Of a stretch of DNA of 64,000 nucleotides, positions 1 through 64,000 are shown piece by piece; within the stretch, counting starts at the first letter, position 1; each line of letters starts with the position of its first letter. The notes under the pieces were generated by a model, which was not told the DNA's origin, ran no database searches, and saw only the letters and a list, made by a program, of their open reading frames with translations. Source of the DNA: Thalassospira australica (GTDB taxonomy: Bacteria; Pseudomonadota; Alphaproteobacteria; Rhodospirillales; Thalassospiraceae); assembly GCF_000763295.1 (NCBI RefSeq), contig NZ_JRJE01000020.1, positions 248,001-312,000 of the forward strand. Direction: 5' to 3'. The position numbers and the translations under genes were made by a program.

Positions 1-2
1 TA

Positions 3-2042
3 AACCCATCATTTTCTCCCTTGCCGCTTTCCTCGGCCTATGCATCGCAAATCGCGGCATCGTCGGTTGTTCTGGCGTTGCAATCGCGCCAGATAACCGG
101 ATTGGGCGATCAGATCGAAGTGCCGCTGGCCGCAGCCATTATGGAGGGGCTTTGCTATAATTCGATCAAGATATCGGATGTTCCAAGACGTTATCTGACC
201 CAGCGCGAACTTGAAATCGAACGCAGACGTATCGAAGGTCTGCCGATGAATGTCAGCTACGAGGAACTCCAAGAACTCCTTGATCCATTCTTCAGAAGCT
301 ACATGTGCAAGGATGGCCGGATGTTCTATGTGGTCTGTCCAAGCCACAAGCATCACGCCAAGCGCTGCCTCGAAGTTCTGGGGATCTATGAGGAACTGGT
401 CGAGGAAGGCCTGACGTCCGAAGACGACACCTATAAGCCGCAAAGCGAATGGGAGTCCGAAACATCCCTTGGCGTCTATCCGATGCCAAAGGACTGGGCC
501 GACAAGATTGCCGCGCGCATGAAGGAAGTCTTCATGACCCGGACATCGCATGAATGGAAAAAGATGTTTGGCCGTGGCGGCATTCCCGGCGCGCCGCAGC
601 GCTGGCTTCAGGAATGGATCCATGACGAATATGCCGAAGGGTCCGGCCTGATGATTGATGTCTGGGACCCCGAATATGGCGAAATGACCACACCGGGGCC
701 TGTCGTCTGGATGGAAGAAAGCGGTGAAGAGGCCTTAAAACCCGAACCGCGCCGCTGGGTGGATTTTGATGAAGCGCTTAAAATCCTTAAAAAGCATCGA
801 ACCGAAATCCCCGACCCGGCCGAAGCCCCCGAACAGGAAGGGTGGCTGTCGGGTGTGAAGATTCTTGATCTGTGCAATGTGATTGCCGGGCCGCATGCGG
901 CCAGCTACCTCGCCCGGTTTGGCGCCGAAGTCATCAAGCTTGAACCATCGGTGCCCCTTTATGACAGTTGGAACACAGTCATTTACGGCATGTCACAAAT
1001 GCGCGGCAAAAAGTCGATCCTTGCCGATATGAAATCCGAACACGGTCGCAAGGTGTTCGAAGATCTGGTGAAATCGGTTGATGTCATCATCTGGAATGCG
1101 CCCGATAGCCAAATCAAGCGTATGGGGCTTGATGCGGAGAACCTGCGCAAGCTCAATCCCAATGCGCTTTTCTGCAAGCTTGATTGCTTTAGCGGCGTGA
1201 ACCGTGGTGTGCGCACCGACTATATTGGTTATGACGATCTGGTTCAGGCAGCAACGGGCATTATGTTACGCTTTGGCGGGGCGATGGATCGCCCCGAAGA
1301 ACATGCCCATGTTGGCACGATTGACGTCATGTGCGGCTTTGGCGGCGCACTTTCGGTAGCCGCCGCCCTTTATCAGAAATACCGGTTCGGGCGGATCGGG
1401 CGTGGCAGAACGTCACTTACCGCCAATAGTGGCCTTTTGCAGATCCCGTTTGCCTATGATTATCGCGGCCGCGGCCTGTTTGACGAGCCATCCGGACCCG
1501 ATATGAACGGCAATGATGACCTGAACCGCTTCTACAGCACTGCATCGGGGACCTATGTGTTGCTGAGTGCATATGAAGACGATTTGCCCCGCTTCCGCGA
1601 GGTCGAAGGCCTTGAAGAACTCCCCGACGTTCCGGCGGAAGAACGTGCGATCTATCTGGCAACCGCGTTCCAGACCATTCCCGCCACCGAATGGATCGAA
1701 CGCCTGCACGCCGCGGATATCGGGGCGGCCATCTGCGACAATATTGATGCGCTTCGCGCAGAAAACACACGCATTGCCGATGGCACAGCGGGCACCGAAA
1801 ATGGAAGCTATTCCTTCTCGGCCTATCCGGATCATCCAAGCGGCCATGAAGTGGTTCAGCTTGATCCCTATGCGGTGCGGACAACCCGTTCAAAAGTGTT
1901 TGCACTGTCACCGGCAGAAAAGTTTGGCGCATCGACACGCACCATCCTTAGCGAACTGGGTTATGCCGATCAGGCAATAGAAGCGATGCTGAAATCCGGT
2001 CAACTAAGTGAATCCTGGAGCGAGGAATACCTGCCAAGCTGA
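3..2042 (+). CDS. CaiB/BaiF family CoA-transferase, tandem-domain (5' end outside window)
   Basis: The reading frame is open to the left edge, so the gene begins before the window. The visible part starts in the C-terminal half of one class III CoA-transferase domain (motif 'LALQSRQITGLGDQIEV'). It continues through a roughly 230-residue spacer, then opens a second domain at 'GVKILDLCNVIAGPHAA' with the later elements 'YDDLVQAATGIMLRFGG' and 'GRIGRGRTSLTANSG'. The Asp in 'VGTIDVMCG' sits where the family's catalytic aspartate is expected (inference by alignment from memory). Family III enzymes move CoA between a CoA-thioester and a carboxylic acid in the cytosol. Two fused copies would form an intramolecular version of the usual interlocked dimer. 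The substrate cannot be told from sequence. The stop is at 2040-2042. Confidence 0.85.
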   Translation, partial: NPSFSPLPLSSAYASQIAASSVVLALQSRQITGLGDQIEVPLAAAIMEGLCYNSIKISDVPRRYLTQRELEIERRRIEGLPMNVSYEELQELLDPFFRSYMCKDGRMFYVVCPSHKHHAKRCLEVLGIYEELVEEGLTSEDDTYKPQSEWESETSLGVYPMPKDWADKIAARMKEVFMTRTSHEWKKMFGRGGIPGAPQRWLQEWIHDEYAEGSGLMIDVWDPEYGEMTTPGPVVWMEESGEEALKPEPRRWVDFDEALKILKKHRTEIPDPAEAPEQEGWLSGVKILDLCNVIAGPHAASYLARFGAEVIKLEPSVPLYDSWNTVIYGMSQMRGKKSILADMKSEHGRKVFEDLVKSVDVIIWNAPDSQIKRMGLDAENLRKLNPNALFCKLDCFSGVNRGVRTDYIGYDDLVQAATGIMLRFGGAMDRPEEHAHVGTIDVMCGFGGALSVAAALYQKYRFGRIGRGRTSLTANSGLLQIPFAYDYRGRGLFDEPSGPDMNGNDDLNRFYSTASGTYVLLSAYEDDLPRFREVEGLEELPDVPAEERAIYLATAFQTIPATEWIERLHAADIGAAICDNIDALRAENTRIADGTAGTENGSYSFSAYPDHPSGHEVVQLDPYAVRTTRSKVFALSPAEKFGASTRTILSELGYADQAIEAMLKSGQLSESWSEEYLPS

Positions 2043-2280
2043 TATATGCTCAAATTGACCAGTTTGCTGATGTTTCGTCCTGGAAGAAGTTGTCGCCTGC
2101 GGGCGATGGCGATGACAATGTCAGGACGAGACAACAGCCAATTTCGGACGCCAGATGGCCGATTTTGATTGGGAGCCGCAGGCAAAAGGCTTGGACAACC
2201 ATGTGACTGCACCTGTCGATATGTCCCTGCCTAGCGATCGCATCGAACCGAGAAACAGCAACGCAGATAGATCGTGTTCA

Positions 2281-2985
2281 TCACACCCGAATTTGATTAA
2301 GCCAAGACCGACAGACAGCGTCCGCCTTTTTGCGGAGTGACTCCCCCAACACTGCGGCATCTGCACGAAGCTGGGGGATATTTATGCCTGCATTCGACAA
2401 TTCTGCTGTATGGCCAATCAGCCATTGCTCAAAACCAACTGACGTCGCCTCGGGGTGGAATTGGAATGCAATAGTGTTTTCGCCAAGGGAAAAGGCCTGG
2501 TTTTCATATTGCCGACTGCCCGCCAGAAGCTGCGCACCTTGTGGCAAATCAAAAGTATCCCCGTGCCAATGCAAAGTTGTCGGGTTTTCCTGAAAGACCG
2601 CCAAACACGATTTCTGTCCGGCCACGGTTAGTGTAATCGGAGAAAAACCGATTTCCTTCGCGGGCCCGGGATACACACGGCTTCCGGCCGCCCGCGCAAT
2701 CAATTGTGCGCCGAGACAGATTCCCATAGTCGGCCGGTCACGTTCCAGCCGACTGGCAATAAAACCAATAATGTCCCTAAGAAAAGGATAGTTATGGTCA
2801 TCGTGCGCGCCGATGGGCCCTCCAAGAACAATCAACAGGTCGGGGTCAAGCGTTTCCATTCCTGCCCGGTCATCAACACCGACATCATGATAGCGAATGT
2901 CATATCCTGCTGCGCTTATTGCCGGGGCAAACGCACCAAGGTTTTCAAAACCGATATGGCGAATGGCCAATGCTGTTTTTCCCAT
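2281..2985 (-). CDS. Class I glutamine amidotransferase (GMP synthase-like)
   Basis: This is a 234-residue cytosolic protein with the whole triad of a class I glutamine amidotransferase: nucleophile Cys90 in 'GICLGAQL', and His177/Glu179 in 'FQFHPEA'. The oxyanion strand 'LIVLGGPIGAHDD' lies at 50-63. The length fits stand-alone GuaA-N-like proteins. These hydrolyse glutamine or act on gamma-glutamyl compounds; without a synthetase partner here the substrate is open. A good ribosome site (AGGGAG, 6 nt spacing) supports the ATG. It lies 11 bp downstream of the exported-protein gene on the same strand, so the two are probably co-transcribed from the promoter that faces the MarR gene. Confidence 0.85.
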   Translation of the reverse strand: MGKTALAIRHIGFENLGAFAPAISAAGYDIRYHDVGVDDRAGMETLDPDLLIVLGGPIGAHDDHNYPFLRDIIGFIASRLERDRPTMGICLGAQLIARAAGSRVYPGPAKEIGFSPITLTVAGQKSCLAVFQENPTTLHWHGDTFDLPQGAQLLAGSRQYENQAFSLGENTIAFQFHPEATSVGFEQWLIGHTAELSNAGINIPQLRADAAVLGESLRKKADAVCRSWLNQIRV

Positions 2986-2996
2986 CGGCGGCTCCC

Positions 2997-3725
2997 TTAG
3001 TCTATCGTGCCGGGCATTTTCAGGCCGCCGGCAGCTTCAAACACATCGGTCACGCACAAAAGAGGATCATGAACGCTGGCATTCACCTGCAATGCAGCCG
3101 TCACCGCATCGAAATTGCCCCCTTTAAGATCAGCTTGCGCATCAAATGGGACCGTCACGACCAAACTGTCCTGGGTAAAGTGCGGATGCCAACCGGGGCT
3201 GTCGATCAGAATAGGAAGACCGGGCCAGGTTTTGGGCAAGTTCGGTGTCGCACCTTCAGGAATATCGCGAACCTTCAACCCTCCCTGCCCACAGGAATCA
3301 TCCGGGACAAGAACCACCCAGTGTGAATGCCAGCGACGACCGTCATTTTCCGGATCACCATCACCGTCTTCATCAAAAAGAGGCGTGTCATCAAAATCCG
3401 GATGGGACGTAACCGCAAACGAGAGAATACCGGCACCTGCATCAAAACCGATTACAGAGGTATCAATCGTGGTTGGCCACACATATGACCAGACCGGGGC
3501 ACCTGCCAACTGTCCATGTGAATCTGGTTTTTCGGTTCCCGGGCGCCCCTCGAAATGCATGGTGAATTCAAGGGTTGTATCTTTGCGAACGATATCGGCA
3601 TGATGAATATCAAACGCAGGATGATCTGCAGTAAGGGGAGCTTCAATCCGGTGAGCATATGCTGAGCTGTCAACCACGCCTGCAATCAGTGCGGCCCCAG
3701 CCAGCAAGAGAATACGTACGTTCAT
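2997..3725 (-). CDS. Exported protein of unknown function
   Basis: This 242-residue protein begins with a clear signal peptide ('ILLLAGAALIAGVVDSSAYA', cleavage near residue 24). The mature part is rich in His, Asp and Trp. It holds an acidic stretch 'LFDEDGDGDPENDGRRWH' (about residues 116-133), which could bind calcium or another metal, and two cysteines that could form a periplasmic disulfide. I do not recognise the family. AAGGAT lies 6 nt before the ATG. It is the first gene of a two-gene unit with the glutamine amidotransferase and is transcribed away from the MarR gene. A repeated 14-mer in the shared promoter region suggests MarR control (inference). Confidence 0.7.
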   Translation of the reverse strand: MNVRILLLAGAALIAGVVDSSAYAHRIEAPLTADHPAFDIHHADIVRKDTTLEFTMHFEGRPGTEKPDSHGQLAGAPVWSYVWPTTIDTSVIGFDAGAGILSFAVTSHPDFDDTPLFDEDGDGDPENDGRRWHSHWVVLVPDDSCGQGGLKVRDIPEGATPNLPKTWPGLPILIDSPGWHPHFTQDSLVVTVPFDAQADLKGGNFDAVTAALQVNASVHDPLLCVTDVFEAAGGLKMPGTID

Positions 3726-3747
3726 TTTGCGATCCTTGTGTTAATAG

Positions 3748-3761
3748 TATCGAGTCGCTAT
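3748..3761. promoter_or_regulatory. Putative MarR operator, copy 1
   Basis: TATCGAGTCGCTAT lies in the 93-bp divergent intergenic region and differs by one base from a second copy at 3801-3814. Two near-identical 14-mers 53 bp apart, one on each side of the divergent promoter region, are what an autoregulated MarR operator pair looks like. Binding itself is inferred. Confidence 0.5.
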
Positions 3762-3800
3762 TATCTATATTCGCAGACCGCAAAAAGGTCAATTATTTAA

Positions 3801-3814
3801 TATCGAGTAGCTAT
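3801..3814. promoter_or_regulatory. Putative MarR operator, copy 2
   Basis: TATCGAGTAGCTAT ends 4 nt before the ATG of the MarR gene, where a Shine-Dalgarno would normally be. A repressor bound here would directly block its own transcription, so autoregulation is likely. The lack of a visible ribosome site suggests a leaderless or weakly translated mRNA. Confidence 0.5.
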
Positions 3815-3818
3815 CAAT

Positions 3819-4379
3819 ATGAATACCGACGCACATAAAGCGGCAGATCTGATTGAACGGATAGCACGCCTGATGCAGGCCGAAGAACAAAAAGGCCACC
3901 TAAACCCGGTACAATGGGAAGCATTGCGCTATCTTGCCAAAGCAAACAGCTTTTCACGGACACCAGCAGCGCTTGCAGAATATCTCGGCTCAACGCGCGG
4001 TACAGTCTCTCAGACGCTGATTGCGCTCGAGAAAAAGGAGAGCATCAAACGAACGCCCAGTGCACGCGACAAACGCTCGGTCGAGATTGCCCTTACCCCT
4101 ACGGGGCAACAGCAGCTGGCAAATGACCCACGACAAAAGCTCGCATCCTGCATCGAGGCAACCCGAACAGCTTTGCCCCTGCGCGAAGCGCTTTCTCAAG
4201 TTTTGAATGAGGCAATCCTTCGTAATAAGGGGAAAAGCTTTGGCATTTGTGCAAGCTGCCACTTTTTCCTGCGCACGGACAAACCGGGAAACGCGGCCAT
4301 GCCCCACCGTTGCGGACTTTTGAATGTGCCGCTGTCAGACAAGGACTCTGAAAAGATTTGTGTCGAACACGAAAAATAG
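3819..4379 (+). CDS. MarR-family regulator with C-terminal cysteine cluster
   Basis: This is a 186-residue protein. Residues 10-105 form a MarR-type winged helix: recognition helix 'STRGTVSQTLIALEKKE', then the wing 'PSARDKRSVEIALTPTG'. The last 50 residues are unusual. They hold Cys144, Cys147, Cys165 and Cys181, with histidines at 148, 163 and 184, in the order CxxCH...HRC...C. This resembles a zinc or iron-sulfur site more than a standard MarR dimerisation helix (inference). Such a regulator would sense metal, redox or oxygen state. It is divergent from the exported-protein/amidotransferase pair, with two copies of a 14-mer between them. No clear Shine-Dalgarno precedes the ATG. Confidence 0.85.
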   Translation: MNTDAHKAADLIERIARLMQAEEQKGHLNPVQWEALRYLAKANSFSRTPAALAEYLGSTRGTVSQTLIALEKKESIKRTPSARDKRSVEIALTPTGQQQLANDPRQKLASCIEATRTALPLREALSQVLNEAILRNKGKSFGICASCHFFLRTDKPGNAAMPHRCGLLNVPLSDKDSEKICVEHEK

Positions 4380-4518
4380 TCTCGCACTATTCGGTCTTGT
4401 ACCCGTCATTCTCAGGCGTTGAAAAAGGTGTACTGCACGATTGCAGCCATATCGCAAACAAGGCCGGGTCAGAAAAAGTTCAAAACCCGCCCGATCTGCA
4501 AACATAGCCGCCAACGGT

Positions 4519-4692
4519 TTATGCAAACAGCGTCAGCAGCCGCCAGGCAATCGGCCCCAACATGGTCAGGACGCCGATCCACATCAGAACCACGCCCCAG
4601 TTGCGGTCGCGATTGGTAAAGCCGAACCCCAACAGACAAAAGCCAACAATACAGATCACCAAGACAATGATGTTTTCATTCATCAGGTTCAT
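4519..4692 (-). CDS. Small two-helix membrane protein
   Basis: A 57-residue protein: an N-terminal hydrophobic helix (about residues 7-25), a charged turn 'TNRDRNWG', and a second helix (32-50). The ATG at 4692 is chosen over an upstream in-frame start because GGGGAC lies about 5 nt before it and the first helix then begins directly. I do not recognise a family. The strong two-helix hairpin pattern suggests a real small inner-membrane protein rather than chance. Confidence 0.5.
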   Translation of the reverse strand: MNLMNENIIVLVICIVGFCLLGFGFTNRDRNWGVVLMWIGVLTMLGPIAWRLLTLFA

Positions 4693-5103
4693 GACACGTC
4701 CCCATAAAAGAGTACCGGAGTCTCCCCCTGCTCCGGCCAATATGATCACCATATCGCGTTATTGAACGCATGGTCATTGATCCTGATCAGTTTATCCGCG
4801 CGTTCCTCGCAATCAGGGTGCTTTTTGAAATTTTGCCGCAATGCGTTCTAAATGTTCGGGATTGTTGCCCTTTTTTGCGATGCAAACCGACCTGAAACAG
4901 GATCAGAAGGCGCAGGTTTCGGGGTTTTTGCGCCCTCATCACATTGTTGTAGCCGCACCCTCTTTGATTTTCTGGTGGCTTCCTGTATGTTGCGGGCTCC
5001 CGACGCGGCCAGGGCGCTCCCTCGCGCGCCGGAAGACAGAGATTTAACCATCTTGAATGGCAGCCGCGCTGCATGTCGGCCGCGGCCAGCAAGGGAGTAT
5101 TCT
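4693..5103. other. Gene-free leader of icd
   Basis: About 410 bp between the small membrane-protein gene and icd. Frames here stay open for short stretches, and the icd frame itself is open back to 4852, but no upstream start with a good ribosome site or a recognisable product was found. It presumably carries the icd promoter. I see no convincing repeat or riboswitch. Confidence 0.4.
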
Positions 5104-6318
5104 ATGAGCAAGATTCAAGTGAAGAATCCGATCGTCGAGCTTGACGGCGACGAGATGACCCGGATCATCTGGGATTTCATCAAAAACAAACTGATCCTTC
5201 CCTATCTCGACGTCGACCTGAAATACTACGATCTTTCGGTTCAGAAACGTGACGAGACCGACGACCAGATCACCATTGATGCGGCAAACGCCATCAAGGA
5301 ACACCGCGTTGGTGTTAAATGCGCAACCATCACCCCTGATGAGCAGCGCGTTGAAGAGTTTGATCTGAAAAAGATGTGGAAGTCGCCGAACGGCACCATC
5401 CGTAACATCATTGGCGGTACCGTTTTCCGTCAGCCGATCATTTGTTCGAACGTTCCGCGTCTGGTTCCGGGTTGGACGCAGCCGATCGTTATCGGTCGTC
5501 ACGCATTTGGTGACCAGTATCGTGCGACCGACTTCAAGGTTCCGGGCGCAGGTAAACTGACCATCAAGTTCCAGCCGGCAGACGGCGGCGAAGTGATCGA
5601 GCACGAAGTCTTTGACTTCCCGTCCTCGGGTGTTGCCATGTCGATGTACAACCTTGATGACAGCATCAAGGGCTTTGCACGTGCTTGCATGAACTATGGT
5701 CTTAACCTTGGGTGGCCGGTCTACCTCTCGACCAAGAACACCATCATGAAAGCCTATGACGGCCGCTTCAAAGACCTGTTCGAAGAAGTCTTCCAGGAAG
5801 AATTCAAAGACAAGTTCGAAGCAGCAGGCATCACCTACGAACACCGTCTGATCGACGACATGGTTGCATGTGCGATGAAATGGAACGGTGGTTTCGTTTG
5901 GGCTTGTAAGAACTATGACGGCGATGTTCAGTCCGACACCGTGGCACAGGGCTTCGGCTCGCTCGGTCTGATGACCTCGGTTCTGATGACCCCGGATGGA
6001 CAGACGGTTGAGGCAGAAGCAGCCCACGGCACCGTGACCCGTCACTATCGTCAGCACCAGCAGGGTAAAGAAACCTCGACCAACCCGATCGCATCGATCT
6101 TTGCGTGGTCGCAGGGTCTTAAATACCGTGGTGAATTCGACGGTACCCCGGAAGTCGTCAAGTTTGCTGAAACCCTTGAGAAAGTCTGTGTCGACACCGT
6201 CGAAGCCGGCTTCATGACCAAGGATCTGGCACTGCTGATCGGCCCGAACCAGAAATGGCTGACCACCAACCAGTTCCTCGACAAACTGGACGAAGGTCTG
6301 AAAGCTGCAATGGCCTGA
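5104..6318 (+). CDS. icd: NADP-dependent isocitrate dehydrogenase
   Basis: A 404-residue enzyme of the TCA cycle that oxidises isocitrate to 2-oxoglutarate and CO2, making NADPH in the cytosol. It is the eukaryote-like homodimeric type common in alphaproteobacteria: N-terminus '[18 protein letters not shown]', '[16 protein letters not shown]' for isocitrate binding, metal-ligand region '[17 protein letters not shown]', and nucleotide-binding '[17 protein letters not shown]'. The ATG at 5104 follows AGGGAG by about 8 nt and matches the usual family N-terminus; the open frame upstream is not coding. It is monocistronic, with a strong terminator at 6355-6391. Confidence 0.97.
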
Positions 6319-6354
6319 TCGATCTGATCACGCTGGCAGTTTTGCCAAAATCAA

Positions 6355-6391
6355 GAAACCCCTGCCGGGCAACCGGTGGGGGTTTTCTTTT
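6355..6391 (+). terminator. Rho-independent terminator of icd
   Basis: A hairpin with arms AAACCCC and GGGGTTT around an inner CCGG/CCGG stem, followed by a T-rich tract (TTTTCTTTT), 36 bp after the icd stop. Confidence 0.85.
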
Positions 6392-6618
6392 GCCAAATTT
6401 GCATGGCGAACAATGATGCCTAGCCGGATGTCTAGGCGGAATTTTTTTTCCAGCTTCGGGGATTATGCGAAAGATCAATCAATCAGGAATAGATTATCTC
6501 CCCGCCAACACGTATGATTGGCGCATCTTCATGTAACGGAAACAGGCGCCTTTTGGGGCTCCGACATCTGCGGAACGGGCGTTTTCCGAGTATACATGTC
6601 GGGGGGACGAGCGCGGCC

Positions 6619-7599
6619 ATGACCTATCTTCAAAATCACACGATATTGTCTTCGAACGACCTTGATGAGGTTCGCGTGTCGATCGAGGATATTGCATCAC
6701 GACACGATCTGGATATCAAAGAGCGCAATGCAGAGTTTAACGCCCGCATCGCAGCAGTGGCGTGTGATGACCTTAGCCTGATGCATGTTTCATTCGGAAA
6801 TTCGAGACTGACTGTAGACTCCTCGGAAGAGGATGACGATGGTTTGTTGCTTTATATTGTTACCTCCGGGACCGGCGTTGCGCAGCATTGTGGACAAGAA
6901 ATGGAATTCTTCTCCGATACAGGTTTCATGCGTGATTTGGCCCTGCCGATCCGGGCCACAGAAGATAACTTCAGCGCGTTTGCCCTTCGTTTATCGAAGG
7001 GTAAACTCAAAAACTATACCCGTTCTGTGGTTGGCGAAGATGTCGATTTAACCGGCCTGCGGTTCGATCCGATGATTGATCCCTCAACACCGGGTTGGGA
7101 CGTATTTCGCAATACCGTCCACTATGTCGCCGAGGCACTTGATGGTCCATTGCGTGAAATGCATAACCCGATCGTGACAACCCAGATGAAAGACGCCCTG
7201 GTCACACAATGCCTGAGCCTGTTACCCAACAGCTATCAGCACATGATAAACGGCCTCACTGTTACGGAAGTTGTGCCCTATTACGTTAAACGCGCACGTG
7301 ACTACATCCACGCCCATGCGGACAAAAAACTGGGGCTGGCCGAAATTGCGGCTGTGGCGGGATGCGGATATCGTGGACTGCAAAAAGGCTTCATGGATGC
7401 CTATGGCATTCCCCCCATGGCCTATTTGCGTGCCGTGCGTTTAAAGCGCGTCCGGGCTGTTTTGATAACAGAACCGGGCGGGAAAACCGTTTCTGAAATT
7501 GCCACACAATGGGGTTTTGGCCATATGGGCCGATTTGCAAAGGACTATCAGCGGGAATTCGGCGAGCTTCCGTCGGAAACAATCCGCAAATACCTTTAG
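6619..7599 (+). CDS. AraC-family transcriptional regulator
   Basis: A 326-residue protein. Residues 1-200 resemble the AraC-binding-like sensor domain found in XylS/FeaR-type regulators. Residues 225-326 form the double helix-turn-helix: 'LGLAEIAAVAGCGYRGLQKGF' and 'TVSEIATQWGFGHMGRFAKDY'. The ATG at 6619 is preceded by a G-rich GGGGGGA about 11 nt upstream; the frame is open to 6514 without a better start. It stands alone, so its target is not apparent. It could act on the large tectonin-secretin locus that starts 428 bp downstream, but that is only positional inference. Confidence 0.85.
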   Translation: MTYLQNHTILSSNDLDEVRVSIEDIASRHDLDIKERNAEFNARIAAVACDDLSLMHVSFGNSRLTVDSSEEDDDGLLLYIVTSGTGVAQHCGQEMEFFSDTGFMRDLALPIRATEDNFSAFALRLSKGKLKNYTRSVVGEDVDLTGLRFDPMIDPSTPGWDVFRNTVHYVAEALDGPLREMHNPIVTTQMKDALVTQCLSLLPNSYQHMINGLTVTEVVPYYVKRARDYIHAHADKKLGLAEIAAVAGCGYRGLQKGFMDAYGIPPMAYLRAVRLKRVRAVLITEPGGKTVSEIATQWGFGHMGRFAKDYQREFGELPSETIRKYL

Positions 7600-7816
7600 A
7601 AACACCACTCAGTATCCACAAAACGTCCAACGTATCCGGAAAGCGCAGCAAACGTACGTCGAAACCGAAATGCTTATTCCATTATCGGGGACAGTACTTA
7701 ATCCTTTGCGCCGGGGGTTGAGGCGTCTCTTGTTCATTTGAAAGTTTCAGCGATCTTGAAATGTCTTTGCTTTACGCAAGCCAAAGCATCAACAACGGCG
7801 TGTCCAGCTGAAAATT

Positions 7817-7846
7817 GCTGATCCATCAGCCCGGGTTTGAAAACCC
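7817..7846. promoter_or_regulatory. Two small adjacent inverted repeats
   Basis: GCTGAT-CC-ATCAGC (7817-7830) and GGGTTT-GA-AAACCC (7833-7846) are perfect 6-bp dyads separated by 2 bp. Alone each could be chance, but they are the first two of five dyads in 170 bp. Confidence 0.3.
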
Positions 7847-7870
7847 TTGGCTCTAGCAAGCTGATGATGT

Positions 7871-7892
7871 TCTGAACTGCAAGCAGTTCAGA
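7871..7892. promoter_or_regulatory. 22-bp near-perfect palindrome, possible regulator site
   Basis: Two perfect 10-bp arms (TCTGAACTGC and its reverse complement) are separated by AA, centred about 147 bp before the start of the 836-residue tectonin gene. Size and symmetry suit a dimeric activator or repressor such as a LuxR-type protein, though no regulator is identified. It could instead fold as an RNA hairpin. Confidence 0.45.
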
Positions 7893-7923
7893 CTTTCAGA
7901 GGTCTTCTCATCCCCAATGCAGT

Positions 7924-7988
7924 TCATAAGGCAGACCTTATGACATTCGCACGGTGACCTTGTTGCCTTGCCCGCAGGCAGGGGACAA
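7924..7988. promoter_or_regulatory. Two further inverted repeats before the tectonin gene
   Basis: TCATAAGG-CAGA-CCTTATGA (7924-7943) is a perfect 8-bp dyad. A longer imperfect hairpin around CCTTGCC-CGCA-GGCAGGG spans 7960-7988. They end 40 bp before the ATG at 8028, which has GAGGA about 9 nt upstream. They could form a structured 5' leader of the mRNA. Confidence 0.35.
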
Positions 7989-8027
7989 CAGTGACACAAC
8001 ACACATTGTTTGATTGAGGATTGATCG

Positions 8028-10538
8028 ATGGAAAGCTGTTTGAAGTCTGGCCACTTGCTTTGGCGGGCACTGCTTCTCTTAACTGTGTTTACCGCCATTA
8101 CGCTGGCAAGTTCATCACATGCCACAGCACAGCAGACACAAGCAGCATTTTCAAAACCTGGGCATGCCCTCTGCGGCGCAATGGATTTGCGCACAAACAC
8201 CCTTTTGGCTCCCTGTGGTTTTGCCAAGGCCACCAAAACAGGCAAAGCCGTTGGCAAATGCCCTAGGGGATCATTCTTTGATATCGGGACCTGGTCGTGT
8301 TTTTCATGCCCAAGCGGATATAACCGGACCGGTTTTGCCGTCGATACACCTATGGCCTGTTCAAAGACAGTGTCAGCCCAGTACAGATCGGCAAAACGTA
8401 TCGGTGCACATAAATCCTGCCCGTCCGGATCGTTCAAAGACCCGCGAAATGGCGGCGAATGCTGGTCGTGCCCGGCTGGCTTTGGCCGCACCTGGTCGCC
8501 TGTTGATGCATGGGATGCATGCGGAAAGTTTGGCGCATCAGCACGTCGGGCTGAATTCATTGATCGGGTATGCCCGGAAGGCGCGATTACTGACCCTAAT
8601 GGCAGTTGCTATACCTGTCCTGACGGGTTCCGCCGAACCGCCGCAGCCGTCACTGCCAACAATGCATGTTTCCGAAATGAAAGCTTGGTTCCTGCAGAAA
8701 AAACAGCGGCTTTGACCTGTAAAGCGGGGGAAATTTTCGATTTTGTCGATAGCGGCACATGCTGGACGTGCCCCGAAGCATCGGTGAGGTCCATTTTTGG
8801 TATCAAGTCGAAAGAAGCTTGTGAATATACGACCATGCGCTGGGAGGCTGCAAAGCGCACGCCGAACGGCCTTTTCGGGCTTCCGGGCGGGCACGAGATT
8901 GCCGCCGAGGTCATTGCTGAACGTACGCGAGTTGATGCGGCCAGTGAAAAATTCATCACACAATCGAAGATGAACAGAAGCGATGCCGAGGCATATCGGA
9001 TTGCAGCGTGGAAACAGATACATGATGCACCTGAAACATCCCCGGAGCTTAAAGGTGCCGTGTACGATTACATATTTGACGTGATCCAACGCGGCGCCAA
9101 GACAAAGCCTGAACGGGACATGGTCGCCTATATTGCAGCTTATGTGCAAGACACCCGCAAGTTATCAGCGTCCGAGATGAAACTTGTAATGGAAAGTTGG
9201 CAAAAAGGCCTGCAAGCCAAAAAGGCGTCACGCCCAACCGTCGGCACGAACGTATACGATACCGGCGTTGCACCGCCTGACCTTCGCTCAGCAATCAGTT
9301 CGATCATGCATATCGGTCCGGCAGCAGGTCTTACTTTGCTTTATATTGGGGGCAGCACGTTAGAAGCACTTTCCCCTGCATTCCAGCAGGTTGCCAGTCG
9401 CATAGCTCTTCAAATACTTCCGTATCGCTTCAAGGAAGTCACTCAAGGCGTTACTATCAGTAGCGCCGGGTTCGCGGGCGCTACTGTAGGTCCATTGATA
9501 GTCTTGAGCGTCTCATCTGTCATTGCATCAATCGCAACGGACATCGCGCTAGAACAGAACAAGCAGGAAGCGATCGTCAATGATGCACTCGCCGTCGCAC
9601 AACGTCCGGTCAATCTTGCCCGCCTGCTTAAAACTGACGATGGGCGGAACGAAGTTGCGACCAACTGGGCCCTGATGACCCAGGAGCCCATCAAGCCGAA
9701 TACTGCGCTTTGGGCAAGGTTGATGCAGAGCAAGAGCAAGAGCACGACCAATACTGTGCCAACGGTTGTTCTAGAGGGTGAAAAAGTGGTCGTAGGTGCG
9801 CCCGATATCCCGGTCATCCCGATGGCGCAGATTAATGCAATCACGACAACAACCACCGCCGGTCCAAATGGCAAAAATGTTTGGGAAAGAGTATCAGGCA
9901 AAGCCACTGACATTGCCGTAGGCACCGATGGCACGGCCTATGCGATTGGCCCGACCAAAGAAAACAGAAGTGGTTATCAGATATTCAAACGCGAGAGCAC
10001 AGCGAATGGCTGGACCAAACTGCGAGGGGCCGGATACCGTATTGCTGTTTCAGATACAACGGCCTGGGTTATCAATCTCCGTGGTCAGATATACTCCCTA
10101 AGCGGTTCCAAATGGCAAATTGTCCGGGGTCCTCGGGCACAGGATATCGGTGCCAGCGCCAAGGGCGTGTGGATCATCGATATCAAAGGGAAAATCCATA
10201 AACGTGAAGGCAATCGATGGAAAAACATTCCAGGTAGAGGTTACCGGATCGACATTGACCAGGACGGTCGCCCATGGGTGGTCGACAAGAACGGGGATAT
10301 GTGGGTGCATGGCAATGATCAAAAATGGCAAAAACTACCAGGTCAGGGCATTGACATCGCAGTAGACGTCCCCGGCCAGGCCAGAGCAATCGATAAGCTT
10401 GGCAACACATTTGTCTTTGACGGCCCCAAACGAAATTGGGTTGCGACTTCCCGGGAAAAGGATGCCCTGGCAATCGGTGCTGGCGGTGGTCAGGTCTGGC
10501 GCGTCACCAAGAACAATCAAATTTATCGGATGAAATAA
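8028..10538 (+). CDS. Large exported protein: Cys-rich repeats plus tectonin-type propeller
   Basis: An 836-residue protein. A signal peptide at about 11-34 ends in 'HATAQ'. Residues 78-265 hold four repeats of about 51 residues, each with four cysteines (78/91/94/111, 131/145/148/165, 182/194/197/214, 231/245/248/265), motif 'CWSCPAGFGRT'. They recall small disulfide modules of extracellular receptors. A helical region follows, with two hydrophobic stretches (424-443, 474-506) that may insert in or associate with a membrane. Residues 617-836 are about five tectonin/TECPR repeats ('DIAVGTDGTAYAIG', 'PWVVDKNGDMW') predicted to form a beta-propeller. This architecture is unknown to me. It is followed by a secretin lipoprotein and a second tectonin protein, so it is likely a surface or secreted part of the same apparatus. 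Confidence 0.85.
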   Translation: MESCLKSGHLLWRALLLLTVFTAITLASSSHATAQQTQAAFSKPGHALCGAMDLRTNTLLAPCGFAKATKTGKAVGKCPRGSFFDIGTWSCFSCPSGYNRTGFAVDTPMACSKTVSAQYRSAKRIGAHKSCPSGSFKDPRNGGECWSCPAGFGRTWSPVDAWDACGKFGASARRAEFIDRVCPEGAITDPNGSCYTCPDGFRRTAAAVTANNACFRNESLVPAEKTAALTCKAGEIFDFVDSGTCWTCPEASVRSIFGIKSKEACEYTTMRWEAAKRTPNGLFGLPGGHEIAAEVIAERTRVDAASEKFITQSKMNRSDAEAYRIAAWKQIHDAPETSPELKGAVYDYIFDVIQRGAKTKPERDMVAYIAAYVQDTRKLSASEMKLVMESWQKGLQAKKASRPTVGTNVYDTGVAPPDLRSAISSIMHIGPAAGLTLLYIGGSTLEALSPAFQQVASRIALQILPYRFKEVTQGVTISSAGFAGATVGPLIVLSVSSVIASIATDIALEQNKQEAIVNDALAVAQRPVNLARLLKTDDGRNEVATNWALMTQEPIKPNTALWARLMQSKSKSTTNTVPTVVLEGEKVVVGAPDIPVIPMAQINAITTTTTAGPNGKNVWERVSGKATDIAVGTDGTAYAIGPTKENRSGYQIFKRESTANGWTKLRGAGYRIAVSDTTAWVINLRGQIYSLSGSKWQIVRGPRAQDIGASAKGVWIIDIKGKIHKREGNRWKNIPGRGYRIDIDQDGRPWVVDKNGDMWVHGNDQKWQKLPGQGIDIAVDVPGQARAIDKLGNTFVFDGPKRNWVATSREKDALAIGAGGGQVWRVTKNNQIYRMK

Positions 10539-10547
10539 AAGGTCGCT

Positions 10548-10572
10548 GGTTGAGGCATATTTTGCCTCAACC
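10548..10572. terminator. Perfect intercistronic hairpin
   Basis: Arms of 10 bp (GGTTGAGGCA and its exact complement) with the 5-nt loop TATTT lie 9 bp after the stop of the 836-residue gene and 59 bp before the secretin gene. No T-tract follows, so it is more likely an mRNA 3'-end stabiliser or partial attenuator than a full terminator. Confidence 0.5.
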
Positions 10573-10631
10573 CGTCCGCATGCCGAATTTATATATTTTG
10601 CGTGAACTAAAAAGACAAGAATGGGGATTTG

Positions 10632-12548
10632 ATGCGGCTGTTTATGACGTCTCTTCGCAGCACGGTTGCGGTTTGTGCGTTGGTGGCTCTGGCGGGCTGC
10701 CAAACACTGTCTTTGAGCACCACACCGACCAACACAGACAATCAGCTTGTTGTAAACTCTGCAGTTCAAGCTGATGCTGTTTCAGAATTGGTCCGAGAGA
10801 GCACGCGGGCCCTCGAAGCCCAAAAAATGGATGACGCATCACGCTTGATCAATCTGGCCTTGAAGCTTGATGTCTCCAACCCGGATTTGCAGTTTCTCAA
10901 TGGCCTGACCTACCACCTGATGGGGGTTCAGGGAGACGCCAGCAAGTTTGATCTGGCCGAGCAAGGTTACAAACAGGCTCTTAAATTCGATCCAGGCAAC
11001 TTGTCGGCGACGTATCAGTTGGGCCTCTTGTATATGGATCAGCGGCGCTATGGTCTGGCGCAGGGGTATTTCGCAGCGGTCGCCCTTCATCGTGATGACG
11101 ACCCGTCTGTTCTGTATAACCTAGCCTCTGCATCCTATTACGCCAGGGACCCAAGAACCTCGGAAGCCGCCCTGAGACGATTACTGGCAGTCGCACCAGA
11201 GGCAAAGCAACAACCCGAAATCCTCAAGGCAACGGCGTTGTCCCTTGCGGCAATGGATGATCGCGAAGGGGCATCAGCATTTGTATCTGCCTATCGCGAT
11301 GCGGTTATGGGGCCGGAAAGCATCGCGTATCTTGAACGTCGTGTGCAAGGGTGGCAGTCTTTTTACGACAGCGATGCCAAAGTCCTTATGGCCCAATATG
11401 GAAATGATCCGTATGGCAGCGATCCTTACGGGTCAAGCACCCCATACGGTCAAAGCAACCCATATGGATCTGATCCCTATGGGTCAGCACCAGATCCATA
11501 TAGTGCTCCGCAAGCGGGGGCGTATGGTGCAACGGACCCGATGCAGCAGGGCTTTGCCGATACAAGTATGGTCGTCGTTGATGTTGTCCTGATCGGTACA
11601 CAGGAAGACGTTCGCAATTCGCGTGGGATCAACCTTCTGAACGGTTTGCAGTTGCAATTTGGTGACCCGCTGACCGGGACGGCAGGTTTCGGCTATGGAT
11701 CAACCCGAACAAAGGATTACCTGAATACCGGGTTGGAACAAAGCACCCAGACAATTACCCGGGCGATCAGCATTCCTGCTGTCACATATTCATTGAACAT
11801 TGCCAATTCGGCCGACGCCAACAATCAGGTTCTGGCCAAACCAAGTCTGGTCGCCCAGGCAGGGCAAACGTCGGAGTTTTTCTCGGGCACGGAAATTCTT
11901 GCTGCGGCAGTCTCCGGCGGTAATGGCGACAGCGTTTCGGTGCAAAAGGAAGTTGGCGTCAAGCTGGCGGTTACGCCGGAAATTCTGCCCGATGACATGA
12001 TCCGTTTGCACGTGGTTGCAGAACGCACCTTCCTGACCGATCCTTCCAATTCGGTTGTGTTTGAATTCCGCCTCGACACGACCAAGACCAATGTCAATTC
12101 GACCGTCACCATGAAGTTCGGCGAAACCCTTGTTCTGGGTGGTTTGAGCGAACGCGAAACATCGAAATCCGCCGATGGTGTACCGGGGTTGATGGATATT
12201 CCGATTATCAATCTGTTGTTCTCACAGCGTGTTGAACGTCAATTCGAACGGTCTGTCCTGATCCTGATGACACCGCGGCGTCCGCATTACACCCGCAGAG
12301 CACAAGCTGATCGTGATATCGCGATCGATGAAATGTCGGATCTGGAACGCGATATTGAACGTCTTCAACATCGTCACAAGGACTGGTTCACCCCGCGCGC
12401 GACTTTCAATGAAGTCATTGAAAAGCTGCAAGGACGCGAATTCTTTGAAGAATTCAGAACCGGAGACGTGAAAGTTCAAGATTGGCAAAATGACGCCAGC
12501 AACCAGCAACATATTGCGATGGTGCGGGACCGATTGCTTGGCAGTTAG
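10632..12548 (+). CDS. TPR-secretin lipoprotein
   Basis: A 638-residue protein. The lipoprotein signal peptide ends at 'LVALAGC' (Cys23). Residues 50-240 are helical with TPR-like repeats ('LDVSNPDLQFLNGLTYHL', 'GNLSATYQLGLLYMDQRRYG'). Residues 256-300 are a low-complexity PYG/DPYGS linker. Residues 310-550 are the C-terminal secretin domain, with its signature 'VPGLMDIPIINLLFSQR' (517-533). A charged helical tail follows. Secretins form gated outer-membrane channels of type II/III and pilus systems. Here the usual N0/N1 ring domains are replaced by TPRs. The ATG at 10632 is preferred over the adjoining TTG; GGGG lies about 6 nt upstream. The gene sits between two tectonin-propeller genes, and its tail ends 37 bp before the next start, which suggests one transcription unit. 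Confidence 0.9.
   Translation: MRLFMTSLRSTVAVCALVALAGCQTLSLSTTPTNTDNQLVVNSAVQADAVSELVRESTRALEAQKMDDASRLINLALKLDVSNPDLQFLNGLTYHLMGVQGDASKFDLAEQGYKQALKFDPGNLSATYQLGLLYMDQRRYGLAQGYFAAVALHRDDDPSVLYNLASASYYARDPRTSEAALRRLLAVAPEAKQQPEILKATALSLAAMDDREGASAFVSAYRDAVMGPESIAYLERRVQGWQSFYDSDAKVLMAQYGNDPYGSDPYGSSTPYGQSNPYGSDPYGSAPDPYSAPQAGAYGATDPMQQGFADTSMVVVDVVLIGTQEDVRNSRGINLLNGLQLQFGDPLTGTAGFGYGSTRTKDYLNTGLEQSTQTITRAISIPAVTYSLNIANSADANNQVLAKPSLVAQAGQTSEFFSGTEILAAAVSGGNGDSVSVQKEVGVKLAVTPEILPDDMIRLHVVAERTFLTDPSNSVVFEFRLDTTKTNVNSTVTMKFGETLVLGGLSERETSKSADGVPGLMDIPIINLLFSQRVERQFERSVLILMTPRRPHYTRRAQADRDIAIDEMSDLERDIERLQHRHKDWFTPRATFNEVIEKLQGREFFEEFRTGDVKVQDWQNDASNQQHIAMVRDRLLGS
11397..11531 (+). repeat. In-frame PYG/DPYGS low-complexity repeat
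   Basis: Within the secretin gene, about 45 codons encode repeated DPYGS and PYG units ('GNDPYGSDPYGSSTPYG') joining the TPR part to the secretin domain. The DNA is a degenerate tandem repeat prone to length variation between strains. Confidence 0.7.
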
Positions 12549-12585
12549 CATTTTGTTTTCAAAAACTGTGATGCGAGGTCATCTA

Positions 12586-15186
12586 ATGACGCAGCTGATC
12601 ATGCGGGTTTGTCTTGTTCTGTTTTGTATCGCATTTGCGACAATTCATCCGACACATGGCGTGTATGCACAAGATAATCGCGCCTCTCCAAACTGGACCC
12701 GCCTGCCCGGTACGGCCGTTGACATATCAATCAACAGTGACGGGCAGGCCTACGTTGTGGCCCCGGATGGCACCCCTTGGCGCTGGGATGCCGAGGAACA
12801 ACGTTGGCGTAAAATGTCGGGTAACTTTGTCCGGATTTCCGCTGCCGAAGGAAACCGACCCTGGGCGATCAACCATGAAGGCGTGGTTTATCGCTATAAC
12901 GGGCTATGGTGGGAAAACAAGGATACCGACGTTGCCGATGTTGCTGCTGATACACAAGGAAATGTCTATATCGCCAAAGTCAGCGGCGAAATCAAAAAAT
13001 GGTACCCGTTGCGCAGCGAATGGCAGCCGATTGACGGGATAGCTTATCGCATCGCACTGGACATGGCCGGCCATCCCTGGGCTGTGACCCGGGATGGACG
13101 CGTTCGTTCCTTTGACGGCAAGGACTGGATCACGATGCCCGGGCGTGCGACCGATATCGCCATTGGCGGGAACAATGCTGTTGTGATTGCCGATGCCGAA
13201 GGCCAGATCAGAATTTGGTCTCCTGCCCGACATAGTTGGCGACTTGTCGCCGGGGTTGCCGGGGTAGCAGCCCCTGCTGCCACCCCCGATGGCGCGCCAT
13301 GGGCCGTCACCGGAGGGGGCGCTATCATGGCAACAACCTTGCTGGTCGCACCGGAAAAGATCAAAACCGAAAAAGGCCAGGCACCGGAAAGTCACGCACC
13401 GCAGGCGGTCGCCCCTGTCGAAAGCGCCCCTCCTGCGATTGCTTCGGGCATCACAGCCCCGCCATTGCCAGCAACAGCGGCCCCTTCACCCCCGCCTGCC
13501 CGGGCGACAACGTCAACGGCACCGACGCTTGTCACAAATGATGCGACCGCCTCGCCTGTTACACCCGATACAGGCACAAGCAACACCCAAGCCAGCAAAA
13601 CCGTCGCGCCAGCAACCGGCAACGACCCGGCACTTGATCCATCCACTGTGACAACGACCGAGGACATTGTCTTTGTCAACACACGCCAGAACGCGTCGGC
13701 TTTGGCAATCGGCCGGGATGGGAGTGTATTTGGTCTTAATGCCGCGGGCGGTGTCCTGCGTTGGTCAAACAGCCGTAAACGGTTTGACGATTTCCCGGGC
13801 ACAGTGGTGCGTCTGGCCGTTGATTCCGATGGTAACCCGTGGGGTATTTCAACGCTGGGCCGGGTATTTCGCCATACAGGAAATCTGTGGAAACAAATCC
13901 CAAATGCAACCGGCTCAGACATTGCCATTGGCGGGGATGGGTCGGTTGTCATCACCGATGCCAACGGCACTTTATCCAAACTTAATGACGCCATGACGCG
14001 GTTTGATCGCATTCCTGGGCAGGGTATTTTGGTCGCGGTTGCGCCGGATGGAACTCCATGGACAATTCGTTCCGATAGTCTGGTGCAGCGATGCGACACA
14101 TCACCTTGCGAGGTTTTCGCACAAAAAGCCAAAAGCATATCCATCGGCCCGGATGGCAGCGTTTATGTGGTATCAGAAAATCACTTCCTGATGCGCCTGG
14201 GCACTGATGGCAAAACCTTTGAAATTGTTCAAATACCGGGCCACAACGTGCAAAGTGTCGCGGTCGGTCCCAATGGTTTCCCTTGGGTGGTGGCAGACAA
14301 TACGATTGTCCTGGCTTCCAAATTCTTTGAACGTGACGAAATGGTTGACCGCCTAATTGCAGCCTCAACCGTAGGGGACACCACCGGAAGTGGCGACATC
14401 GCCCCCGTGGTGGATGTTGCATCTGACAGCACGTTTACGTTTTCAAAAAACATAACTTTTGAAACATTCACAACAGACCTCAATACGCTTGATGCCATGA
14501 CCGTCGGACAAAATGATGAGTTCTATGTATATGGCACCCCGCTAGACCAGGGATCAAAACGGCTATTGAAGTTCAACACCACGTCAAAGAAGCTCGACGA
14601 AGTTTCCCTGTCTTTTAACCAGGACCTCTCGACGTTCGATGTTGCAGATGATGACAGCATCTGGACAAACGGAGATAGTTCGAATTCGATTTACAAGCTG
14701 TCCTCAACAGGAGCTATCCAGCGCACCTATTCCGTCACATCAGGTAACATCCGAAACCTGTCGATTGGCTCGGATGGCACGGTTTATGTCGTCGTCGACA
14801 ACCGGCTTTATCGCCTGAAACCCGGCACAAACGCCTTCACCAAATTCAGCAATGATGATGTTTACAAGGTTGCGATTGGTCGTGCAGGCGATCTGTGGAT
14901 TGCAGACAGCAGTGACATTGTACAGCAATTTACCGGCACACGGTTCGAAAACCGCCCCAAGGGTCAAAGTATTAACATCAATGATATCGGTGCCGGAACA
15001 GATGGCAGTATCTATGTCACCGTCTTTGAAAACAGTGAATACATTTTAAAGAAATGGAATGCCACAAACGGTTCATTTGACAAGGTCAATAACGTCAATG
15101 CCGACCAAGTTGACGTGTTATCGGATGGCCGCCCCTGGATCACGGATACAAGCTCTGACACCGACATTAAACGCGCCAAGGATTAG
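12586..15186 (+). CDS. Large exported tectonin-type beta-propeller protein
   Basis: An 866-residue protein. Signal peptide 1-29 ends in 'GVYAQ'. Three blocks of tectonin/TECPR repeats follow: residues 35-250, 358-580 and about 615-866. The repeat core is W..(I/M)PG...DIAIG.DG..(W/Y)V.(T/N)..G, for example 'GRATDIAIGGNNAVVIADAEG'-like units. Residues 255-355 are a Pro/Ala/Thr-rich unstructured linker. Such propellers bind lipopolysaccharide, glycans or proteins in other organisms (TECPR and tachylectin relatives), so a ligand-binding surface protein is plausible. The ATG at 12586 has GAGG 8 nt upstream; upstream in-frame codons overlap the secretin gene and lack a signal peptide. It is the last gene of the locus, closed by a terminator at 15220-15260. 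Confidence 0.88.
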   Translation: MTQLIMRVCLVLFCIAFATIHPTHGVYAQDNRASPNWTRLPGTAVDISINSDGQAYVVAPDGTPWRWDAEEQRWRKMSGNFVRISAAEGNRPWAINHEGVVYRYNGLWWENKDTDVADVAADTQGNVYIAKVSGEIKKWYPLRSEWQPIDGIAYRIALDMAGHPWAVTRDGRVRSFDGKDWITMPGRATDIAIGGNNAVVIADAEGQIRIWSPARHSWRLVAGVAGVAAPAATPDGAPWAVTGGGAIMATTLLVAPEKIKTEKGQAPESHAPQAVAPVESAPPAIASGITAPPLPATAAPSPPPARATTSTAPTLVTNDATASPVTPDTGTSNTQASKTVAPATGNDPALDPSTVTTTEDIVFVNTRQNASALAIGRDGSVFGLNAAGGVLRWSNSRKRFDDFPGTVVRLAVDSDGNPWGISTLGRVFRHTGNLWKQIPNATGSDIAIGGDGSVVITDANGTLSKLNDAMTRFDRIPGQGILVAVAPDGTPWTIRSDSLVQRCDTSPCEVFAQKAKSISIGPDGSVYVVSENHFLMRLGTDGKTFEIVQIPGHNVQSVAVGPNGFPWVVADNTIVLASKFFERDEMVDRLIAASTVGDTTGSGDIAPVVDVASDSTFTFSKNITFETFTTDLNTLDAMTVGQNDEFYVYGTPLDQGSKRLLKFNTTSKKLDEVSLSFNQDLSTFDVADDDSIWTNGDSSNSIYKLSSTGAIQRTYSVTSGNIRNLSIGSDGTVYVVVDNRLYRLKPGTNAFTKFSNDDVYKVAIGRAGDLWIADSSDIVQQFTGTRFENRPKGQSININDIGAGTDGSIYVTVFENSEYILKKWNATNGSFDKVNNVNADQVDVLSDGRPWITDTSSDTDIKRAKD

Positions 15187-15219
15187 ATTTCATTCGCGTC
15201 CCAACCCATCGTGAAATGG

Positions 15220-15260
15220 AAAACGCCCTGACCGAAATTACCGGCCAAGGCGTTTTTTTT
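15220..15260 (+). terminator. Terminator of the tectonin-secretin locus
   Basis: Arms AAAACGCC and GGCGTTTT with an inner CCGG-containing stem, followed by eight T, about 35 bp after the last stop. A clear transcription end for the three-gene unit. Confidence 0.85.
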
Positions 15261-15290
15261 GCCAAATTATATCTTGCAGGTTTTGAAGCG

Positions 15291-16154
15291 TCAGGACGCA
15301 GCCTTGCGGACAAAATTACCGTTCTGGTAATCGTCAAAGGCCTGCATCAGTTCCTGCTTGCTGCTCATGACAAACGGACCATAACGCACCACCTCTTCAT
15401 GGATCGGCCGGGCGGCAATCACCAACATCCGCCCACCGTTTGCACCGCCCTTCAGGGTGACACCATTGCCATCCTTTAAAATCGCCAGATGATGGGTCGG
15501 GACATCCTTGTCCGCAACCACCGCATCACCGATAAAGACATAAACCACTGCGCTATGGCCTTCGGGCATTGGCACAGAGATTTCGCACCCTGCGTCCAGC
15601 TTGACGTCAACAAACACCGGATCAGTCGAAATGCCGTTAATCGGTCCGGCCTCGCCATACATTGACCCCGCCAGAAGACGCAGTTGCGCCCCCGCGGCAG
15701 GCGAAATTTCCGGCAGTTCATCGGGTTCGAGGTTTTGATAGCGCGGATCGATCATCTTGTCTTTTGCCGGCAGGTTGATCCAAAGCTGGAACCCCTGCAT
15801 CAGGCCATTTTCCTGTTCCGGGGTTTCAGAATGAACGATGCCGCTTCCGGCTGTCATCCATTGTGCCCCGCCAGACCGCAGAACACCCTCGTTGCCCATG
15901 CTGTCCTGATGGCGCATTGCACCTTCCACCATATAGGTCACGGTTTCAAACCCGCGGTGCGGGTGCTCCGGGAAGCCCGCGATATAATCATCGGCCTTGT
16001 CGGTCGAAAGTGAATCAAGCATCAGGAACGGATCAAGCATATCAAGCTGGGGCGAGCCAATGGACCGCTTGAGCGACACACCGGCACCATCAGACGTATC
16101 CATGGCGCGTAAGACCCGCGCGACACCCCGTGCATTTGTGATTGTATCAGACAT
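15291..16154 (-). CDS. Pirin family protein
   Basis: A 287-residue bicupin of the pirin family. The N-terminal cupin has the metal-binding block 'GFPEHPHRGFETVTYM' and later 'MTAGSGIVHSE'. The C-terminal domain 'EEVVRYGPFVMSSKQEL' is the conserved pirin end. Bacterial pirins bind iron or another metal through His/Glu and can have quercetin dioxygenase activity or act as redox-sensitive regulators; the physiological role here is not set. The length is usual. It is a single gene with its promoter in the 250-bp gap shared with the divergent DUF2059 gene. Confidence 0.93.
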   Translation of the reverse strand: MSDTITNARGVARVLRAMDTSDGAGVSLKRSIGSPQLDMLDPFLMLDSLSTDKADDYIAGFPEHPHRGFETVTYMVEGAMRHQDSMGNEGVLRSGGAQWMTAGSGIVHSETPEQENGLMQGFQLWINLPAKDKMIDPRYQNLEPDELPEISPAAGAQLRLLAGSMYGEAGPINGISTDPVFVDVKLDAGCEISVPMPEGHSAVVYVFIGDAVVADKDVPTHHLAILKDGNGVTLKGGANGGRMLVIAARPIHEEVVRYGPFVMSSKQELMQAFDDYQNGNFVRKAAS

Positions 16155-16404
16155 GATCCAGTCTCCTTTACCTGTGCAGTCCAGAGCCTGCAGGAATTTT
16201 TATGCCCTTACTCTCGCACAAAACTGTCGCCAAACAATGCCCAATCAGGCATCTGATTGTTTCCAAATCCTAAACAAAACAGCCCATACACACGCCAAGG
16301 TTGCCATACGTTTTCCGGTAACCGATGATAAGGATACCTCTTGGTGATTCTAAACCATTCGGCACAAAAACAATAATCGTCCGAAATCCTGAAAGGACCA
16401 TTTC

Positions 16405-16926
16405 ATGCCAGCCCTCAAATGGCCGCGAGCAGCACTTTTGGCTTTCCTAGTAATCGTCAGCTTCACTCTCGGCGCGTCACTAACACCGGCCCATGCACAG
16501 GACGTTTCACAGCGCAAAGCGGACAAAATCCGCGAAATGATTCAACTTGCGCAAGCCGACAAGGTCATTGATGCAATGCTGCCGATAATAAGCGAGCAAA
16601 TGAAAAACTCGATCAAACAAAATGCGCCAAACGTGCGAGACACACATGTCGACATCATCGTCGAAACCATGCAGGAGGAAATGCGCGCCAGCGTCGATAT
16701 GTTCTTTGAACTGATGGTCCCGCAATATGATGCCATGCTGTCAGAACAGGTGATTGACGATACGATTGCCTTCTACAAGACGCCCAGTGGCCAGGAACTG
16801 ATCAAGGCCACGCCAAACTTGACTGCAATCGGGGGCCGCGTCGGGCAACAATGGGCGCAAATGGTTGCCCCGAGGGCTGCGGCAAAGGCCAAGAGAAAGG
16901 CACAGGAACTGGGTTACAACCTATAG
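16405..16926 (+). CDS. Exported DUF2059 protein
   Basis: A 173-residue protein with a cleavable signal peptide (about 1-31, ending 'PAHAQ') and an all-helical DUF2059 domain ('DTIAFYKTPSGQELIKATPNL' is its hallmark region). The family is periplasmic and of unknown function. AAGGA lies 7 nt before the ATG. It is monocistronic and convergent with wrbA, whose terminator lies just beyond its 3' end. Confidence 0.9.
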   Translation: MPALKWPRAALLAFLVIVSFTLGASLTPAHAQDVSQRKADKIREMIQLAQADKVIDAMLPIISEQMKNSIKQNAPNVRDTHVDIIVETMQEEMRASVDMFFELMVPQYDAMLSEQVIDDTIAFYKTPSGQELIKATPNLTAIGGRVGQQWAQMVAPRAAAKAKRKAQELGYNL

Positions 16927-16960
16927 GCTCGAGCCCTATTGGCATCAAATTTTCCAGACA

Positions 16961-16989
16961 AAAAAGGCAGCGCCATTGCGGGCGCTGCC
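16961..16989 (-). terminator. Terminator of wrbA
   Basis: Perfect 9-bp arms GGCAGCGCC/GGCGCTGCC with a 6-nt loop. Read on the minus strand it is followed by a T run, so it ends wrbA transcription; it may also stop the convergent DUF2059 transcript. Confidence 0.85.
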
Positions 16990-17019
16990 TGATCAAGGGT
17001 CGGAAAACCTCCCGTGTGA

Positions 17020-17622
17020 TTAACTGGCAAGCTTGGAGGCGAGTTCCGCGACGTGCTTGCCCTGGAACTTGGCAATGTCGAGTTCGTTTTCGGACGGCTG
17101 GCGCGAACCATCCGCCCCGGCAAGGGTGGAGGCACCATAAGGTGACCCGCCGGTAATTTCGTCCATATTGGTCAGGCCAGAACAGCTATAGGGCACACCG
17201 ACAATCACCATGCCATGATGGAGCAAGGTGGTATGGGTCGAGGTGATGGTGGTTTCCTGACCGCCATGCTGTGTGCCAGTCGAGGCAAAAACAGAACCGA
17301 TCTTGCCGATCAACTCGCCCTTGGCCCAAAGACCGCCGGTCTGATCAAGGAAGGTCCGCATCTGACCGGGCATATTGCCAAAGCGGGTCGGCACACCAAA
17401 GATGATCGCATCATATTCCGGAAGATCGGAAACAGCGGCAACCGGTGCGGCCTGATCCAGCTTCGCCCCTGCGCCCTTGGCAACATCTTCGGGCATGGTT
17501 TCGGGAACACGTTTGACATCAACATGTGTCCCGGCAACACCGCGTGCGCCTTCGGCCACGGCATTTGCCATGGTTTCGATATGTCCATACATCGAATAAT
17601 AAAGAACCAATACTTTCGTCAT
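17020..17622 (-). CDS. wrbA: NAD(P)H:quinone oxidoreductase, WrbA type
   Basis: A 200-residue flavodoxin-like protein. It has the FMN phosphate loop '[15 protein letters not shown]' near the N-terminus, '[19 protein letters not shown]' and '[13 protein letters not shown]' around the flavin, and '[19 protein letters not shown]' near the C-terminus. WrbA proteins are tetrameric and carry out two-electron reduction of quinones in the cytosol, which limits oxidative stress. The ATG at 17622 follows a perfect AGGAGG (6 nt spacing) and gives the family length; longer frames upstream are not coding. Confidence 0.96.
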
Positions 17623-17728
17623 TTTCCGCCTCCTAGGTTGAATTCCTGTGGTCGTATCGTGACGTAAGATCGCGTGGTTGATAACCGCGCGCTGGGAAAC
17701 AGTCTGTTCGTGTAAAGGGGCAACATCC

Positions 17729-18802
17729 TTACGCGTCAGGATTGCGCGCCAGATACTGAACGACCTGATCGGGGAAATCGGTGAAGATGCCATCAATTCC
17801 GGCATCATCAAAAATGGCCTTAAGCGCGATATCCATATCACCCGCCCACTTCGGCAGCTGATCGGCACGCAGCGTATAGGGATGCACCAGAAGCTGTGCA
17901 CGTTGGGCCGCGATCAGGGTTGGTGTCATAACCGCCGTGCCATTTTCGCTTAAGCCTGTAACGACCTGGGGCAACCACGGTCCGATCCCGTCCACCACAC
18001 GGGCCATTTCGGCAATGCCCTCGTCTGATTTCAGATAGTCATAATCGGTGCCTTCCGGCGGTCCCCAGCGGTTTTCGCCCAGAAGCTGAACCAGTTTGCC
18101 CTGATAGTTCAGCTCATTGCGGATACGTTGGGTTTCGCCCCAGTCAAAACTCTGCACAAAGGCATTGGAATCCGGATTGTTATAGCCCCAACGTTCCAGG
18201 ATCGAGATGACGGTTTCCGCAATGTCCTGCCCTTCGGCATGATGAAAGGCCGGGTCTTTCAGTTCAGGATAAATGCCGACATCACGCCCCGTGGAATGGT
18301 TCAGCCCCTGAATGAGTTTGATTTCCTCTTCAAGGGTCGGGATTTTAAACATCCCGTATTCACCGGGAAAACGATCCGCATACACCTGTTTGCCGGTATC
18401 GGCCTTGAACCGCTCGGTGACATTCAGCGATTTAAGTTCGGCCAAGGTGAAATCAATCGCATAGTAACGACCATCTTCACGTTTGCGATCCGGGAATTTT
18501 TTCACGACATCTGTCGTCGTATCGATATGAATATCATGCAGGATGACCGGCACACCGTCCTTGGACAGAACAACGTCCTGTTCGATGTAATCAGCCCCCA
18601 TGCCATAGGCCAACGCCTTGGCTGGCAATGTATGTTCCGGCAGATAGCCCGATGCACCACGATGGGCGATGACCACCATTTCCTGATCAAGGGCCTGTGC
18701 ATGCACGGTATTGTTCGCAAATGGCATGGAGGTGGTCAGAACACCCCCTGCCAGAATACCAACCGCCACCAACGTGGACTTGACCATTTTGTTTACCAGC
18801 AT
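17729..18802 (-). CDS. glpQ: Periplasmic glycerophosphodiester phosphodiesterase
   Basis: A 357-residue exported enzyme that cleaves glycerophosphodiesters to glycerol-3-phosphate and an alcohol. The signal peptide ends near residue 35 ('NTVHAQ'). The catalytic TIM-barrel motifs are present: '[14 protein letters not shown]' (general acid/base His), '[22 protein letters not shown]' (metal Glu/Asp and the second His) and 'YPELKDP'. Its C-terminus, 'GIFTDFPD', is typical. AAGGAT precedes the ATG. It lies 106 bp upstream of wrbA on the same strand; co-transcription is possible but not needed. Confidence 0.95.
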
Positions 18803-18929
18803 CCCGGGTATCCTTATTCAGTGTCCTTTAAACATCAGGACTATAGGCGCGGATTGACGCCGCAGAAACGCGTGGTCGCGCGTTGCGTGCAATCTTCATC
18901 AAACTGTTACGTATTAAATGAACGCGGGC

Positions 18930-20117
18930 CTAGCGGTTAAGTTCCCCGGTCATACGATCAAGCCCGTCAAGACTAAGCGGGAACATCCGCCCTGCCATCA
19001 GCTTGTGCATGATCTGGATGGATTGATGATGCCGCCACCAGTTTTCCGGCTGTGGATTGATCCATGCCGCATGGTCGAAATGATCAAGTAAACGCTGCAT
19101 CCACACAGCGCCCGCTTCGGCATTCCAGTATTCCACTGCCCCACCGGGATAGGTGATTTCATAGGGGCTCATGGTCGCATCACCGACAATCACCAGCTTG
19201 TAATCCGCGCCATAGGTATTGATCACATCCCATGTCGACACCTGTTCGTTCCAGCGCCGCGCATTATCCTTCCAAAGCCCTTCATAGGGACAATTGTGGA
19301 AGTAGTAATACTCAAGATGCTTGAACTCGGTTTTCACCGCTGAAAACAGTTCCTCACAAACCTTGATGTGATCATCCATTGATCCACCAACATCAAACAG
19401 CATCAAGACCTTGACCGCGTTATGACGTTCCGGCCGCATCTGCACATCCAGCCACCCTTGGCGGGCGGTTGATGTGATGGTGCCGGGCAGATCAAGTTCA
19501 TCGGCCGCACCGGTACGCGCCCATTTGCGCAACCGACGCAGCGCCACCTTGATGTTGCGCGTGCCGATTTCAACACTGTCATCAAGGTTTTTGAATTCGC
19601 GCTTGTCCCAGACTTTTACTGCGCGCCGATGACGGGATTTATCTTGCCCGATCCGCACCCCTTCGGGATTATAGCCATAGGCCCCGAACGGTGATGTCCC
19701 CGCCGTACCGATCCATTTGTTGCCCCCCTGATGGCGGCCTTTTTGTTCTTCCAGACGCTGTTTAAGCGTCTCCATAAGCTTTTCCCAGCCGCCAAGGGCT
19801 TCGATCTCGGCCTTTTCTTCGTCGCTCAGGAATTTCTCGGCAAGCTTGTGCAACCATTCCTCGGGGATTTCGGTTTTTTCAACTTCATCCATCCCCTCGG
19901 TCAGGTCGATCACGCCTTTGAAATGCTCGGAAAACACCCGATCAAATTTATCAAGATGGCGTTCATCCTTTACCAACGCGGAGCGGGCCAGATAATAGAA
20001 ATCCTCGACCGAATAGTTTGCCAGCCCCTTTTCCACCGCCTCAAGCAATGTCAGGTATTCGCGCAAACTCACCGGAACGCGGATCTCTTTAAGCTTATAG
20101 AAAAATCCGGTGAACAT
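18930..20117 (-). CDS. VWA domain protein, CoxE-like
   Basis: A 395-residue cytosolic protein. The C-terminal von Willebrand A domain has a MIDAS motif, D242-x-G244-x-S246 ('FDVGGSMDD'). The N-terminal part is helical and charged. Proteins of this kind act with MoxR AAA+ ATPases to remodel or insert metal cofactors into client proteins. The MoxR partner ends only 5 bp before this ATG, so the two are translationally close and almost certainly co-transcribed. No client enzyme gene is next to them. Confidence 0.9.
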   Translation of the reverse strand: MFTGFFYKLKEIRVPVSLREYLTLLEAVEKGLANYSVEDFYYLARSALVKDERHLDKFDRVFSEHFKGVIDLTEGMDEVEKTEIPEEWLHKLAEKFLSDEEKAEIEALGGWEKLMETLKQRLEEQKGRHQGGNKWIGTAGTSPFGAYGYNPEGVRIGQDKSRHRRAVKVWDKREFKNLDDSVEIGTRNIKVALRRLRKWARTGAADELDLPGTITSTARQGWLDVQMRPERHNAVKVLMLFDVGGSMDDHIKVCEELFSAVKTEFKHLEYYYFHNCPYEGLWKDNARRWNEQVSTWDVINTYGADYKLVIVGDATMSPYEITYPGGAVEYWNAEAGAVWMQRLLDHFDHAAWINPQPENWWRHHQSIQIMHKLMAGRMFPLSLDGLDRMTGELNR

Positions 20118-20122
20118 CGGAC

Positions 20123-20971
20123 CTAGCGCCCTTCGCGCCGGGCCATGAAGGCAAGCCGTTCAAACAGATGCACGTCCTGCTCGTTTTTAAGCAACGCACC
20201 ATGCATCGGCGGCACAGCGGTTTTGGCATCCTTTGCGCGCAATGCTTCGGGCGGCAGGTCTTCGGCCATCAAAAGCTTCAGCCAGTCCAGCAGTTCGGAC
20301 GTGGATGGCTTTTTCTTCAAGCCGGACACGTCGCGCATGTCGTAAAACAGGTTGAGTGCCTCGGCCACCAGACGTTTTTGAATGCCGGGATAATGCACCT
20401 CGATGATCTCGGCCATGGTGTCAGCATCCGGGAAGCGGATGTAATGGAAGAAACACCGGCGCAGAAAGGCGTCCGGCAGTTCCTTTTCATTGTTTGATGT
20501 GATGATCACAATCGGGCGGTTGATCGCCTTGACGGTTTGCTGTGTCTCATAGACAAAGAACTCCATGCGATCGAGTTCCTGCAAAAGGTCATTGGGGAAC
20601 TCGATATCGGCCTTGTCGATTTCGTCAATAAGAAGCACCGGCGCTTCGCCGTCTGCCTCAAAGGCTTCCCACAGCTTGCCCTTGACGATGTAGTTGCCGA
20701 TATCATGGACACGTTCGTCACCCAATTGGCTATCACGCAGGCGCGACACCGCATCATATTCATAAAGCCCCTGCTGGGCGCGTGTGGTGGATTTGATCGA
20801 CCAGGTAATCAGTTTCTTGCCAAGTGATTTGGCGATTTCTTCGGCCAGAACGGTTTTACCGGTGCCCGGTTCGCCCTTGACCAAAAGCGGCCTTTGCAAC
20901 GTGATCGCGGCATTGACGGCGACCATCAGGTCTTCGGTTGCAACGTAATTTTCCGTGCCTTTAAACTTCAT
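20123..20971 (-). CDS. MoxR-type AAA+ ATPase
   Basis: A 282-residue AAA+ ATPase. Walker A 'GEPGTGKT' lies at 33-40, Walker B 'APVLLIDEIDKAD' near 103, sensor 1 'PIVIITSNNEKELPDAFLRR' near 150, with the arginine finger in the last. This is the MoxR arrangement of chaperone ATPases that pair with VWA proteins, here the CoxE-like gene directly downstream. The length is normal. The gene is the first of the two-gene unit. Confidence 0.93.
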   Translation of the reverse strand: MKFKGTENYVATEDLMVAVNAAITLQRPLLVKGEPGTGKTVLAEEIAKSLGKKLITWSIKSTTRAQQGLYEYDAVSRLRDSQLGDERVHDIGNYIVKGKLWEAFEADGEAPVLLIDEIDKADIEFPNDLLQELDRMEFFVYETQQTVKAINRPIVIITSNNEKELPDAFLRRCFFHYIRFPDADTMAEIIEVHYPGIQKRLVAEALNLFYDMRDVSGLKKKPSTSELLDWLKLLMAEDLPPEALRAKDAKTAVPPMHGALLKNEQDVHLFERLAFMARREGR

Positions 20972-21107
20972 TTTCGCCCTGCAATAGAGGTTAACGTTTG
21001 CGTTAACCTAGGGCGTTGAAGGGATTTGAGCAAGGGATCAAACCTGCATATTTGGGCACGCGGTTCTGCACCTGTGTCATTTGGTTTCCGGGACTTCAAT
21101 TGGTCAA

Positions 21108-22103
21108 TCAATTGCTTTTGCGGTTAAGTGCCTGTGCCGGACTTTCGCCAAACCAGTCTCGATAGGACCGTGAAAAATTGCTTACATGGTTGAACCCGAC
21201 GGCGGCGGCAACCTGTTTAACCGTCATTTCGCCGATTGCCAGCATTTCGCGTGCGCGCACCATGCGTTCTGATCGAATGAACTCGGCGCAGATTTTATCC
21301 GTTTCGCGCTTAAACAGGCTGTTAAAACGACTTTCGGTCACGTCAGCATCATCTGCTAACTGGGCAACCGAAAGCGGGGAGGCAAGACGTTGTGTGATCG
21401 TTGCAATGGCATCCTGAACAATTGTCTGTTCAAGCACACTTGGTTCAGGCGTATTTTCATCTTGTGAATGCTGCTGAATATAAGCATCAATCACCTCGGC
21501 GAGAAACAGGGTTGATAAACCTTCAAGCTTGAATTGACGGCCCTGCCCGATGACCTGTGCGGAAAACATTGCGCTGACGATGCTTCTGATTTTGTTGTTT
21601 ACCCGCAATGGCCTGATTTCGATCGTTTCCGGGTCGTCCGATAAAAATCGATCAAGCACGTCGGGCAGAACATCCCCAAACCGGGCCTTGAGCGCATCAA
21701 GTTCAATACTCACGCCCGCATGGCGGATCAATTGCCCGCCCGGCAGTAAATAACGCGTGCCAACAGGATCAATCCGCATCATCAAGCCGATCTCTGATGA
21801 CATGCTATGATCGCGCCCGCTTGGACACTTGAGATCAAGACTTCCGATAAGGTTCACCGATCCGGCAAGCCACCCGGCGGGAAGCGAGTTTTGAACGTCA
21901 AATCGGGAATCTTCACGCACATTCAATTCGGCACGATACAAACAAGTACCATTGCCAAAATCGATGCGTTCCAGCCGACCGCGCACACCGGGCAGCTCAA
22001 ACAACTCACCGTCGGCAAGCCGAAGCTCACCAACATCAATGGCGGTTTCATTTTCCGAGACAAAGCCAAACGCATCCTGCGTCTGGTCATCCATCTGGCC
22101 CAT
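21108..22103 (-). CDS. AraC-family regulator (PchR-like)
   Basis: A protein of about 331 residues. Residues 230-328 are a double helix-turn-helix of the AraC type ('LSVAQLADDADVTESRFNSLF' and 'TVKQVAAAVGFNHVSNFSRSY'). The N-terminal 200 residues lack a strong recognisable fold, as in PchR-type siderophore regulators. Start choice: ATG at 22103, with GGGG about 6 nt upstream; a GTG lies two codons earlier. It has no adjoining target operon; transport genes further right are under a TetR protein. Confidence 0.85.
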   Translation of the reverse strand: MGQMDDQTQDAFGFVSENETAIDVGELRLADGELFELPGVRGRLERIDFGNGTCLYRAELNVREDSRFDVQNSLPAGWLAGSVNLIGSLDLKCPSGRDHSMSSEIGLMMRIDPVGTRYLLPGGQLIRHAGVSIELDALKARFGDVLPDVLDRFLSDDPETIEIRPLRVNNKIRSIVSAMFSAQVIGQGRQFKLEGLSTLFLAEVIDAYIQQHSQDENTPEPSVLEQTIVQDAIATITQRLASPLSVAQLADDADVTESRFNSLFKRETDKICAEFIRSERMVRAREMLAIGEMTVKQVAAAVGFNHVSNFSRSYRDWFGESPAQALNRKSN

Positions 22104-22274
22104 GTTCACCCCAATCTGCCAACCATTCTGCGCCCAGCCTTATCATTGGTGGTATCGCACGTTATTTTGGTAATGTTGTTATTTATCATTCCCCAACAGG
22201 GCTGTCTGTGACGATGCGCACGTCAAATCACAAACGAAGGCAAACACAGATATAAAACACCGGATAACAATATT

Positions 22275-22850
22275 TTACCGGTCGTGCATACCTTTGCCTT
22301 GAAGGATTCTCGGGCGGTGTTTGTCGATCCGTGCCATGCGGGTTGCCGTTTGTTTAGCACCGGCGATAAACAAGCTATATCCGCGCTGTCGACCAGGTGT
22401 CAGAGCGTCAAACGCTGCTTTAAGCTCGTAATCCTGTTCAAGCCGTGCGATCAGTTCGTCAGGCAATTCAATTTCATCGGACTTTTCGACTTTAAGCCCG
22501 GCCTTTTCAATTTCGATGGCGTCGCAGACAAAGGCTTTGATACTGGCTTCCAAAGCAATGACATCGTCGACACTGTGAAACCTGATCTGACGCCCGGCAT
22601 TTGAGTTTGGCCCAGGCGGGACAAGGATACCGTCAGGATTCTTAAGCAGCGCCCCCTTGAAAAACATCAGTGCAAGGAAGTTTTTCATACCCTGTATGAT
22701 CGCGACGTTTTTGCTTTGATGAGAATAGCACGGCTTGCCCCATTTGAAACCTTCGTCCAGCCCGCATTCCTGCAAGATTTGACGAAGATGAAGCTGTTCA
22801 TTACGCCAGTTTTCACTGTTTGCGAAGTACGTATCTGCCTGTGATCTCAT
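22275..22850 (-). CDS. YdeI/DUF1801-family protein
   Basis: A 191-residue protein. The N-terminal DUF1801 fold is recognisable ('GFKWGKPCYSHQSKNVAII', 'FFKGALLKNPDGIL'). The C-terminal YdeI-type tail holds 'ELPDELIARLEQD' and 'FDALTPGRQRGYSLFI'. The family is cytosolic and its biochemical role is unknown; E. coli and Bacillus relatives are linked to stress and peptide resistance. It is monocistronic. Confidence 0.85.
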   Translation of the reverse strand: MRSQADTYFANSENWRNEQLHLRQILQECGLDEGFKWGKPCYSHQSKNVAIIQGMKNFLALMFFKGALLKNPDGILVPPGPNSNAGRQIRFHSVDDVIALEASIKAFVCDAIEIEKAGLKVEKSDEIELPDELIARLEQDYELKAAFDALTPGRQRGYSLFIAGAKQTATRMARIDKHRPRILQGKGMHDR

Positions 22851-22954
22851 GCCTACACCCTATGCCAGCGTCCACCATGTGAAAGTGGGCCAAACCTAGC
22901 AAAACACACGCATTGCGCGCAACCTTAGATGCGTTTACATGGCAACAAATTCGC

Positions 22955-23572
22955 CTAAACCTGCGACATCAATTTGATGAGAGGTACGCACTGACGTTCG
23001 ACTTCGGCTTTGAGGTCTGCCTCGTCCATTTCCTCGTCTTTGACAAACTCGATGAACATCATGTTCACGTTGTTAAAAACAAGTTCACCCGTCGCGTCGC
23101 AATCCACATCCTTTCGCACGATGCCACGTGATTGCAAAGACCGGAACAGATCGCAAACCTGCTTGGACAGACGATGATCAAGGGCGGTATAGCGTTTCGA
23201 GAACGGCGTTTCGGGCTGCCCGATTGAAAGTGACATCGCGGTACGCCACATTTCTTTGGATAGATATGTCAGCGAATGATCATAATATTTGCCGATCAAT
23301 TCCGATAATGCGTCGCTCACATTATCGAGTTCGCGACCAATCAATTCATCGCCTGCAGCAAGCACTTCCTCGACCTCCATCGAGACCGTGGCCATTAGCA
23401 TATCGCCCTTGTTTTTATAGTAATTATAAAACGTTCCGACCGATACACCCGCCATTTCGGCAATGTCTTCGATGCGCGCACTGTCATAGCCGACCTGACG
23501 AAACAGGGTCGTTGCCGCCTCAAGAATACGGCGATTCTTGTCGGCTTTCTTTTGGGCGCGCAATCCTGACAT
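22955..23572 (-). CDS. TetR-family repressor of the adjacent transporter operon
   Basis: A 205-residue regulator. The N-terminal helix-turn-helix is clear: 'ILEAATTLFRQVGYDSARIED', then 'EMAGVSVGTFYNYYKNKGDM'. The C-terminal ligand-binding part is all helical. ATG at 23572 is preferred (GGAG 5 nt upstream) over GTG two codons earlier. It is divergent from the polyamine-type ABC operon. Two identical 12-mers lie in the gap between them, the first just before its own start and the second on the operon promoter, so autorepression plus operon repression is likely. Confidence 0.9.
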   Translation of the reverse strand: MSGLRAQKKADKNRRILEAATTLFRQVGYDSARIEDIAEMAGVSVGTFYNYYKNKGDMLMATVSMEVEEVLAAGDELIGRELDNVSDALSELIGKYYDHSLTYLSKEMWRTAMSLSIGQPETPFSKRYTALDHRLSKQVCDLFRSLQSRGIVRKDVDCDATGELVFNNVNMMFIEFVKDEEMDEADLKAEVERQCVPLIKLMSQV

Positions 23573-23588
23573 TGTCACTCCGGAAAAA

Positions 23589-23600
23589 TGAACGGGTTCA
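23589..23600. promoter_or_regulatory. TetR operator, copy 1
   Basis: TGAACGGGTTCA, a dyad of TGAAC/GTTCA arms around GG, lies 17 bp before the TetR start. An identical copy lies 34 bp away. It is placed for autorepression. Confidence 0.65.
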
Positions 23601-23609
23601 AAATTTACA

Positions 23610-23638
23610 TTGACTCAAAAAATGAACGGGTTCAATAT
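23610..23638 (+). promoter_or_regulatory. Sigma-70-like promoter of the transporter operon
   Basis: -35 TTGACT (23610-23615), 17-bp spacer, -10 CAATAT (23633-23638). The second operator copy fills the spacer and touches the -10, so bound repressor would exclude RNA polymerase. Confidence 0.55.
23623..23634. promoter_or_regulatory. TetR operator, copy 2
   Basis: TGAACGGGTTCA, identical to 23589-23600, sits between the -35 and -10 of the operon promoter. Confidence 0.65.
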
Positions 23639-23694
23639 TTTTTCAAAGGTGCCGGAACGAGCATCGAAAACCCAATAACAAGGGAGGCCTCAAT

Positions 23695-23751
23695 ATGAAA
23701 TCAGGGAGAGCCAATGTTTCGTCACGTCTCTACGGGGAAGACCCGCAATAA
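23695..23751 (+). CDS. Possible 18-codon leader ORF overlapping the binding-protein start
   Basis: ATG at 23695 has an ideal Shine-Dalgarno (GGAGG, 7 nt spacing). It encodes 18 residues ('MKSGRANVSSRLYGEDPQ'), ending at 23751, inside and out of frame with the binding-protein gene that begins at 23714. The downstream start has a tighter, weaker site. A translated leader could couple or limit binding-protein synthesis. Alternatively the AGGGAGG belongs to no product. The peptide has no known motif. Confidence 0.3.
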   Translation: MKSGRANVSSRLYGEDPQ

Positions 23752-24802
23752 GTTTCTTGGCAGTGCTGCGACCTTTATTCTGGGCGCGGTTGCCATGGCG
23801 CAAAGCGCACACGCCACCGAAGAACTCAATGCACTTGTCTGGTGTGACCATACCGATCCGGCCTTGATCGCGCCGTTCGAGGAAAAATACGACGTCAAAG
23901 TCAATCTCAAGGAATATGAAGGCACGGGTGCGGGCCTTTCGATCATTGAACAATCCCGTCCGGGCGATTGGGATGTGTTTGTGATTGATGGCGTTGATGT
24001 CCATCGCGCAGTTGAAATGGATCTTCTGGCCGAAATTCCGGCCGATGCCCTGCCGACATCCGATCTCTTTTCCGACGTCGTGATGCCCGAAAACAACGTG
24101 GTCGATGGCAAGACATATGCCGTCACCGAAAAGTTTGGCTACAACACCATTTCGTTCGACAAAACCAAAGTCGATCCGAAAGACATGGAAGACATGTCCG
24201 TGATCTGGTCGGACAAATATGCCGGGCGGATTGCAGTTTATGATTATTACCTGCCGGTCATTGGCCTGGTTGGACTGGGTCTTGGCATTGATACAGCCGA
24301 TCTTGACGCGGACGATATGGACGCAATCAAGGAAAAGCTGTTTGCAATGAAGAAGGCCTCCAAACAGGTGGGTGAGGTTGTGTCTTCACAGACCGCACTT
24401 GCCACAGGTGAGGTCGATATCCTTGTTGGTGGCGGTGAATGGATCACGGCGGTTCTGTCGGAAGACAAACCGAACCTTGATTGGGTCATCCCCAAACAGG
24501 GCGGCCTGCGCTGGGCTCAGTCGATTGCCGTTATGAAGGACTCCGAAAAGCCTGATCTTGCATTGAAGTTCGTGCAATACATCATGAGCCCCGAAGGTCA
24601 GGCCCGTCTGGCAACCTCGTCGTGTTATTGGGGGATGCCCGCCAACGCCAAGGCAGGCGAAAACCTGACCGATGCCCAGAAAGCAGCGCTTCGCTGGGAT
24701 GATCAGGCCGGTTACCTCAAAAACTCGCAGCTTTATCCGATCCCGGATGCCGATCTCGATGCCGAGATGCAGGATGCCTGGGTCGAGATGCTCCAGCAGT
24801 AA
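23714..24802 (+). CDS. ABC transporter substrate-binding protein, polyamine-type (PotD-like)
   Basis: A 362-residue periplasmic binding protein. The signal peptide spans about 1-35 (hydrophobic 'AATFILGAVAMAQSAHA'). The mature fold is of the PotD/PotF cluster: 'ALVWCDHTDPALIAPFEEKY', 'WDVFVIDGVDVHRAVEMDL', 'KTYAVTEKFGYNTISFD', 'SPEGQARLATSSCYWGMP'. It delivers a small cationic or amine-like solute to the inner-membrane permease encoded next. It is the first gene of a TetR-controlled operon. A strong hairpin follows its stop, which fits the higher level usually needed for binding proteins. The ligand is not certain; spermidine/putrescine is a family inference. Confidence 0.92.
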   Translation: MFRHVSTGKTRNKFLGSAATFILGAVAMAQSAHATEELNALVWCDHTDPALIAPFEEKYDVKVNLKEYEGTGAGLSIIEQSRPGDWDVFVIDGVDVHRAVEMDLLAEIPADALPTSDLFSDVVMPENNVVDGKTYAVTEKFGYNTISFDKTKVDPKDMEDMSVIWSDKYAGRIAVYDYYLPVIGLVGLGLGIDTADLDADDMDAIKEKLFAMKKASKQVGEVVSSQTALATGEVDILVGGGEWITAVLSEDKPNLDWVIPKQGGLRWAQSIAVMKDSEKPDLALKFVQYIMSPEGQARLATSSCYWGMPANAKAGENLTDAQKAALRWDDQAGYLKNSQLYPIPDADLDAEMQDAWVEMLQQ

Positions 24803-24827
24803 GCATTCCCTTGTTTGCTGCCACCTG

Positions 24828-24856
24828 CCAATGCCCCGCTTTTTGCGGGGCATTGG
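24828..24856 (+). terminator. Intra-operon hairpin after the binding-protein gene
   Basis: Perfect 12-bp arms (CCAATGCCCCGC and its complement) with loop TTTTT, 26 bp past the stop and about 90 bp before the permease gene. It lacks a long T-tract, so it probably allows read-through while protecting the upstream mRNA. Confidence 0.7.
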
Positions 24857-24946
24857 TTCTGCTAAGCTCGCGTAACGGCGAGCCATACCTTCAAAGTTAT
24901 AAAAGATCCGCAATCAGGATTTTTTGATTGCGAAAAGGACACCGCG

Positions 24947-25810
24947 ATGGCGCATGCCAGCCTTGAAACACGCGAAAATCGCCGCGCATGGGGGTTTGTG
25001 ACCCCGGCCCTGTTGTGGACGATCGCGTTTTTCGTCATTCCCTTCATTGTCATGGCAGCGATCAGCCTTGCGACCCGCAAGGGGCGCGAGATCGTCATGG
25101 CGTGGAATTTCGACAATTACATTGAATTTTTTGAAAAGGCCCATTTGCTTAAAGGGCTTTTTGTCTCGCTTGAGATCACCTTTACCGTCACCCTTATTTC
25201 AGTGATCCTTGCCTATCCGCTGGCATGGATCATTGCCGAACGGGTCCCGCAGAAATGGCAGCGCATGGCGCTTATCATGGCGATCCTGCCGTTCTGGACA
25301 AGTTATGTGGTGCGGTCCTACTCTTGGCTTTTGGTTCTGGCGCAAAACGGGGTGATCAACAACAGCCTGGTCTATCTTGGTGTGATTTCCGAGCCACTTG
25401 AACTTGCCAGCACACGTTCGGCCACCGTCATCGGGTTCGTGCATTTCTTTGTCATGCTACTAACGCTCACGATTTATGCCAATCTGGTGCAGATGCCGCC
25501 CAACTATCGCCGGGCTGCAGCCGACCTTGGGGCCAACGGTTTTCAGGTCTTCTGGCATGTTGTGTTACCGCTAACATTGCCGGGAATCATGGTCGGTGCG
25601 TTCCTGACATTCGTTCTGTGCATTGGCGATTACATCACGCCCCAGATCCTTGGCGGCAACAACGAACTGGCCCTGCCACAGGTCATCATGTTGCAACTCG
25701 GCCGCCGGGCCGACTTCCCGATGGCCGCCACCCTTTCGATCATTCTGATGGGGGTTGTGACACTGGCCTATATTGCCTGTGCACGCTGGCTTAGGATGGA
25801 GAGAACATAA
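24947..25810 (+). CDS. ABC transporter permease (PotB-like)
   Basis: A 287-residue inner-membrane protein with six predicted helices. The first is 'FVTPALLWTIAFFVIPFIVMA'. The cytoplasmic EAA loop is 'NYRRAAADLGANGFQVFWHVV LP'-like, at about residues 185-208, for contact with the ATPase. It pairs with the second permease to form the channel. AAAGGAC lies before the ATG. The 3' end runs into the next gene with no gap. Confidence 0.93.
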   Translation: MAHASLETRENRRAWGFVTPALLWTIAFFVIPFIVMAAISLATRKGREIVMAWNFDNYIEFFEKAHLLKGLFVSLEITFTVTLISVILAYPLAWIIAERVPQKWQRMALIMAILPFWTSYVVRSYSWLLVLAQNGVINNSLVYLGVISEPLELASTRSATVIGFVHFFVMLLTLTIYANLVQMPPNYRRAAADLGANGFQVFWHVVLPLTLPGIMVGAFLTFVLCIGDYITPQILGGNNELALPQVIMLQLGRRADFPMAATLSIILMGVVTLAYIACARWLRMERT

Positions 25811-25811
25811 A

Positions 25812-26603
25812 ATGATCTCTTCACGCATTTCCAAGCTGCTGTCCTGGTCCTATCTGATCGCGCTGTATGGCTTTATCTTTTTGCCCGTCGCAGTACTTGT
25901 GCTGTTTTCATTTCAGGATGGCCGCCTGCCCGTGCCGCCATTTAACGGCGCGACCCTTAAATGGTATGGCGAGGTTTTTGCCGACAGTCGCCTGATGTCT
26001 GCCCTTGGCAATTCATTGATGGTCGCCATCGGGTCGGCATCGGTTGCCTGTGTGCTTGGCTTTTGTGCCGCATACGGGCTTGCCCGGTTTGTCCTGCCTG
26101 CATCGCGTTTGCAGCGTGGTCTTTTGATTGCACCAATGACAGTGAGTTACCTCATCATTGCTCTTGGCCTGTTGACCACATTTAACTGGATTGGCGTATC
26201 CCTGTCGCTTTGGACCGTGGGGATAGGTCATGTGGTGATCAATCTGCCACTGTGTTTTGCGATTATCTATGCCTCGATGGGGGATCACCAGAAGAACATC
26301 GAACGTGCGGCCCGCGATCTTGGGGCGGCGGAATGGCAGGTCATGACGCAAATCAGCGCGCCGATGCTGATGCCATCAATCCTTGCGGCATTTTTCCTGT
26401 CTGTAACCTTTAGTTGGGATGAATTCATCATCGCGTTTCTGCTGTCGCGTTTTGACGTCACCCTGCCGGTTGAAATCTGGAGCATGCTGCGTTCGGGGCT
26501 CAACCCGAAAACCAACGCGGTCGGAAGTGTTGTCTTCCTGGTATCGGTTGCGCTGCTGCTTCTCCTTGAATTGATTGTCTTTAGAAGGACGGCAAAGAAA
26601 TGA
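25812..26603 (+). CDS. ABC transporter permease (PotC-like)
   Basis: A 263-residue inner-membrane protein, the second channel subunit. Hydrophobic helices start at 'LIALYGFIFLPVAVLVLFSF'. The EAA loop contains 'NIERAARDLGAAEWQVMTQI'. The start ATG at 25812 lies one base after the stop of the first permease; longer starts would overlap it and lack a family-like N-terminus. Its stop overlaps the ATPase start by 4 bp (ATGA), which indicates translational coupling. Confidence 0.93.
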   Translation: MISSRISKLLSWSYLIALYGFIFLPVAVLVLFSFQDGRLPVPPFNGATLKWYGEVFADSRLMSALGNSLMVAIGSASVACVLGFCAAYGLARFVLPASRLQRGLLIAPMTVSYLIIALGLLTTFNWIGVSLSLWTVGIGHVVINLPLCFAIIYASMGDHQKNIERAARDLGAAEWQVMTQISAPMLMPSILAAFFLSVTFSWDEFIIAFLLSRFDVTLPVEIWSMLRSGLNPKTNAVGSVVFLVSVALLLLLELIVFRRTAKK

Positions 26604-27709
26604 CCGCCCCTGTTTCCATTCGCAACGCCACCAAAACCTTTGGCGCCTTCACCGCCCTTGATGACGTCAGCCTTGAAATTTCGGCTGGTGAATTCATTGT
26701 CCTGTTAGGGCCATCGGGCTGTGGCAAAACCACCCTTTTATCGCTTTTGGGCGGTTTCCTGTCGCCAACCAGCGGCAGCATTGAAATTGCCGGACGCAAT
26801 ATGGCGGATGTCGCCCCTGCCAAACGTCCGACCACGACAATGTTTCAGGATTACGCCCTGTTTCCGCATATGACGCTCCGCGACAATGTCGCCTTTGGCC
26901 TTAAGATGCGCAAAGTTGCCAAGGCCAAGCGCCATGCCAAGGCCGAAGAACTTCTCGATATGGTCGGGCTCAAGACATCAGCCCACAAGAAACCACATGA
27001 ATTGTCTGGCGGTCAGCGCCAGCGTGTTGCTCTTGCCCGTGCGCTTGCGGTTGAACCCGACGTTTTGTTGCTTGATGAGCCGCTTGGGGCGCTTGATCTG
27101 AAACTGCGCCGCCAAATGCAGGACGAGCTTAAAGCCATTCAAAAACGCGTCGGCACCACATTCGTTCATGTCACCCACGATCAGGAAGAAGCCATGGCGA
27201 TTGCGGACCGGATTGTGGTGATGAATGCCGGCAAAATCGAAGATGTCGGCAGCCCGGAAAACATCTATATGCAGCCCAAATCGCTGTTTTCGGCGAGCTT
27301 CATGGGGGAAGTCAACTTCATCCCCGGCACGCTGGAGGCAAAATCCGACACCGCCCTGACCATCAAGACCGCCCTGGGCACGGTCGATATCCCCCCGTCT
27401 GATGACGCCCCCTTCAAACAGGGCACGTCTGTCACCCTTGCCATTCGCCCGGAACATTTCCGTGCGAGCACGGGGGCCGGTCCGCGCATCACACTGGGCA
27501 AAGCCAAGGTCGAAGACGGGTCATTCTTTGGCACGCATCACCGCGCGCATTTAAGCCCGCTTGATTATCCGAACATGACCATCACCGCACATATGCCTCA
27601 ATCGGCTGTGATCGAGCCGGGCGCATGGGTGGAACTGACCCTTGATCCAACCACGGTCGTTGTCCTGCCCGACCATCCCGCCAATACACCTGTCGGGAGT
27701 ACCGTGTAA
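26600..27709 (+). CDS. ABC transporter ATP-binding protein (PotA-like)
   Basis: A 369-residue ATPase. Walker A is 'LGPSGCGKTT' (about 37-46), the signature 'LSGGQRQRVALARAL', Walker B 'VLLLDEPLGALD', and the switch His is in 'VTHDQEEAM'. The C-terminal 120 residues form the TOBE/OB domain of the PotA/MalK group ('TLAIRPEHFRA'). It energises the uptake system encoded by the two upstream permeases. It overlaps the permease by 4 bp and the next gene by 1 bp (TAATG), so the operon continues. Confidence 0.95.
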   Translation: MTAPVSIRNATKTFGAFTALDDVSLEISAGEFIVLLGPSGCGKTTLLSLLGGFLSPTSGSIEIAGRNMADVAPAKRPTTTMFQDYALFPHMTLRDNVAFGLKMRKVAKAKRHAKAEELLDMVGLKTSAHKKPHELSGGQRQRVALARALAVEPDVLLLDEPLGALDLKLRRQMQDELKAIQKRVGTTFVHVTHDQEEAMAIADRIVVMNAGKIEDVGSPENIYMQPKSLFSASFMGEVNFIPGTLEAKSDTALTIKTALGTVDIPPSDDAPFKQGTSVTLAIRPEHFRASTGAGPRITLGKAKVEDGSFFGTHHRAHLSPLDYPNMTITAHMPQSAVIEPGAWVELTLDPTTVVVLPDHPANTPVGSTV

Positions 27710-28440
27710 TGACGATGGAACATGCCAAACCCGAAGACTGGTACAGCATAAAAACCGTGGGTGATGACGTTACCTATATCGGCGAGCCGTTTATCGAAGA
27801 ATTTTACCGTTGCAACATCTGGCATGTGCGCGGGCGCGATGGCGATATGCTGATTGATAGCGGCATGGGTGTTGTGTCCCTGACCGATTGGGTGCCCCTT
27901 GTCACCGAACGGGCGGTGCAGGCGGTTGCCAGTCACACCCATTTTGATCACATCGGTTGCCATCACGAATTCGAACACCGTGTTTGCCATCGTTGCGAAG
28001 CCGACCTTTTGGCTGCGCCGACCCGCAAAAACACGCTGGCCGATCCCTATGTCACCGACGAGATTTTTACAAAACTTCCCCCGCTTCCGTACTCATCGAC
28101 CACCTATGCGGTAAAGGCCGCACCGGCCACGCGCATTGTCGAAGATGGTGATGTGATTGATTTGGGTGATCGCCATTTTGAAGTTATTCACACACCGGGC
28201 CATTCGCCCGGCGGTATCGCACTTTGGGAAAAGGCGACCGGCATCCTGTTTTCCGGCGATATCGTGTATGACGGCCCCTTGATTGAAGACACCTATCATG
28301 CAAATGCAGCCGACTATGTGCGGTCCATGGAACGGCTTTATGATTTGCCGGTTCGGATCGTGCATGGCGGGCATTTTGCCAGTTACGACGGCCACCGCCA
28401 CCGCGAAATTATAAAGAACTGGCTGGAAAAGCGGACCTGA
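27709..28440 (+). CDS. Metallo-beta-lactamase-fold hydrolase
   Basis: A 243-residue cytosolic enzyme with the metal motif H76-x-H78-x-D80-H81 ('SHTHFDHIG'), then 'HTPGHSPGG', 'LFSGDIVYDG' and a final 'VHGGHF' histidine: the full set for a binuclear zinc/iron site. Glyoxalase-II-like esterases and other hydrolases share it. Its position inside an uptake operon, overlapping potA and followed by an aldehyde dehydrogenase, suggests it processes the imported compound or an intermediate. The exact reaction is unknown. Confidence 0.88.
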   Translation: MTMEHAKPEDWYSIKTVGDDVTYIGEPFIEEFYRCNIWHVRGRDGDMLIDSGMGVVSLTDWVPLVTERAVQAVASHTHFDHIGCHHEFEHRVCHRCEADLLAAPTRKNTLADPYVTDEIFTKLPPLPYSSTTYAVKAAPATRIVEDGDVIDLGDRHFEVIHTPGHSPGGIALWEKATGILFSGDIVYDGPLIEDTYHANAADYVRSMERLYDLPVRIVHGGHFASYDGHRHREIIKNWLEKRT

Positions 28441-28508
28441 ATTACGCACCACCACTTCCCGATAAACACGTTCCAGCCCGACACCCCAAACGCTCAGGAA
28501 GCTTTCCC

Positions 28509-29933
28509 ATGGATAACGCAGGCAAATTTTACATCAACGGAAAATGGGTTGATCCGATTTCTTCGGAAAAGATGGATGTCATCAACCCGGCCACTGAAGA
28601 GGTCATCACGCAAATCACGCTGGCCTGCGAAGAGGACGTCGATCTTGCGGTTGTCTGCGCCAAGCGTGCCTTTGAAAATTACAGCCAGACCAGCATTGAG
28701 CAGCGCCTTGAATGGCTTGGAAATCTGCTTTCGATCTATACGCGCCGCTATAAGGAAGTTGCAGATACCATCACTGCGGAACTGGGCGCGCCGACGACCA
28801 TGTCCCATGAACAGCAGGCCGCTGCGGGTGTCGACCACCTTGAAGATTTCATCGTCGCGCTCAAAAAGCTCCAGGTCGAAGAAACGCTTTATAACGGCGA
28901 ACTTCTTCTGCGCGAACCCATTGGGGTGTGCGGCCTGATCACGCCGTGGAACTGGCCGATCAACCAGATCGTGCTCAAAGTTATTCCGGCGCTTGCCACG
29001 GGATGTACCTGTGTGCTGAAACCGTCTGAATTCACCCCGCTCAATGCCATGCTTTATGCCGAAATGATCGATGAGGCAGGCTTCCCGGCCGGTGCGTTTA
29101 ACCTTGTTCAGGGTGCAGGGCCGGTTGCCGGTTCAACCCTGTCGTGTCATCCCGACATCACCATGATGTCCTTTACCGGATCAACCCGTGCGGGCAAGGC
29201 GATTACCAAGGATGCCTCGGAAAACATCAAACGCGTAACACTTGAGCTGGGCGGAAAATCCCCCAACATCGTTTTTGATGATGTCGATGTCGAAGATCGC
29301 ATTGCCTGGAGCGTGAATGCCGTCTTCAACAATTCCGGCCAGACCTGCGATGCGCCAACCCGTATGCTGGTGCAGCGTTCGATCTATGACGATGCGCTTA
29401 AAATCGCCAAACGCGTTGGTGAAAATGCATCGGTCGGCGACCCGACCAAGGACGGCGATCACATCGGCCCGCTGGTCAGCCACATTCAGTATGACCGTGT
29501 GCAAACCCTTATTCAGGCGGGCATCGACGAAGGTGCAACCCTTCTTGCCGGTGGCACAGGAAAGCCCGATGGGACCAATGAAGGCTATTTTGTCAAACCG
29601 ACCATCTTTGCCGATGTGAACAACACGATGCGCATCGCCCGAGAGGAAATCTTTGGCCCGGTGGTTTCGATCATCCCGTTCGACACCGAAGAAGAAGCCA
29701 TCAAAATCGCCAACGACACGCCCTATGGTCTTGCCGCCTACGTCCAGACCCCAGACCCCGAAAAAGCCAACCGTGTTGCGCGCAAGCTCAAAGCGGGAAT
29801 GGTACTGCTGAATGGATCGTCCCCCCGCGCAGGCAGCCCGTTTGGCGGTTACAAACAATCGGGCAACGGACGCGAAGGCGGCCTGTTTGGGCTTGAGGAC
29901 TTCATGGAAATCAAGATGATCCACAAGCTTTGA
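28509..29933 (+). CDS. Aldehyde dehydrogenase (NAD(P)-dependent)
   Basis: A 474-residue enzyme of the ALDH superfamily. Asn148 ('TPWNWP'), general base Glu246 ('LELGGKSPN') and nucleophile Cys280 ('NNSGQTCDAPTR') are in place; the C-terminus ends 'SPFGGYKQSGNGREGG'. It oxidises an aldehyde to the acid in the cytosol. As the last gene of the polyamine-type transport operon it probably oxidises an aminoaldehyde or other aldehyde from the imported substrate (inference). It begins 68 bp after the hydrolase stop. Confidence 0.93.
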   Translation: MDNAGKFYINGKWVDPISSEKMDVINPATEEVITQITLACEEDVDLAVVCAKRAFENYSQTSIEQRLEWLGNLLSIYTRRYKEVADTITAELGAPTTMSHEQQAAAGVDHLEDFIVALKKLQVEETLYNGELLLREPIGVCGLITPWNWPINQIVLKVIPALATGCTCVLKPSEFTPLNAMLYAEMIDEAGFPAGAFNLVQGAGPVAGSTLSCHPDITMMSFTGSTRAGKAITKDASENIKRVTLELGGKSPNIVFDDVDVEDRIAWSVNAVFNNSGQTCDAPTRMLVQRSIYDDALKIAKRVGENASVGDPTKDGDHIGPLVSHIQYDRVQTLIQAGIDEGATLLAGGTGKPDGTNEGYFVKPTIFADVNNTMRIAREEIFGPVVSIIPFDTEEEAIKIANDTPYGLAAYVQTPDPEKANRVARKLKAGMVLLNGSSPRAGSPFGGYKQSGNGREGGLFGLEDFMEIKMIHKL

Positions 29934-30113
29934 TTTTTAGATCCCGGGTCCGGGTACTGTCAAAGATGGTGCCCGGAATCTTTTGCGCGGATCACCCGAT
30001 ACATCTGGCACAAAAAAACTATCCGTTTGCGCGAAATCCCCCAATTTCGAATAGTTTACCTTTTCCTTTCAGATACTTAAGAATTGTATCAGACGTGAGG
30101 AAAGGGACACTCA

Positions 30114-30830
30114 ATGATCAAAAACATCGTCGCTCTTGTCGCATTAGCGATGCTTGCTGGTTGCGTGACCGCAGCCACACAATTCGAACAAGATTTTTCT
30201 GTTGGACAAATGGTATCGGGCAAAATTGTCGTCCCTCAGGGAGACATCCTTTTACCACCGGGTGACTGGACAATTGTTGGAACGTCTATCTCGCACAACA
30301 ATCACTATCAGTCATTTGGCCACACGGCACTTGCGCGCATTGAAGATGACGGCAATCTGAACGGTCTGGTTTTTGTGATGACCGCATTGGAAACGCCGCT
30401 GGGCTTTTCATTCTACTCATCTTCCCACTGCACCCCTGACGACAGAGATATCTATTTTGAAGAAATTGCCGATCAGCATATGGGCAAACAGCTTTGCTTC
30501 TTTATCGACAATTGGTCCATGTGGCCCGATGGCGAGCAAGAGGGCGTATATCTTCAAGCGCATAACTATTTCATATCGCATGGGATTGAACGTCCCGACA
30601 GCATGTTGTTCTCTGTTCATCGAGTAGTGCGTCGCAACAAACTTATGATTGCGGAATACGGCTTCGATTTTCGCGAACCAGTTCCCGTCGCAATTCCTGA
30701 CTACACACCGAAAGACACCTCGGTGACGAAGGAACTGTTCAACAATCCGCGATGGCAAAAGAACCTCGACAATGTGATCGCATGGTCACGCGAAAACCAT
30801 CAAAGGATCGCAAGTGAATTTCTTGATTAA
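30114..30830 (+). CDS. Lipoprotein of unknown function
   Basis: A 238-residue protein with a lipobox 'LAMLAGC' (Cys16), hence anchored in a membrane facing the periplasm. The mature part begins with a beta-rich segment ('GDILLPPGDWTIVGTSI') and has two cysteines (in 'SSSHC' and 'KQLCFF') that could pair. I do not recognise a family beyond similarity to hypothetical lipoproteins. It is monocistronic, with a strong terminator at 30842-30871. Confidence 0.75.
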   Translation: MIKNIVALVALAMLAGCVTAATQFEQDFSVGQMVSGKIVVPQGDILLPPGDWTIVGTSISHNNHYQSFGHTALARIEDDGNLNGLVFVMTALETPLGFSFYSSSHCTPDDRDIYFEEIADQHMGKQLCFFIDNWSMWPDGEQEGVYLQAHNYFISHGIERPDSMLFSVHRVVRRNKLMIAEYGFDFREPVPVAIPDYTPKDTSVTKELFNNPRWQKNLDNVIAWSRENHQRIASEFLD

Positions 30831-30841
30831 CTGATCACTGT

Positions 30842-30871
30842 AAAAGTCCCCTTTTGAAAGGGGACTTTTTT
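30842..30871 (+). terminator. Rho-independent terminator of the lipoprotein gene
   Basis: Arms AAAGTCCCC/GGGGACTTT, loop TTTTGAAA, then more T, 12 bp after the stop. Confidence 0.9.
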
Positions 30872-31015
30872 GTGCCTTGGCATAGCGTGCCCCAGCACAT
30901 CGCTGCCCCATATGAAACAGGGCTGGTAATGATTTCCGGCGGCATTATAATCCCATCGTTAATCGATAAATCTAGGGCCTGAACAACAGACCCAGTATGG
31001 ATTGGGAGACCACCT

Positions 31016-31858
31016 ATGAATGCAATGTCCTTTTCCGACATGGGGCTTGCAGCCTTGAAAAGGCGACAGTTTGACGCAGCCATTAACATGCTGCGTCAGG
31101 CACTTGGCGAAGATATGGATAATCTTGCCGCACGCTTTGGTTTGGCACGGGCCCTTCACGAAAAAGGTTCGATTGTCGAAGCACTTGGCGAATACCGCAC
31201 GGTGCTGCAATCTGATGGGGGCCACGAAGAATGCCTGCATCACATTGCACGCGCCCTGCTGCAAAATGGCGATGCACGTAGCGCCCTGAACCATGTTGAT
31301 ATCCTGCTCCGTAGCACGCCAACCAATCCGGACTTCCTGACCCTGCGTGGTCAGGCATTGATTGCGCTTGAACGTCATGATGCCGCACTTTCGGCCCTTC
31401 AATCGGCAGCCCATCACAATCCGGGGTCGGAAACCATCCATCGCCTGATCGCCAAATGCCATCGCACCCATGAGGATTTCGAAAGCGAACGGCGTGCGGT
31501 CGAACAACTGCTTCGCATCAACCCGTCATCGCTGAGCGCATCCAACGATCTTGGTGTCATCAATCTGCGTGAAGGCCATCTGATCGCAGCATTCGAGGCG
31601 TTTGAACAAATCCTTTCTCAAGATGCCACTCACCCGCAGGCAACCCTGAACCGCGCCATTGCCCTGACCGTCATGGGCGGGATGGATCATGACGCGATCT
31701 GGAACCGCGTGATGGTAGTCAGTGGCGAAATGGATGACATCGAAGATATCCGCGCCCTTGCCAATGATCTTGCGAAACGGCCCGACAATGCCCGTAAAAA
31801 CACCCCCGAAGCCGAGGTCCTGATCGCCAAGGCCGCCATCGAAGAGATCGATATTTGA
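31016..31858 (+). CDS. TPR protein
   Basis: A 280-residue cytosolic protein without a signal peptide, made of about six tetratricopeptide units: for example 'LAARFGLARALHEKGSIVEAL', 'LTLRGQALIALERHDAALSAL' and 'SASNDLGVINLREGHLIAAFE'. These form a helical scaffold for protein-protein contact. GGGAG precedes the ATG. Its partner is unknown and neighbours give no clue. Confidence 0.85.
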   Translation: MNAMSFSDMGLAALKRRQFDAAINMLRQALGEDMDNLAARFGLARALHEKGSIVEALGEYRTVLQSDGGHEECLHHIARALLQNGDARSALNHVDILLRSTPTNPDFLTLRGQALIALERHDAALSALQSAAHHNPGSETIHRLIAKCHRTHEDFESERRAVEQLLRINPSSLSASNDLGVINLREGHLIAAFEAFEQILSQDATHPQATLNRAIALTVMGGMDHDAIWNRVMVVSGEMDDIEDIRALANDLAKRPDNARKNTPEAEVLIAKAAIEEIDI

Positions 31859-32009
31859 CCTGATCTGTTGGCTTTTCACTGACGGTCCTGCCGCTCAACC
31901 AAGCCGGGCAGGAACCAGATGCCATGATCGGCGTTTAATTATATGATGTCCGTGCGTTTTCCCGATCCGGATCGCGCAACACTATTTGGCCCGAAAGGGG
32001 TTTTGCATC

Positions 32010-33344
32010 ATGGTTCAACGCCTGATCCGCATCTGGGAATTTCTGGCCTACAGCCTTTGGGTATCGCCGTTGCTGTTTGCATTGGGCGGGGCTACTGTTG
32101 CCATCGGGGCCATGACCCTTCCACAAGATGCCTTGCACGATATCCTGCCGGGCTTTGGCGACATCGAAACAGTTCGAAGCCTGCTTCAAACCTTGCTCGC
32201 GACGCTTGTCACCATGACGACCTTTGCCCTGTCGATCACGATGGTGGTGCTGACCCTTGCGGCCGGGTCCCTTGGTCCGCGCATGATCCGAAATTTTATG
32301 GGCGACAGCAAAACCCAGAATGCGCTTGGTATTTTTGTCGGCAGCATTCTGTTTCTGATCACGTCCCTTGTGATGATGGGAAGCACCCCCAAAACCGCAA
32401 TGATCCCAAATCTTTCTACGGCCCTGGGGATCGCGCTGTTCGTCATCAGCGTTTTTGTCCTGATTCTGTTTGTCCATCATCTTGGCCGATCCATCGTCGC
32501 GGACGAGGTCATTCAGCGGATCGGCAAAAACCTTGAAGAAACCATTCAATCAGTTTGCGCAACCCTTGCCGATCCGATCAAGGCTGCCCAAAAGGCCCAA
32601 ACCGCCCTGCCCGACCCGCAAGGCATCTCCAAAGATCAGGCCATCTCCATCAGCGCATCGGGCTATGTGCAAGGCATTGATTATGAAAAGATATGCGAGG
32701 TTGCGGCAAAGACCGACACCCGCGTCTCGCTGGTCGTCCGGGCCGGGCAGCATGTGTTGGCAGGCGATATCATCGGGCAGATAGATCCGCTTGAAAAAGG
32801 TGGCTCTGGCAATAATATCGACCAATGCCATGCAGATATCCTTGAGGCGATCATGATCGGATCGCATCGAACCGCGATGCTTGATGTCGAGTTCGCCCTG
32901 CGCCAGCTGGTCGAGGTCGCCTTGCGCGCCCTGTCACCGGGCATCAATGACCCGTTTACTGCGATTGCTGCGGTTTATCGCCTTGGCCGTGCCCTTCCGC
33001 ATGCCATGCAATTCGGCTACCCGGTTGGCATCTGGCATGATGATCAGCATGAAGTCCGGTTAAAAGCACTGCTGTCAGACTTCGAAGGAATGCTTGGGGC
33101 GGCCTATGATCAGATCAGACAGGCGGCCGCTACAAAGCCCGACGTTCTCTTGCCGATGGCAGAAGTTCTTGAAAGCCTGATGCGTCAGGCACAATCCGAA
33201 ACCCAGCGTGATGCCTTGCGCGCCCATGCCCGCATGATCGCAAGCACCGCCAAACGCAACATCCCCGAAGAAAATGACCGCGAAGCCGTGGTTAGCGCCG
33301 CCACCCGCGTTTTGCATCATCAGGACCCTGAACCAAAATCCTGA
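32010..33344 (+). CDS. DUF2254 inner-membrane protein
   Basis: A 444-residue protein. Four hydrophobic helices lie in the first 165 residues (about 14-35, 60-85, 103-125, 135-157; for example 'TFALSITMVVLTLAAGS'), followed by a long soluble region with 'GYVQGIDYEKICEVAAKTD' and the highly typical 'ALRALSPGINDPFTAIAAV'. This is the DUF2254 layout; the function is unknown. ATG at 32010 has AAGGGG about 9 nt upstream and is preferred to an upstream TTG. Confidence 0.88.
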   Translation: MVQRLIRIWEFLAYSLWVSPLLFALGGATVAIGAMTLPQDALHDILPGFGDIETVRSLLQTLLATLVTMTTFALSITMVVLTLAAGSLGPRMIRNFMGDSKTQNALGIFVGSILFLITSLVMMGSTPKTAMIPNLSTALGIALFVISVFVLILFVHHLGRSIVADEVIQRIGKNLEETIQSVCATLADPIKAAQKAQTALPDPQGISKDQAISISASGYVQGIDYEKICEVAAKTDTRVSLVVRAGQHVLAGDIIGQIDPLEKGGSGNNIDQCHADILEAIMIGSHRTAMLDVEFALRQLVEVALRALSPGINDPFTAIAAVYRLGRALPHAMQFGYPVGIWHDDQHEVRLKALLSDFEGMLGAAYDQIRQAAATKPDVLLPMAEVLESLMRQAQSETQRDALRAHARMIASTAKRNIPEENDREAVVSAATRVLHHQDPEPKS

Positions 33345-33370
33345 ATGCGAAAAACGCATCAACCGCAAGA

Positions 33371-34336
33371 ATGGTCAGGCAATCCTTTCCAATAGCGGGC
33401 ACAGTCATGCCATCAAATCAGCCCCACGCCCGCCCGAAAGCGATGCCAATGACCAACCGCCCGCAAGATCCCCTGCTAGCCCGATTTTCCCGTGTCATCG
33501 CCCATATTGATGCCAACCCGAACAATCCGTTGGACTTGGCGGAACTGGCCGGAATTGCGGGTTATTCACCGTTTCATTTCCATCGCCAGTTCGCCGCCCT
33601 GTTTGACATTACCGCAACCCGATATGTCCGCCTGGTCCGGATGCGCCGTGCGGCGCACAGCCTGTTGTTTCGTAAAAGTACGTCGATCACGGACATCGCC
33701 TTTGATGCCGGGTTCGAAAATGCGGAATCCTTTTCGCGCGCCTTTCGCAAACTGCATGCTCAAAGCCCGTCCGACTTTCGCAGGCATCCCGATTGGGATG
33801 GATGGCAAACCCCATATGAAAAACTTAAGCGGGTTCGGAGAGATACCATGCCCATTGACGCAACCAGCACGATCACAATCATCGATTTTCCGGAAACCCG
33901 AACAGCCTGCATGGACCATATCGGCCCGCCTGGCCGGATTGGCGAAACCATTCAGCGTTTCATTGCCTGGCGCAAGATCCATCATTTGCACCCGTCAAAA
34001 CATGCGACCTTCAATATTCTCTGGTGCAATCCCGAAGACACCCCGCCAGATGCGTTTCGCATGGGTCTTGCTGTTGCCACCAACCAAAACCTGACAGATC
34101 AAGACCGCGAAACGGGACTGACCCGCATAACCTTGCCAGCCGGGCGCTATGCCAAGCTGCGTCATATCGGCAGTGATCAGACACTTGGCGACAGCGCGCT
34201 TGCACTCTATCGCGACTGGCTGCCGCAAAGCGGCGAAACGCCAGGTGACTTCCCGTTGGTTTTCCAGCGGATCGCATTTTACCCCGATGTTGCCGAGCAT
34301 GAGGCGATCACGGATATCCTGTTGCCGCTCGCCTGA
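33371..34336 (+). CDS. AraC-type regulator with GyrI-like effector domain
   Basis: Up to 321 residues. The AraC double helix-turn-helix is N-terminal (about 40-140; 'LDLAELAGIAGYSPFHFHRQF' and 'SITDIAFDAGFENAESFSRAF'). A GyrI/SbmC-like small-molecule-binding domain is C-terminal (165-321; 'RTACMDHIGPPGRIGETIQRF', 'AGRYAKLRHIGSDQ'). This Rob/BmrR-like layout suits a sensor of amphipathic drugs. The first ATG is taken, but two in-frame ATGs within the first 30 codons are also possible. It begins 27 bp after the DUF2254 stop. Confidence 0.87.
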   Translation: MVRQSFPIAGTVMPSNQPHARPKAMPMTNRPQDPLLARFSRVIAHIDANPNNPLDLAELAGIAGYSPFHFHRQFAALFDITATRYVRLVRMRRAAHSLLFRKSTSITDIAFDAGFENAESFSRAFRKLHAQSPSDFRRHPDWDGWQTPYEKLKRVRRDTMPIDATSTITIIDFPETRTACMDHIGPPGRIGETIQRFIAWRKIHHLHPSKHATFNILWCNPEDTPPDAFRMGLAVATNQNLTDQDRETGLTRITLPAGRYAKLRHIGSDQTLGDSALALYRDWLPQSGETPGDFPLVFQRIAFYPDVAEHEAITDILLPLA

Positions 34337-34357
34337 TCATCAATCCTCAGACAAAAG

Positions 34358-34393
34358 AAAAGGGCCCCAACCGGGCCCCTTAAATCCATCAGA
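34358..34393. repeat. Left copy of duplicated terminator region (also terminator of the PD-(D/E)XK gene)
   Basis: AAAAGGGCCCC, a 4-nt loop, then GGGCCCC and TTAAATCCATCAGA. The right copy at 35864-35900 shares the first 11 bp exactly and 12 of 14 in the tail. On the minus strand the hairpin precedes a T run and ends the 34405-35760 gene; it may also stop the convergent AraC-GyrI transcript. Confidence 0.7.
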
Positions 34394-34404
34394 TCTTTGA
34401 ACGC

Positions 34405-35760
34405 CTAGCTATCCAAGGCCATCTCTTCGGCTTCTTCTTCAAGTGCATCGACACTCACATCACTTGAACCATCGCGCTTAGACTTAATCTTCGGAGGAGA
34501 CTTTCTCCAAGCGACTAGGTTCTGGCCAACCTCTTGATAAAATTCAGGAACAATCTGTTCTAGCAGCGCAATGAAGTTGGTCTGCTGGGTGAATTTGGCA
34601 CCGAGTCTCCGTGACAGAAGGATATGGAACCCAAGGACTTGCATTCCCTCTTTACCCGTTTCGGAAATAGCTACGTCTTCCCGAAGATCGTCTAACGGAT
34701 ACAGGGTGGGCTCACTACTTCCAGGCCACATCAACCGAATATGAATGTCCGGGGTTTTTACTGTTTTCAACTGTCTAAGCAACCAGTTGACTCGCGCCTT
34801 CGTAGATTTTTTGTCCTCTGGTGCTCTCAGGAACATCTCAACCGAGATAGTGCGTGTCATCAGGTTCGCATAAATCTCCACCGGAGACGCTGCATCCGGA
34901 ACAATCAGAGTAGCGCCAAGGCGCTTTGTTTCTCTCAGACTTGCGAATTCTTCCTTAAGTCTCAAATTGGGGTCATCCAGATGCTTTCGATGTAGCTTTT
35001 CTCGCACCAAAGCCTCGGTTTTGCGGGTCAAAATCAAGGAAAGGTCGCGAGTTTCTTGGTGCCAAGCTTCGAGAACTGCGAGCGCCGCTTCAGATTTGGC
35101 CGGAATCGCCTCTGATGCAGACACCAGCTTGTTTAACTCAGTCCACTCCGGCGGCATTCGATCGAAGCCTTTGATCCCGGTGCTTTCATGGGTCAAAAAA
35201 CGCTTTAACTCATTTAGTAGATAAAGCTGATCGGGATCGGCAATCTGTTCATTGCTGATCAAGAGGTCTGCTGTCGTAAGAATAAACATCCAGGACCAAT
35301 GGTAGACCGGAATTTTTGAACGACTTTTCCTGACCGAGTGTAACGGGTGGTTTTCTGGCCGAGTTGTGAATTGATTGGAAATTGTTATTACACAATCCAA
35401 GCCATGCAGTTTCGCCAAGTTGCGATATCGATCCACTTGATCGTCATCAAGCAAGTTTGACCCCACCTTTGTCTCGATAAGAGCACGCCATTCACGCTTG
35501 CCGGTCCGCACAATCAATAAACCATCAGGCCTATCTTTTGACGCGGCCTTATCGCCAGCGAAAACGATCTCTGTAAAGGCCTCAACCGACGCCGTTTTAC
35601 CAACGCGCAGATTGACAGACTTCAAAAGACTTTGCCCGAACTCATATATGCTGGTCAGGCAACTGAGGACAATGGCAGTCGTTCTTCCCTCTTTGGAAGT
35701 AGTAGCGAGTACAGGAAACAGACGAGCAGCTTCACCTTGCGATAAATAATCCGGCTTCAT
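34405..35760 (-). CDS. Probable PD-(D/E)XK nuclease-fold protein
   Basis: A 451-residue cytosolic protein. A nuclease-like core is visible: D79 in 'RPDGLLIV', E96-x-K98 in 'ALIETKVGS' and a downstream Q108-x3-Y112, the order expected of PD-(D/E)XK enzymes. The remaining 320 residues are helical, with a charged acidic C-terminal tail ('DALEEEAEEMALDS'). The ATG at 35760 follows GGGGGG by about 5 nt and excludes 15 upstream codons. Codon use and AT content are visibly different from neighbours, and the gene lies between two copies of the alaS terminator region, both signs of acquisition. Defence or DNA-repair nuclease are both possible; no methylase or partner is adjacent. Confidence 0.7.
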   Translation of the reverse strand: MKPDYLSQGEAARLFPVLATTSKEGRTTAIVLSCLTSIYEFGQSLLKSVNLRVGKTASVEAFTEIVFAGDKAASKDRPDGLLIVRTGKREWRALIETKVGSNLLDDDQVDRYRNLAKLHGLDCVITISNQFTTRPENHPLHSVRKSRSKIPVYHWSWMFILTTADLLISNEQIADPDQLYLLNELKRFLTHESTGIKGFDRMPPEWTELNKLVSASEAIPAKSEAALAVLEAWHQETRDLSLILTRKTEALVREKLHRKHLDDPNLRLKEEFASLRETKRLGATLIVPDAASPVEIYANLMTRTISVEMFLRAPEDKKSTKARVNWLLRQLKTVKTPDIHIRLMWPGSSEPTLYPLDDLREDVAISETGKEGMQVLGFHILLSRRLGAKFTQQTNFIALLEQIVPEFYQEVGQNLVAWRKSPPKIKSKRDGSSDVSVDALEEEAEEMALDS

Positions 35761-35863
35761 TTTTACCCCCCTTTTACCACAACCAAAGGTTATATCTCGC
35801 CGCACCTAACATGCAACCCAAAGATACATTTCAAGCGAGGATATATTCCAGACTTGCAAAGCA

Positions 35864-35900
35864 AAAAGGGCCCCGGTTGGGGCCCTTTTAATTCATCAGA
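35864..35900. repeat. Right copy of duplicated terminator region; terminator of alaS
   Basis: AAAAGGGCCCC-GGTT-GGGGCCC-TTTT followed by AATTCATCAGA. On the minus strand it ends alaS with a T run 18 bp after the stop. It is paired with the copy at 34358-34393. Confidence 0.75.
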
Positions 35901-35918
35901 CTTTTGGCTGGTGATCGC

Positions 35919-38573
35919 TTATCCGGCGATATGTGCCTCGATCGCGGCCAATGCCGCATCAGCCTGCGACGGATCGGAACCGCCGCCCTGTGCCATGTCC
36001 GGACGGCCACCGCCGCCCTTGCCACCGAGTTTTTCAACACCGATGCGGACAAGGTCAACCGCGCTGTATGTGTCCTTGAGGTCTTCGGTCAGGCCAACAA
36101 CGATGGAGGCTTTGCCACCATCACCGGAAACAAGTGCCACGATGCCTGATCCCATCTGATCGCGGAGCTCATCGACCATGCCCTTAAGTTCCTTGGCCGG
36201 AATACCGTCAAGCGAACGCAGCGCCATTTTGACGCCATTGACTTCCTTGAAGGCATCGCCGCCCGATGCAGCGCCCGAACCAGCCGTTGCCAGCTTCTTG
36301 CGCAGATCGGAAACTTCGCGTTCGAGACGGCGACGTTCTTCCTGCAGCGCCTTGACGCGGGCGGGGATGTCTTCGGGAACGGCTTTCAGGTCTGCAGCAA
36401 CCGAGGTCAGAACATTTTCGCGTGCCGACATATATTTCGCGGCATCGGCACCGGTCAATGCCTCGATACGGCGCACACCGCTTGAAACCGCCCCTTCGGA
36501 CACGATTTTGAACATGCCGATATCACCGGTGCGTTTGACATGCGTCCCGCCGCAAAGCTCAAGCGAATAGGCATGTTCGTTGGCGACTGGCTTGCCCATG
36601 GAAACAACGCGGACTTCATCGCCGTATTTTTCGCCAAACAGCGCCATCGCGCCCAGCTCGATCGCCTCGTCCGGGGTCATCAGACGGGTGGTGACTTCGC
36701 TGTTTTCGCGGATCAGGCTGTTGACGTCTGCTTCGATCACTGCGGCTTCCTCGGCTGTCACAGCCTTGGGGTGCGAGATATCAAAACGCAGGCGATCAGA
36801 CGCAACCAACGAGCCCTTCTGGGTCACGTGATCACCAAGATGCTTGCGCAGAACCGCATGCAAAAGGTGGGTTGCCGAATGGTTGGCGCGCAGGGATGAA
36901 CGACGGGTATGGTCCACGCGAAATTCCGCAGCATCGCCAACCTTAACCTCGCCCTCGGCGATCTTGCCAAGATGAACATGCAACGCCCCCAGTTTTTTCT
37001 GGGTATCGGTGATTTCAATGATCGCGCCGTTTTCGGTTTTGATCACACCGGCATCGCCCTGCTGACCACCGGACTCCCCAAAGAAGGTGGTCTGGTTGGC
37101 GATAACGGCAACTTCGTCACCCTTTGATGCCGATTTGACTTCGGCACCGTCCTTGATGAGCGCGGTTACAACACCTTCGGCCGTTTCGGTTTCATAGCCG
37201 AGGAATTCGGTCGCGCCATCACGGTCGTTGATGTCAAACCAGACTTCCTCGGTCGCGGCTTCGCCTGAACCGGACCAGGCCGCGCGTGCCTTGGCTTTCT
37301 GTTCTTCCATGGCCGTGGTGAAACCGTCTTCATCAATGCCGATTTTGCGTTCTTTGAGCGCATCAGCCGTCAGATCAAGCGGGAAGCCATAGGTATCATA
37401 AAGCTTGAATGCGACATCGCCCGAAAGGGTCGCGCCTTCTTCCATGTCACCGGTCGCGTCATCAAGCATCTTAAGCCCGCGATCAAGCATGGTTTTAAAG
37501 CCTTGCTCTTCAAGCTTAAGCGTTTCTTCGATCAGGGCCTGCGCACGAACCAGTTCCGGGAAGGCACCGCCCATTTTGCGCACCAGCGACGGGACAAGTT
37601 CATACATCACCGGGTCCTGCGTTCCGATCATATGCAGGTGGCGCATTGCGCGGCGCATGATACGGCGCAGAACATTGCCACGACCGGCATTGGACGGCAG
37701 TACGCCATCGGCAATCAGGAAGCTGGTCGAGCGCAGATGATCGGCAACCACGCGGTGCGACACATTATGCGGGCCATCGGGGTCTGAATTGGTGGCGTCT
37801 GCTGATGCTTCGATCAGCGCGCGCATCAAATCGATGTCATAGTTGTCGTGCTTGCCCTGCAGGACAGCGGCAATACGTTCCAGACCCATGCCGGTATCAA
37901 TGGATGGCTTGGGCAGGTCAACGCGTTCGCCGTTTGCCAATTGCTCGTACTGCATGAAGACGAGGTTCCAGATTTCAATGAACCGGTCGCCGTCTTCTTC
38001 CGGGCTGCCCGGAGGGCCACCCCAGATATGGTCGCCATGGTCAAAGAAGATTTCCGAGCACGGACCACACGGACCGGTATCGCCCATCGACCAGAAATTG
38101 TCCGAGGTCGGGATACGGATGATACGGTCATCGGAAAGACCGGCGATCTTTTTCCAAAGACCATGTGCTTCGTCGTCGGTGTGATAGACCGTCACCAGAA
38201 GCTTGTCGGCTGGAAGACCGTATTCCTTGGTGATCAGGTTCCAGGCAAATTCAATCGCGTCTTCCTTGAAGTAATCGCCAAACGAGAAGTTACCGAGCAT
38301 TTCAAAGAAGGTGTGGTGACGTGCGGTACGCCCGACATTTTCAAGGTCATTATGTTTGCCCCCGGCGCGCACGCATTTCTGCGAGGTCGCTGCACGGGAA
38401 TAGTCACGCTGTTCCTGACCGGTGAAAACGTTCTTGAACTGAACCATCCCGGCATTGGTGAACATCAGGGTAGGGTCATTGCGCGGCACCAGCGGGCTGG
38501 AGGAAACGGTTTCATGGCCGTTCTTGCGGAAGAACTCCAGAAATGTGGTGCGGATATCGTTGACGGTCTGCAT
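35919..38573 (-). CDS. alaS: Alanyl-tRNA synthetase
   Basis: An 884-residue class II synthetase that charges tRNA-Ala in the cytosol. Motif 1-2 region '[19 protein letters not shown]' and '[20 protein letters not shown]' open the catalytic core. The editing domain has '[19 protein letters not shown]' and the zinc-type '[13 protein letters not shown]'. The C-terminal DHHA1-like part holds '[18 protein letters not shown]'. The length is usual. It lies on the same strand as recA in this region, the common alphaproteobacterial recA-alaS neighbourhood, though four small genes and an operon sit between them. Confidence 0.98.
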
Positions 38574-38763
38574 ATCTCTCCAACCCGGAAAACGCGGAAC
38601 AATAGCATCCGCCTCATTGGCGGACGGACTGCCCTATTTAGCGGCTCGGCCCTGCGCTGTCCAGTCAGGCGAAAGAAGTCCGCGATATTTGCCGCAAGTT
38701 TTCCGAAATTAGACGATCAGATGACGCCCTCATGGCTTTGGCCTGCGAGAGATTCCAAACCGG

Positions 38764-39276
38764 TCAAAGCAAAAAGGTGAATCGGTTTCGGTTCATTGCT
38801 TCGACAAACCCGGTCGGTTCAAACCCAAGCCGCAGCAATAATTTCCCGGATGGTACGTTTTGGGGATGGGCAAATGCCGTCAGTTGCCTGATCGCGGTGT
38901 TATCACGTGCGTATGCAAGTGCAAACGCAGCCAATTCATGGCCAAATCCCTGCCCCCATGCGACGGGCGCAAAGTAATATCCAAGTTCCGGCCCCCAACC
39001 GGGATCGAACGGATCGGTATAAAGCCCGCCCCAGCCGATGATATCACCCGTGCCGCGCACCCGAACCACCCAAGGCGCGAAACCGTCGCGGCGTCTGAAC
39101 CACTCATGGACCAGAACGCGCTTGCGACAGGCGGCAAAGCTTTCATCACAATGGGTAAACCGCATGGCGTTGCGATCCCCCAAAAAGGCATAAAGTTCGG
39201 GGATATCTGCCTGCGTTGAGGCCGCAAGTTCGAGACGATCTGTCTGAAGGGTCACGCCCGGACTAGTCGTTTGCAC
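38764..39276 (-). CDS. GNAT-family N-acetyltransferase
   Basis: About 170 residues if started at GTG 39276. It is of the RimJ/RimL-like group: 'LQTDRLELAASTQADIPEL' at the N-terminus, 'GWGGLYTDPFDPGWGPELGYY' central, the acetyl-CoA loop 'APVAWGQGFGHELAAFAL', and 'NVPSGKLLLRLGFEPTG' near the end. It transfers acetyl from acetyl-CoA to an unknown amine. A longer frame to 39345 exists, but would overlap the entericidin gene almost fully; the GTG start still overlaps it by 14 bp and suggests coupling. Confidence 0.8.
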   Translation of the reverse strand: MQTTSPGVTLQTDRLELAASTQADIPELYAFLGDRNAMRFTHCDESFAACRKRVLVHEWFRRRDGFAPWVVRVRGTGDIIGWGGLYTDPFDPGWGPELGYYFAPVAWGQGFGHELAAFALAYARDNTAIRQLTAFAHPQNVPSGKLLLRLGFEPTGFVEAMNRNRFTFLL

Positions 39277-39406
39277 TGTCCTGGATCGTTTTGCCAAGGT
39301 TTTCCATGTCACGCCCAAACCCTTCTGCGGTTTCGCATGCGCCAAGGGTCAAGCCAAAACCAACAACCATCATGACAGCGACAAAACGTTTGATAATCGT
39401 TTCCAT
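39263..39406 (-). CDS. Entericidin-like small lipoprotein
   Basis: A 47-residue protein. A hydrophobic signal 'FVAVMMVVGFGLTLGAC' gives lipobox Cys23, followed by a short amphipathic mature part 'ETAEGFGRDMENLGKTI' with the typical EcnA/B glycine and helix pattern. Such peptides are stress-induced membrane lipoproteins linked to toxin-antitoxin-like lysis in enterics. The ATG at 39406 has AGGAA just upstream. It is paralogous to 40030-40170 and overlaps the GNAT start. Confidence 0.8.
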   Translation of the reverse strand: METIIKRFVAVMMVVGFGLTLGACETAEGFGRDMENLGKTIQDSAND

Positions 39407-39543
39407 AGTTCCTGGATGCTCCGTTGACGTCAGACTTTCGGGCATATTACCCGCTATTTGGGACCGTATTTTGACCTGTGGTGAACAGCGGCGCAACTGT
39501 TATCCCCCTTGCCCGGCAACGTGATTGAAACCCCATTTTACAG

Positions 39544-39571
39544 AAAAAAGGACGCCAAACGGCGCCCTTTT
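39544..39571 (-). terminator. Terminator of the DUF1328 gene
   Basis: A hairpin of AAAAGG-CGCC and GGCG-CCTTTT arms, loop AAAC, with a T run on the minus strand, 64 bp after the DUF1328 stop. Confidence 0.75.
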
Positions 39572-39634
39572 AGATAATCGGATTAAGTGATCGGAGCGGT
39601 GAACGTGTCATGCTCCGGCCTCTATTGCGTCGCA

Positions 39635-39811
39635 TTACACCGGGGGGCGACGTCCGCGAAAGGCATTGACCAGCAGCGAAACAACGAAAAGCACCAGAAA
39701 AACAAAGAACAGTATTTTCGCGATGCCAACGAACGTGCCCGCAAGACCACCAAACCCAAGAACGGCGGCGATCAAGGCCAGCACAAGACAGAAAATTGCC
39801 CAACCAATCAT
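39635..39811 (-). CDS. DUF1328 small membrane protein (YtjA-like)
   Basis: A 58-residue protein that I translated directly from the minus strand: two hydrophobic helices ('[19 protein letters not shown]' and '[19 protein letters not shown]') with a short basic end. This is the DUF1328/YtjA pattern, a small inner-membrane protein often induced by stress. AGGAG lies 7 nt before the ATG at 39811. Flanked by two entericidin-like genes on the same strand. Confidence 0.85.
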
Positions 39812-39891
39812 TTCTCATCTCCTAGAAGATATTGCTCGTGTCCCGGATTGTTTTTCCGGTCTTTTGCATTCATAGACGGTGTCTGGATCGG

Positions 39892-39925
39892 CCCGGCTGA
39901 CAGGCTTTTTGGCCTGTCAGCCGGG
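39892..39925. repeat. Perfect 14-bp inverted repeat
   Basis: Arms CCCGGCTGACAGGC and its exact complement, loop TTTTTG, in the gap between DUF1328 and the second entericidin gene. No T-tract on either side, so a stable RNA hairpin or protein site rather than a standard terminator. Confidence 0.6.
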
Positions 39926-40029
39926 GGCGCACAAATCGACAGATACCCATTGGGGAGGAAGTAGGTATCGCGTCGCGCAGCCAATTGCCGATCACATCAA
40001 CAGCAGGCGTCGTTCAGAGCAGAATATGC

Positions 40030-40170
40030 TTAGTTAGATTCTTCCTGAATGGCTTCGCCAGCGTCCTCGACATCTTCGCCAAAGCCTTCGGCGGTCTCAC
40101 AGGCAGCAAGGCCAAGACCCATGCCCGAAATCATCAGAATCGCGAAAATCTTTTTCATCATGTTCGACAT
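40030..40170 (-). CDS. Entericidin-like small lipoprotein
   Basis: A 46-residue protein: signal 'IFAILMISGMGLGLAAC' with lipobox cysteine, mature part 'ETAEGFGEDVEDAGEAI', acidic. The core 'ACETAEGFG' is identical to the other entericidin-like protein at 39263-39406, so the two are paralogues. The ATG at 40170 fits GGAGA 7 nt upstream. Likely a stress-induced lipoprotein. Confidence 0.8.
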   Translation of the reverse strand: MSNMMKKIFAILMISGMGLGLAACETAEGFGEDVEDAGEAIQEESN

Positions 40171-40283
40171 ATTCATTCTCCAGTTTTCTCGACGGTGAAG
40201 TTCGTCACACCAAGTCAAACGGAAGAAACCGAAAGTTGTTCCGCAAAAAGTTTGACAACTTGCTGTTCTGATAGAAACAGGGT

Positions 40284-40308
40284 GGGCAGAAGCCTTTGTT
40301 TTCTGCCC
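40284..40308 (-). terminator. Hairpin downstream of the hydrolase gene
   Basis: Perfect 8-bp arms GGGCAGAA/TTCTGCCC with a 9-nt loop, 60 bp past the hydrolase stop on the minus strand. There is no T-tract, so termination is uncertain. Confidence 0.4.
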
Positions 40309-40368
40309 ATTCTGGCCGATCGTGACTATTTTGGGGCACGACGGCCAGATAGGGTTTTGGTCGTCACT

Positions 40369-41424
40369 TTATCCAGCCAGCGACAGAAACCGGACAATTT
40401 CATCAATGATATCCTGATGGATTTTGCCACGATCTGTGCCTTCTGGGTCCGAGCAAATCGGGTCATCATCCATTTGCGCCAAAAGTTCTGCTGCACCGGG
40501 AACACATTCCGCCAGAAATGTCAGATGATTGGCTGGCGAAAAAACTGCCAGTTGGGCATTGCCAAGCCGTGCGAGGATATTGCTTCCATTGGGGCCAACA
40601 TCGGCAGCACGCCAGCCGTGTTCGCGACCAAGACGGATAAACAGGATATCTTCATCAATCCCATCAAGGCTTTCGGATTTCACCGCATCAGTCATGCCGG
40701 GTTCGATTGCGACAATACTTGAAATCCGCGGATCAGAATGGGTTGTTTCAAAATCATCGGGCAAATGATCCAAACGGACCCCACCTTTGGCAAGGAATGC
40801 ACAATCCTGGGCATTATCCTGAAATTCCGCGCAATAATCGCCATAGGCATCGCGATCAAACTGCACCCCCGCAAGGTTGAGAACCGTTGTTCCGCCAAGC
40901 GAAAAGCCAACTGCCGAAATGCGATCCGTATCGATGTAAGGTGCAAATTCCGGGTTCGAAAGGACCTGATCGAGGGTGGCGGTGATGTCCATCGCCCGCA
41001 CGCCAAGTTGCACGGTGCGGCGCGGTGATGAATCCCCCGATGTGGTTCCGGGATGATTAACAGCAAGCACAATTGCCCCGCGCAAGGCCAGCGCCGATGA
41101 CAGCCACCCAATGCCATCCATGTTCCCCCCCGAACCATGCGACAGCAAGACCAGCGGGTATTTACCCGGCGCAATTGCCGCACCGATATAGGCATCGACA
41201 CTTTGCCAAATCGCACTTTTGCCCACTGGTGCGCGATAAATATGCGTGCCCGCCGGATACCAGATCGATGCGGCAAGCGGTCTAGAACGATGCGCGGCAC
41301 TGACATCAAACCGGTCATATCCGGCCCATTGTTTGGGGGCGTTGTCACCTGCATGTGCCGATACCGGCACGAGACTTGCGAAAAGGCCAAGGGCAACGAT
41401 CATCGCAGAAGTTACGTGTTTCAT
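40369..41424 (-). CDS. Exported alpha/beta hydrolase (dienelactone hydrolase / PAF-acetylhydrolase-like)
   Basis: A 351-residue protein. The signal peptide is about 1-25 ('VSAHAG'). The fold is of the alpha/beta hydrolase type: oxyanion region 'YPLVLLSHGSGGNMDGIGWL', nucleophile serine in 'ISAVGFSLGGTTVL', acid near 'SIVAIEPGM', and a late histidine in 'SPANHLTF'. Proteins of this layout hydrolyse esters or lactones in the periplasm. It is divergent from a membrane AraC-type regulator, which is probably its controller. Confidence 0.88.
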   Translation of the reverse strand: MKHVTSAMIVALGLFASLVPVSAHAGDNAPKQWAGYDRFDVSAAHRSRPLAASIWYPAGTHIYRAPVGKSAIWQSVDAYIGAAIAPGKYPLVLLSHGSGGNMDGIGWLSSALALRGAIVLAVNHPGTTSGDSSPRRTVQLGVRAMDITATLDQVLSNPEFAPYIDTDRISAVGFSLGGTTVLNLAGVQFDRDAYGDYCAEFQDNAQDCAFLAKGGVRLDHLPDDFETTHSDPRISSIVAIEPGMTDAVKSESLDGIDEDILFIRLGREHGWRAADVGPNGSNILARLGNAQLAVFSPANHLTFLAECVPGAAELLAQMDDDPICSDPEGTDRGKIHQDIIDEIVRFLSLAG

Positions 41425-41576
41425 GATTTCAATCCTTGTTTTAGGGTTAACCAGATTGAAATTGCTGCTGTTTTTGCGATGTGGCGTCCTCGAACCGGTT
41501 TAAGGACGTGCAAAACCGGTTTTTGAACCTGCCATGTCACCAGAAAACATCCGGCAACCACAGGAACCCACCCGAC

Positions 41577-42620
41577 ATGATCGCATTACCCGTCCCGATG
41601 ATTGTTGCACTGTTGCTGGGTTTCGTGTTTGTGCGCGCAGTGATCTCGGATCGAATGCCCGGAATGCTCGCGGCCCTGCTGCTGACATGTGCGGTGCAAA
41701 GTTTGCTGGTTTCACTGGTGCACTATTACGGGATGAGCGAACTTCGCATGATCCAGCCAATCACCGCGGCGATCATCCCGGCCCTGACATGGGTTGCCTT
41801 TCTTGACAGCAGCATTCGTGCACACTTCCGGCGCATGGATTGTATCCATTTTGGCGTGCCCGTGATCATGGCTGTTGTGGTGACACTCGCGCCTGTATTG
41901 ATTGACCCCCTGTTGGCGGGAATCTTTGCCGGATATGGAAGTGCGATCTTGCTTGCCTTGCATCGTCAGGGCGATGACCTTGCCAATACACCGCTTGGCG
42001 CGGGACATGTTCCGGCCCTGATCTGGCGGGTAATTGCCGTTGCGCTGATCATTTCGGCCATCAGTGACGCCCTGATCACGGCAACGCTCAATTATGGTCT
42101 TCCCGATGCGCCGGGCATTATCCTGAGCGTGTTCTCGTCACTTGCGCTTTTGACGATCGGGTTTCTCGCCCTGTCACCCGACATTGCGATGCGACGGCCT
42201 GAAAATTCTGGAACGCCCGCCGCAGAAACCAGCGACACCAGCCCTGCCCCCAGCCCTGCCCCCAGCCCTGCCCAAAGTAACATTCCGGTACAAACGATCA
42301 TGGCTGAACTTGAGACACTGGTCGTAGAGCGGCAATTATATCTTGATGCGGATTTGACCCTGGCCCGTCTGGCCCGGCGGCTTGGCTATCCGTTAAAACA
42401 GGTCTCAACAGCCATCAACGCCGTCACGGGTGAAAATGTTTCGCGTTACATCAACAAGTTCCGGGTTGACCATGCGTGCGGCGAACTTGCCAAAGGCGAA
42501 ACCGTCACCACCGCCATGCTGGCAAGCGGATTTAACACCAAGTCCAACTTCAATCGCGAATTTTTGCGCATTACCGGCGAAACACCAAGCCAGTGGCTGC
42601 TTAAGACCCGGCAACACTAA
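41577..42620 (+). CDS. Membrane-anchored AraC-type regulator
   Basis: A 347-residue protein. The first 205 residues are about seven hydrophobic helices ('MIVALLLGFVFVRAVI', 'MLAALLLTCAVQSLLVSLV', 'VPVIMAVVVTLAPVLI'...). A low-complexity 'SPAPSPAPSPAQ' linker follows, then an AraC double helix-turn-helix (about 240-345; 'LDADLTLARLARRLGYPLKQV', 'TTAMLASGFNTKSNFNREF'). This is a one-component sensor whose DNA-binding part hangs from the inner membrane. The ATG at 41577 opens the first helix. It probably controls the divergent exported hydrolase. Confidence 0.88.
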   Translation: MIALPVPMIVALLLGFVFVRAVISDRMPGMLAALLLTCAVQSLLVSLVHYYGMSELRMIQPITAAIIPALTWVAFLDSSIRAHFRRMDCIHFGVPVIMAVVVTLAPVLIDPLLAGIFAGYGSAILLALHRQGDDLANTPLGAGHVPALIWRVIAVALIISAISDALITATLNYGLPDAPGIILSVFSSLALLTIGFLALSPDIAMRRPENSGTPAAETSDTSPAPSPAPSPAQSNIPVQTIMAELETLVVERQLYLDADLTLARLARRLGYPLKQVSTAINAVTGENVSRYINKFRVDHACGELAKGETVTTAMLASGFNTKSNFNREFLRITGETPSQWLLKTRQH

Positions 42621-42696
42621 TTCAGATCCACCGACTGCCCACCATCGCCAAGGGAAACACCCAGGGCCTTTTGCAGGCAATGCGCAGACATGAAAA

Positions 42697-42719
42697 AACG
42701 GGCGCACAAGGCGCCCGTT
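42697..42719 (-). terminator. Terminator of recA
   Basis: Perfect arms AACGGGCGC/GCGCCCGTT, 5-nt loop, followed on the minus strand by a T run, 24 bp after the recA stop. Confidence 0.88.
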
Positions 42720-42742
42720 CTGTTGATTTGGTCCGGTCTGAC

Positions 42743-43780
42743 CTATGCGTCGTCATTCACCGGATTGTCTTCGTTCATATTGGTCATGGCCTCGGCGATC
42801 AGACCGGCACTTTCGCGGATGCTGGTTTCGATCTCGTGGGTCATTTCCGGATTTTCGCGCAAAAAATTCTTGGCGTTTTCACGGCCCTGACCGATCCGGG
42901 TCGAGTTGTAAGAGAACCACGATCCTGATTTTTCAACGATGCCCGCCTTCACGCCAAGATCGAGGATTTCCCCCATCTTGGAGACACCTTCGCCATACAT
43001 GATGTCGAATTCGACCTGCTTGAAGGGCGGTGCCATCTTGTTCTTGACGACCTTCACACGCGTCTGGTTGCCAACGACCTCGTCACGGTCCTTGATCTGG
43101 CCGATACGGCGAATATCAAGACGGACAGAAGCATAGAATTTAAGCGCGTTACCACCGGTGGTGGTTTCCGGGCTGCCAAACATCACGCCGATCTTCATAC
43201 GGATCTGGTTGATGAAGATCACCATGCAGTTCGACCGCGAGACCGAACTGGTCAGCTTGCGCAGCGCCTGACTCATCAAACGCGCCTGCAGACCGACATG
43301 GGTGTCGCCCATTTCACCTTCAAGTTCGGCACGCGGCACAAGGGCCGCGACCGAATCGACAACCAGAACATCAATCGCGCCAGAACGCACCAGCGTATCG
43401 GCGATTTCAAGCGCCTGTTCACCGGCATCGGGCTGCGAAATCAGAAGATCGTCGGTATTTACGCCCAGTTTGCGGGCATATCCCGGATCAAGCGCATGTT
43501 CCGCATCGACAAATGCGCAAGTCCCGCCAAGCTTCTGGGCTTCGGCGACCGTGTGCAGGGCCAATGTGGTTTTACCCGAACTTTCCGGACCATAAATTTC
43601 AACAATACGGCCCCGTGGCAGACCACCGATGCCAAGCCCGATATCAAGACCAAGCGAACCGGTTGAAATTGCGGAGATATCAACGGCGCTTTCCCGCTGA
43701 CCCAGCTTCATAATCGAACCTTTGCCAAATGCCCGTTCGATCTGCCCAAGGGCGGCTTCGAGTGCCTTCTGCTTATCCAT
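42743..43780 (-). CDS. recA: Recombinase RecA
   Basis: A 345-residue DNA strand-exchange ATPase, and coprotease of LexA. Walker A is '[13 protein letters not shown]', Walker B '[14 protein letters not shown]', L2 region '[22 protein letters not shown]'-like. The C-terminal acidic tail ends '[10 protein letters not shown]'. The ATG at 43780 has AAGGAT 4-5 nt upstream and matches the usual N-terminus '[19 protein letters not shown]'; an earlier ATG at 43819 is possible. Upstream there is a perfect alphaproteobacterial SOS box at 43960-43974, so expression is LexA-controlled. Confidence 0.98.
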
Positions 43781-44428
43781 AGTATCCTTATCCACCAAAT
43801 GCAGCGCGGTCTGAATCATTGCTCGAACTCTCTTATTCCACAGGGCCGGGTCGGATGCAACGCAGGCGGTTCCCCGGACCTAGATGCGGAACGCCACCGC
43901 TAGAATGTCTTGCCTGTTGCCGCAGACTGCACCTGCGTTCTTTTTGACAACACAAATGAGAACATAATGCGAACAATCTCATAGAATTTCAGATGTTGCA
44001 AGTTTGTTCTCATCTCCAAGCGCGTAAAATGCGTTTGGCAACCTTCGGTGAAAAATCCCCTGGCACCGCAGTCCATGCACCCGATTTTACAATCAGGCTG
44101 TACGGCCATGCTGATCACGCCAAAGGGCATGTGCATCAAGATCAGTTGAATGCGGAATTTTGGACGTATTGCATATTTATATGGACCGCCTGCACATGGT
44201 GCTTGGCCCGACAATGTGTATGGTAAATCTATCGCGTCCCAACGCGTATCCTTCAGGGGATGGGAGGTGATGCTATCAAGGGCTTTGCGGTTTTGAGAGC
44301 CGCCGCAAGGTAAATTGAACGGCACCCTCCCGACACCTGTTTTAAATCCACAATCCCGTTTACATCTGTAACATATCCGGTCAAATCCAATGAGCTGCCC
44401 ACCGCAACCGGGTATGACGCAGGTATCA
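43781..44428. other. Gene-free region upstream of recA
   Basis: About 650 bp between the recA start and the NikR-like gene. It holds the SOS box and recA promoter. Open frames on both strands (for example 43993-44226 plus) lack family signatures. I see no RNA gene or repeat. Confidence 0.4.
43960..43974 (-). promoter_or_regulatory. LexA/SOS box of recA
   Basis: GAAC-ATAATGC-GAAC on the plus strand is GTTC-N7-GTTC on the recA strand, the exact LexA site of alphaproteobacteria, about 180 bp before the start codon. Confidence 0.8.
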
Positions 44429-44908
44429 TCACGTTGTGATTTTCAGGTGCTCGTGCTTGTGGGCCTGTCCATGCGGATCATCCCCGTGAGGATGGGATTC
44501 AACATGCAACTCGCCGGGAACAGAATAAAGCTGCCCGTGACGCACCCCCGGCTGGGCCAGAACCTTGTCGGCAAACGCCCGAATTTCCGAAAGCTTGCCA
44601 CGCAGCGTCACACTTTCAAGACAGGTGTCATGATCAATGTGGAAATGCACGGTCGAGACGGTCAGGTTGTGATGTTCGTGCTGGGTGCTCATCAAACGTG
44701 ATGCCAGCATGCGTTCTTCATGATCATAAACATAGTTCAGCACCGCAATGCCCACACCATCGGCATTTTCTTCAAGCTTGGTATTCTGAAGCTTTTCACG
44801 GATCAGATCCCGAAACCCTTCTGACCGGTTGGTATAACCGCGACTGTCGAGAAAGGCGTCAAAGGCCTCCATCAAGTCATCTTCAATGGATACGGTTATA
44901 CGGGTCAT
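44429..44908 (-). CDS. nikR: Nickel-responsive regulator NikR
   Basis: A 159-residue protein. A ribbon-helix-helix DNA-binding domain is N-terminal ('TRITVSIEDDLMEAFDAFL' and 'TNRSEGFRDLIREKL'), followed by an ACT-like nickel-binding domain with the ligand set in 'STVHFHIDHDTCLESVTLRG'. Unusually the C-terminus carries a His-rich tail ('ESHPHGDDPHGQAHKHEH'), which may bind additional nickel. The ATG at 44908 has AGGA 7 nt upstream. NikR normally represses nickel-import genes; none is visible in this window. Confidence 0.92.
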   Translation of the reverse strand: MTRITVSIEDDLMEAFDAFLDSRGYTNRSEGFRDLIREKLQNTKLEENADGVGIAVLNYVYDHEERMLASRLMSTQHEHHNLTVSTVHFHIDHDTCLESVTLRGKLSEIRAFADKVLAQPGVRHGQLYSVPGELHVESHPHGDDPHGQAHKHEHLKITT

Positions 44909-44995
44909 GGCGCTGTCCTGATCTTCTTGTGCGGCGTTGGGCAAACTCTATCCGATTGACGCTAAAGTCAAAAGAGGCAGTTGAGCGTTTTCATC

Positions 44996-45895
44996 CTAAT
45001 TGGCAAACAACAGGGCCACCCCGGCAAAGGCCAGACAGGTTCCCGCGACCGCCTGCCAACCGACAGGTTTGCGCAAAACGGCCCCTTCATAGACAATCAG
45101 CAAAACCGGCGGCAAAGCCATCAGCGTCGATGCAATGCCGACGTTGGCATTCTGCACGGCCAACATCGAAAGCCACACCCCCACGGCTGGCCCGATCAAA
45201 GCGCCCAGAAACAACCATTTGCCCACATCGGGAGCAATGCATGCGGTAACAGTCCGTCGAACACGGCCCAGAACCAAAGCAACACCCCACATCGCCAAAA
45301 CTGCAACCAGCGTTCTGATCCAGGTCGCCGACAGCGCGGAATAGCCATCAATCAATGCATATTTCGCCGTAATCAGATTGGCAACCTGCCCAACCGCCCC
45401 ACCAAAACCAAACAGAATCCCGACAACATACTGACGCCCGCCGAGCCCCAGCGGACGGCCCTTTTTGCCCAGAATGACCAAAAGAACACCGCCGACCCCA
45501 CAGGCAATGCCAGTGATTTCAATCGGGCGCAGGGTTTCACCAAACAAAAGCCAGGCCAGAAGTGCCCCCATGATCGGGACTGTCGACATCAACAACATCG
45601 ACAGCCGCGCGCCAATCATGACGAAGGCCTGAAACAGCATGGCATCGCCGATCACAAGCCCCAGAATGGATGACAACGACAACCAGCCCATCTGTTCCCA
45701 GCTAACACTGCTTGGCCAAGGATGCCCTTCAAGAATCCAGTGCAGAACTGTCAAACACACAATCGAACAGGCCAGCCGCCCGCGATTGACTGTTTGCGCG
45801 CCAGCCTTTCCACCGATATTGGAAAAGATCATGCTTGATGTCGCCCAACAGAGCGCAGCGGTAAAGGCGGCAGCTTCGCCAAACAAAGGGATCAT
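44996..45895 (-). CDS. EamA-family (DMT) transporter
   Basis: About 300 residues with ten predicted membrane helices in two repeated EamA halves ('AAAFTAALCWATSSMIFSNIG' opens the first; 'GKWLFLGALIGPAVGVWL' and 'TLMALPPVLLIVYEGAVL' lie in the second). These are metabolite/drug exporters or solute carriers of the inner membrane; the substrate is unknown. The ATG at 45895 gives the normal length, but lacks a clear ribosome site; a GTG at 45955 is an alternative. Confidence 0.88.
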   Translation of the reverse strand: MIPLFGEAAAFTAALCWATSSMIFSNIGGKAGAQTVNRGRLACSIVCLTVLHWILEGHPWPSSVSWEQMGWLSLSSILGLVIGDAMLFQAFVMIGARLSMLLMSTVPIMGALLAWLLFGETLRPIEITGIACGVGGVLLVILGKKGRPLGLGGRQYVVGILFGFGGAVGQVANLITAKYALIDGYSALSATWIRTLVAVLAMWGVALVLGRVRRTVTACIAPDVGKWLFLGALIGPAVGVWLSMLAVQNANVGIASTLMALPPVLLIVYEGAVLRKPVGWQAVAGTCLAFAGVALLFAN

Positions 45896-46049
45896 GGGGC
45901 GCGTTTCCGAGTTTTGTTCTATTGCCGGTTTTTCACCGGATTGGTCGCGGGGCACAACCGGTTATCCATAAGCGTGATTTTGCTGGTGTTTGCAATTGCG
46001 ATTTTTCCTGCGCACCGTATGTTCATGAAAACATCCCACCAAGGATACA

Positions 46050-46817
46050 ATGATGAGCAAGGCGCAGCAGGACGACAGCACCGGAAAACCGTTCAAGGGC
46101 ATTCGTCGTCATCTTCAGGACGGCGAAGTGGTGATCATGGATTTGCCGATTTCACCGGTGTCGGTTCTGATCCCCGGACTGATCAAAATCATCTGGATCG
46201 CGGTCCTGATCTACGCATCGTATCACTGGCGCGAAATCTATGATTTTCTGATGCCGGAATTCAAAAGCCTTCTGACCGGCCCCGAAGCGTTTGCCGCCCT
46301 TGATCAGATTTGGGAAGACTATCAGTTCGTCTTTTCCTTTGCCCTGATCGGTCTGATCCTGGCGGGCATCATGATTGTGTGGAAAATCATGCGCCGTGCT
46401 CTTGGGGTCTCAACCCAGGCAGCGATGGACAGCATTCTGCTGCCACTCACCGCCATTCGCGATCTGTTTTTCTTTGAACGGGTGATCACCAACAACCGGA
46501 TCGTGACGCGCAGTGGCGTCCTGCGCAAAGATCAGGATGACCGTGGGTTTGAAGCCATCAAATCTACAAAGATCAGCAAAAGTGTCGTTGGCAATATTTT
46601 TGACTATGGCGATCTGCATATCACCGACCGCCTCGGGCACAGCTTTACACTTCATCAGGTCACCCGCCCCGAAGATGTTGCCAAAACCCTGTCGGATTTC
46701 TTTGGCCGGGTACACGCCAAACGCGATCAGACAGCCCCCATCGACATCACCCATCGAGGCCGCGATGATTTGATCGAGGACACTCAATCAAATTCGCTTT
46801 CAGGCCCGCAAGGGTGA
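46050..46817 (+). CDS. PH-domain (bPH_2-like) membrane protein
   Basis: A 255-residue protein. Two hydrophobic helices (about 36-58, 'VLIPGLIKIIWIAVLIYASY', and 92-113, 'FVFSFALIGLILAGIMIVW') precede a bacterial pleckstrin-like domain ('ERVITNNRIVTRSGVL', 'IKSTKISKSVVGNIFDYGDL'). Family members are of unknown function, often involved in envelope integrity. AAGGAT stands before the doublet ATGATG; either ATG may be used. Confidence 0.85.
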   Translation: MMSKAQQDDSTGKPFKGIRRHLQDGEVVIMDLPISPVSVLIPGLIKIIWIAVLIYASYHWREIYDFLMPEFKSLLTGPEAFAALDQIWEDYQFVFSFALIGLILAGIMIVWKIMRRALGVSTQAAMDSILLPLTAIRDLFFFERVITNNRIVTRSGVLRKDQDDRGFEAIKSTKISKSVVGNIFDYGDLHITDRLGHSFTLHQVTRPEDVAKTLSDFFGRVHAKRDQTAPIDITHRGRDDLIEDTQSNSLSGPQG

Positions 46818-46862
46818 CGTGTTAGGATACACCTTCACAATATTGCGGTTATGCTGCCACGC

Positions 46863-47546
46863 CTATTGCTGCATTGCATTAATGTAAAATTGCGGTCCGT
46901 TCCGATGATAGGCCGCAACGGCCTGATCTAGTGAAGACAATTGGCCGGATTTTTCGCGGCTAATCCACATATAAAATTTCTCGATACCTTGCTCATGCAC
47001 AAATTCTGGCGGTATCTGGCTTTCATATAAATTGAAAGTGGCGCCATCCATCAGGATAGCATCAAGCCGTTCATTCAACAGCATGGCAACCATGACATCG
47101 AAACTGGGCAATCGAACCCGGTTGGTAACATTCTTTGAAAACTGGTTGTGCCATATTGCGCCAAGCAAGATGCCCAGACTGGTATCTTTTAAATCAGCAA
47201 GGGTCCTGATGTCATCATGACGGCTGATAAGGAGCCGTTGCGTTCCGCCGATTGCAGTCGGAATACGGATAAAATCGCCGTCCTTACCCGGATTGTATTG
47301 CGCAATCCGCAAAATTTCCCCGTCTATTCCTCCGCTCAGGAGGGTTTCTGTCGACCGTTTGTTCGGCAAATATTTTATCGAAGCGCATATGTCGTGATAT
47401 GCCATCACCAGCATGAACATTTGACCGGCATTTCGACCTGTCACGTCATCCGGAGCACCGAAGCGCAAACATTCCTCAGCCTTTGTTGCCTGGCCCGGCA
47501 TCATCACATACAGAAACCACAAGACTATTCCAAAGAATAGCTTCAT
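46863..47546 (-). CDS. Periplasmic binding-protein-like (PBP2) protein, orphan, paralogue 1
   Basis: A 227-residue exported protein: signal peptide 1-23, then the two-lobe PBP2 fold of the family-3 solute-binding type. Shared landmarks with the paralogues at 50406 and 51430: 'EECLRFGAPDD' at the N-terminus, 'LPNKRSTETLLSGGIDGEI', 'DIRTLADLKDTSLGILLG' and 'MLLNERLDAILMDG'. No permease or ATPase gene is nearby, so it may deliver its ligand to a signalling partner rather than to a transporter. The ATG at 47546 has GAGAG upstream. Confidence 0.75.
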   Translation of the reverse strand: MKLFFGIVLWFLYVMMPGQATKAEECLRFGAPDDVTGRNAGQMFMLVMAYHDICASIKYLPNKRSTETLLSGGIDGEILRIAQYNPGKDGDFIRIPTAIGGTQRLLISRHDDIRTLADLKDTSLGILLGAIWHNQFSKNVTNRVRLPSFDVMVAMLLNERLDAILMDGATFNLYESQIPPEFVHEQGIEKFYMWISREKSGQLSSLDQAVAAYHRNGPQFYINAMQQ

Positions 47547-47955
47547 CAAATATCTCTCACTCTGGTATTTCCTTTTTACTACCCGGGCGAAAATATGATG
47601 CTGCAAGAATGCACTCAGGGGTGCGAATTGTCATATCTACGCGTTCTGATGTGCTGTTTTTTTATCACTCCTTTATAAACACTTATACGGAATGATAGGA
47701 ACCCAAGAAGAAATTTTTACAACAAGTTATTTCCGCACCATTAATGAAAAATAGCTGGCCACAGCGAGCCGCACACTGACAGTTCTCAGGTTCACTCATT
47801 CACGCTTGGGTACCCGAAGTCATCTTCCGGAACGGAGTACTGACAATTGCGTTAAATACCCGAATTTATGTTCGCGATGGCTGCTTCACCGTGTGATGGA
47901 TAAACACGGTAATATTTGCATTCCAAATGCACATTTTGGTGTGTAGAATAGCATC
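47547..47955. other. Divergent intergenic region before the Rrf2 gene
   Basis: About 410 bp, AT-rich, with promoters for the PBP2 and Rrf2 genes. It contains one dyad, GCAT-N5-ATGC (47918-47930), described separately. Nothing else recognisable. Confidence 0.45.
47917..47931. promoter_or_regulatory. Putative NsrR operator, copy 1
   Basis: TGCATT-CCA-AATGCA, a perfect 6-bp dyad, 25 bp before the Rrf2-family start. It has the GCAT-N5-ATGC form found again before the truncated haemoglobin gene. Autoregulation is inferred. Confidence 0.55.
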
Positions 47956-48408
47956 ATGCAGCTTTCACGTTTCACAGACTATGCCTTGCGGGTCACGATG
48001 CACCTGGCGGTTGCCAACGGGCGCTTGATGTCGACCCGCGAAATTGCCGCAATCCATGACGCCAAATACAATCATTTGGCCAAGGTCACACAATGGCTGG
48101 CGACTGAGGGATATATCGAAACCATCCGGGGACGTTCGGGGGGCATCACCCTGGCCAAGCGGCCCGAGGATATTTACGTTGGCACGCTTGTGCGCAAGCT
48201 TGAAAGTCAGTCATCGCTGGTGGAATGCATGCGCGAGGATGGCGGCGACTGTCGTTTATCCCCGGCCTGTGGTCTTGCAAGTATTCTGAAAGACGCCGAA
48301 GAGTCGTTTTTCAAGACCCTTGATCAGTTCACACTGGCAGATGTTTTGAAGCGGCAAAGCGGTCTTTTTGACCTTCTTCTTGGCATGAACACAGAAAAAC
48401 CATCTTAA
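47956..48408 (+). CDS. nsrR: Rrf2-family regulator, NsrR-like
   Basis: A 150-residue protein with the Rrf2 winged helix ('LSRFTDYALRVTMHLAV', recognition 'NHLAKVTQWLATEGYIETI'). Cys91, Cys99 and Cys105 in 'ECMREDGGDCRLSPACGL' are the iron-sulfur ligands of NsrR, a nitric-oxide-sensing repressor. Adjacent genes for two haemoglobins support that assignment. Two matching dyads lie before this gene and the next. The ORF ends 114 bp before the truncated haemoglobin gene. Confidence 0.9.
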   Translation: MQLSRFTDYALRVTMHLAVANGRLMSTREIAAIHDAKYNHLAKVTQWLATEGYIETIRGRSGGITLAKRPEDIYVGTLVRKLESQSSLVECMREDGGDCRLSPACGLASILKDAEESFFKTLDQFTLADVLKRQSGLFDLLLGMNTEKPS

Positions 48409-48493
48409 AATCAATGAATTAACCCCAACATTTCCAGCAGAAACAAAACCGTCTTAAAATAAGTATTTACAATGCATGTTTTAATTAATATAC

Positions 48494-48506
48494 GCATTTT
48501 AGATGC
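48494..48506. promoter_or_regulatory. Putative NsrR operator, copy 2
   Basis: GCAT-TTTAG-ATGC lies 16 bp before the truncated haemoglobin start, in the same GCAT-N5-ATGC arrangement as the dyad at 47917-47931. It would place the two haemoglobins under NO control (inference). Confidence 0.55.
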
Positions 48507-48522
48507 TTATTAAGAGGCTGCC

Positions 48523-48963
48523 ATGACCCACGCCAATGATCTTGACCCAGAACAAATCACGACCCTGCTGTCTGTTTTTTATGGACGCGTGCGCAAGGAT
48601 CCCGAAATTGGTCCGGTCTTTAACCGGATCGTCGATGACTGGGATGAACACCTGACGCGGCTCGAGGACTTCTGGTCATCCCTGATGCTTGCATCCGGGC
48701 GTTACAAGGGTAATCCGCTTGCCATGCATGCCCTTCATGGCGATCTCATCACCCCGACCATGTTTGACAGCTGGCTTGCAATCTGGGCCCGAACCACAGA
48801 TGAACTTCTGCCCCCTGATATCGCCAGCATCATGCAAACCAAGGCGCACCGAATTGCCGAACGGCTGAAAACCGTGATGTATGAACCGTCCCACGGGGAG
48901 GCAACGGTCACCCCCTGCCCGCACAATGTTGTCGATGCATCCCCGGACGCCCCACCGGGATAG
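48523..48963 (+). CDS. Group III truncated haemoglobin
   Basis: A 146-residue heme protein of the group III truncated type. The proximal histidine is probably His72 ('AMHALHGDLITPTMFDSWL'); 'FYGRVRKDPEIGPVFN' opens the globin fold. AAGAGG precedes the ATG. These globins bind or detoxify NO and other ligands in the cytosol. It directly follows the NsrR-like gene and precedes flavohaemoglobin, forming an NO-response group. Confidence 0.92.
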   Translation: MTHANDLDPEQITTLLSVFYGRVRKDPEIGPVFNRIVDDWDEHLTRLEDFWSSLMLASGRYKGNPLAMHALHGDLITPTMFDSWLAIWARTTDELLPPDIASIMQTKAHRIAERLKTVMYEPSHGEATVTPCPHNVVDASPDAPPG

Positions 48964-49112
48964 GTCACGGCTGCCAATACAGTTTGCGCTGATTGAAAAC
49001 GCCCCTCACGCCCCCTCTTGCCACCCTGTTGCAACTCCTCCCTCCCCGGCGCGCATTGGAGTGCCGGAACCCTTCCCCGTTGCTTCACCACGACTTCAAG
49101 GAGACATTAGCC

Positions 49113-50327
49113 ATGTCAAAGCCCCTTTCACCGCGCACCATCGAACTGGTCAAATCGACAGTGCCTGCACTTTCTGCACGCGGGACGGACATCACCACAG
49201 TAATGTACGAAAAACTGTTTCGTGATGCGCACATCCGTGCCCTGTTCAACCATTCCAATCAGGGTGAAAACGGATCACAGGTTCATGCCCTTGCTACGGC
49301 GATCCTTGCCTATGCGCGCAATATCGACAATCTTGATGCGCTGGTTCCTGTGGTCGAACGGATCGCGCACAAACATATCGGCTATCACATCCTGCCAGAG
49401 CATTACGACTATGTCGTCCGTGCCCTCATTGGCGCAATTGCCGATGTTCTGGGAGATGCCGTAAATGACGAAATTCTTCAAGCATGGGGTGAGGCCTACT
49501 GGTTCCTTGCCAATATCCTGATCGACCGGGAAGCCAATATCCGCAACGACCTTGAAAGCCGCAAGGGTGGCTGGAACGGATGGCGCAACTTTGCAATTTC
49601 TGGCAAACAGCGCGAAAGCGATGTTATCACGTCATTCACCCTGTCGCCGGTTGACGGCATGCCGGTTCTGGCCCACAGACCGGGTCAGTATCTTACGCTG
49701 CGCCTGAAGCTTGGCGATGGTCGCACGATCAAGCGTAACTATTCAATTTCCTGTGCACCGAACAACGATCAATATCGGATTTCGGTAAAACTTGAAGCCA
49801 ATGGTCTTGGCGGCTCACGCTTCTTGCATGAAGAGGCACAGCTTGGCGATATCATTCAACTTACCCCGCCTGCTGGTGACTTTTTCCTGCCTGATGAACC
49901 AGAGCGCCCTGTTGTTTTGCTATCGGCCGGTGTTGGCCTGACACCGATGGTCAGCATGGTCGAAACCATCGGCGCGCATTACCCGGATATCGAAGTGCAT
50001 TATGTCCATGGTGCGCTCAACAGCAGCACCCATGCCATGGATAAACATGTTCGCACCATCGCCCGCCAACACGGCAAAATGTCGGTCATGACTTTTTACA
50101 GCAACCCCACACCCCAGGATGTTTGCGGCAAAACCCATGATCAGGACGGTTATATTTCCCCGGACTGGTTGGCCGAAAACACGCCGCTTGGCAATGCGGA
50201 TGTCTTTCTGTGCGGCCCCAAACCGTTTCTGCGCGGGATGGTCGCAGCACTCGGGTCACGTGGTGTGCGTTCTGAACGTATCCATTACGAATTTTTCGGC
50301 CCTACGGACGAAGACATTGCAGCTTGA
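49113..50327 (+). CDS. hmp: Flavohaemoglobin, NO dioxygenase
   Basis: A 404-residue protein that turns NO and O2 into nitrate using NAD(P)H. The globin part (1-140) has the proximal heme His88 in 'HKHIGYHILPEHYDYV'. The FAD domain shows 'RTIKRNYSISCAPN'. The NAD(P)H domain holds 'VLLSAGVGLTPMVSM' and 'VFLCGPKPF'. The ATG at 49113 follows AGGAG by 10 nt and matches the family N-terminus. The 149-bp gap to the truncated haemoglobin holds no operator-like dyad, so both are probably co-transcribed. A terminator follows at 50336-50363. Confidence 0.96.
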   Translation: MSKPLSPRTIELVKSTVPALSARGTDITTVMYEKLFRDAHIRALFNHSNQGENGSQVHALATAILAYARNIDNLDALVPVVERIAHKHIGYHILPEHYDYVVRALIGAIADVLGDAVNDEILQAWGEAYWFLANILIDREANIRNDLESRKGGWNGWRNFAISGKQRESDVITSFTLSPVDGMPVLAHRPGQYLTLRLKLGDGRTIKRNYSISCAPNNDQYRISVKLEANGLGGSRFLHEEAQLGDIIQLTPPAGDFFLPDEPERPVVLLSAGVGLTPMVSMVETIGAHYPDIEVHYVHGALNSSTHAMDKHVRTIARQHGKMSVMTFYSNPTPQDVCGKTHDQDGYISPDWLAENTPLGNADVFLCGPKPFLRGMVAALGSRGVRSERIHYEFFGPTDEDIAA

Positions 50328-50335
50328 CCAACAAG

Positions 50336-50363
50336 AAAAGGTGCCCGGACCCGGGCCCCTTTT
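50336..50363. terminator. Bidirectional terminator between hmp and the PBP2 gene
   Basis: Hairpin with arms AAAAGG-GCCCGG and CCGGGC-CCTTTT, one mismatch, flanked by T on one side and A on the other; it can serve both convergent genes. Confidence 0.8.
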
Positions 50364-50405
50364 CCTGTCCTTGCAACCAACGCGGTTCGGCGTGGTTCGA
50401 AAATC

Positions 50406-51128
50406 TTATGATTTGATTTCAAAAAGATCGTCTCGTTCGGCACGGAAAATATAAGTCCCGCGATTGAACTGCGGCAACAGCGGTTCAAACTCTTTGCGAA
50501 GCCAGCTATAGGTCGTGAGTGTCTCAAGCTCGATCATGCGATATCCATCCGGGACGCCGTCAGACTGATTAAGCGAGAAATCATCAATCAACAGACCATC
50601 CAGACGGCCCATACGCAACATCCGAAGCATCATGTTCGCCCCACCGGGGACTGTAACGATCTCGGCATGGCCAGTCAGTTCTTCCATGCCCCAGTCATCG
50701 CCAAGCCAGACACCAATTTCCTGATTCTTGAGATCGCTTAAGGCATTTACGGTTTGGTCTGCTGTAATCAGGACGCTTTTGGGACGCCCGACGACAACGC
50801 CACCCGTGACAAGCGGGATGCCCGCAGTCGTGCGGATGCTGTCCACACTGGAAAACACACCGTCAATCTCACCTCGTTTTAACGAGATTTTCGTGCGCTT
50901 GTTGGGCAACCAAACCGGTTGCACACACAGCCCTGCCTTGGCCATTGCCGCACGATAGAGTTCGCCAGAACGCACATGATCGGCCATCTCCGGCAAGGCG
51001 ATTTTCAAACAGATGTCTTCATTCGCCTTTGCCGTTGGCAATAATTCAAATGACAGGAAAAGCGCTGTCAGAAAAATGACAGCAAACACGCACGAACGTA
51101 CAATCGCATTTTGTTTGCGAAATAACAT
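50406..51128 (-). CDS. Periplasmic binding-protein-like (PBP2) protein, orphan, paralogue 2
   Basis: A 240-residue exported protein. Hydrophobic signal segment 10-32 ('VFAVIFLTALFLSFELL'), cleavage near 'AKA'. The PBP2 lobe landmarks repeat those of 46863 and 51430: 'DICLKIALPE', 'AGLCVQPVWLPNKRTKISL', 'LSDLKNQEIGVWLGDDWG' and 'RMGRLDGLLIDDFSLN'. It has two conserved cysteines likely to form a disulfide. There is no adjacent permease. It is most like the gene at 51430-52185, so the pair probably arose by tandem duplication. Confidence 0.78.
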   Translation of the reverse strand: MLFRKQNAIVRSCVFAVIFLTALFLSFELLPTAKANEDICLKIALPEMADHVRSGELYRAAMAKAGLCVQPVWLPNKRTKISLKRGEIDGVFSSVDSIRTTAGIPLVTGGVVVGRPKSVLITADQTVNALSDLKNQEIGVWLGDDWGMEELTGHAEIVTVPGGANMMLRMLRMGRLDGLLIDDFSLNQSDGVPDGYRMIELETLTTYSWLRKEFEPLLPQFNRGTYIFRAERDDLFEIKS

Positions 51129-51429
51129 TTACCACCCCCAAGGCAGCCTCAAACCCGGTCGTTTGCAGGATGGGCTGCTTTGCATTTATCAATGCCCGCC
51201 GTCATTTGTTGCGGTCAGGTCATCTTTTTACGTCTTTTTGCACGGCGTTTTGCCGCGAAGGCAGAACTATAAGGTCAGCGACGGGGCCGTGGCAAGCGCA
51301 AGCAAAACCGGGGGCGGCAGCAGATAACCCTTAGTCATAGTGCAGCATTTTATACTGCAGACTAAGCCAATGAAATGATTTGGGGTTTGCAAAATCATGT
51401 CGCACCGCACACTGGCGCCATATCTGATT
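51129..51429. other. Gap between two PBP2 paralogues
   Basis: 301 bp. Contains the promoter of the left paralogue. No repeat, RNA or coding signal was noticed. Confidence 0.4.
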
Positions 51430-52185
51430 TTATTCGCAAGCAGTGCGGTCAATCTGGCGACAGGGCGCGTTTTTACGCCGTGACCTGATCTTGCGGAGGA
51501 ATTCCGTGGTGCCTGCATTGAACTGCGCCAACACGTCGGCATGTTCAGCATCCAACCAGCTATGCACGATCAGTTTCCTGACCCGAATGGATGTATAACC
51601 GTCCGGCACACCGCCAACCAGCTGCAACGAGGAACTGTTGATCAGCAATCCGTCGACACGGCCGTGTTCAAGCATATCAATCATCATTGGCGGCCCACCC
51701 GGACACTCCACCAAATGGGGGTAGTCCCTAAGCATCTGTTCAGACCAGGTTACCCCAAGCCAAACACCAATTCTTTCGCTGGTAAGGTCTTTGAGCGTGG
51801 TAACGGTCCCCTCCGGGACAACAAGCAGCCCATCCGGGTTTCCCACCTGTACCCCGCGCACGACAGGAACACCAACTTGCTCAGCAAAGATGTCGAGGCC
51901 TGCGAAAACACCATCGATATCGCCAGAGGGAATTGAACGAATTGCCCTGGCATTGGGCATGCGCACCGGATCGACACATACACCTGCCCCGTGCATGACT
52001 GCGCGGTACATATCAAATGGAATTGAATCCTTTGATGCCTCGGGAAAGGCGATCCGCAAACAATCATCGTTCCCGGTATTTGCCTGCGCGCTTGGTAGTA
52101 GCTGCAAAGACAGGAAAATGGCCAAAACAATAATGATGACCGTGACACAATTGCGCACAGTTTTCATCTGAGACCTGAAAGCCAT
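51430..52185 (-). CDS. Periplasmic binding-protein-like (PBP2) protein, orphan, paralogue 3
   Basis: A 251-residue exported protein with a signal segment ('VTVIIIVLAIFLSLQLL') and cleavage near 'AQA'. Landmarks: 'DDCLRIAFPEA', 'GVCVDPVRMPNARAIRS', 'LKDLTSERIGVWLGVTW' and 'HGRVDGLLINSSSLQLV'. It is a close paralogue of the gene to its left; the C-terminus is basic ('RKIRSRRKNAPCRQIDR') and differs. Stop at 51430. An ATG six codons downstream of the chosen start is also possible. Confidence 0.78.
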   Translation of the reverse strand: MAFRSQMKTVRNCVTVIIIVLAIFLSLQLLPSAQANTGNDDCLRIAFPEASKDSIPFDMYRAVMHGAGVCVDPVRMPNARAIRSIPSGDIDGVFAGLDIFAEQVGVPVVRGVQVGNPDGLLVVPEGTVTTLKDLTSERIGVWLGVTWSEQMLRDYPHLVECPGGPPMMIDMLEHGRVDGLLINSSSLQLVGGVPDGYTSIRVRKLIVHSWLDAEHADVLAQFNAGTTEFLRKIRSRRKNAPCRQIDRTACE

Positions 52186-52560
52186 TCAATTCCCCTGCGA
52201 CGGTATTTGTTTTTTAATTATTCCGCCCCAACCCCATCTACCGGCCACGCCTTAGCACCCCCTAAGCAAACCGATAGACCGTATTTCCCAGACCTTGTCC
52301 CGATCTGTTTGGCACAGAGCTTAGGCTCAGAACAGGCAGTTGACCAGCATTTGCCGCCGTCATAGGGAAAATATTGCAAGGCGTTGCAAACACTTGATCT
52401 TGCCTATCATGCCAAGCTTCCATGACCACCGCGCATTGGCTTTGCACGGGCCCTTGGGGAACAACCATGCCGCTCATCAGTTACATTATCAAAGCGTGTT
52501 GCGCCAAACGCCAACATCCGGGACCGGACCCCATACCCCTTTGATCGTGGAACACCCTTT
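52186..52560. other. Divergent intergenic region
   Basis: 375 bp between the third PBP2 gene and the exchanger gene; carries their promoters. Short open frames on both strands have no recognisable product. Confidence 0.4.
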
Positions 52561-53598
52561 ATGCCCTTTCACCTCGCTGATCAGTCTCTTGGCCTGATCT
52601 TTGTTATCTTTGCCATTTGTACGCTGGTGATTGGCGTTGCCGGAACGCGGCTGGCCGGCATTGCGGTCAAGCTTGCCGAACGCACCGGCATGGGACAAAT
52701 CATCGCAGGTGCCCTGTTTGTTGGCATGTCAACCAGCCTTCCGGGCAGTGTTTTATCCGTGACCACCGCGTGGCAAGGGCATACCGACCTTGCCATTGGC
52801 AATGCGCTTGGCGGGATTGCAGCCCAGACGACGTTTCTGGCAATTGCCGATCTGGTCTATCGCAAAGGTAATCTTGAACATGCCGCAGCCAGTGCAACGG
52901 GTTTGGCCCAGACCACCTTGCTTGTCAGTATGCTTTCCGTGCCGATACTGGCCTATGCCGGGCCGGAATGGATGATCTTTCACATTCACCCGGCTTCCAT
53001 CCTGTTGTTTGTGATTTACGGGTTTGGTCTAAGCTTACTGTCGGAAATTCGTGATGAACCGATGTGGCATCCCAAGAAAACCGACCTGACCCAAGAAGAC
53101 GCCAAACAGGATGCACAGGACCACCACCCGGAAACCAGCACCCGTCTTTGGACTGAATTTCTTGCCTTTGCCCTTTTAACCGCACTTGCCGGTCATGTGA
53201 TTGGTCAAGCCGGTCTGGCAATTGTTGATAAGACCGGCATCAGTGAAACCGCTGTCGGCACCTTCCTGACGGCGATATCCACATCCTTCCCGGAATTTGT
53301 TTCGGCCATTGCCGCTGTGCGTATGGGGGCAGTCAATCTGGCTGTTGGCGACATCATCGGCGGCAATGCCTTTGATGTGCTGTTTCTGGCCGCATCCGAC
53401 TTTGCCTATCGCGAAGGATCCATCTATGCGGCGTTTACCAACCAGCACCTGTTTACCATCGCGCTGGTCATTCTGATGAGTGGGGTTTTGCTGTTGGGCA
53501 TGCTCAACCGCGAACGACGCGGCATTGGCAATATCGGCTGGGAAAGTGTCGCGATGCTTACGCTTTATGGCGGATCGATATTTTATCTGGCGGGGTAA
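52561..53598 (+). CDS. Sodium/calcium exchanger family membrane protein
   Basis: A 345-residue inner-membrane antiporter of the CaCA superfamily. Both ion-binding alpha repeats are visible: 'GMSTSLPGSVLSVTTAW' with 'AIGNALGG', and 'AISTSFPEFVSAIAAVR' with 'VGDIIGGNAFD'. About ten helices flank a hydrophilic central loop (160-200, 'EDAKQDAQDHHPETS'). The first repeat has Pro-Gly where the second has the canonical Pro-Glu, so one acidic ligand is missing in repeat 1. It exchanges Ca2+ or another cation for Na+ or H+. Confidence 0.9.
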   Translation: MPFHLADQSLGLIFVIFAICTLVIGVAGTRLAGIAVKLAERTGMGQIIAGALFVGMSTSLPGSVLSVTTAWQGHTDLAIGNALGGIAAQTTFLAIADLVYRKGNLEHAAASATGLAQTTLLVSMLSVPILAYAGPEWMIFHIHPASILLFVIYGFGLSLLSEIRDEPMWHPKKTDLTQEDAKQDAQDHHPETSTRLWTEFLAFALLTALAGHVIGQAGLAIVDKTGISETAVGTFLTAISTSFPEFVSAIAAVRMGAVNLAVGDIIGGNAFDVLFLAASDFAYREGSIYAAFTNQHLFTIALVILMSGVLLLGMLNRERRGIGNIGWESVAMLTLYGGSIFYLAG

Positions 53599-53636
53599 AC
53601 CGCATCCGTTCAGCCCAAGCCGCTGCTTCTCGCCGT

Positions 53637-53789
53637 TTAGAGAACTTCCTTAACCTTGCTCGCAAGGTCATTTACCAAGAGCTTAAAAAGGAGGAATCGT
53701 CCTTCACTAAGTTGATCATGACTGGATCCTCTGGTCTCGTCGAAACAAATATCACTTTTATATCCAGCGATACGTAATGCCAAACCCAT
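53637..53789 (-). pseudogene. Remnant of a receiver-type C-terminal region
   Basis: I translated a 50-codon frame ending 'DLASKVKEVL' then stop; CckA here ends '[10 protein letters not shown]' then stop. The preceding part ('GYKSDICFDETRG', 'SEGRFLLFK') is like a receiver-domain tail, but the phospho-acceptor region is absent and a stop lies just upstream of the frame. There is no ribosome site before the ATG at 53789. It could be a decayed response-regulator or hybrid kinase gene, or a tiny expressed protein. Confidence 0.5.
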
Positions 53790-54204
53790 CACAATCAACA
53801 AATTAATCACAATAAAAACATTATATTAATCGAATAATACGTTATATATTTCAATAGTCGTGATTGATTTATAAATAAATACAATAAATATTAAATTGTA
53901 TATTTATATAAACAGGCGCATGATGGATTTTCTGATCCATTATTTTTTTGCGTCTACCGCAAAATTCTAACAAATCACAGACAATAACTTGATGTCCTGT
54001 GCATTCTTCTCGTTCAGCTTAATCCAACAACCCGACGGTTAAAAAGCTTTTGCGGTGCATTGATACATCGCGACGCGCTTACCAGCGGGCACTCCGCAAA
54101 TTCAAACTTCATTAATATTGGCCTTTGCATGACCACGCAAAAGACGACGAGGCAGGAAAATCCATGCCGCGACGGCGTACCAATGTTCAGTCACGGAAAC
54201 CTAT
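53790..54204. other. Very AT-rich intergenic tract
   Basis: About 415 bp, of which 53800-53920 is nearly all A and T ('ATAAATAAATACAATAAATA'-like runs). This is quite unlike the rest of the window. It is promoter-like DNA, probably foreign and a likely binding site for a xenogeneic silencer. It leads into the DUF1611 gene. Confidence 0.5.
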
Positions 54205-55401
54205 ATGACCACCACATTGCCCACTTCATCAAAAGCCGAAAACATCATCCATTTACCTGTCAGTTCTTCCATCGCGACACCTTCTGATCGCAGAAGCCCG
54301 CGCTCAAAAGACCTTCACACGCCGACAGCGCTTATTTATTGCGAAGGCAACTTTGGTTTGCCCGATGGGAAGACAGCAAACGGCCTGGTGCGTCATTCCG
54401 AAAAATACGAAATTATGTCGGTTATCGATAGCACACACGCAGGCCGCGATGCCGGTGAAATTCTTGATGGACACTCGAACACAATCCCTATTTTCCGAGA
54501 CCTGGACGCAGCACTTGCAAGCCATCAGTCAACACCTGACTATTTTATCTATGGCATGGCACCTGCAACAGGGATGCTGTCCACCGCAGAACGTCAAATT
54601 GTTCTTGGTGCGTTGAAAAATGGGATGAATGTCGTCAATGGGCTTCATGAATTTCTAAATGATGACCCCGAATTCGTCGCCGCAGCCCGCGCCCAAAATG
54701 TTGAAATCATCGATATCCGAAAACCACGCCCGAAAAACGATCTGCGTTTATTCACCGGCAATATCAATAAGGTTACCTGCCCCCGGATTGCGGTTCTTGG
54801 CACTGACTGCGCGATTGGCAAACGCACAACGGCAAGCATCTTGACCCATACCTTGATTGCACGCGGTATCAATGCTGTCATGATACCGACTGGCCAGATC
54901 GGCATCATGCAGGGGTCGCGATATGGTGTCGCCCTTGATGCCGTGCCGTCACAGTTTTGCTGTGGCGAACTCGAAGCAACCATTATCGATGCCTTCAATG
55001 GCGAAGATCCTGACATCATTATTGTCGAAGGACAGGGTGCATTGAGCCATCCGGCCTTTTGTACCTCGGCCTTTATTTTGCGCGGCAGTGTGCCGGACGG
55101 CGTTATTTTGCAACACGCCCCAAAGCGCAAACATCGTTGCGATTTTGATCAAATGCCAATGCCAGAACCGAAATCGGAAATCAGCCTGATAGAGGCGTTT
55201 TCAGACACCAAAGTCATCGGACTGACCATCAATCATGAGAACATGACCGACAACGAGATTTCCAACAGCATCCTGTACTATCAGGAACAACTTGGTATTC
55301 CTGTGACAGATGCGCTTGTCCGTCCTGTCGAAGAACTTGCTCAAATGATCTTGTCTTCGTTTCCTGCACTACAAAGGAAGCTGTCCCTCAGCGCTCAATG
55401 A
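54205..55401 (+). CDS. DUF1611 family protein (DgcN-like)
   Basis: A 398-residue cytosolic protein. A nucleotide-binding-like loop G199-T-D-C-A-I-G205-K206-R-T-T opens the C-terminal P-loop domain; later 'IIIVEGQGALSHPA' and 'VIGLTINHENM' match the family. The N-terminal 45 residues are a low-complexity extension. DUF1611 proteins include D-amino-acid N-acetyltransferases such as DgcN; that is known for some members and inferred here. It overlaps the racemase-like gene by 4 bp (ATGA), so both products are likely to act together on a D-amino acid. Confidence 0.85.
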   Translation: MTTTLPTSSKAENIIHLPVSSSIATPSDRRSPRSKDLHTPTALIYCEGNFGLPDGKTANGLVRHSEKYEIMSVIDSTHAGRDAGEILDGHSNTIPIFRDLDAALASHQSTPDYFIYGMAPATGMLSTAERQIVLGALKNGMNVVNGLHEFLNDDPEFVAAARAQNVEIIDIRKPRPKNDLRLFTGNINKVTCPRIAVLGTDCAIGKRTTASILTHTLIARGINAVMIPTGQIGIMQGSRYGVALDAVPSQFCCGELEATIIDAFNGEDPDIIIVEGQGALSHPAFCTSAFILRGSVPDGVILQHAPKRKHRCDFDQMPMPEPKSEISLIEAFSDTKVIGLTINHENMTDNEISNSILYYQEQLGIPVTDALVRPVEELAQMILSSFPALQRKLSLSAQ

Positions 55402-56315
55402 GTTCGCCGAGAATTGAGATTGATCTCGACAAGATTTTTTACAATGCAAAGACATTGGTCACACGCCTGAAGGCGCATGGTATTTCTGTTACCGGGGTTA
55501 CTAAAGCCTGTTGCGGTGCGCCGCAACTGGCAAAGGTGCTACTACGCGCAGGCATCATCCTTATGGTCGAACTCGGAGACCTGCGCGAGGGGCTTATGCC
55601 TTGCGACGTTGGGAAAACCATTCATATCTTATCGGGTTTGCCAAACATCACCTTCATGGGCCTTGGTGCAAACCTTGCCTGTAGAAACGGTATATCCCCT
55701 GATAATGACAAGATGGGAAAGCTATCTGCTTTGGCAAACCGTATAGACGGCACTGCAGATACTGCCATCCATCCTATGTCTATCGTGTCTGGGGGCAATT
55801 CCAGCAATCTCGACTGGGTGTTCTCGGGCGGAAACACTCGCCGGATCAACAATCTGCGACTGGGGGAGGCAGTATTACTGGGGTGTGATCCCCTGCACCG
55901 CAAACCTATCCATGGCCTTCACGTCGATGCAGTCCGTTTGACCGCCGAGGTCATCGAAAGCAAAACAAAACCGTCAAAACCGTGGGGCACAATCGCCCAA
56001 ACCACATTTGGCACACCGCCTATTGCACAAGACGTTGGCGACGTTTTCCAAGCCATTCTTGCCATCGGGCAGCAGGACGTTGATCCATCTGGCCTATGCC
56101 CGCCAGACGGCATTAAAGTTCTTGGAGGCAGCAGCGACCACCTTCTTCTCAACACCGGCACCAATCAAGCGCAGGTTGGGTCGGAAATCACTTTCTTGCC
56201 AGACTATTCAGCACTCTTGCGCAGCATGACATCTCCCTATGTCGAAAAGACCTATATTGGAGAAGTCGAGACATCCTGTCTCATACCGCAAGCTGTCCCT
56301 GATTTTGCGAGCTAG
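55398..56315 (+). CDS. Alanine/ornithine-racemase-like PLP protein, shortened
   Basis: A 305-residue protein of the fold-III PLP racemase family. PLP lysine Lys36 lies in 'TGVTKACCG'; also 'MVELGDLREGLMP', 'IVSGGNSSNL', 'NNLRLGEAVLLG', 'AILAIGQQDVDPSGL' and 'LLRSMTSPYVEKTY'. Compared with the family from memory, about 60 residues are missing between 'KVLLRAG' and 'IILMVELGD' (residues 47-60), which would remove part of the barrel. The reading frame is intact, so it is an in-frame deletion; activity may be lost or changed. It is coupled to the upstream DUF1611 gene. Confidence 0.8.
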   Translation: MSSPRIEIDLDKIFYNAKTLVTRLKAHGISVTGVTKACCGAPQLAKVLLRAGIILMVELGDLREGLMPCDVGKTIHILSGLPNITFMGLGANLACRNGISPDNDKMGKLSALANRIDGTADTAIHPMSIVSGGNSSNLDWVFSGGNTRRINNLRLGEAVLLGCDPLHRKPIHGLHVDAVRLTAEVIESKTKPSKPWGTIAQTTFGTPPIAQDVGDVFQAILAIGQQDVDPSGLCPPDGIKVLGGSSDHLLLNTGTNQAQVGSEITFLPDYSALLRSMTSPYVEKTYIGEVETSCLIPQAVPDFAS

Positions 56316-56374
56316 ACAATGCAGAAGGCGCAAGTCGCTCACTCGGGGCTTGCGTGCATTGCAAATCTGCGCTG

Positions 56375-58999
56375 TTACAGAACCTCTTTGACCTTGGTCG
56401 CCAGATCCTTGAGTGAGAACGGCTTGGGCAGGAAGTGCACGCCGTTTTCTTCGTCAAGCTCGTCGCGATAGGTATCTTCGGCGTAGCCTGAAATAAAGAT
56501 GACTTTCAGTTCCGGCTTTTGTTCGCGCAGCATGCGGATCAGGGTCGGGCCATCAATGCCCGGCATCACCACGTCCGAAATCACCAGATCAATTGTCTTG
56601 TCGGTGTTATTGAGCACCTCAAGCGCGTTGTCGCCATTATTGGCTTCAAGCACGTCATAGCCCTTGCTGCGCAGTGCCCTTGCACCGAATGTCCGTACCG
56701 CGTCCTCATCCTCGACCAGAAGGATCGCGCCGGTCCCGGTCAGATCGCGTGACGGAGTTTCCTCAATCACGGCCTGGGTTTCGGCAAGCTCTTCTTCAGA
56801 CGCCTCATAGCGCGGCAGATAGATGGTAAAGGTCGTGCCTTTGCCCTCTTCGCTGTTAACCGCGATGAAGCCACCGGTCTGTTTGACGATGCCATAAACG
56901 GTCGACAGACCAAGACCTGTCCCCTCGCCACGTTGTTTGGTCGAAAAGAACGGCTCAAAGATACGGGTCAGATTATCCTTGGGAATGCCGATGCCGGTAT
57001 CGGTCACCATGATGCCGATATAATCGCCGGGCGGGATCACTTCGGTTCCTGTTGCGGTCGGCTCATCAATGATTTCTGTGCTGGTCTGCACCGTCAGCGT
57101 GCCACCTTCGCCTGCCATGGCATCACGGGCATTAACGACAAGGTTAATGATCACCTGATCAAGCTGGCCCGGATCGACCTTGACCAGACCAACATCACGC
57201 CCATGCGTCACCTTAAGATCGATCTTCTCGCCGATCAGGCGGCGCAGAAGGTTCGACATTTCCGCAAGTGCATCGGTGATATTGATGATTTTCGGCTGCA
57301 AGGTCTGACGGCGTGAGAACGCCAAAAGCTGCCGGACAAGGTTGGCAGCACGGTTGGCGTTCTGTTTGATCTGCATGATGTCAGCAAAGCTCGGATCACC
57401 CGGCCCATGGCGCGACAGCAAAAGGTCACAGAAGCCAATCATCGCCGTCAGAAGATTGTTGAAATCATGCGCCACCCCACCGGCAAGCTGACCAACAGCC
57501 TGCATTTTCTGGGACTGGGCAAATTGTTCCTCAAGGTTCTTCTGTTCGGTCGTATCAAGGAAGTTCAGAAGCAAGGCACCGGCTTCACCTGACCTGCCGG
57601 CAACCCGTTGCAGATAAATTTGTGCGGCAACGCCCCGTGCACCGGCAAGGCGGGCTTCGATCTGACCACCTTTGCCCATGCCCATGACGGCCTTGGACAG
57701 ATAACGCGCCACTTCGTCGCGGTCTTCCGGGACAATCAGCTCAAGGATCGAGCGCCCGACAACCTTGTCATGGGTCTGCCCCGCAGTAACGATGAAGGAC
57801 CGGTTGGCATCGGTCACTGTGCCCGACATATCGGCCAAAACGATCGACAGCGGACTTTCATCAAAGAACCACCGCACCCGGCGTTCGGTTTCAGCCAGCG
57901 CATGTTCCCATTCGTGGGCAGGCATCGGATCAGGGAAGATCACGGCCTGGCTGCGCACAGGCCCTGTGCCCGGCGCATTGATTGAATGGGTCACAAAGCA
58001 ACGAATGGGTTCCCCACCGGCAACCTTGAATTTGACCTCGCCATTGACGCCATCGCCCACAATCAGATCGGCAAGTTCGACCGTGCCATCGTTAAATTCT
58101 TCGGGCTCCCCGCCAAGCCAGCTTGCCAAGCGCCGATTGAGATAAAGAATACGACCTTCTTCATCCAGACCACACACCCCGACCGGCAGACGTTCAATCA
58201 TCTGATCGGCATGTTCAAACCCGCCTGCGGCCTGTGCGACCGGAAGATTGGCCGCCATGTCAGATGCGTGCGGCGCGGCCAGGGCAAAGCCGGACTGTGG
58301 GCTTTCATCGGGCAACAACAATGACGAGGCACCATCGGCCATAACAGCGGCATCAACACCATCCACGGTCCAAAGCATCTGGCCCGCACGCGCATTTGCC
58401 GCTGTCACGGAAATGCGCAGACAAACACTGCTTGATCTTGATGGGGCTTCTGCAGGGGCTTTGCTGTCTTCGTCCGCAACGGCCATATCCGTCGTCACGT
58501 CATCCGAGTCTGAGCGATCATCGGGTACGTTTTTTGCATCTTCGAACTTTTCCGAACGCGACAAATCGACAAACAATTGCCCCCCGTCACCGCGCATGGC
58601 GCGCGTGCGCAGTTCGGCAAGTTCGTCACCGCCAATCCCCAGAAAAGACAGGCGCGCCTCCAGCGCAGACAGCATGTCCGAACCGGGCTCAATACCGAGT
58701 TTATGTGAGAAGGCCGGATTGGCATAGATCGTGCGGCCATAGGCATCGATCAGGGCAACACCAATATCGGATTTGGCAAACCCGGCAATCAACGGTGCCA
58801 GCGCATCATGCCCGCCGTTGCGCAGCTTTGCCGAAAGTGACAGTGACGCAACCGCAACCACCGCAACACCGGTGACCATTGCACCGATAATCCACATCAG
58901 GCGCGCATCAAGACCTGCCTTTGCCAGAACATCCATCAGGACAAATACAAACGCAACAAATGCGACACTTACAGTAAGGATGAGCCCCCGAAACAGCAC
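56375..58999 (-). CDS. cckA: Hybrid histidine kinase CckA
   Basis: An 874-residue cell-cycle kinase of the inner membrane. Two N-terminal helices (about 3-22, 36-57), PAS-like domains (about 65-200, 265-350, 365-485), then the DHp domain with phospho-His511 in '[12 protein letters not shown]', an ATPase domain (about 605-735; '[19 protein letters not shown]', '[14 protein letters not shown]'), and a C-terminal receiver with phospho-Asp809 ('[13 protein letters not shown]'). In relatives it feeds phosphate to ChpT and CtrA, which control cell cycle and flagellar genes. The start is GTG at 58999 with AGGCGG upstream. It lies 113 bp after flhB on the same strand. Confidence 0.95.
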
Positions 59000-59112
59000 G
59001 CGACCGCCTTTAACGACAATAACTTAACAATATAGTCTATACTTTTAGCTGCTTATCGCCCAACTGGCTACCGACAAGTTTCCAATGGCGAATTGGTTGC
59101 GCCAAATCCACC

Positions 59113-60183
59113 CTATCCGAGCTTCTTGCCTTTTTGGCGGAAGACAAACGAGATGATCTCGGCAACGGCCTTGTAGTGTTCGGGCGGGATTTCCTGATCA
59201 ATTTCGACCGTCGCAAACAGGGCACGGGCGACCGGCGGATTTTCCATGATGGTGATGTCGTGTTCTTCGGCGACCTCACGGATTTTAAGCGCGACATTAT
59301 CCTGCCCCTTGGCAATACACATCGGCGCGCCCATGGAATCGATATCGTATTCCAGCGCGACGGCAAAGTGCGTCGGGTTGGTGATCACCACATCGGCCTT
59401 TGGCACATTTGACATCATGCGCTGCTGGGCGCGTTCCATCCTGATCTGGCGCACCTTGGCCTTGATTTCCGGACTACCTTCGGTCTGTTTGAATTCGTCC
59501 TTGATTTCCTGCTTGGACATTTTCATCTGTTGATTGAACTCGTACCTTTGATAGGCAAAGTCGAGCCCGGCGATCACAGCAGTCAGTGAAATCGTCGCGA
59601 TTAGCAAGATCAGGATCATGTCGTAAAGACGTTCCAGCGTCAGGCCGAGTGACAATTGCGGATAGAGTTCGACATCAACCAGTTCAGGCACAATCACCAG
59701 ACCAAGAACCACACCTACAAGGATGATCTTGCTGACGTTCTTGGCGAACTCTACCATGCTTTTCATTGAAAACAGGTTCTTGAGCCCCTTAAGCGGATTG
59801 AGCTTTTCAGGCTTGGGTTCAATCCGGTCAACCGCAACAACGATCCCGTTCTGCACGATGTGACCGGCGGCAGCAAAAAACACCAACAGCACAAACGGGA
59901 TGCCCATCACCGACAACATGCCAAGGATAACATCCTCGAACAGATCGGGGATACCGGCCATGGTGACGTCAACCCTGTGGGGATACTGGATAAAGCCAAC
60001 AGCCAGATCACGCACGCCTTCGGCCATGGCAGGACCAAGCATGGTCATGACAAGACCACCGCCAAACAGGATCATGAAGTTACCGACTTCCTTGGAAACC
60101 GGCACCTGACCCTTTTTTCGCGCGTCCTCAAGCTTTTTACTTGTGGGGTCTTCTGTCTTTTGGCTGTCGTCTTCTTCTGCCAT
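59113..60183 (-). CDS. flhB: Flagellar export switch protein FlhB
   Basis: A 356-residue protein of the flagellar type III export gate. The N-terminus 'DSQKTEDPTSKKLEDARKKG' is typical. Four membrane helices (about 33-55, 90-115, 150-168, 190-212). The self-cleaving NPTH motif is at 269-272 ('VVITNPTHFAVAL'), which switches substrate class. The C-terminal part 'NPPVARALFATVEID' is complete. ATG at 60183 is taken; an ATG four codons upstream is possible, and neither has a strong ribosome site. It lies between fliR and cckA. Confidence 0.96.
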   Translation of the reverse strand: MAEEDDSQKTEDPTSKKLEDARKKGQVPVSKEVGNFMILFGGGLVMTMLGPAMAEGVRDLAVGFIQYPHRVDVTMAGIPDLFEDVILGMLSVMGIPFVLLVFFAAAGHIVQNGIVVAVDRIEPKPEKLNPLKGLKNLFSMKSMVEFAKNVSKIILVGVVLGLVIVPELVDVELYPQLSLGLTLERLYDMILILLIATISLTAVIAGLDFAYQRYEFNQQMKMSKQEIKDEFKQTEGSPEIKAKVRQIRMERAQQRMMSNVPKADVVITNPTHFAVALEYDIDSMGAPMCIAKGQDNVALKIREVAEEHDITIMENPPVARALFATVEIDQEIPPEHYKAVAEIISFVFRQKGKKLG

Positions 60184-60235
60184 TGGCAAACCCATGTTTG
60201 GCGGTCGCGGGAATCACTACGCCCAAAATCGCGCC

Positions 60236-61000
60236 TTACGGATTAAGAAAGGCCTCAAGCCCGTTTTCGAAATATGCAAGATAAACCATCATCATGGATG
60301 GCAGGGCCAAGGTCAACAATACCAGCGCAAGCGCAATCTGCACAGGCATCGCCACAAAGAACACCGGCAATTGCGGCATCAGCTTGTTGAGCAAGCCAAG
60401 CGCAATCTGCAAACAAATCGCCACCACCAGAAACGGTGCAGACATCTGCATTGCGATCACGAAGCTTTCGTTGAGCGCGCGGGCAAAAAATTCGCTCATA
60501 TCGCCGACGGGCAACACACCGCCCGGCGGAAACAGCGTATAGCTTTCAAACACTGCCTGGATCATCAAATGATCCATCCCGGTGGCAAACAGCAAGACAA
60601 GCCCGATCTGCAACAGAAGGTTCCCCGTTACCGCACTTTGCGCACCCGAAAGCGGATCTGCGGTGAAGGCATTCGCCATCGAGGACAAATAGGCAATAAT
60701 TGACCCGGCAGTCTGCAACCCCGCCATCATCACCTGTGCAAACAGGGCAAAGAACAGCCCAACCGTAATTTCATAGGCGATTGCCACCAACAAGGACGGC
60801 GCATCGGCAGGCTGTGGCGGGAACAATGGTCCGGCAAGCGGGGAAATCACAACCGCGACCCAAAAGGCAAACAAAAGGCGCGCCCGGGCCGGAACGGCGC
60901 GTGATCCGATCCCCGGCATAAAGGCAAAGGCCGACCCCACCCTGGCGAAAGTCATCAGGACGACATAAACATTCAGGGTAAGTAGTTCTTGAAGATCCAT
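60236..61000 (-). CDS. fliR: Flagellar export protein FliR
   Basis: A 254-residue inner-membrane protein with about six helices. 'MTFARVGSAFAFMPGIGSR' is its N-terminal signature; 'FLVVAICLQIALGLLNKLMPQL' and 'FFVAMPVQIALALVLLTLAL' mark the C-terminal half. It is part of the FliPQR core of the flagellar export gate. It lies between fliQ (51 bp upstream) and flhB (52 bp downstream), the usual order. Confidence 0.96.
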   Translation of the reverse strand: MDLQELLTLNVYVVLMTFARVGSAFAFMPGIGSRAVPARARLLFAFWVAVVISPLAGPLFPPQPADAPSLLVAIAYEITVGLFFALFAQVMMAGLQTAGSIIAYLSSMANAFTADPLSGAQSAVTGNLLLQIGLVLLFATGMDHLMIQAVFESYTLFPPGGVLPVGDMSEFFARALNESFVIAMQMSAPFLVVAICLQIALGLLNKLMPQLPVFFVAMPVQIALALVLLTLALPSMMMVYLAYFENGLEAFLNP

Positions 61001-61051
61001 ATCGTCTTCGACTGCCTTACAAAGCCATGCTTTTGCGCACCGGTATCGACG

Positions 61052-61321
61052 CTAATTTGGCAAACCGATGAAATGGTCAACCATGCGGCCCATGAATTCG
61101 ATCATCTCGGTCATCATCCAGGGCAGCAAAACCAGAAGTGCGATAAAGATGACCAGAATTTTCGGCACGAAGGTCAGGGTCATTTCCTGAATCTGCGTTA
61201 AGGCCTGAAACAGCGCAATGATCAGACCAACGCCCAGCGCAATCAACATCAGGGGTGTGGTTACCTTCAGCAGTGTCCACACTGCATCATAGGCCACGTC
61301 CATGATTTCTGCTTGATCCAT
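61052..61321 (-). CDS. fliQ: Flagellar export protein FliQ
   Basis: An 89-residue protein with two membrane helices ('TTPLMLIALGVGLIIALFQA' and 'KILVIFIALLVLLPWMMTEM') around the conserved 'LTQIQEMTLTFVPK' loop. It is a core subunit of the FliPQR export channel. It heads the unit fliQ-fliR-flhB, and possibly cckA, with its promoter in 61322-61480. Confidence 0.95.
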   Translation of the reverse strand: MDQAEIMDVAYDAVWTLLKVTTPLMLIALGVGLIIALFQALTQIQEMTLTFVPKILVIFIALLVLLPWMMTEMIEFMGRMVDHFIGLPN

Positions 61322-61480
61322 CGGGTCTTCCTGTTTCGCCGTCTCGTCGTGCGGAACCGCATTTGGGCTCCTTTGTCCTTCATACAGGATTCATAACCGG
61401 CTTTGCCATGATTTCCTGTTTTCGGGCCTGATCTAAAGTTCTGATCAAATTGTTCTTTATGCAGTGCGGCCAAAGAACAA

Positions 61481-61507
61481 AAAAACCGCACGAAGGATCG
61501 CGCGGTT
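61481..61507 (-). terminator. Terminator of the flgB-flgC-fliE unit
   Basis: Arms AAACCGC and GCGGTTT with an imperfect inner stem; on the minus strand a run of T follows, 27 bp after the fliE stop. It separates this unit from fliQ. Confidence 0.75.
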
Positions 61508-61533
61508 TTGGCATTGATGTCGGCAAAAATCGA

Positions 61534-61860
61534 TCAGACCGGCATGTTCAAAATACTTTGATAGGCCTGAACCGCCTTGTCGCGGACCTGTACCACGGTA
61601 CGCAGGGTAACTTCTGCTGCCGACACCGCGGTGACCACTTCGTGAAGTTCAGCATCGCCAGTGATGGCCTTTTGGGTCATTTCTTCACTGACCTGCATGG
61701 TGTCGCGGGCATCATGTGCCACGCTGCGCACTGCATCGGCAAAACTTTCCCCCGGGTTCACAGCATCACCGGTGCCAGTTACGGTTTCCCGAACGGTATT
61801 CGTATTGCCCGCAGCCGCATTGCGGTAGGCAGAAATGGCATCGTTGAAGCTTCCGACCAT
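61534..61860 (-). CDS. fliE: Flagellar hook-basal body protein FliE
   Basis: A 108-residue protein: C-terminal two thirds 'SFADAVRSVAHDARDTMQVSE' and 'TAVSAAEVTLRTVVQVRDKAVQAY' are the FliE helical domain, joining the MS-ring to the rod. ATG at 61860, AGGAT 9 nt upstream; the frame's earlier TTG is not needed. It is the last gene of the flgB-flgC-fliE unit. Confidence 0.94.
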   Translation of the reverse strand: MVGSFNDAISAYRNAAAGNTNTVRETVTGTGDAVNPGESFADAVRSVAHDARDTMQVSEEMTQKAITGDAELHEVVTAVSAAEVTLRTVVQVRDKAVQAYQSILNMPV

Positions 61861-61905
61861 GGGTCTCAATCCTTAAAGATGTTCTTATCCTTTGATATCG
61901 ATTGC

Positions 61906-62313
61906 CTACTGCAGGATATCAAGGGTCTTGAGCAACATGCTGCGCGATGACTGGATCACATTGAGGTTGGCCTCATAGGATCGCTGTGCTTCGCGCATGT
62001 CCATCATTTCAACCAGCGTCTCAACATTCGGGGTCTGAACATAGCCCTGATCGTTTGCCGCCGGATGGCTTGGTTCGTACTTCATACCAAAATCGGAACG
62101 ATCGGGCATCACCTTATTGACCTTGACCATCTCGACCCCGACTTCGCGGTCCATGACATTCTTGAAAGTCAAAAGCTTGCGGCGATACGGATCCTGGTTC
62201 GGTGCGGTCGGCAGGCTGTCTGCGTTGGCAACGTTTTCCGCTGCAATCCGAAGACGGGTCCCCTGTGCACGCATGCCCGCAGCTGAGATTTTAAAAGCTT
62301 TGTATAGTTCCAT
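61906..62313 (-). CDS. flgC: Flagellar rod protein FlgC
   Basis: A 135-residue proximal rod protein. N-terminal 'FKISAAGMRAQGTRLRIAAENVANADS' type helix (motif split here as 'ISAAGMRAQGTRLRIA' and 'ENVANADS'), and C-terminal 'NVETLVEMMDMREAQRSYEAN' coil, both typical of rod/hook proteins. It is exported by the type III gate and built into the flagellar rod. It lies 22 bp after flgB. Confidence 0.95.
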   Translation of the reverse strand: MELYKAFKISAAGMRAQGTRLRIAAENVANADSLPTAPNQDPYRRKLLTFKNVMDREVGVEMVKVNKVMPDRSDFGMKYEPSHPAANDQGYVQTPNVETLVEMMDMREAQRSYEANLNVIQSSRSMLLKTLDILQ

Positions 62314-62335
62314 AATCTAAATCTCCAGCGTCGGG

Positions 62336-62737
62336 TTATGCACGGCCAAGGGCCGAAATGAACATTGATTTCTGCTTGGCGTACAAACGCGTCATGGTCT
62401 GATAATCGACCTGATTTTCGTTCATCTTGACCATCTGTTCTTCAAGGATCACGGCGTTTTTGCCCGGTGCGACCTCGTAGTTCTTGCGCACTTCCTCATC
62501 CTTGAAGTTCTGCGGTTTGTTAAGACCCTGACTATGGCCTGGCGTGGTCGCTTCCATCGCAAGGATGAACTGGCGGTCGCGGCCGATATTTTTCGGGTCG
62601 AATTCCTTGAGATCGTTGGCACGGTAGTTTGGCGTATCGGAGTTGGCAATATTCTGCGCGATGACTTCCTGACGCTGTGTCAGCCAGTCCATCTTTTCTT
62701 TCATGTTGGCGAACATGCCAAGTTTGCCGATATCCAT
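62336..62737 (-). CDS. flgB: Flagellar rod protein FlgB
   Basis: A 133-residue proximal rod protein. 'LTQRQEVIAQNIANSDTPN' is the conserved N-terminal rod motif; 'QMVKMNENQVDYQTMTRLY' is the C-terminal helix. First gene of the flgB-flgC-fliE unit; its promoter lies in the 283-bp gap divergent from csrA. Confidence 0.95.
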   Translation of the reverse strand: MDIGKLGMFANMKEKMDWLTQRQEVIAQNIANSDTPNYRANDLKEFDPKNIGRDRQFILAMEATTPGHSQGLNKPQNFKDEEVRKNYEVAPGKNAVILEEQMVKMNENQVDYQTMTRLYAKQKSMFISALGRA

Positions 62738-63020
62738 TTCCTGCTCCTTGTCTGCGCATCGACGAGTATTGTGCGCGCGGGTAAAGCCGAAGTTAACATC
62801 ACGCCCTTATCGGGCCCGGTTTCTTCCGACGGACGATTTTACCGCCCGGATAAATCCTGCAAATGGAAATGCATGAAGCGTGCCAGAATTAAAAAGCATA
62901 TTGATATCACCCATGTTTCATTCAAATGATCGCGGGTACTAGACCGCGGGTTTGAAACCGGGCATATTGGCTTGGCCTGACAATTTAATTGTCATTTACC
63001 TATCGAAACCGGGACACTGC

Positions 63021-63299
63021 ATGCTCTATCTCACACGAAAAGTCGGCGACTCCGTTGTCATTGATGACAATATTGAAGTCACTGTCGTTGAGGTCCGTGG
63101 CAAGACCGTCAAACTCGGCTTCACCTTCCCCGAAGATGTTCAAGTCTTGCGCCGTGAACTTTATGACCGCATTCAGGAAGAAAACCGGTCGGCAGCGGTC
63201 AGCGAAGATATCATTCGCCAGCTTGGTGGTTCCAGCAGTGCCGCAAAAGACAGTGCCGACGCCGAAACGACCGCGGATGACAAGCCTGACAACGACTAA
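63021..63299 (+). CDS. csrA: Carbon storage regulator CsrA with C-terminal extension
   Basis: A 92-residue RNA-binding regulator. Residues 1-58 are CsrA ('MLYLTRKVGDSVVIDDNIEV', 'LGFTFPEDVQVLRRELYDRI'). Residues 60-92 are an acidic, Ser/Asp-rich tail not found in short enteric CsrA. CsrA binds GGA motifs in mRNA leaders; next to flagellar genes it often blocks flagellin translation. ATG at 63021, GGGA 7 nt upstream; the upstream open frame is not CsrA-like. It is divergent from flgB. Confidence 0.93.
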   Translation: MLYLTRKVGDSVVIDDNIEVTVVEVRGKTVKLGFTFPEDVQVLRRELYDRIQEENRSAAVSEDIIRQLGGSSSAAKDSADAETTADDKPDND

Positions 63300-63506
63300 G
63301 ACGCGACTGCGTCTGACGGTTCGCCACGCACTCATTCCCGCCATCTTCTAAATTTCAAAGCCTGCCTTGGGCCTGTTCATTTAAATGCTGTTTTCAGTAT
63401 GCCTGCGTCGACAACGATTTGTTGACCATCTTTGTTCTATGGTCGACCCTGATCAGGGTAACGACCCTACAACAGGCTAGGCAACCGTCCTGAATTGAAG
63501 GACCTT

Positions 63507-63923
63507 ATGAGCGGGAAAAAGCCCACCTATGACATTACCGATACCCCGGCAAGCAAGACGGAAAATCTTGCCGCACCGGGTACGCACGACCAAAAGGCGG
63601 TTGCGCTTCGGTATAAGCATGGCAAGGACAATGCCCCGACACTAAGCGCCAAGGGCGAAGGCAGCGTTGCGGAACAGATCTTGCAAGTTGCTTTTGCCAA
63701 TGGCGTCAAGGTCCGCAAAGACAGTGACCTTGCCGAAATTTTGATGGCTGTTGAGGTCGAAAGCGAAATTCCGCTGGAGGCTTTTGCAGCAGTCGCCGAG
63801 ATTTTGAACTATATATATCGGATCAATCGCATTTATGGCGGTTCGACGCGCAGTCAGTCTGATCCCGAAGATCAGATCATATCTGCGCCAACAACTGACC
63901 GAAACGGGGAAGGCGCATCATGA
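63507..63923 (+). CDS. FlhB C-terminal-domain homologue (FhlB-like)
   Basis: A 138-residue cytosolic protein. Residues 30-115 match the cytoplasmic domain of FlhB after the cleavage site ('KAVALRYKHGKDNAPTLSAKG' and 'SDLAEILMAVEVESEIPLEAF'). The NPTH site and membrane helices are absent. Such FlhB-C-like proteins accompany flagellar genes and may replace the cleaved fragment at the export gate. ATG at 63507 follows AAGGA by 5 nt. It overlaps the next start by 4 bp (ATGA). Confidence 0.88.
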   Translation: MSGKKPTYDITDTPASKTENLAAPGTHDQKAVALRYKHGKDNAPTLSAKGEGSVAEQILQVAFANGVKVRKDSDLAEILMAVEVESEIPLEAFAAVAEILNYIYRINRIYGGSTRSQSDPEDQIISAPTTDRNGEGAS

Positions 63924-64000
63924 GCCCAGAACAATTCAAGCCCGATCAGTTCAAGAACGACCTGAAGCGCGTCCTGTCCCTGATCCGGACCGGTCAGCGA
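63920..64000 (+). CDS. Start of an unidentified gene (3' end outside window)
   Basis: ATG at 63920 overlaps the stop of the FlhB-C homologue by 4 bp. 27 codons are visible ('MSPEQFKPDQFKNDLKRVLS'), with no recognisable motif. Translational coupling suggests a flagellar or regulatory partner, but the product cannot be named. Confidence 0.5.
   Translation, partial: MSPEQFKPDQFKNDLKRVLSLIRTGQR

What the first reader, a model, noticed from the sequence alone, without database searches (positions are those of the whole stretch)
7817..15260. Three-gene locus: two giant exported tectonin-propeller proteins around a TPR-secretin lipoprotein
An 836- and an 866-residue exported protein, both rich in tectonin/TECPR beta-propeller repeats, bracket a secretin lipoprotein in one unit closed by a terminator. 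Secretins normally act with inner-membrane ATPases and pseudopilins, none of which are here. The locus could be a secretion or surface-display system whose propellers bind glycans, LPS or other cells, with the secretin as their outer-membrane port. I know no described system with this composition.
Basis: partly seen in the sequence, partly recalled or inferred. Interest (0 to 1): 0.8.

Follow-up and report, generated by a model that had tools for sequence, protein, structure and literature searches.

The report
Lectin operon with its own secretin
A marine bacterium carries a movable, switchable set of genes that seems to pair sugar-binding exported proteins with their own outer-membrane pore, without the motor proteins such pores normally need, so it may be an unrecognised way of putting proteins on the cell surface.

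Summary
The three genes are real and form a discrete module in a Thalassospira genome: AraC regulator, protein A (836 aa), TPR-secretin lipoprotein (638 aa), tectonin protein (866 aa), terminator. In 29 Thalassospira genomes, A and the tectonin protein occur in the same 16 genomes as close relatives of this secretin and in none of the other 13. A module-free relative has 120 bp at the same site. The own genome has three secretins, all with TPR matches, and no PF00437 ATPase or PF00482 platform protein; PF00482 is missing from all 17 secretin-bearing Thalassospira. The secretin has a TPR domain where canonical secretins have STN/Secretin_N domains. Correction: protein A is tectonin only in its last quarter; the rest is Cys-rich repeats and a hydrophobic helical region. 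A is mosaic between strains: helical region and terminal lectin (tectonin or ricin-B) are exchanged separately while the secretin stays conserved. Best reading: a stand-alone secretin port for Sec-exported lectins, AraC-controlled. Export is not shown; glycan import or a purely periplasmic role remain open.

The parts
6514..7599 (+). AraC-family regulator (AraC_binding_2 + HTH_18), first gene of the module
   Evidence: Pfam; co-oriented upstream in the 14 intact loci counted
7613..7645 (+). Direct repeat TATCC-N2-AAA(A/G)CG, two copies 20 bp apart, candidate AraC operator
   Evidence: ATCC and CG columns of both copies invariant in 8 of 8 aligned upstream regions; function inferred
8028..10538 (+). 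Protein A, 836 aa, predicted exported (signal peptide about aa 1-35)
   Evidence: cleavage site read from the sequence, no predictor run
8172..8822 (+). Protein A Cys-rich repeats, aa 49-265, conserved part
   Evidence: 18 Cys, all 18 columns invariant in the 16-row alignment A5
8865..9722 (+). Protein A helical region aa 280-565, in part hydrophobic, variable between strains
   Evidence: AlphaFold helices, low confidence in 400-520; hydropathy and allele exchange
9876..10532 (+). Protein A tectonin propeller aa 617-835
   Evidence: Pfam; AlphaFold block means 71-94; Foldseek 5fsb/5fsc TMt 0.85-0.88
10632..12548 (+). TPR-secretin lipoprotein, 638 aa, predicted lipidation at Cys23 (LAGC-Q)
10776..11399 (+). 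TPR domain aa 49-256 in the place of secretin N-domains
   Evidence: Pfam; AlphaFold mostly 77-89; Foldseek MamA TMt 0.85-0.88
11568..12278 (+). Secretin C-domain aa 313-549
   Evidence: Pfam and NCBIfam; Foldseek
12586..15186 (+). Tectonin protein, 866 aa, predicted exported; propeller repeats before and after a Pro/Ala-rich linker (about aa 255-355)
   Evidence: Pfam; PDB sequence hits; division into three propellers is my reading
15169..15183 (+). Conserved C-terminal tail KRAKD
   Evidence: R-A/G-K/R at the end in 23 of 25 rows (the other two are cut or broken; three of the 23 lack the last D/N; one gene, L058/L102, appears twice); role inferred
15220..15260 (+). Terminator hairpin and T-run, facing the convergent pirin gene

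Best explanation
The locus is a self-contained, inducible module for exporting or displaying lectins. Shown by sequence: an AraC gene, two predicted Sec-exported lectin-bearing proteins (A and the tectonin protein) and a lipoprotein that joins a TPR domain to a secretin channel domain; the set is conserved, present or absent together, and found in genomes without the T2SS/T4P/Tad platform protein. Inferred: A and the tectonin protein are exported by Sec and fold in the periplasm; the TPR domain of the secretin receives one or both (possibly through the conserved basic C-terminus of the tectonin protein) and, being part of the lipoprotein, also does the targeting work that separate TPR pilotins do elsewhere; the secretin ring lets them reach the surface, where the propellers bind glycans. 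Because the N-terminal domains that link canonical secretins to the inner membrane are not detected, it would work without an inner-membrane motor. The exchangeable central and lectin parts of A suggest selection for variety in what is recognised or attacked.
For: Exact co-occurrence of secretin, A and tectonin protein in 16 of 29 Thalassospira genomes, with neither A nor tectonin protein in the other 13; secretin and tectonin gene adjacent in 18 of the 19 clear named loci; a second full copy on contig C22 and a full set in a genome of another order (G133). No PF00437 and no PF00482 in the genome, controls positive in 14 and 13 of 14; PF00482 absent from 17 of 17 secretin-bearing Thalassospira. 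No STN or Secretin_N domain listed in 11 TPR-secretins scanned: P0002 (E up to 1), P0007 and one L107 protein (up to 0.01) and 8 (up to 0.1), while both other secretins, L065 and L066, show such domains. Weak PilW pilotin match over residues 13-196 (E 1.1e-8, below its cut-off). Tectonin fold; ricin-B end instead in L053, L064 and L105. Allele exchange in A.
Against: No secretion, localisation or interaction was tested. No energy source is identified, and I recall no secretin shown to export folded protein without an inner-membrane partner. Outside Thalassospira the TPR-secretin mostly lacks a recognised lectin partner: of 21 loci read, 2 have a neighbour with a lectin domain over the Pfam cut-off (L105, L119), 1 a marginal one (L107) and 5 a pentapeptide-repeat partner (L107 among them); in the other 14 I recognised none by eye, but their neighbours were not scanned. 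Of 20 such genomes 15 have PF00482 elsewhere, so their secretin might use it. The secretin barrel model is poor. Unknown inner-membrane partners outside the two tested families cannot be excluded. PF00437 matches occur in 10 of the 17 secretin-bearing Thalassospira.
Confidence: 0.5

Rival explanations
1. Uptake rather than export: the TPR-secretin is an outer-membrane import pore for glycans or other large ligands, the lectin propellers are periplasmic or pore-associated binders, and the AraC regulator responds to the ligand.
For: AraC regulation is common for sugar use (recalled). Elsewhere the TPR-secretin lies beside solute-binding proteins: NMT1_3 (PF16868) in L106, L109 and L110, and DctM and DctP genes stand next to the module in L105.
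Against: No transporter or glycan-degrading gene belongs to the Thalassospira module as read here; protein A shows strong allele exchange, which fits exposure to the outside better.
Confidence: 0.2
2. Periplasmic envelope complex: A, the tectonin protein and the TPR-secretin stay inside and bind LPS or other envelope glycans, the secretin being a scaffold, not a channel.
For: Tectonins bind O-methylated glycans, which are known in bacteria among others (PMC5238581, passages seen); no motor for export is encoded.
Against: The secretin C-domain is kept in all 12 aligned relatives, which a mere scaffold would not need. Exchange of lectin type is unexpected for a fixed envelope target.
Confidence: 0.17
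3. Antagonism: protein A is a secreted, strain-variable attack protein; the lectin end selects the target cell and the hydrophobic helical region acts on its membrane, the rest being its export kit.
For: Residues 395-500 of A are 27 % identical between two strains whose secretins are 99 % identical, and 97 % identical between two strains whose secretins are 82 % identical; 16 of 19 protein A sequences have at least one strongly hydrophobic segment there; AraC plus A duplicated in L050.
Against: The window has no room for an immunity gene between A and the secretin (93 nt); A matches no PADLOC, PHROG or NCBIfam family and in Pfam only tectonin over the cut-off; the helical region is modelled with low confidence. 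The same pattern fits a self/non-self surface receptor.
Confidence: 0.12

Closest known systems
Tad system secretin RcpA with its TPR pilotin TadD (PMC10499894, passages seen)
   Same: Secretin served by a lipidated TPR protein; RcpA is a sequence and fold hit
   Different: TadD and RcpA are separate proteins, RcpA keeps a VirB9-like N-domain and belongs to a pilus machine; here TPR and secretin are one chain and no PF00437/PF00482 gene was found
Type II secretion and type IV pilus secretins (GspD, PilQ)
   Same: Secretin C-domain; best PDB sequence hits
   Different: No STN/Secretin_N domain found, no PF00437 or PF00482 in the genome
Secretin of Stutzerimonas stutzeri K1 (L065)
   Same: Lipobox, weak TPR matches (E 0.0065, below cut-off) plus secretin domain
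   Different: Keeps STN and Secretin_N, has a weak Cohesin match, 26 % identity, and lies near an ORF with a pilin-like N-terminus (my reading)
Tectonin 2 of Laccaria bicolor (5fsb, 5fsc)
   Same: Propeller of protein A: target TM-score 0.85-0.88, 26 % identity
   Different: Stand-alone fungal defence lectin; here one module of a larger exported bacterial protein
Filamentous phage pIV secretin
   Same: phrog_1012 match E 2e-21
   Different: No relatives of the secretin or of A confirmed in viral contigs

Membership tests
Secretin superfamily (PF00263) | Secretin C-domain over the curated cut-off | tested here: met
   108.4 bits against cut-off 27.5
T2SS / T4P / Tad system | Assembly ATPase PF00437 in the genome | tested here: not met
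   0 matches in own genome, all 47 candidates scored, controls 14 of 14
T2SS / T4P / Tad system | Platform protein PF00482 in the genome | tested here: not met
   0 in own genome and 0 of 17 secretin-bearing Thalassospira
T2SS / T4P secretin | STN/Secretin_N periplasmic N-domains | tested here: not met
   not listed at E up to 1 in P0002; such domains listed in L065 and L066
T2SS / T4P | Pseudopilins or prepilin peptidase | not tested
   not searched genome-wide
T3SS | Export apparatus with SctC secretin | not tested
   only the secretin domain was searched; the three genomic secretins are TPR type
Pilotin of PilW type | Equivalog score for PilW | tested here: not met
   TIGR02521 35 bits, cut-off 154; resemblance only
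Tectonin lectins (PF19193) | Tectonin domain over cut-off in A and in the 866-aa protein | tested here: met
   66.9 and 97.3 bits, cut-off 30
Tectonin lectins | Glycan binding | not testable with these tools
   needs a binding assay; binding residues were not compared
Lipoprotein with outer-membrane sorting signal | Lipobox with a residue other than Asp after the Cys | tested here: met
   LAGC-Q in P0002; a lipobox pattern in 18 of 19 secretins of L046-L064; location itself not tested

The most novel reading that the evidence does not exclude
A distinct, motor-free secretion class: a TPR-secretin that pilots itself and receives folded cargo directly in its TPR groove, spread across Alphaproteobacteria with different beta-repeat cargos (tectonin propellers, ricin-B proteins, pentapeptide-repeat helices), in Thalassospira carrying a strain-variable recognition or attack protein.
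Probability: 0.3. Interest if true: 0.9.

Novelty: new variant of a known kind. Interest (0 to 1): 0.68.

Why it matters
Secretins are understood as the outer end of machines driven from the inner membrane. A genome with three secretins and no PF00437 or PF00482 gene makes it directly testable whether a secretin can move folded proteins by itself. The link to variable lectins would also give marine bacteria a new route to selective attachment or antagonism. The searched open-access papers gave no listing that looked like this gene set (ten searches; I saw titles and abstract starts, and passages of two papers).

Tried and rejected
Phage origin: pIV-like profile match only; no relatives of the secretin or of A confirmed in viral contigs. 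Plasmid origin: no match over 60 % identity of any of the three proteins in plasmids; the best-covered secretin match, 28.8 % over 86 %, is a TPR protein of an Asticcacaulis plasmid. Defence system: no PADLOC hit. An unseen T2SS or pilus elsewhere in the genome: not found for two core families. Fold of the middle of protein A: model too weak; the 50 best Foldseek rows named no relative that I could use for it; the second aligner was unavailable. PF00437 hits in other Thalassospira (19 of 29; at most 46 candidates per genome were scored there, so up to 19 went unscored in a genome) mostly cover part of the model and come without PF00482 in the 17 secretin-bearing genomes; I read them as conjugation-type ATPases, untested. 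The promoter scan found no more than shuffles. Three weak extra matches (E 1e-4 to 7e-4: two TPR-length stretches and one reading across stops) were not counted. The Fisher value for co-occurrence, 1.5e-8, ignores relatedness and is only illustrative.

Full report
What is there. Three genes on the + strand, 8028-10538, 10632-12548 and 12586-15186, are separated by 93 and 37 nt and followed by a hairpin with a T-run (not listed by the consensus scan). An AraC-family gene at 6514-7599 precedes them. The 428-nt gap after it holds a direct repeat at 7613-7645, two copies 20 bp apart, whose ATCC and CG columns are invariant in 8 of 8 aligned relatives; I take it as the AraC operator. The genome holding the window (G000, 4.26 Mb, 31 contigs, completeness 100) is unnamed.

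The proteins. The middle protein has a lipobox, TPR repeats (about 49-256) and a secretin C-domain (313-549). NCBIfam places the channel part near PilQ and GspD and the N-terminal part near the TPR pilotin PilW, all below cut-off. Pfam lists no STN or Secretin_N domain in it at E up to 1, nor in P0007 or one L107 protein at up to 0.01, nor in the 8 TPR-secretins (P0004 among them) at up to 0.1, whereas the two other secretins show such domains. In GspD the N-terminal N0 domain links to the inner-membrane-tethered GspC, and a similar role is thought likely for PilP in pili (PMC10499894, passages seen); that Pfam STN/Secretin_N stand for N0-N3 is recalled. AlphaFold models the TPR part well and the channel poorly (mean pLDDT 59.8, 12 sequences); Foldseek still ranks secretins first. 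The 866-aa protein has 6 tectonin stretches and was not modelled. Protein A has 18 conserved Cys in residues 49-265, a helical part, and a tectonin propeller at 617-835 matching L. bicolor tectonin 2 (TMt 0.85-0.88; model pLDDT 63.5 overall).

Conservation as a unit. P0002 relatives occur in 17 of 29 Thalassospira genomes. Sixteen have the close type (at least 62 % there); the seventeenth, G002, has only the 35 % type. The tectonin protein and protein A occur in exactly those 16 and in none of the other 13. The named-genome scan gave 24 loci, of which 19 (L046-L064) carry a clear relative (38 % or more) and 5 (L065-L069) only weak matches. Of the 19, 14 have AraC-A-secretin-tectonin in that order; L052 has the same order with A and the tectonin gene in pieces; L061 has A-secretin-tectonin without a co-oriented AraC; L058 has AraC-secretin-tectonin-A; L055 lacks A; L060 has the secretin only. 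In the module-free genome G015 (L143) isocitrate dehydrogenase and pirin, which flank the module in the window, are 120 bp apart. None of the other 15 stretches fetched beside pirin shows the module; isocitrate dehydrogenase was recognised in 8 of them, with other genes between in most (in the remaining 7 my ORF choice did not show it).

Second copies in the same genome. Contig C22 carries AraC, TPR-secretin (62 % identical), tectonin protein (39 %) and a 1167-aa protein A (24 %). It also carries a third TPR-secretin (35 %) with an AraC gene beside it, near a 4109-aa frame whose end has three ricin-B and three F5/8 C-type stretches; G002 has relatives of that last set. These three are the only PF00263 matches in the genome.

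No motor found. The genome has no PF00437 match (47 candidates, all scored) and no PF00482 match, with controls positive in 14 and 13 of 14. Of 37 genomes with TPR-secretins 22 lack PF00482: all 17 Thalassospira and 5 of 20 others. PF00437 is found in 19 of 29 Thalassospira; 7 of the 17 secretin-bearing ones lack it. Pseudopilins and T3SS were not tested.

Wider family. With the 12-sequence alignment, TPR-secretins reach E 1e-30 in 21 of 385 alphaproteobacterial genomes including the own one, 17 of 276 genera; some hits are split between frames or cross a stop. I read 21 loci from 19 of the 20 other genomes; G263 was not fetched. One (G133, L105) has the full module, with a ricin-B end on A. 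Five have a pentapeptide-repeat partner (L106, L107 and L110 by Pfam; L108 and L109 by reading the repeats). L119 has a 2384-aa ricin-B protein and L107 also an 1129-aa protein with a sub-threshold ricin match. In the other 14 I recognised no partner by eye; those neighbours were not scanned against Pfam. Thus the secretin is wider than the lectin module. A beta-proteobacterial MAG (L060) also has secretin plus pentapeptide protein.

Mosaic protein A. L047 and L059 (T. profundimaris WP0211 and T. tepidiphila) share 99 % of the secretin, 96 % of the tectonin protein, 94 % of the Cys region and 98 % of the terminal propeller, but 27 % of residues 395-500 of A. L057 and L059 share 97 % of that stretch but 82 % of the secretin. 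So pieces of A move between lineages independently. Of 19 protein A sequences over 600 aa examined, 16 have at least one strongly hydrophobic segment in the central part; L053, L054 and L058 have none over the threshold. The terminal lectin is ricin-B in L053, L064 and L105 (L054 is 96 % identical to L053 there), absent in L061 (no Pfam match), and tectonin in P0001 and P0006 and, by alignment, in the others that follow them.

Mechanism. Shown: composition, conservation as a unit, absence of two core motor families, no detectable N-domains, lectin folds, allele exchange. Inferred: Sec export, folding in the periplasm, docking on the TPR part, passage through the ring, glycan binding outside, AraC induction. 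The C-terminal R-A/G-K/R tail of the tectonin protein, present in 23 of 25 rows (two rows cut or broken, one gene listed twice), is a candidate docking signal, but it also lies in a blade strand and may be structural. The strongest counter-reading is uptake, because NMT1_3 or DctP/DctM genes lie beside the TPR-secretin or the module in L105, L106, L109 and L110.

Verdict. A real, conserved gene set that I found described in none of the paper listings seen; membership in T2SS, T4P or Tad fails on tested features, while it may still work like a secretin exporter. Export is not demonstrated.

Noticed in passing
L020:329-12658 (contig C22 of the own genome): A 4109-aa frame with F5/8 C and ricin-B lectin stretches at its end, near a third TPR-secretin and an AraC gene; relatives in G002 (L101).
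   Followed up: partly
L106, L107, L108, L109, L110, L060: TPR-secretin next to an exported-looking pentapeptide-repeat protein with a Cys-x2-Cys-x-Leu-Arg-Tyr-type start; an NMT1_3 solute-binding gene confirmed beside it in L106, L109 and L110.
   Followed up: partly
L050:1566-9879: Tandem duplication of AraC plus protein A in front of one secretin gene; the two A copies are 29 % identical in residues 395-500.
   Followed up: no
L158:2137-3612 (Streptomyces sp. NBC_01343 plasmid): The Cys-rich repeat of protein A occurs in a different hypothetical protein of an actinomycete (36.6 % identity).
   Followed up: partly
L065:8864-11131: A Stutzerimonas secretin with weak TPR and Cohesin matches plus STN and Secretin_N, near an ORF with a pilin-like N-terminus.
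   Followed up: no
L055:5789-9922: In a MAG labelled Methylophaga, a 1377-aa protein without a Pfam lectin match stands in the place of protein A.
   Followed up: partly
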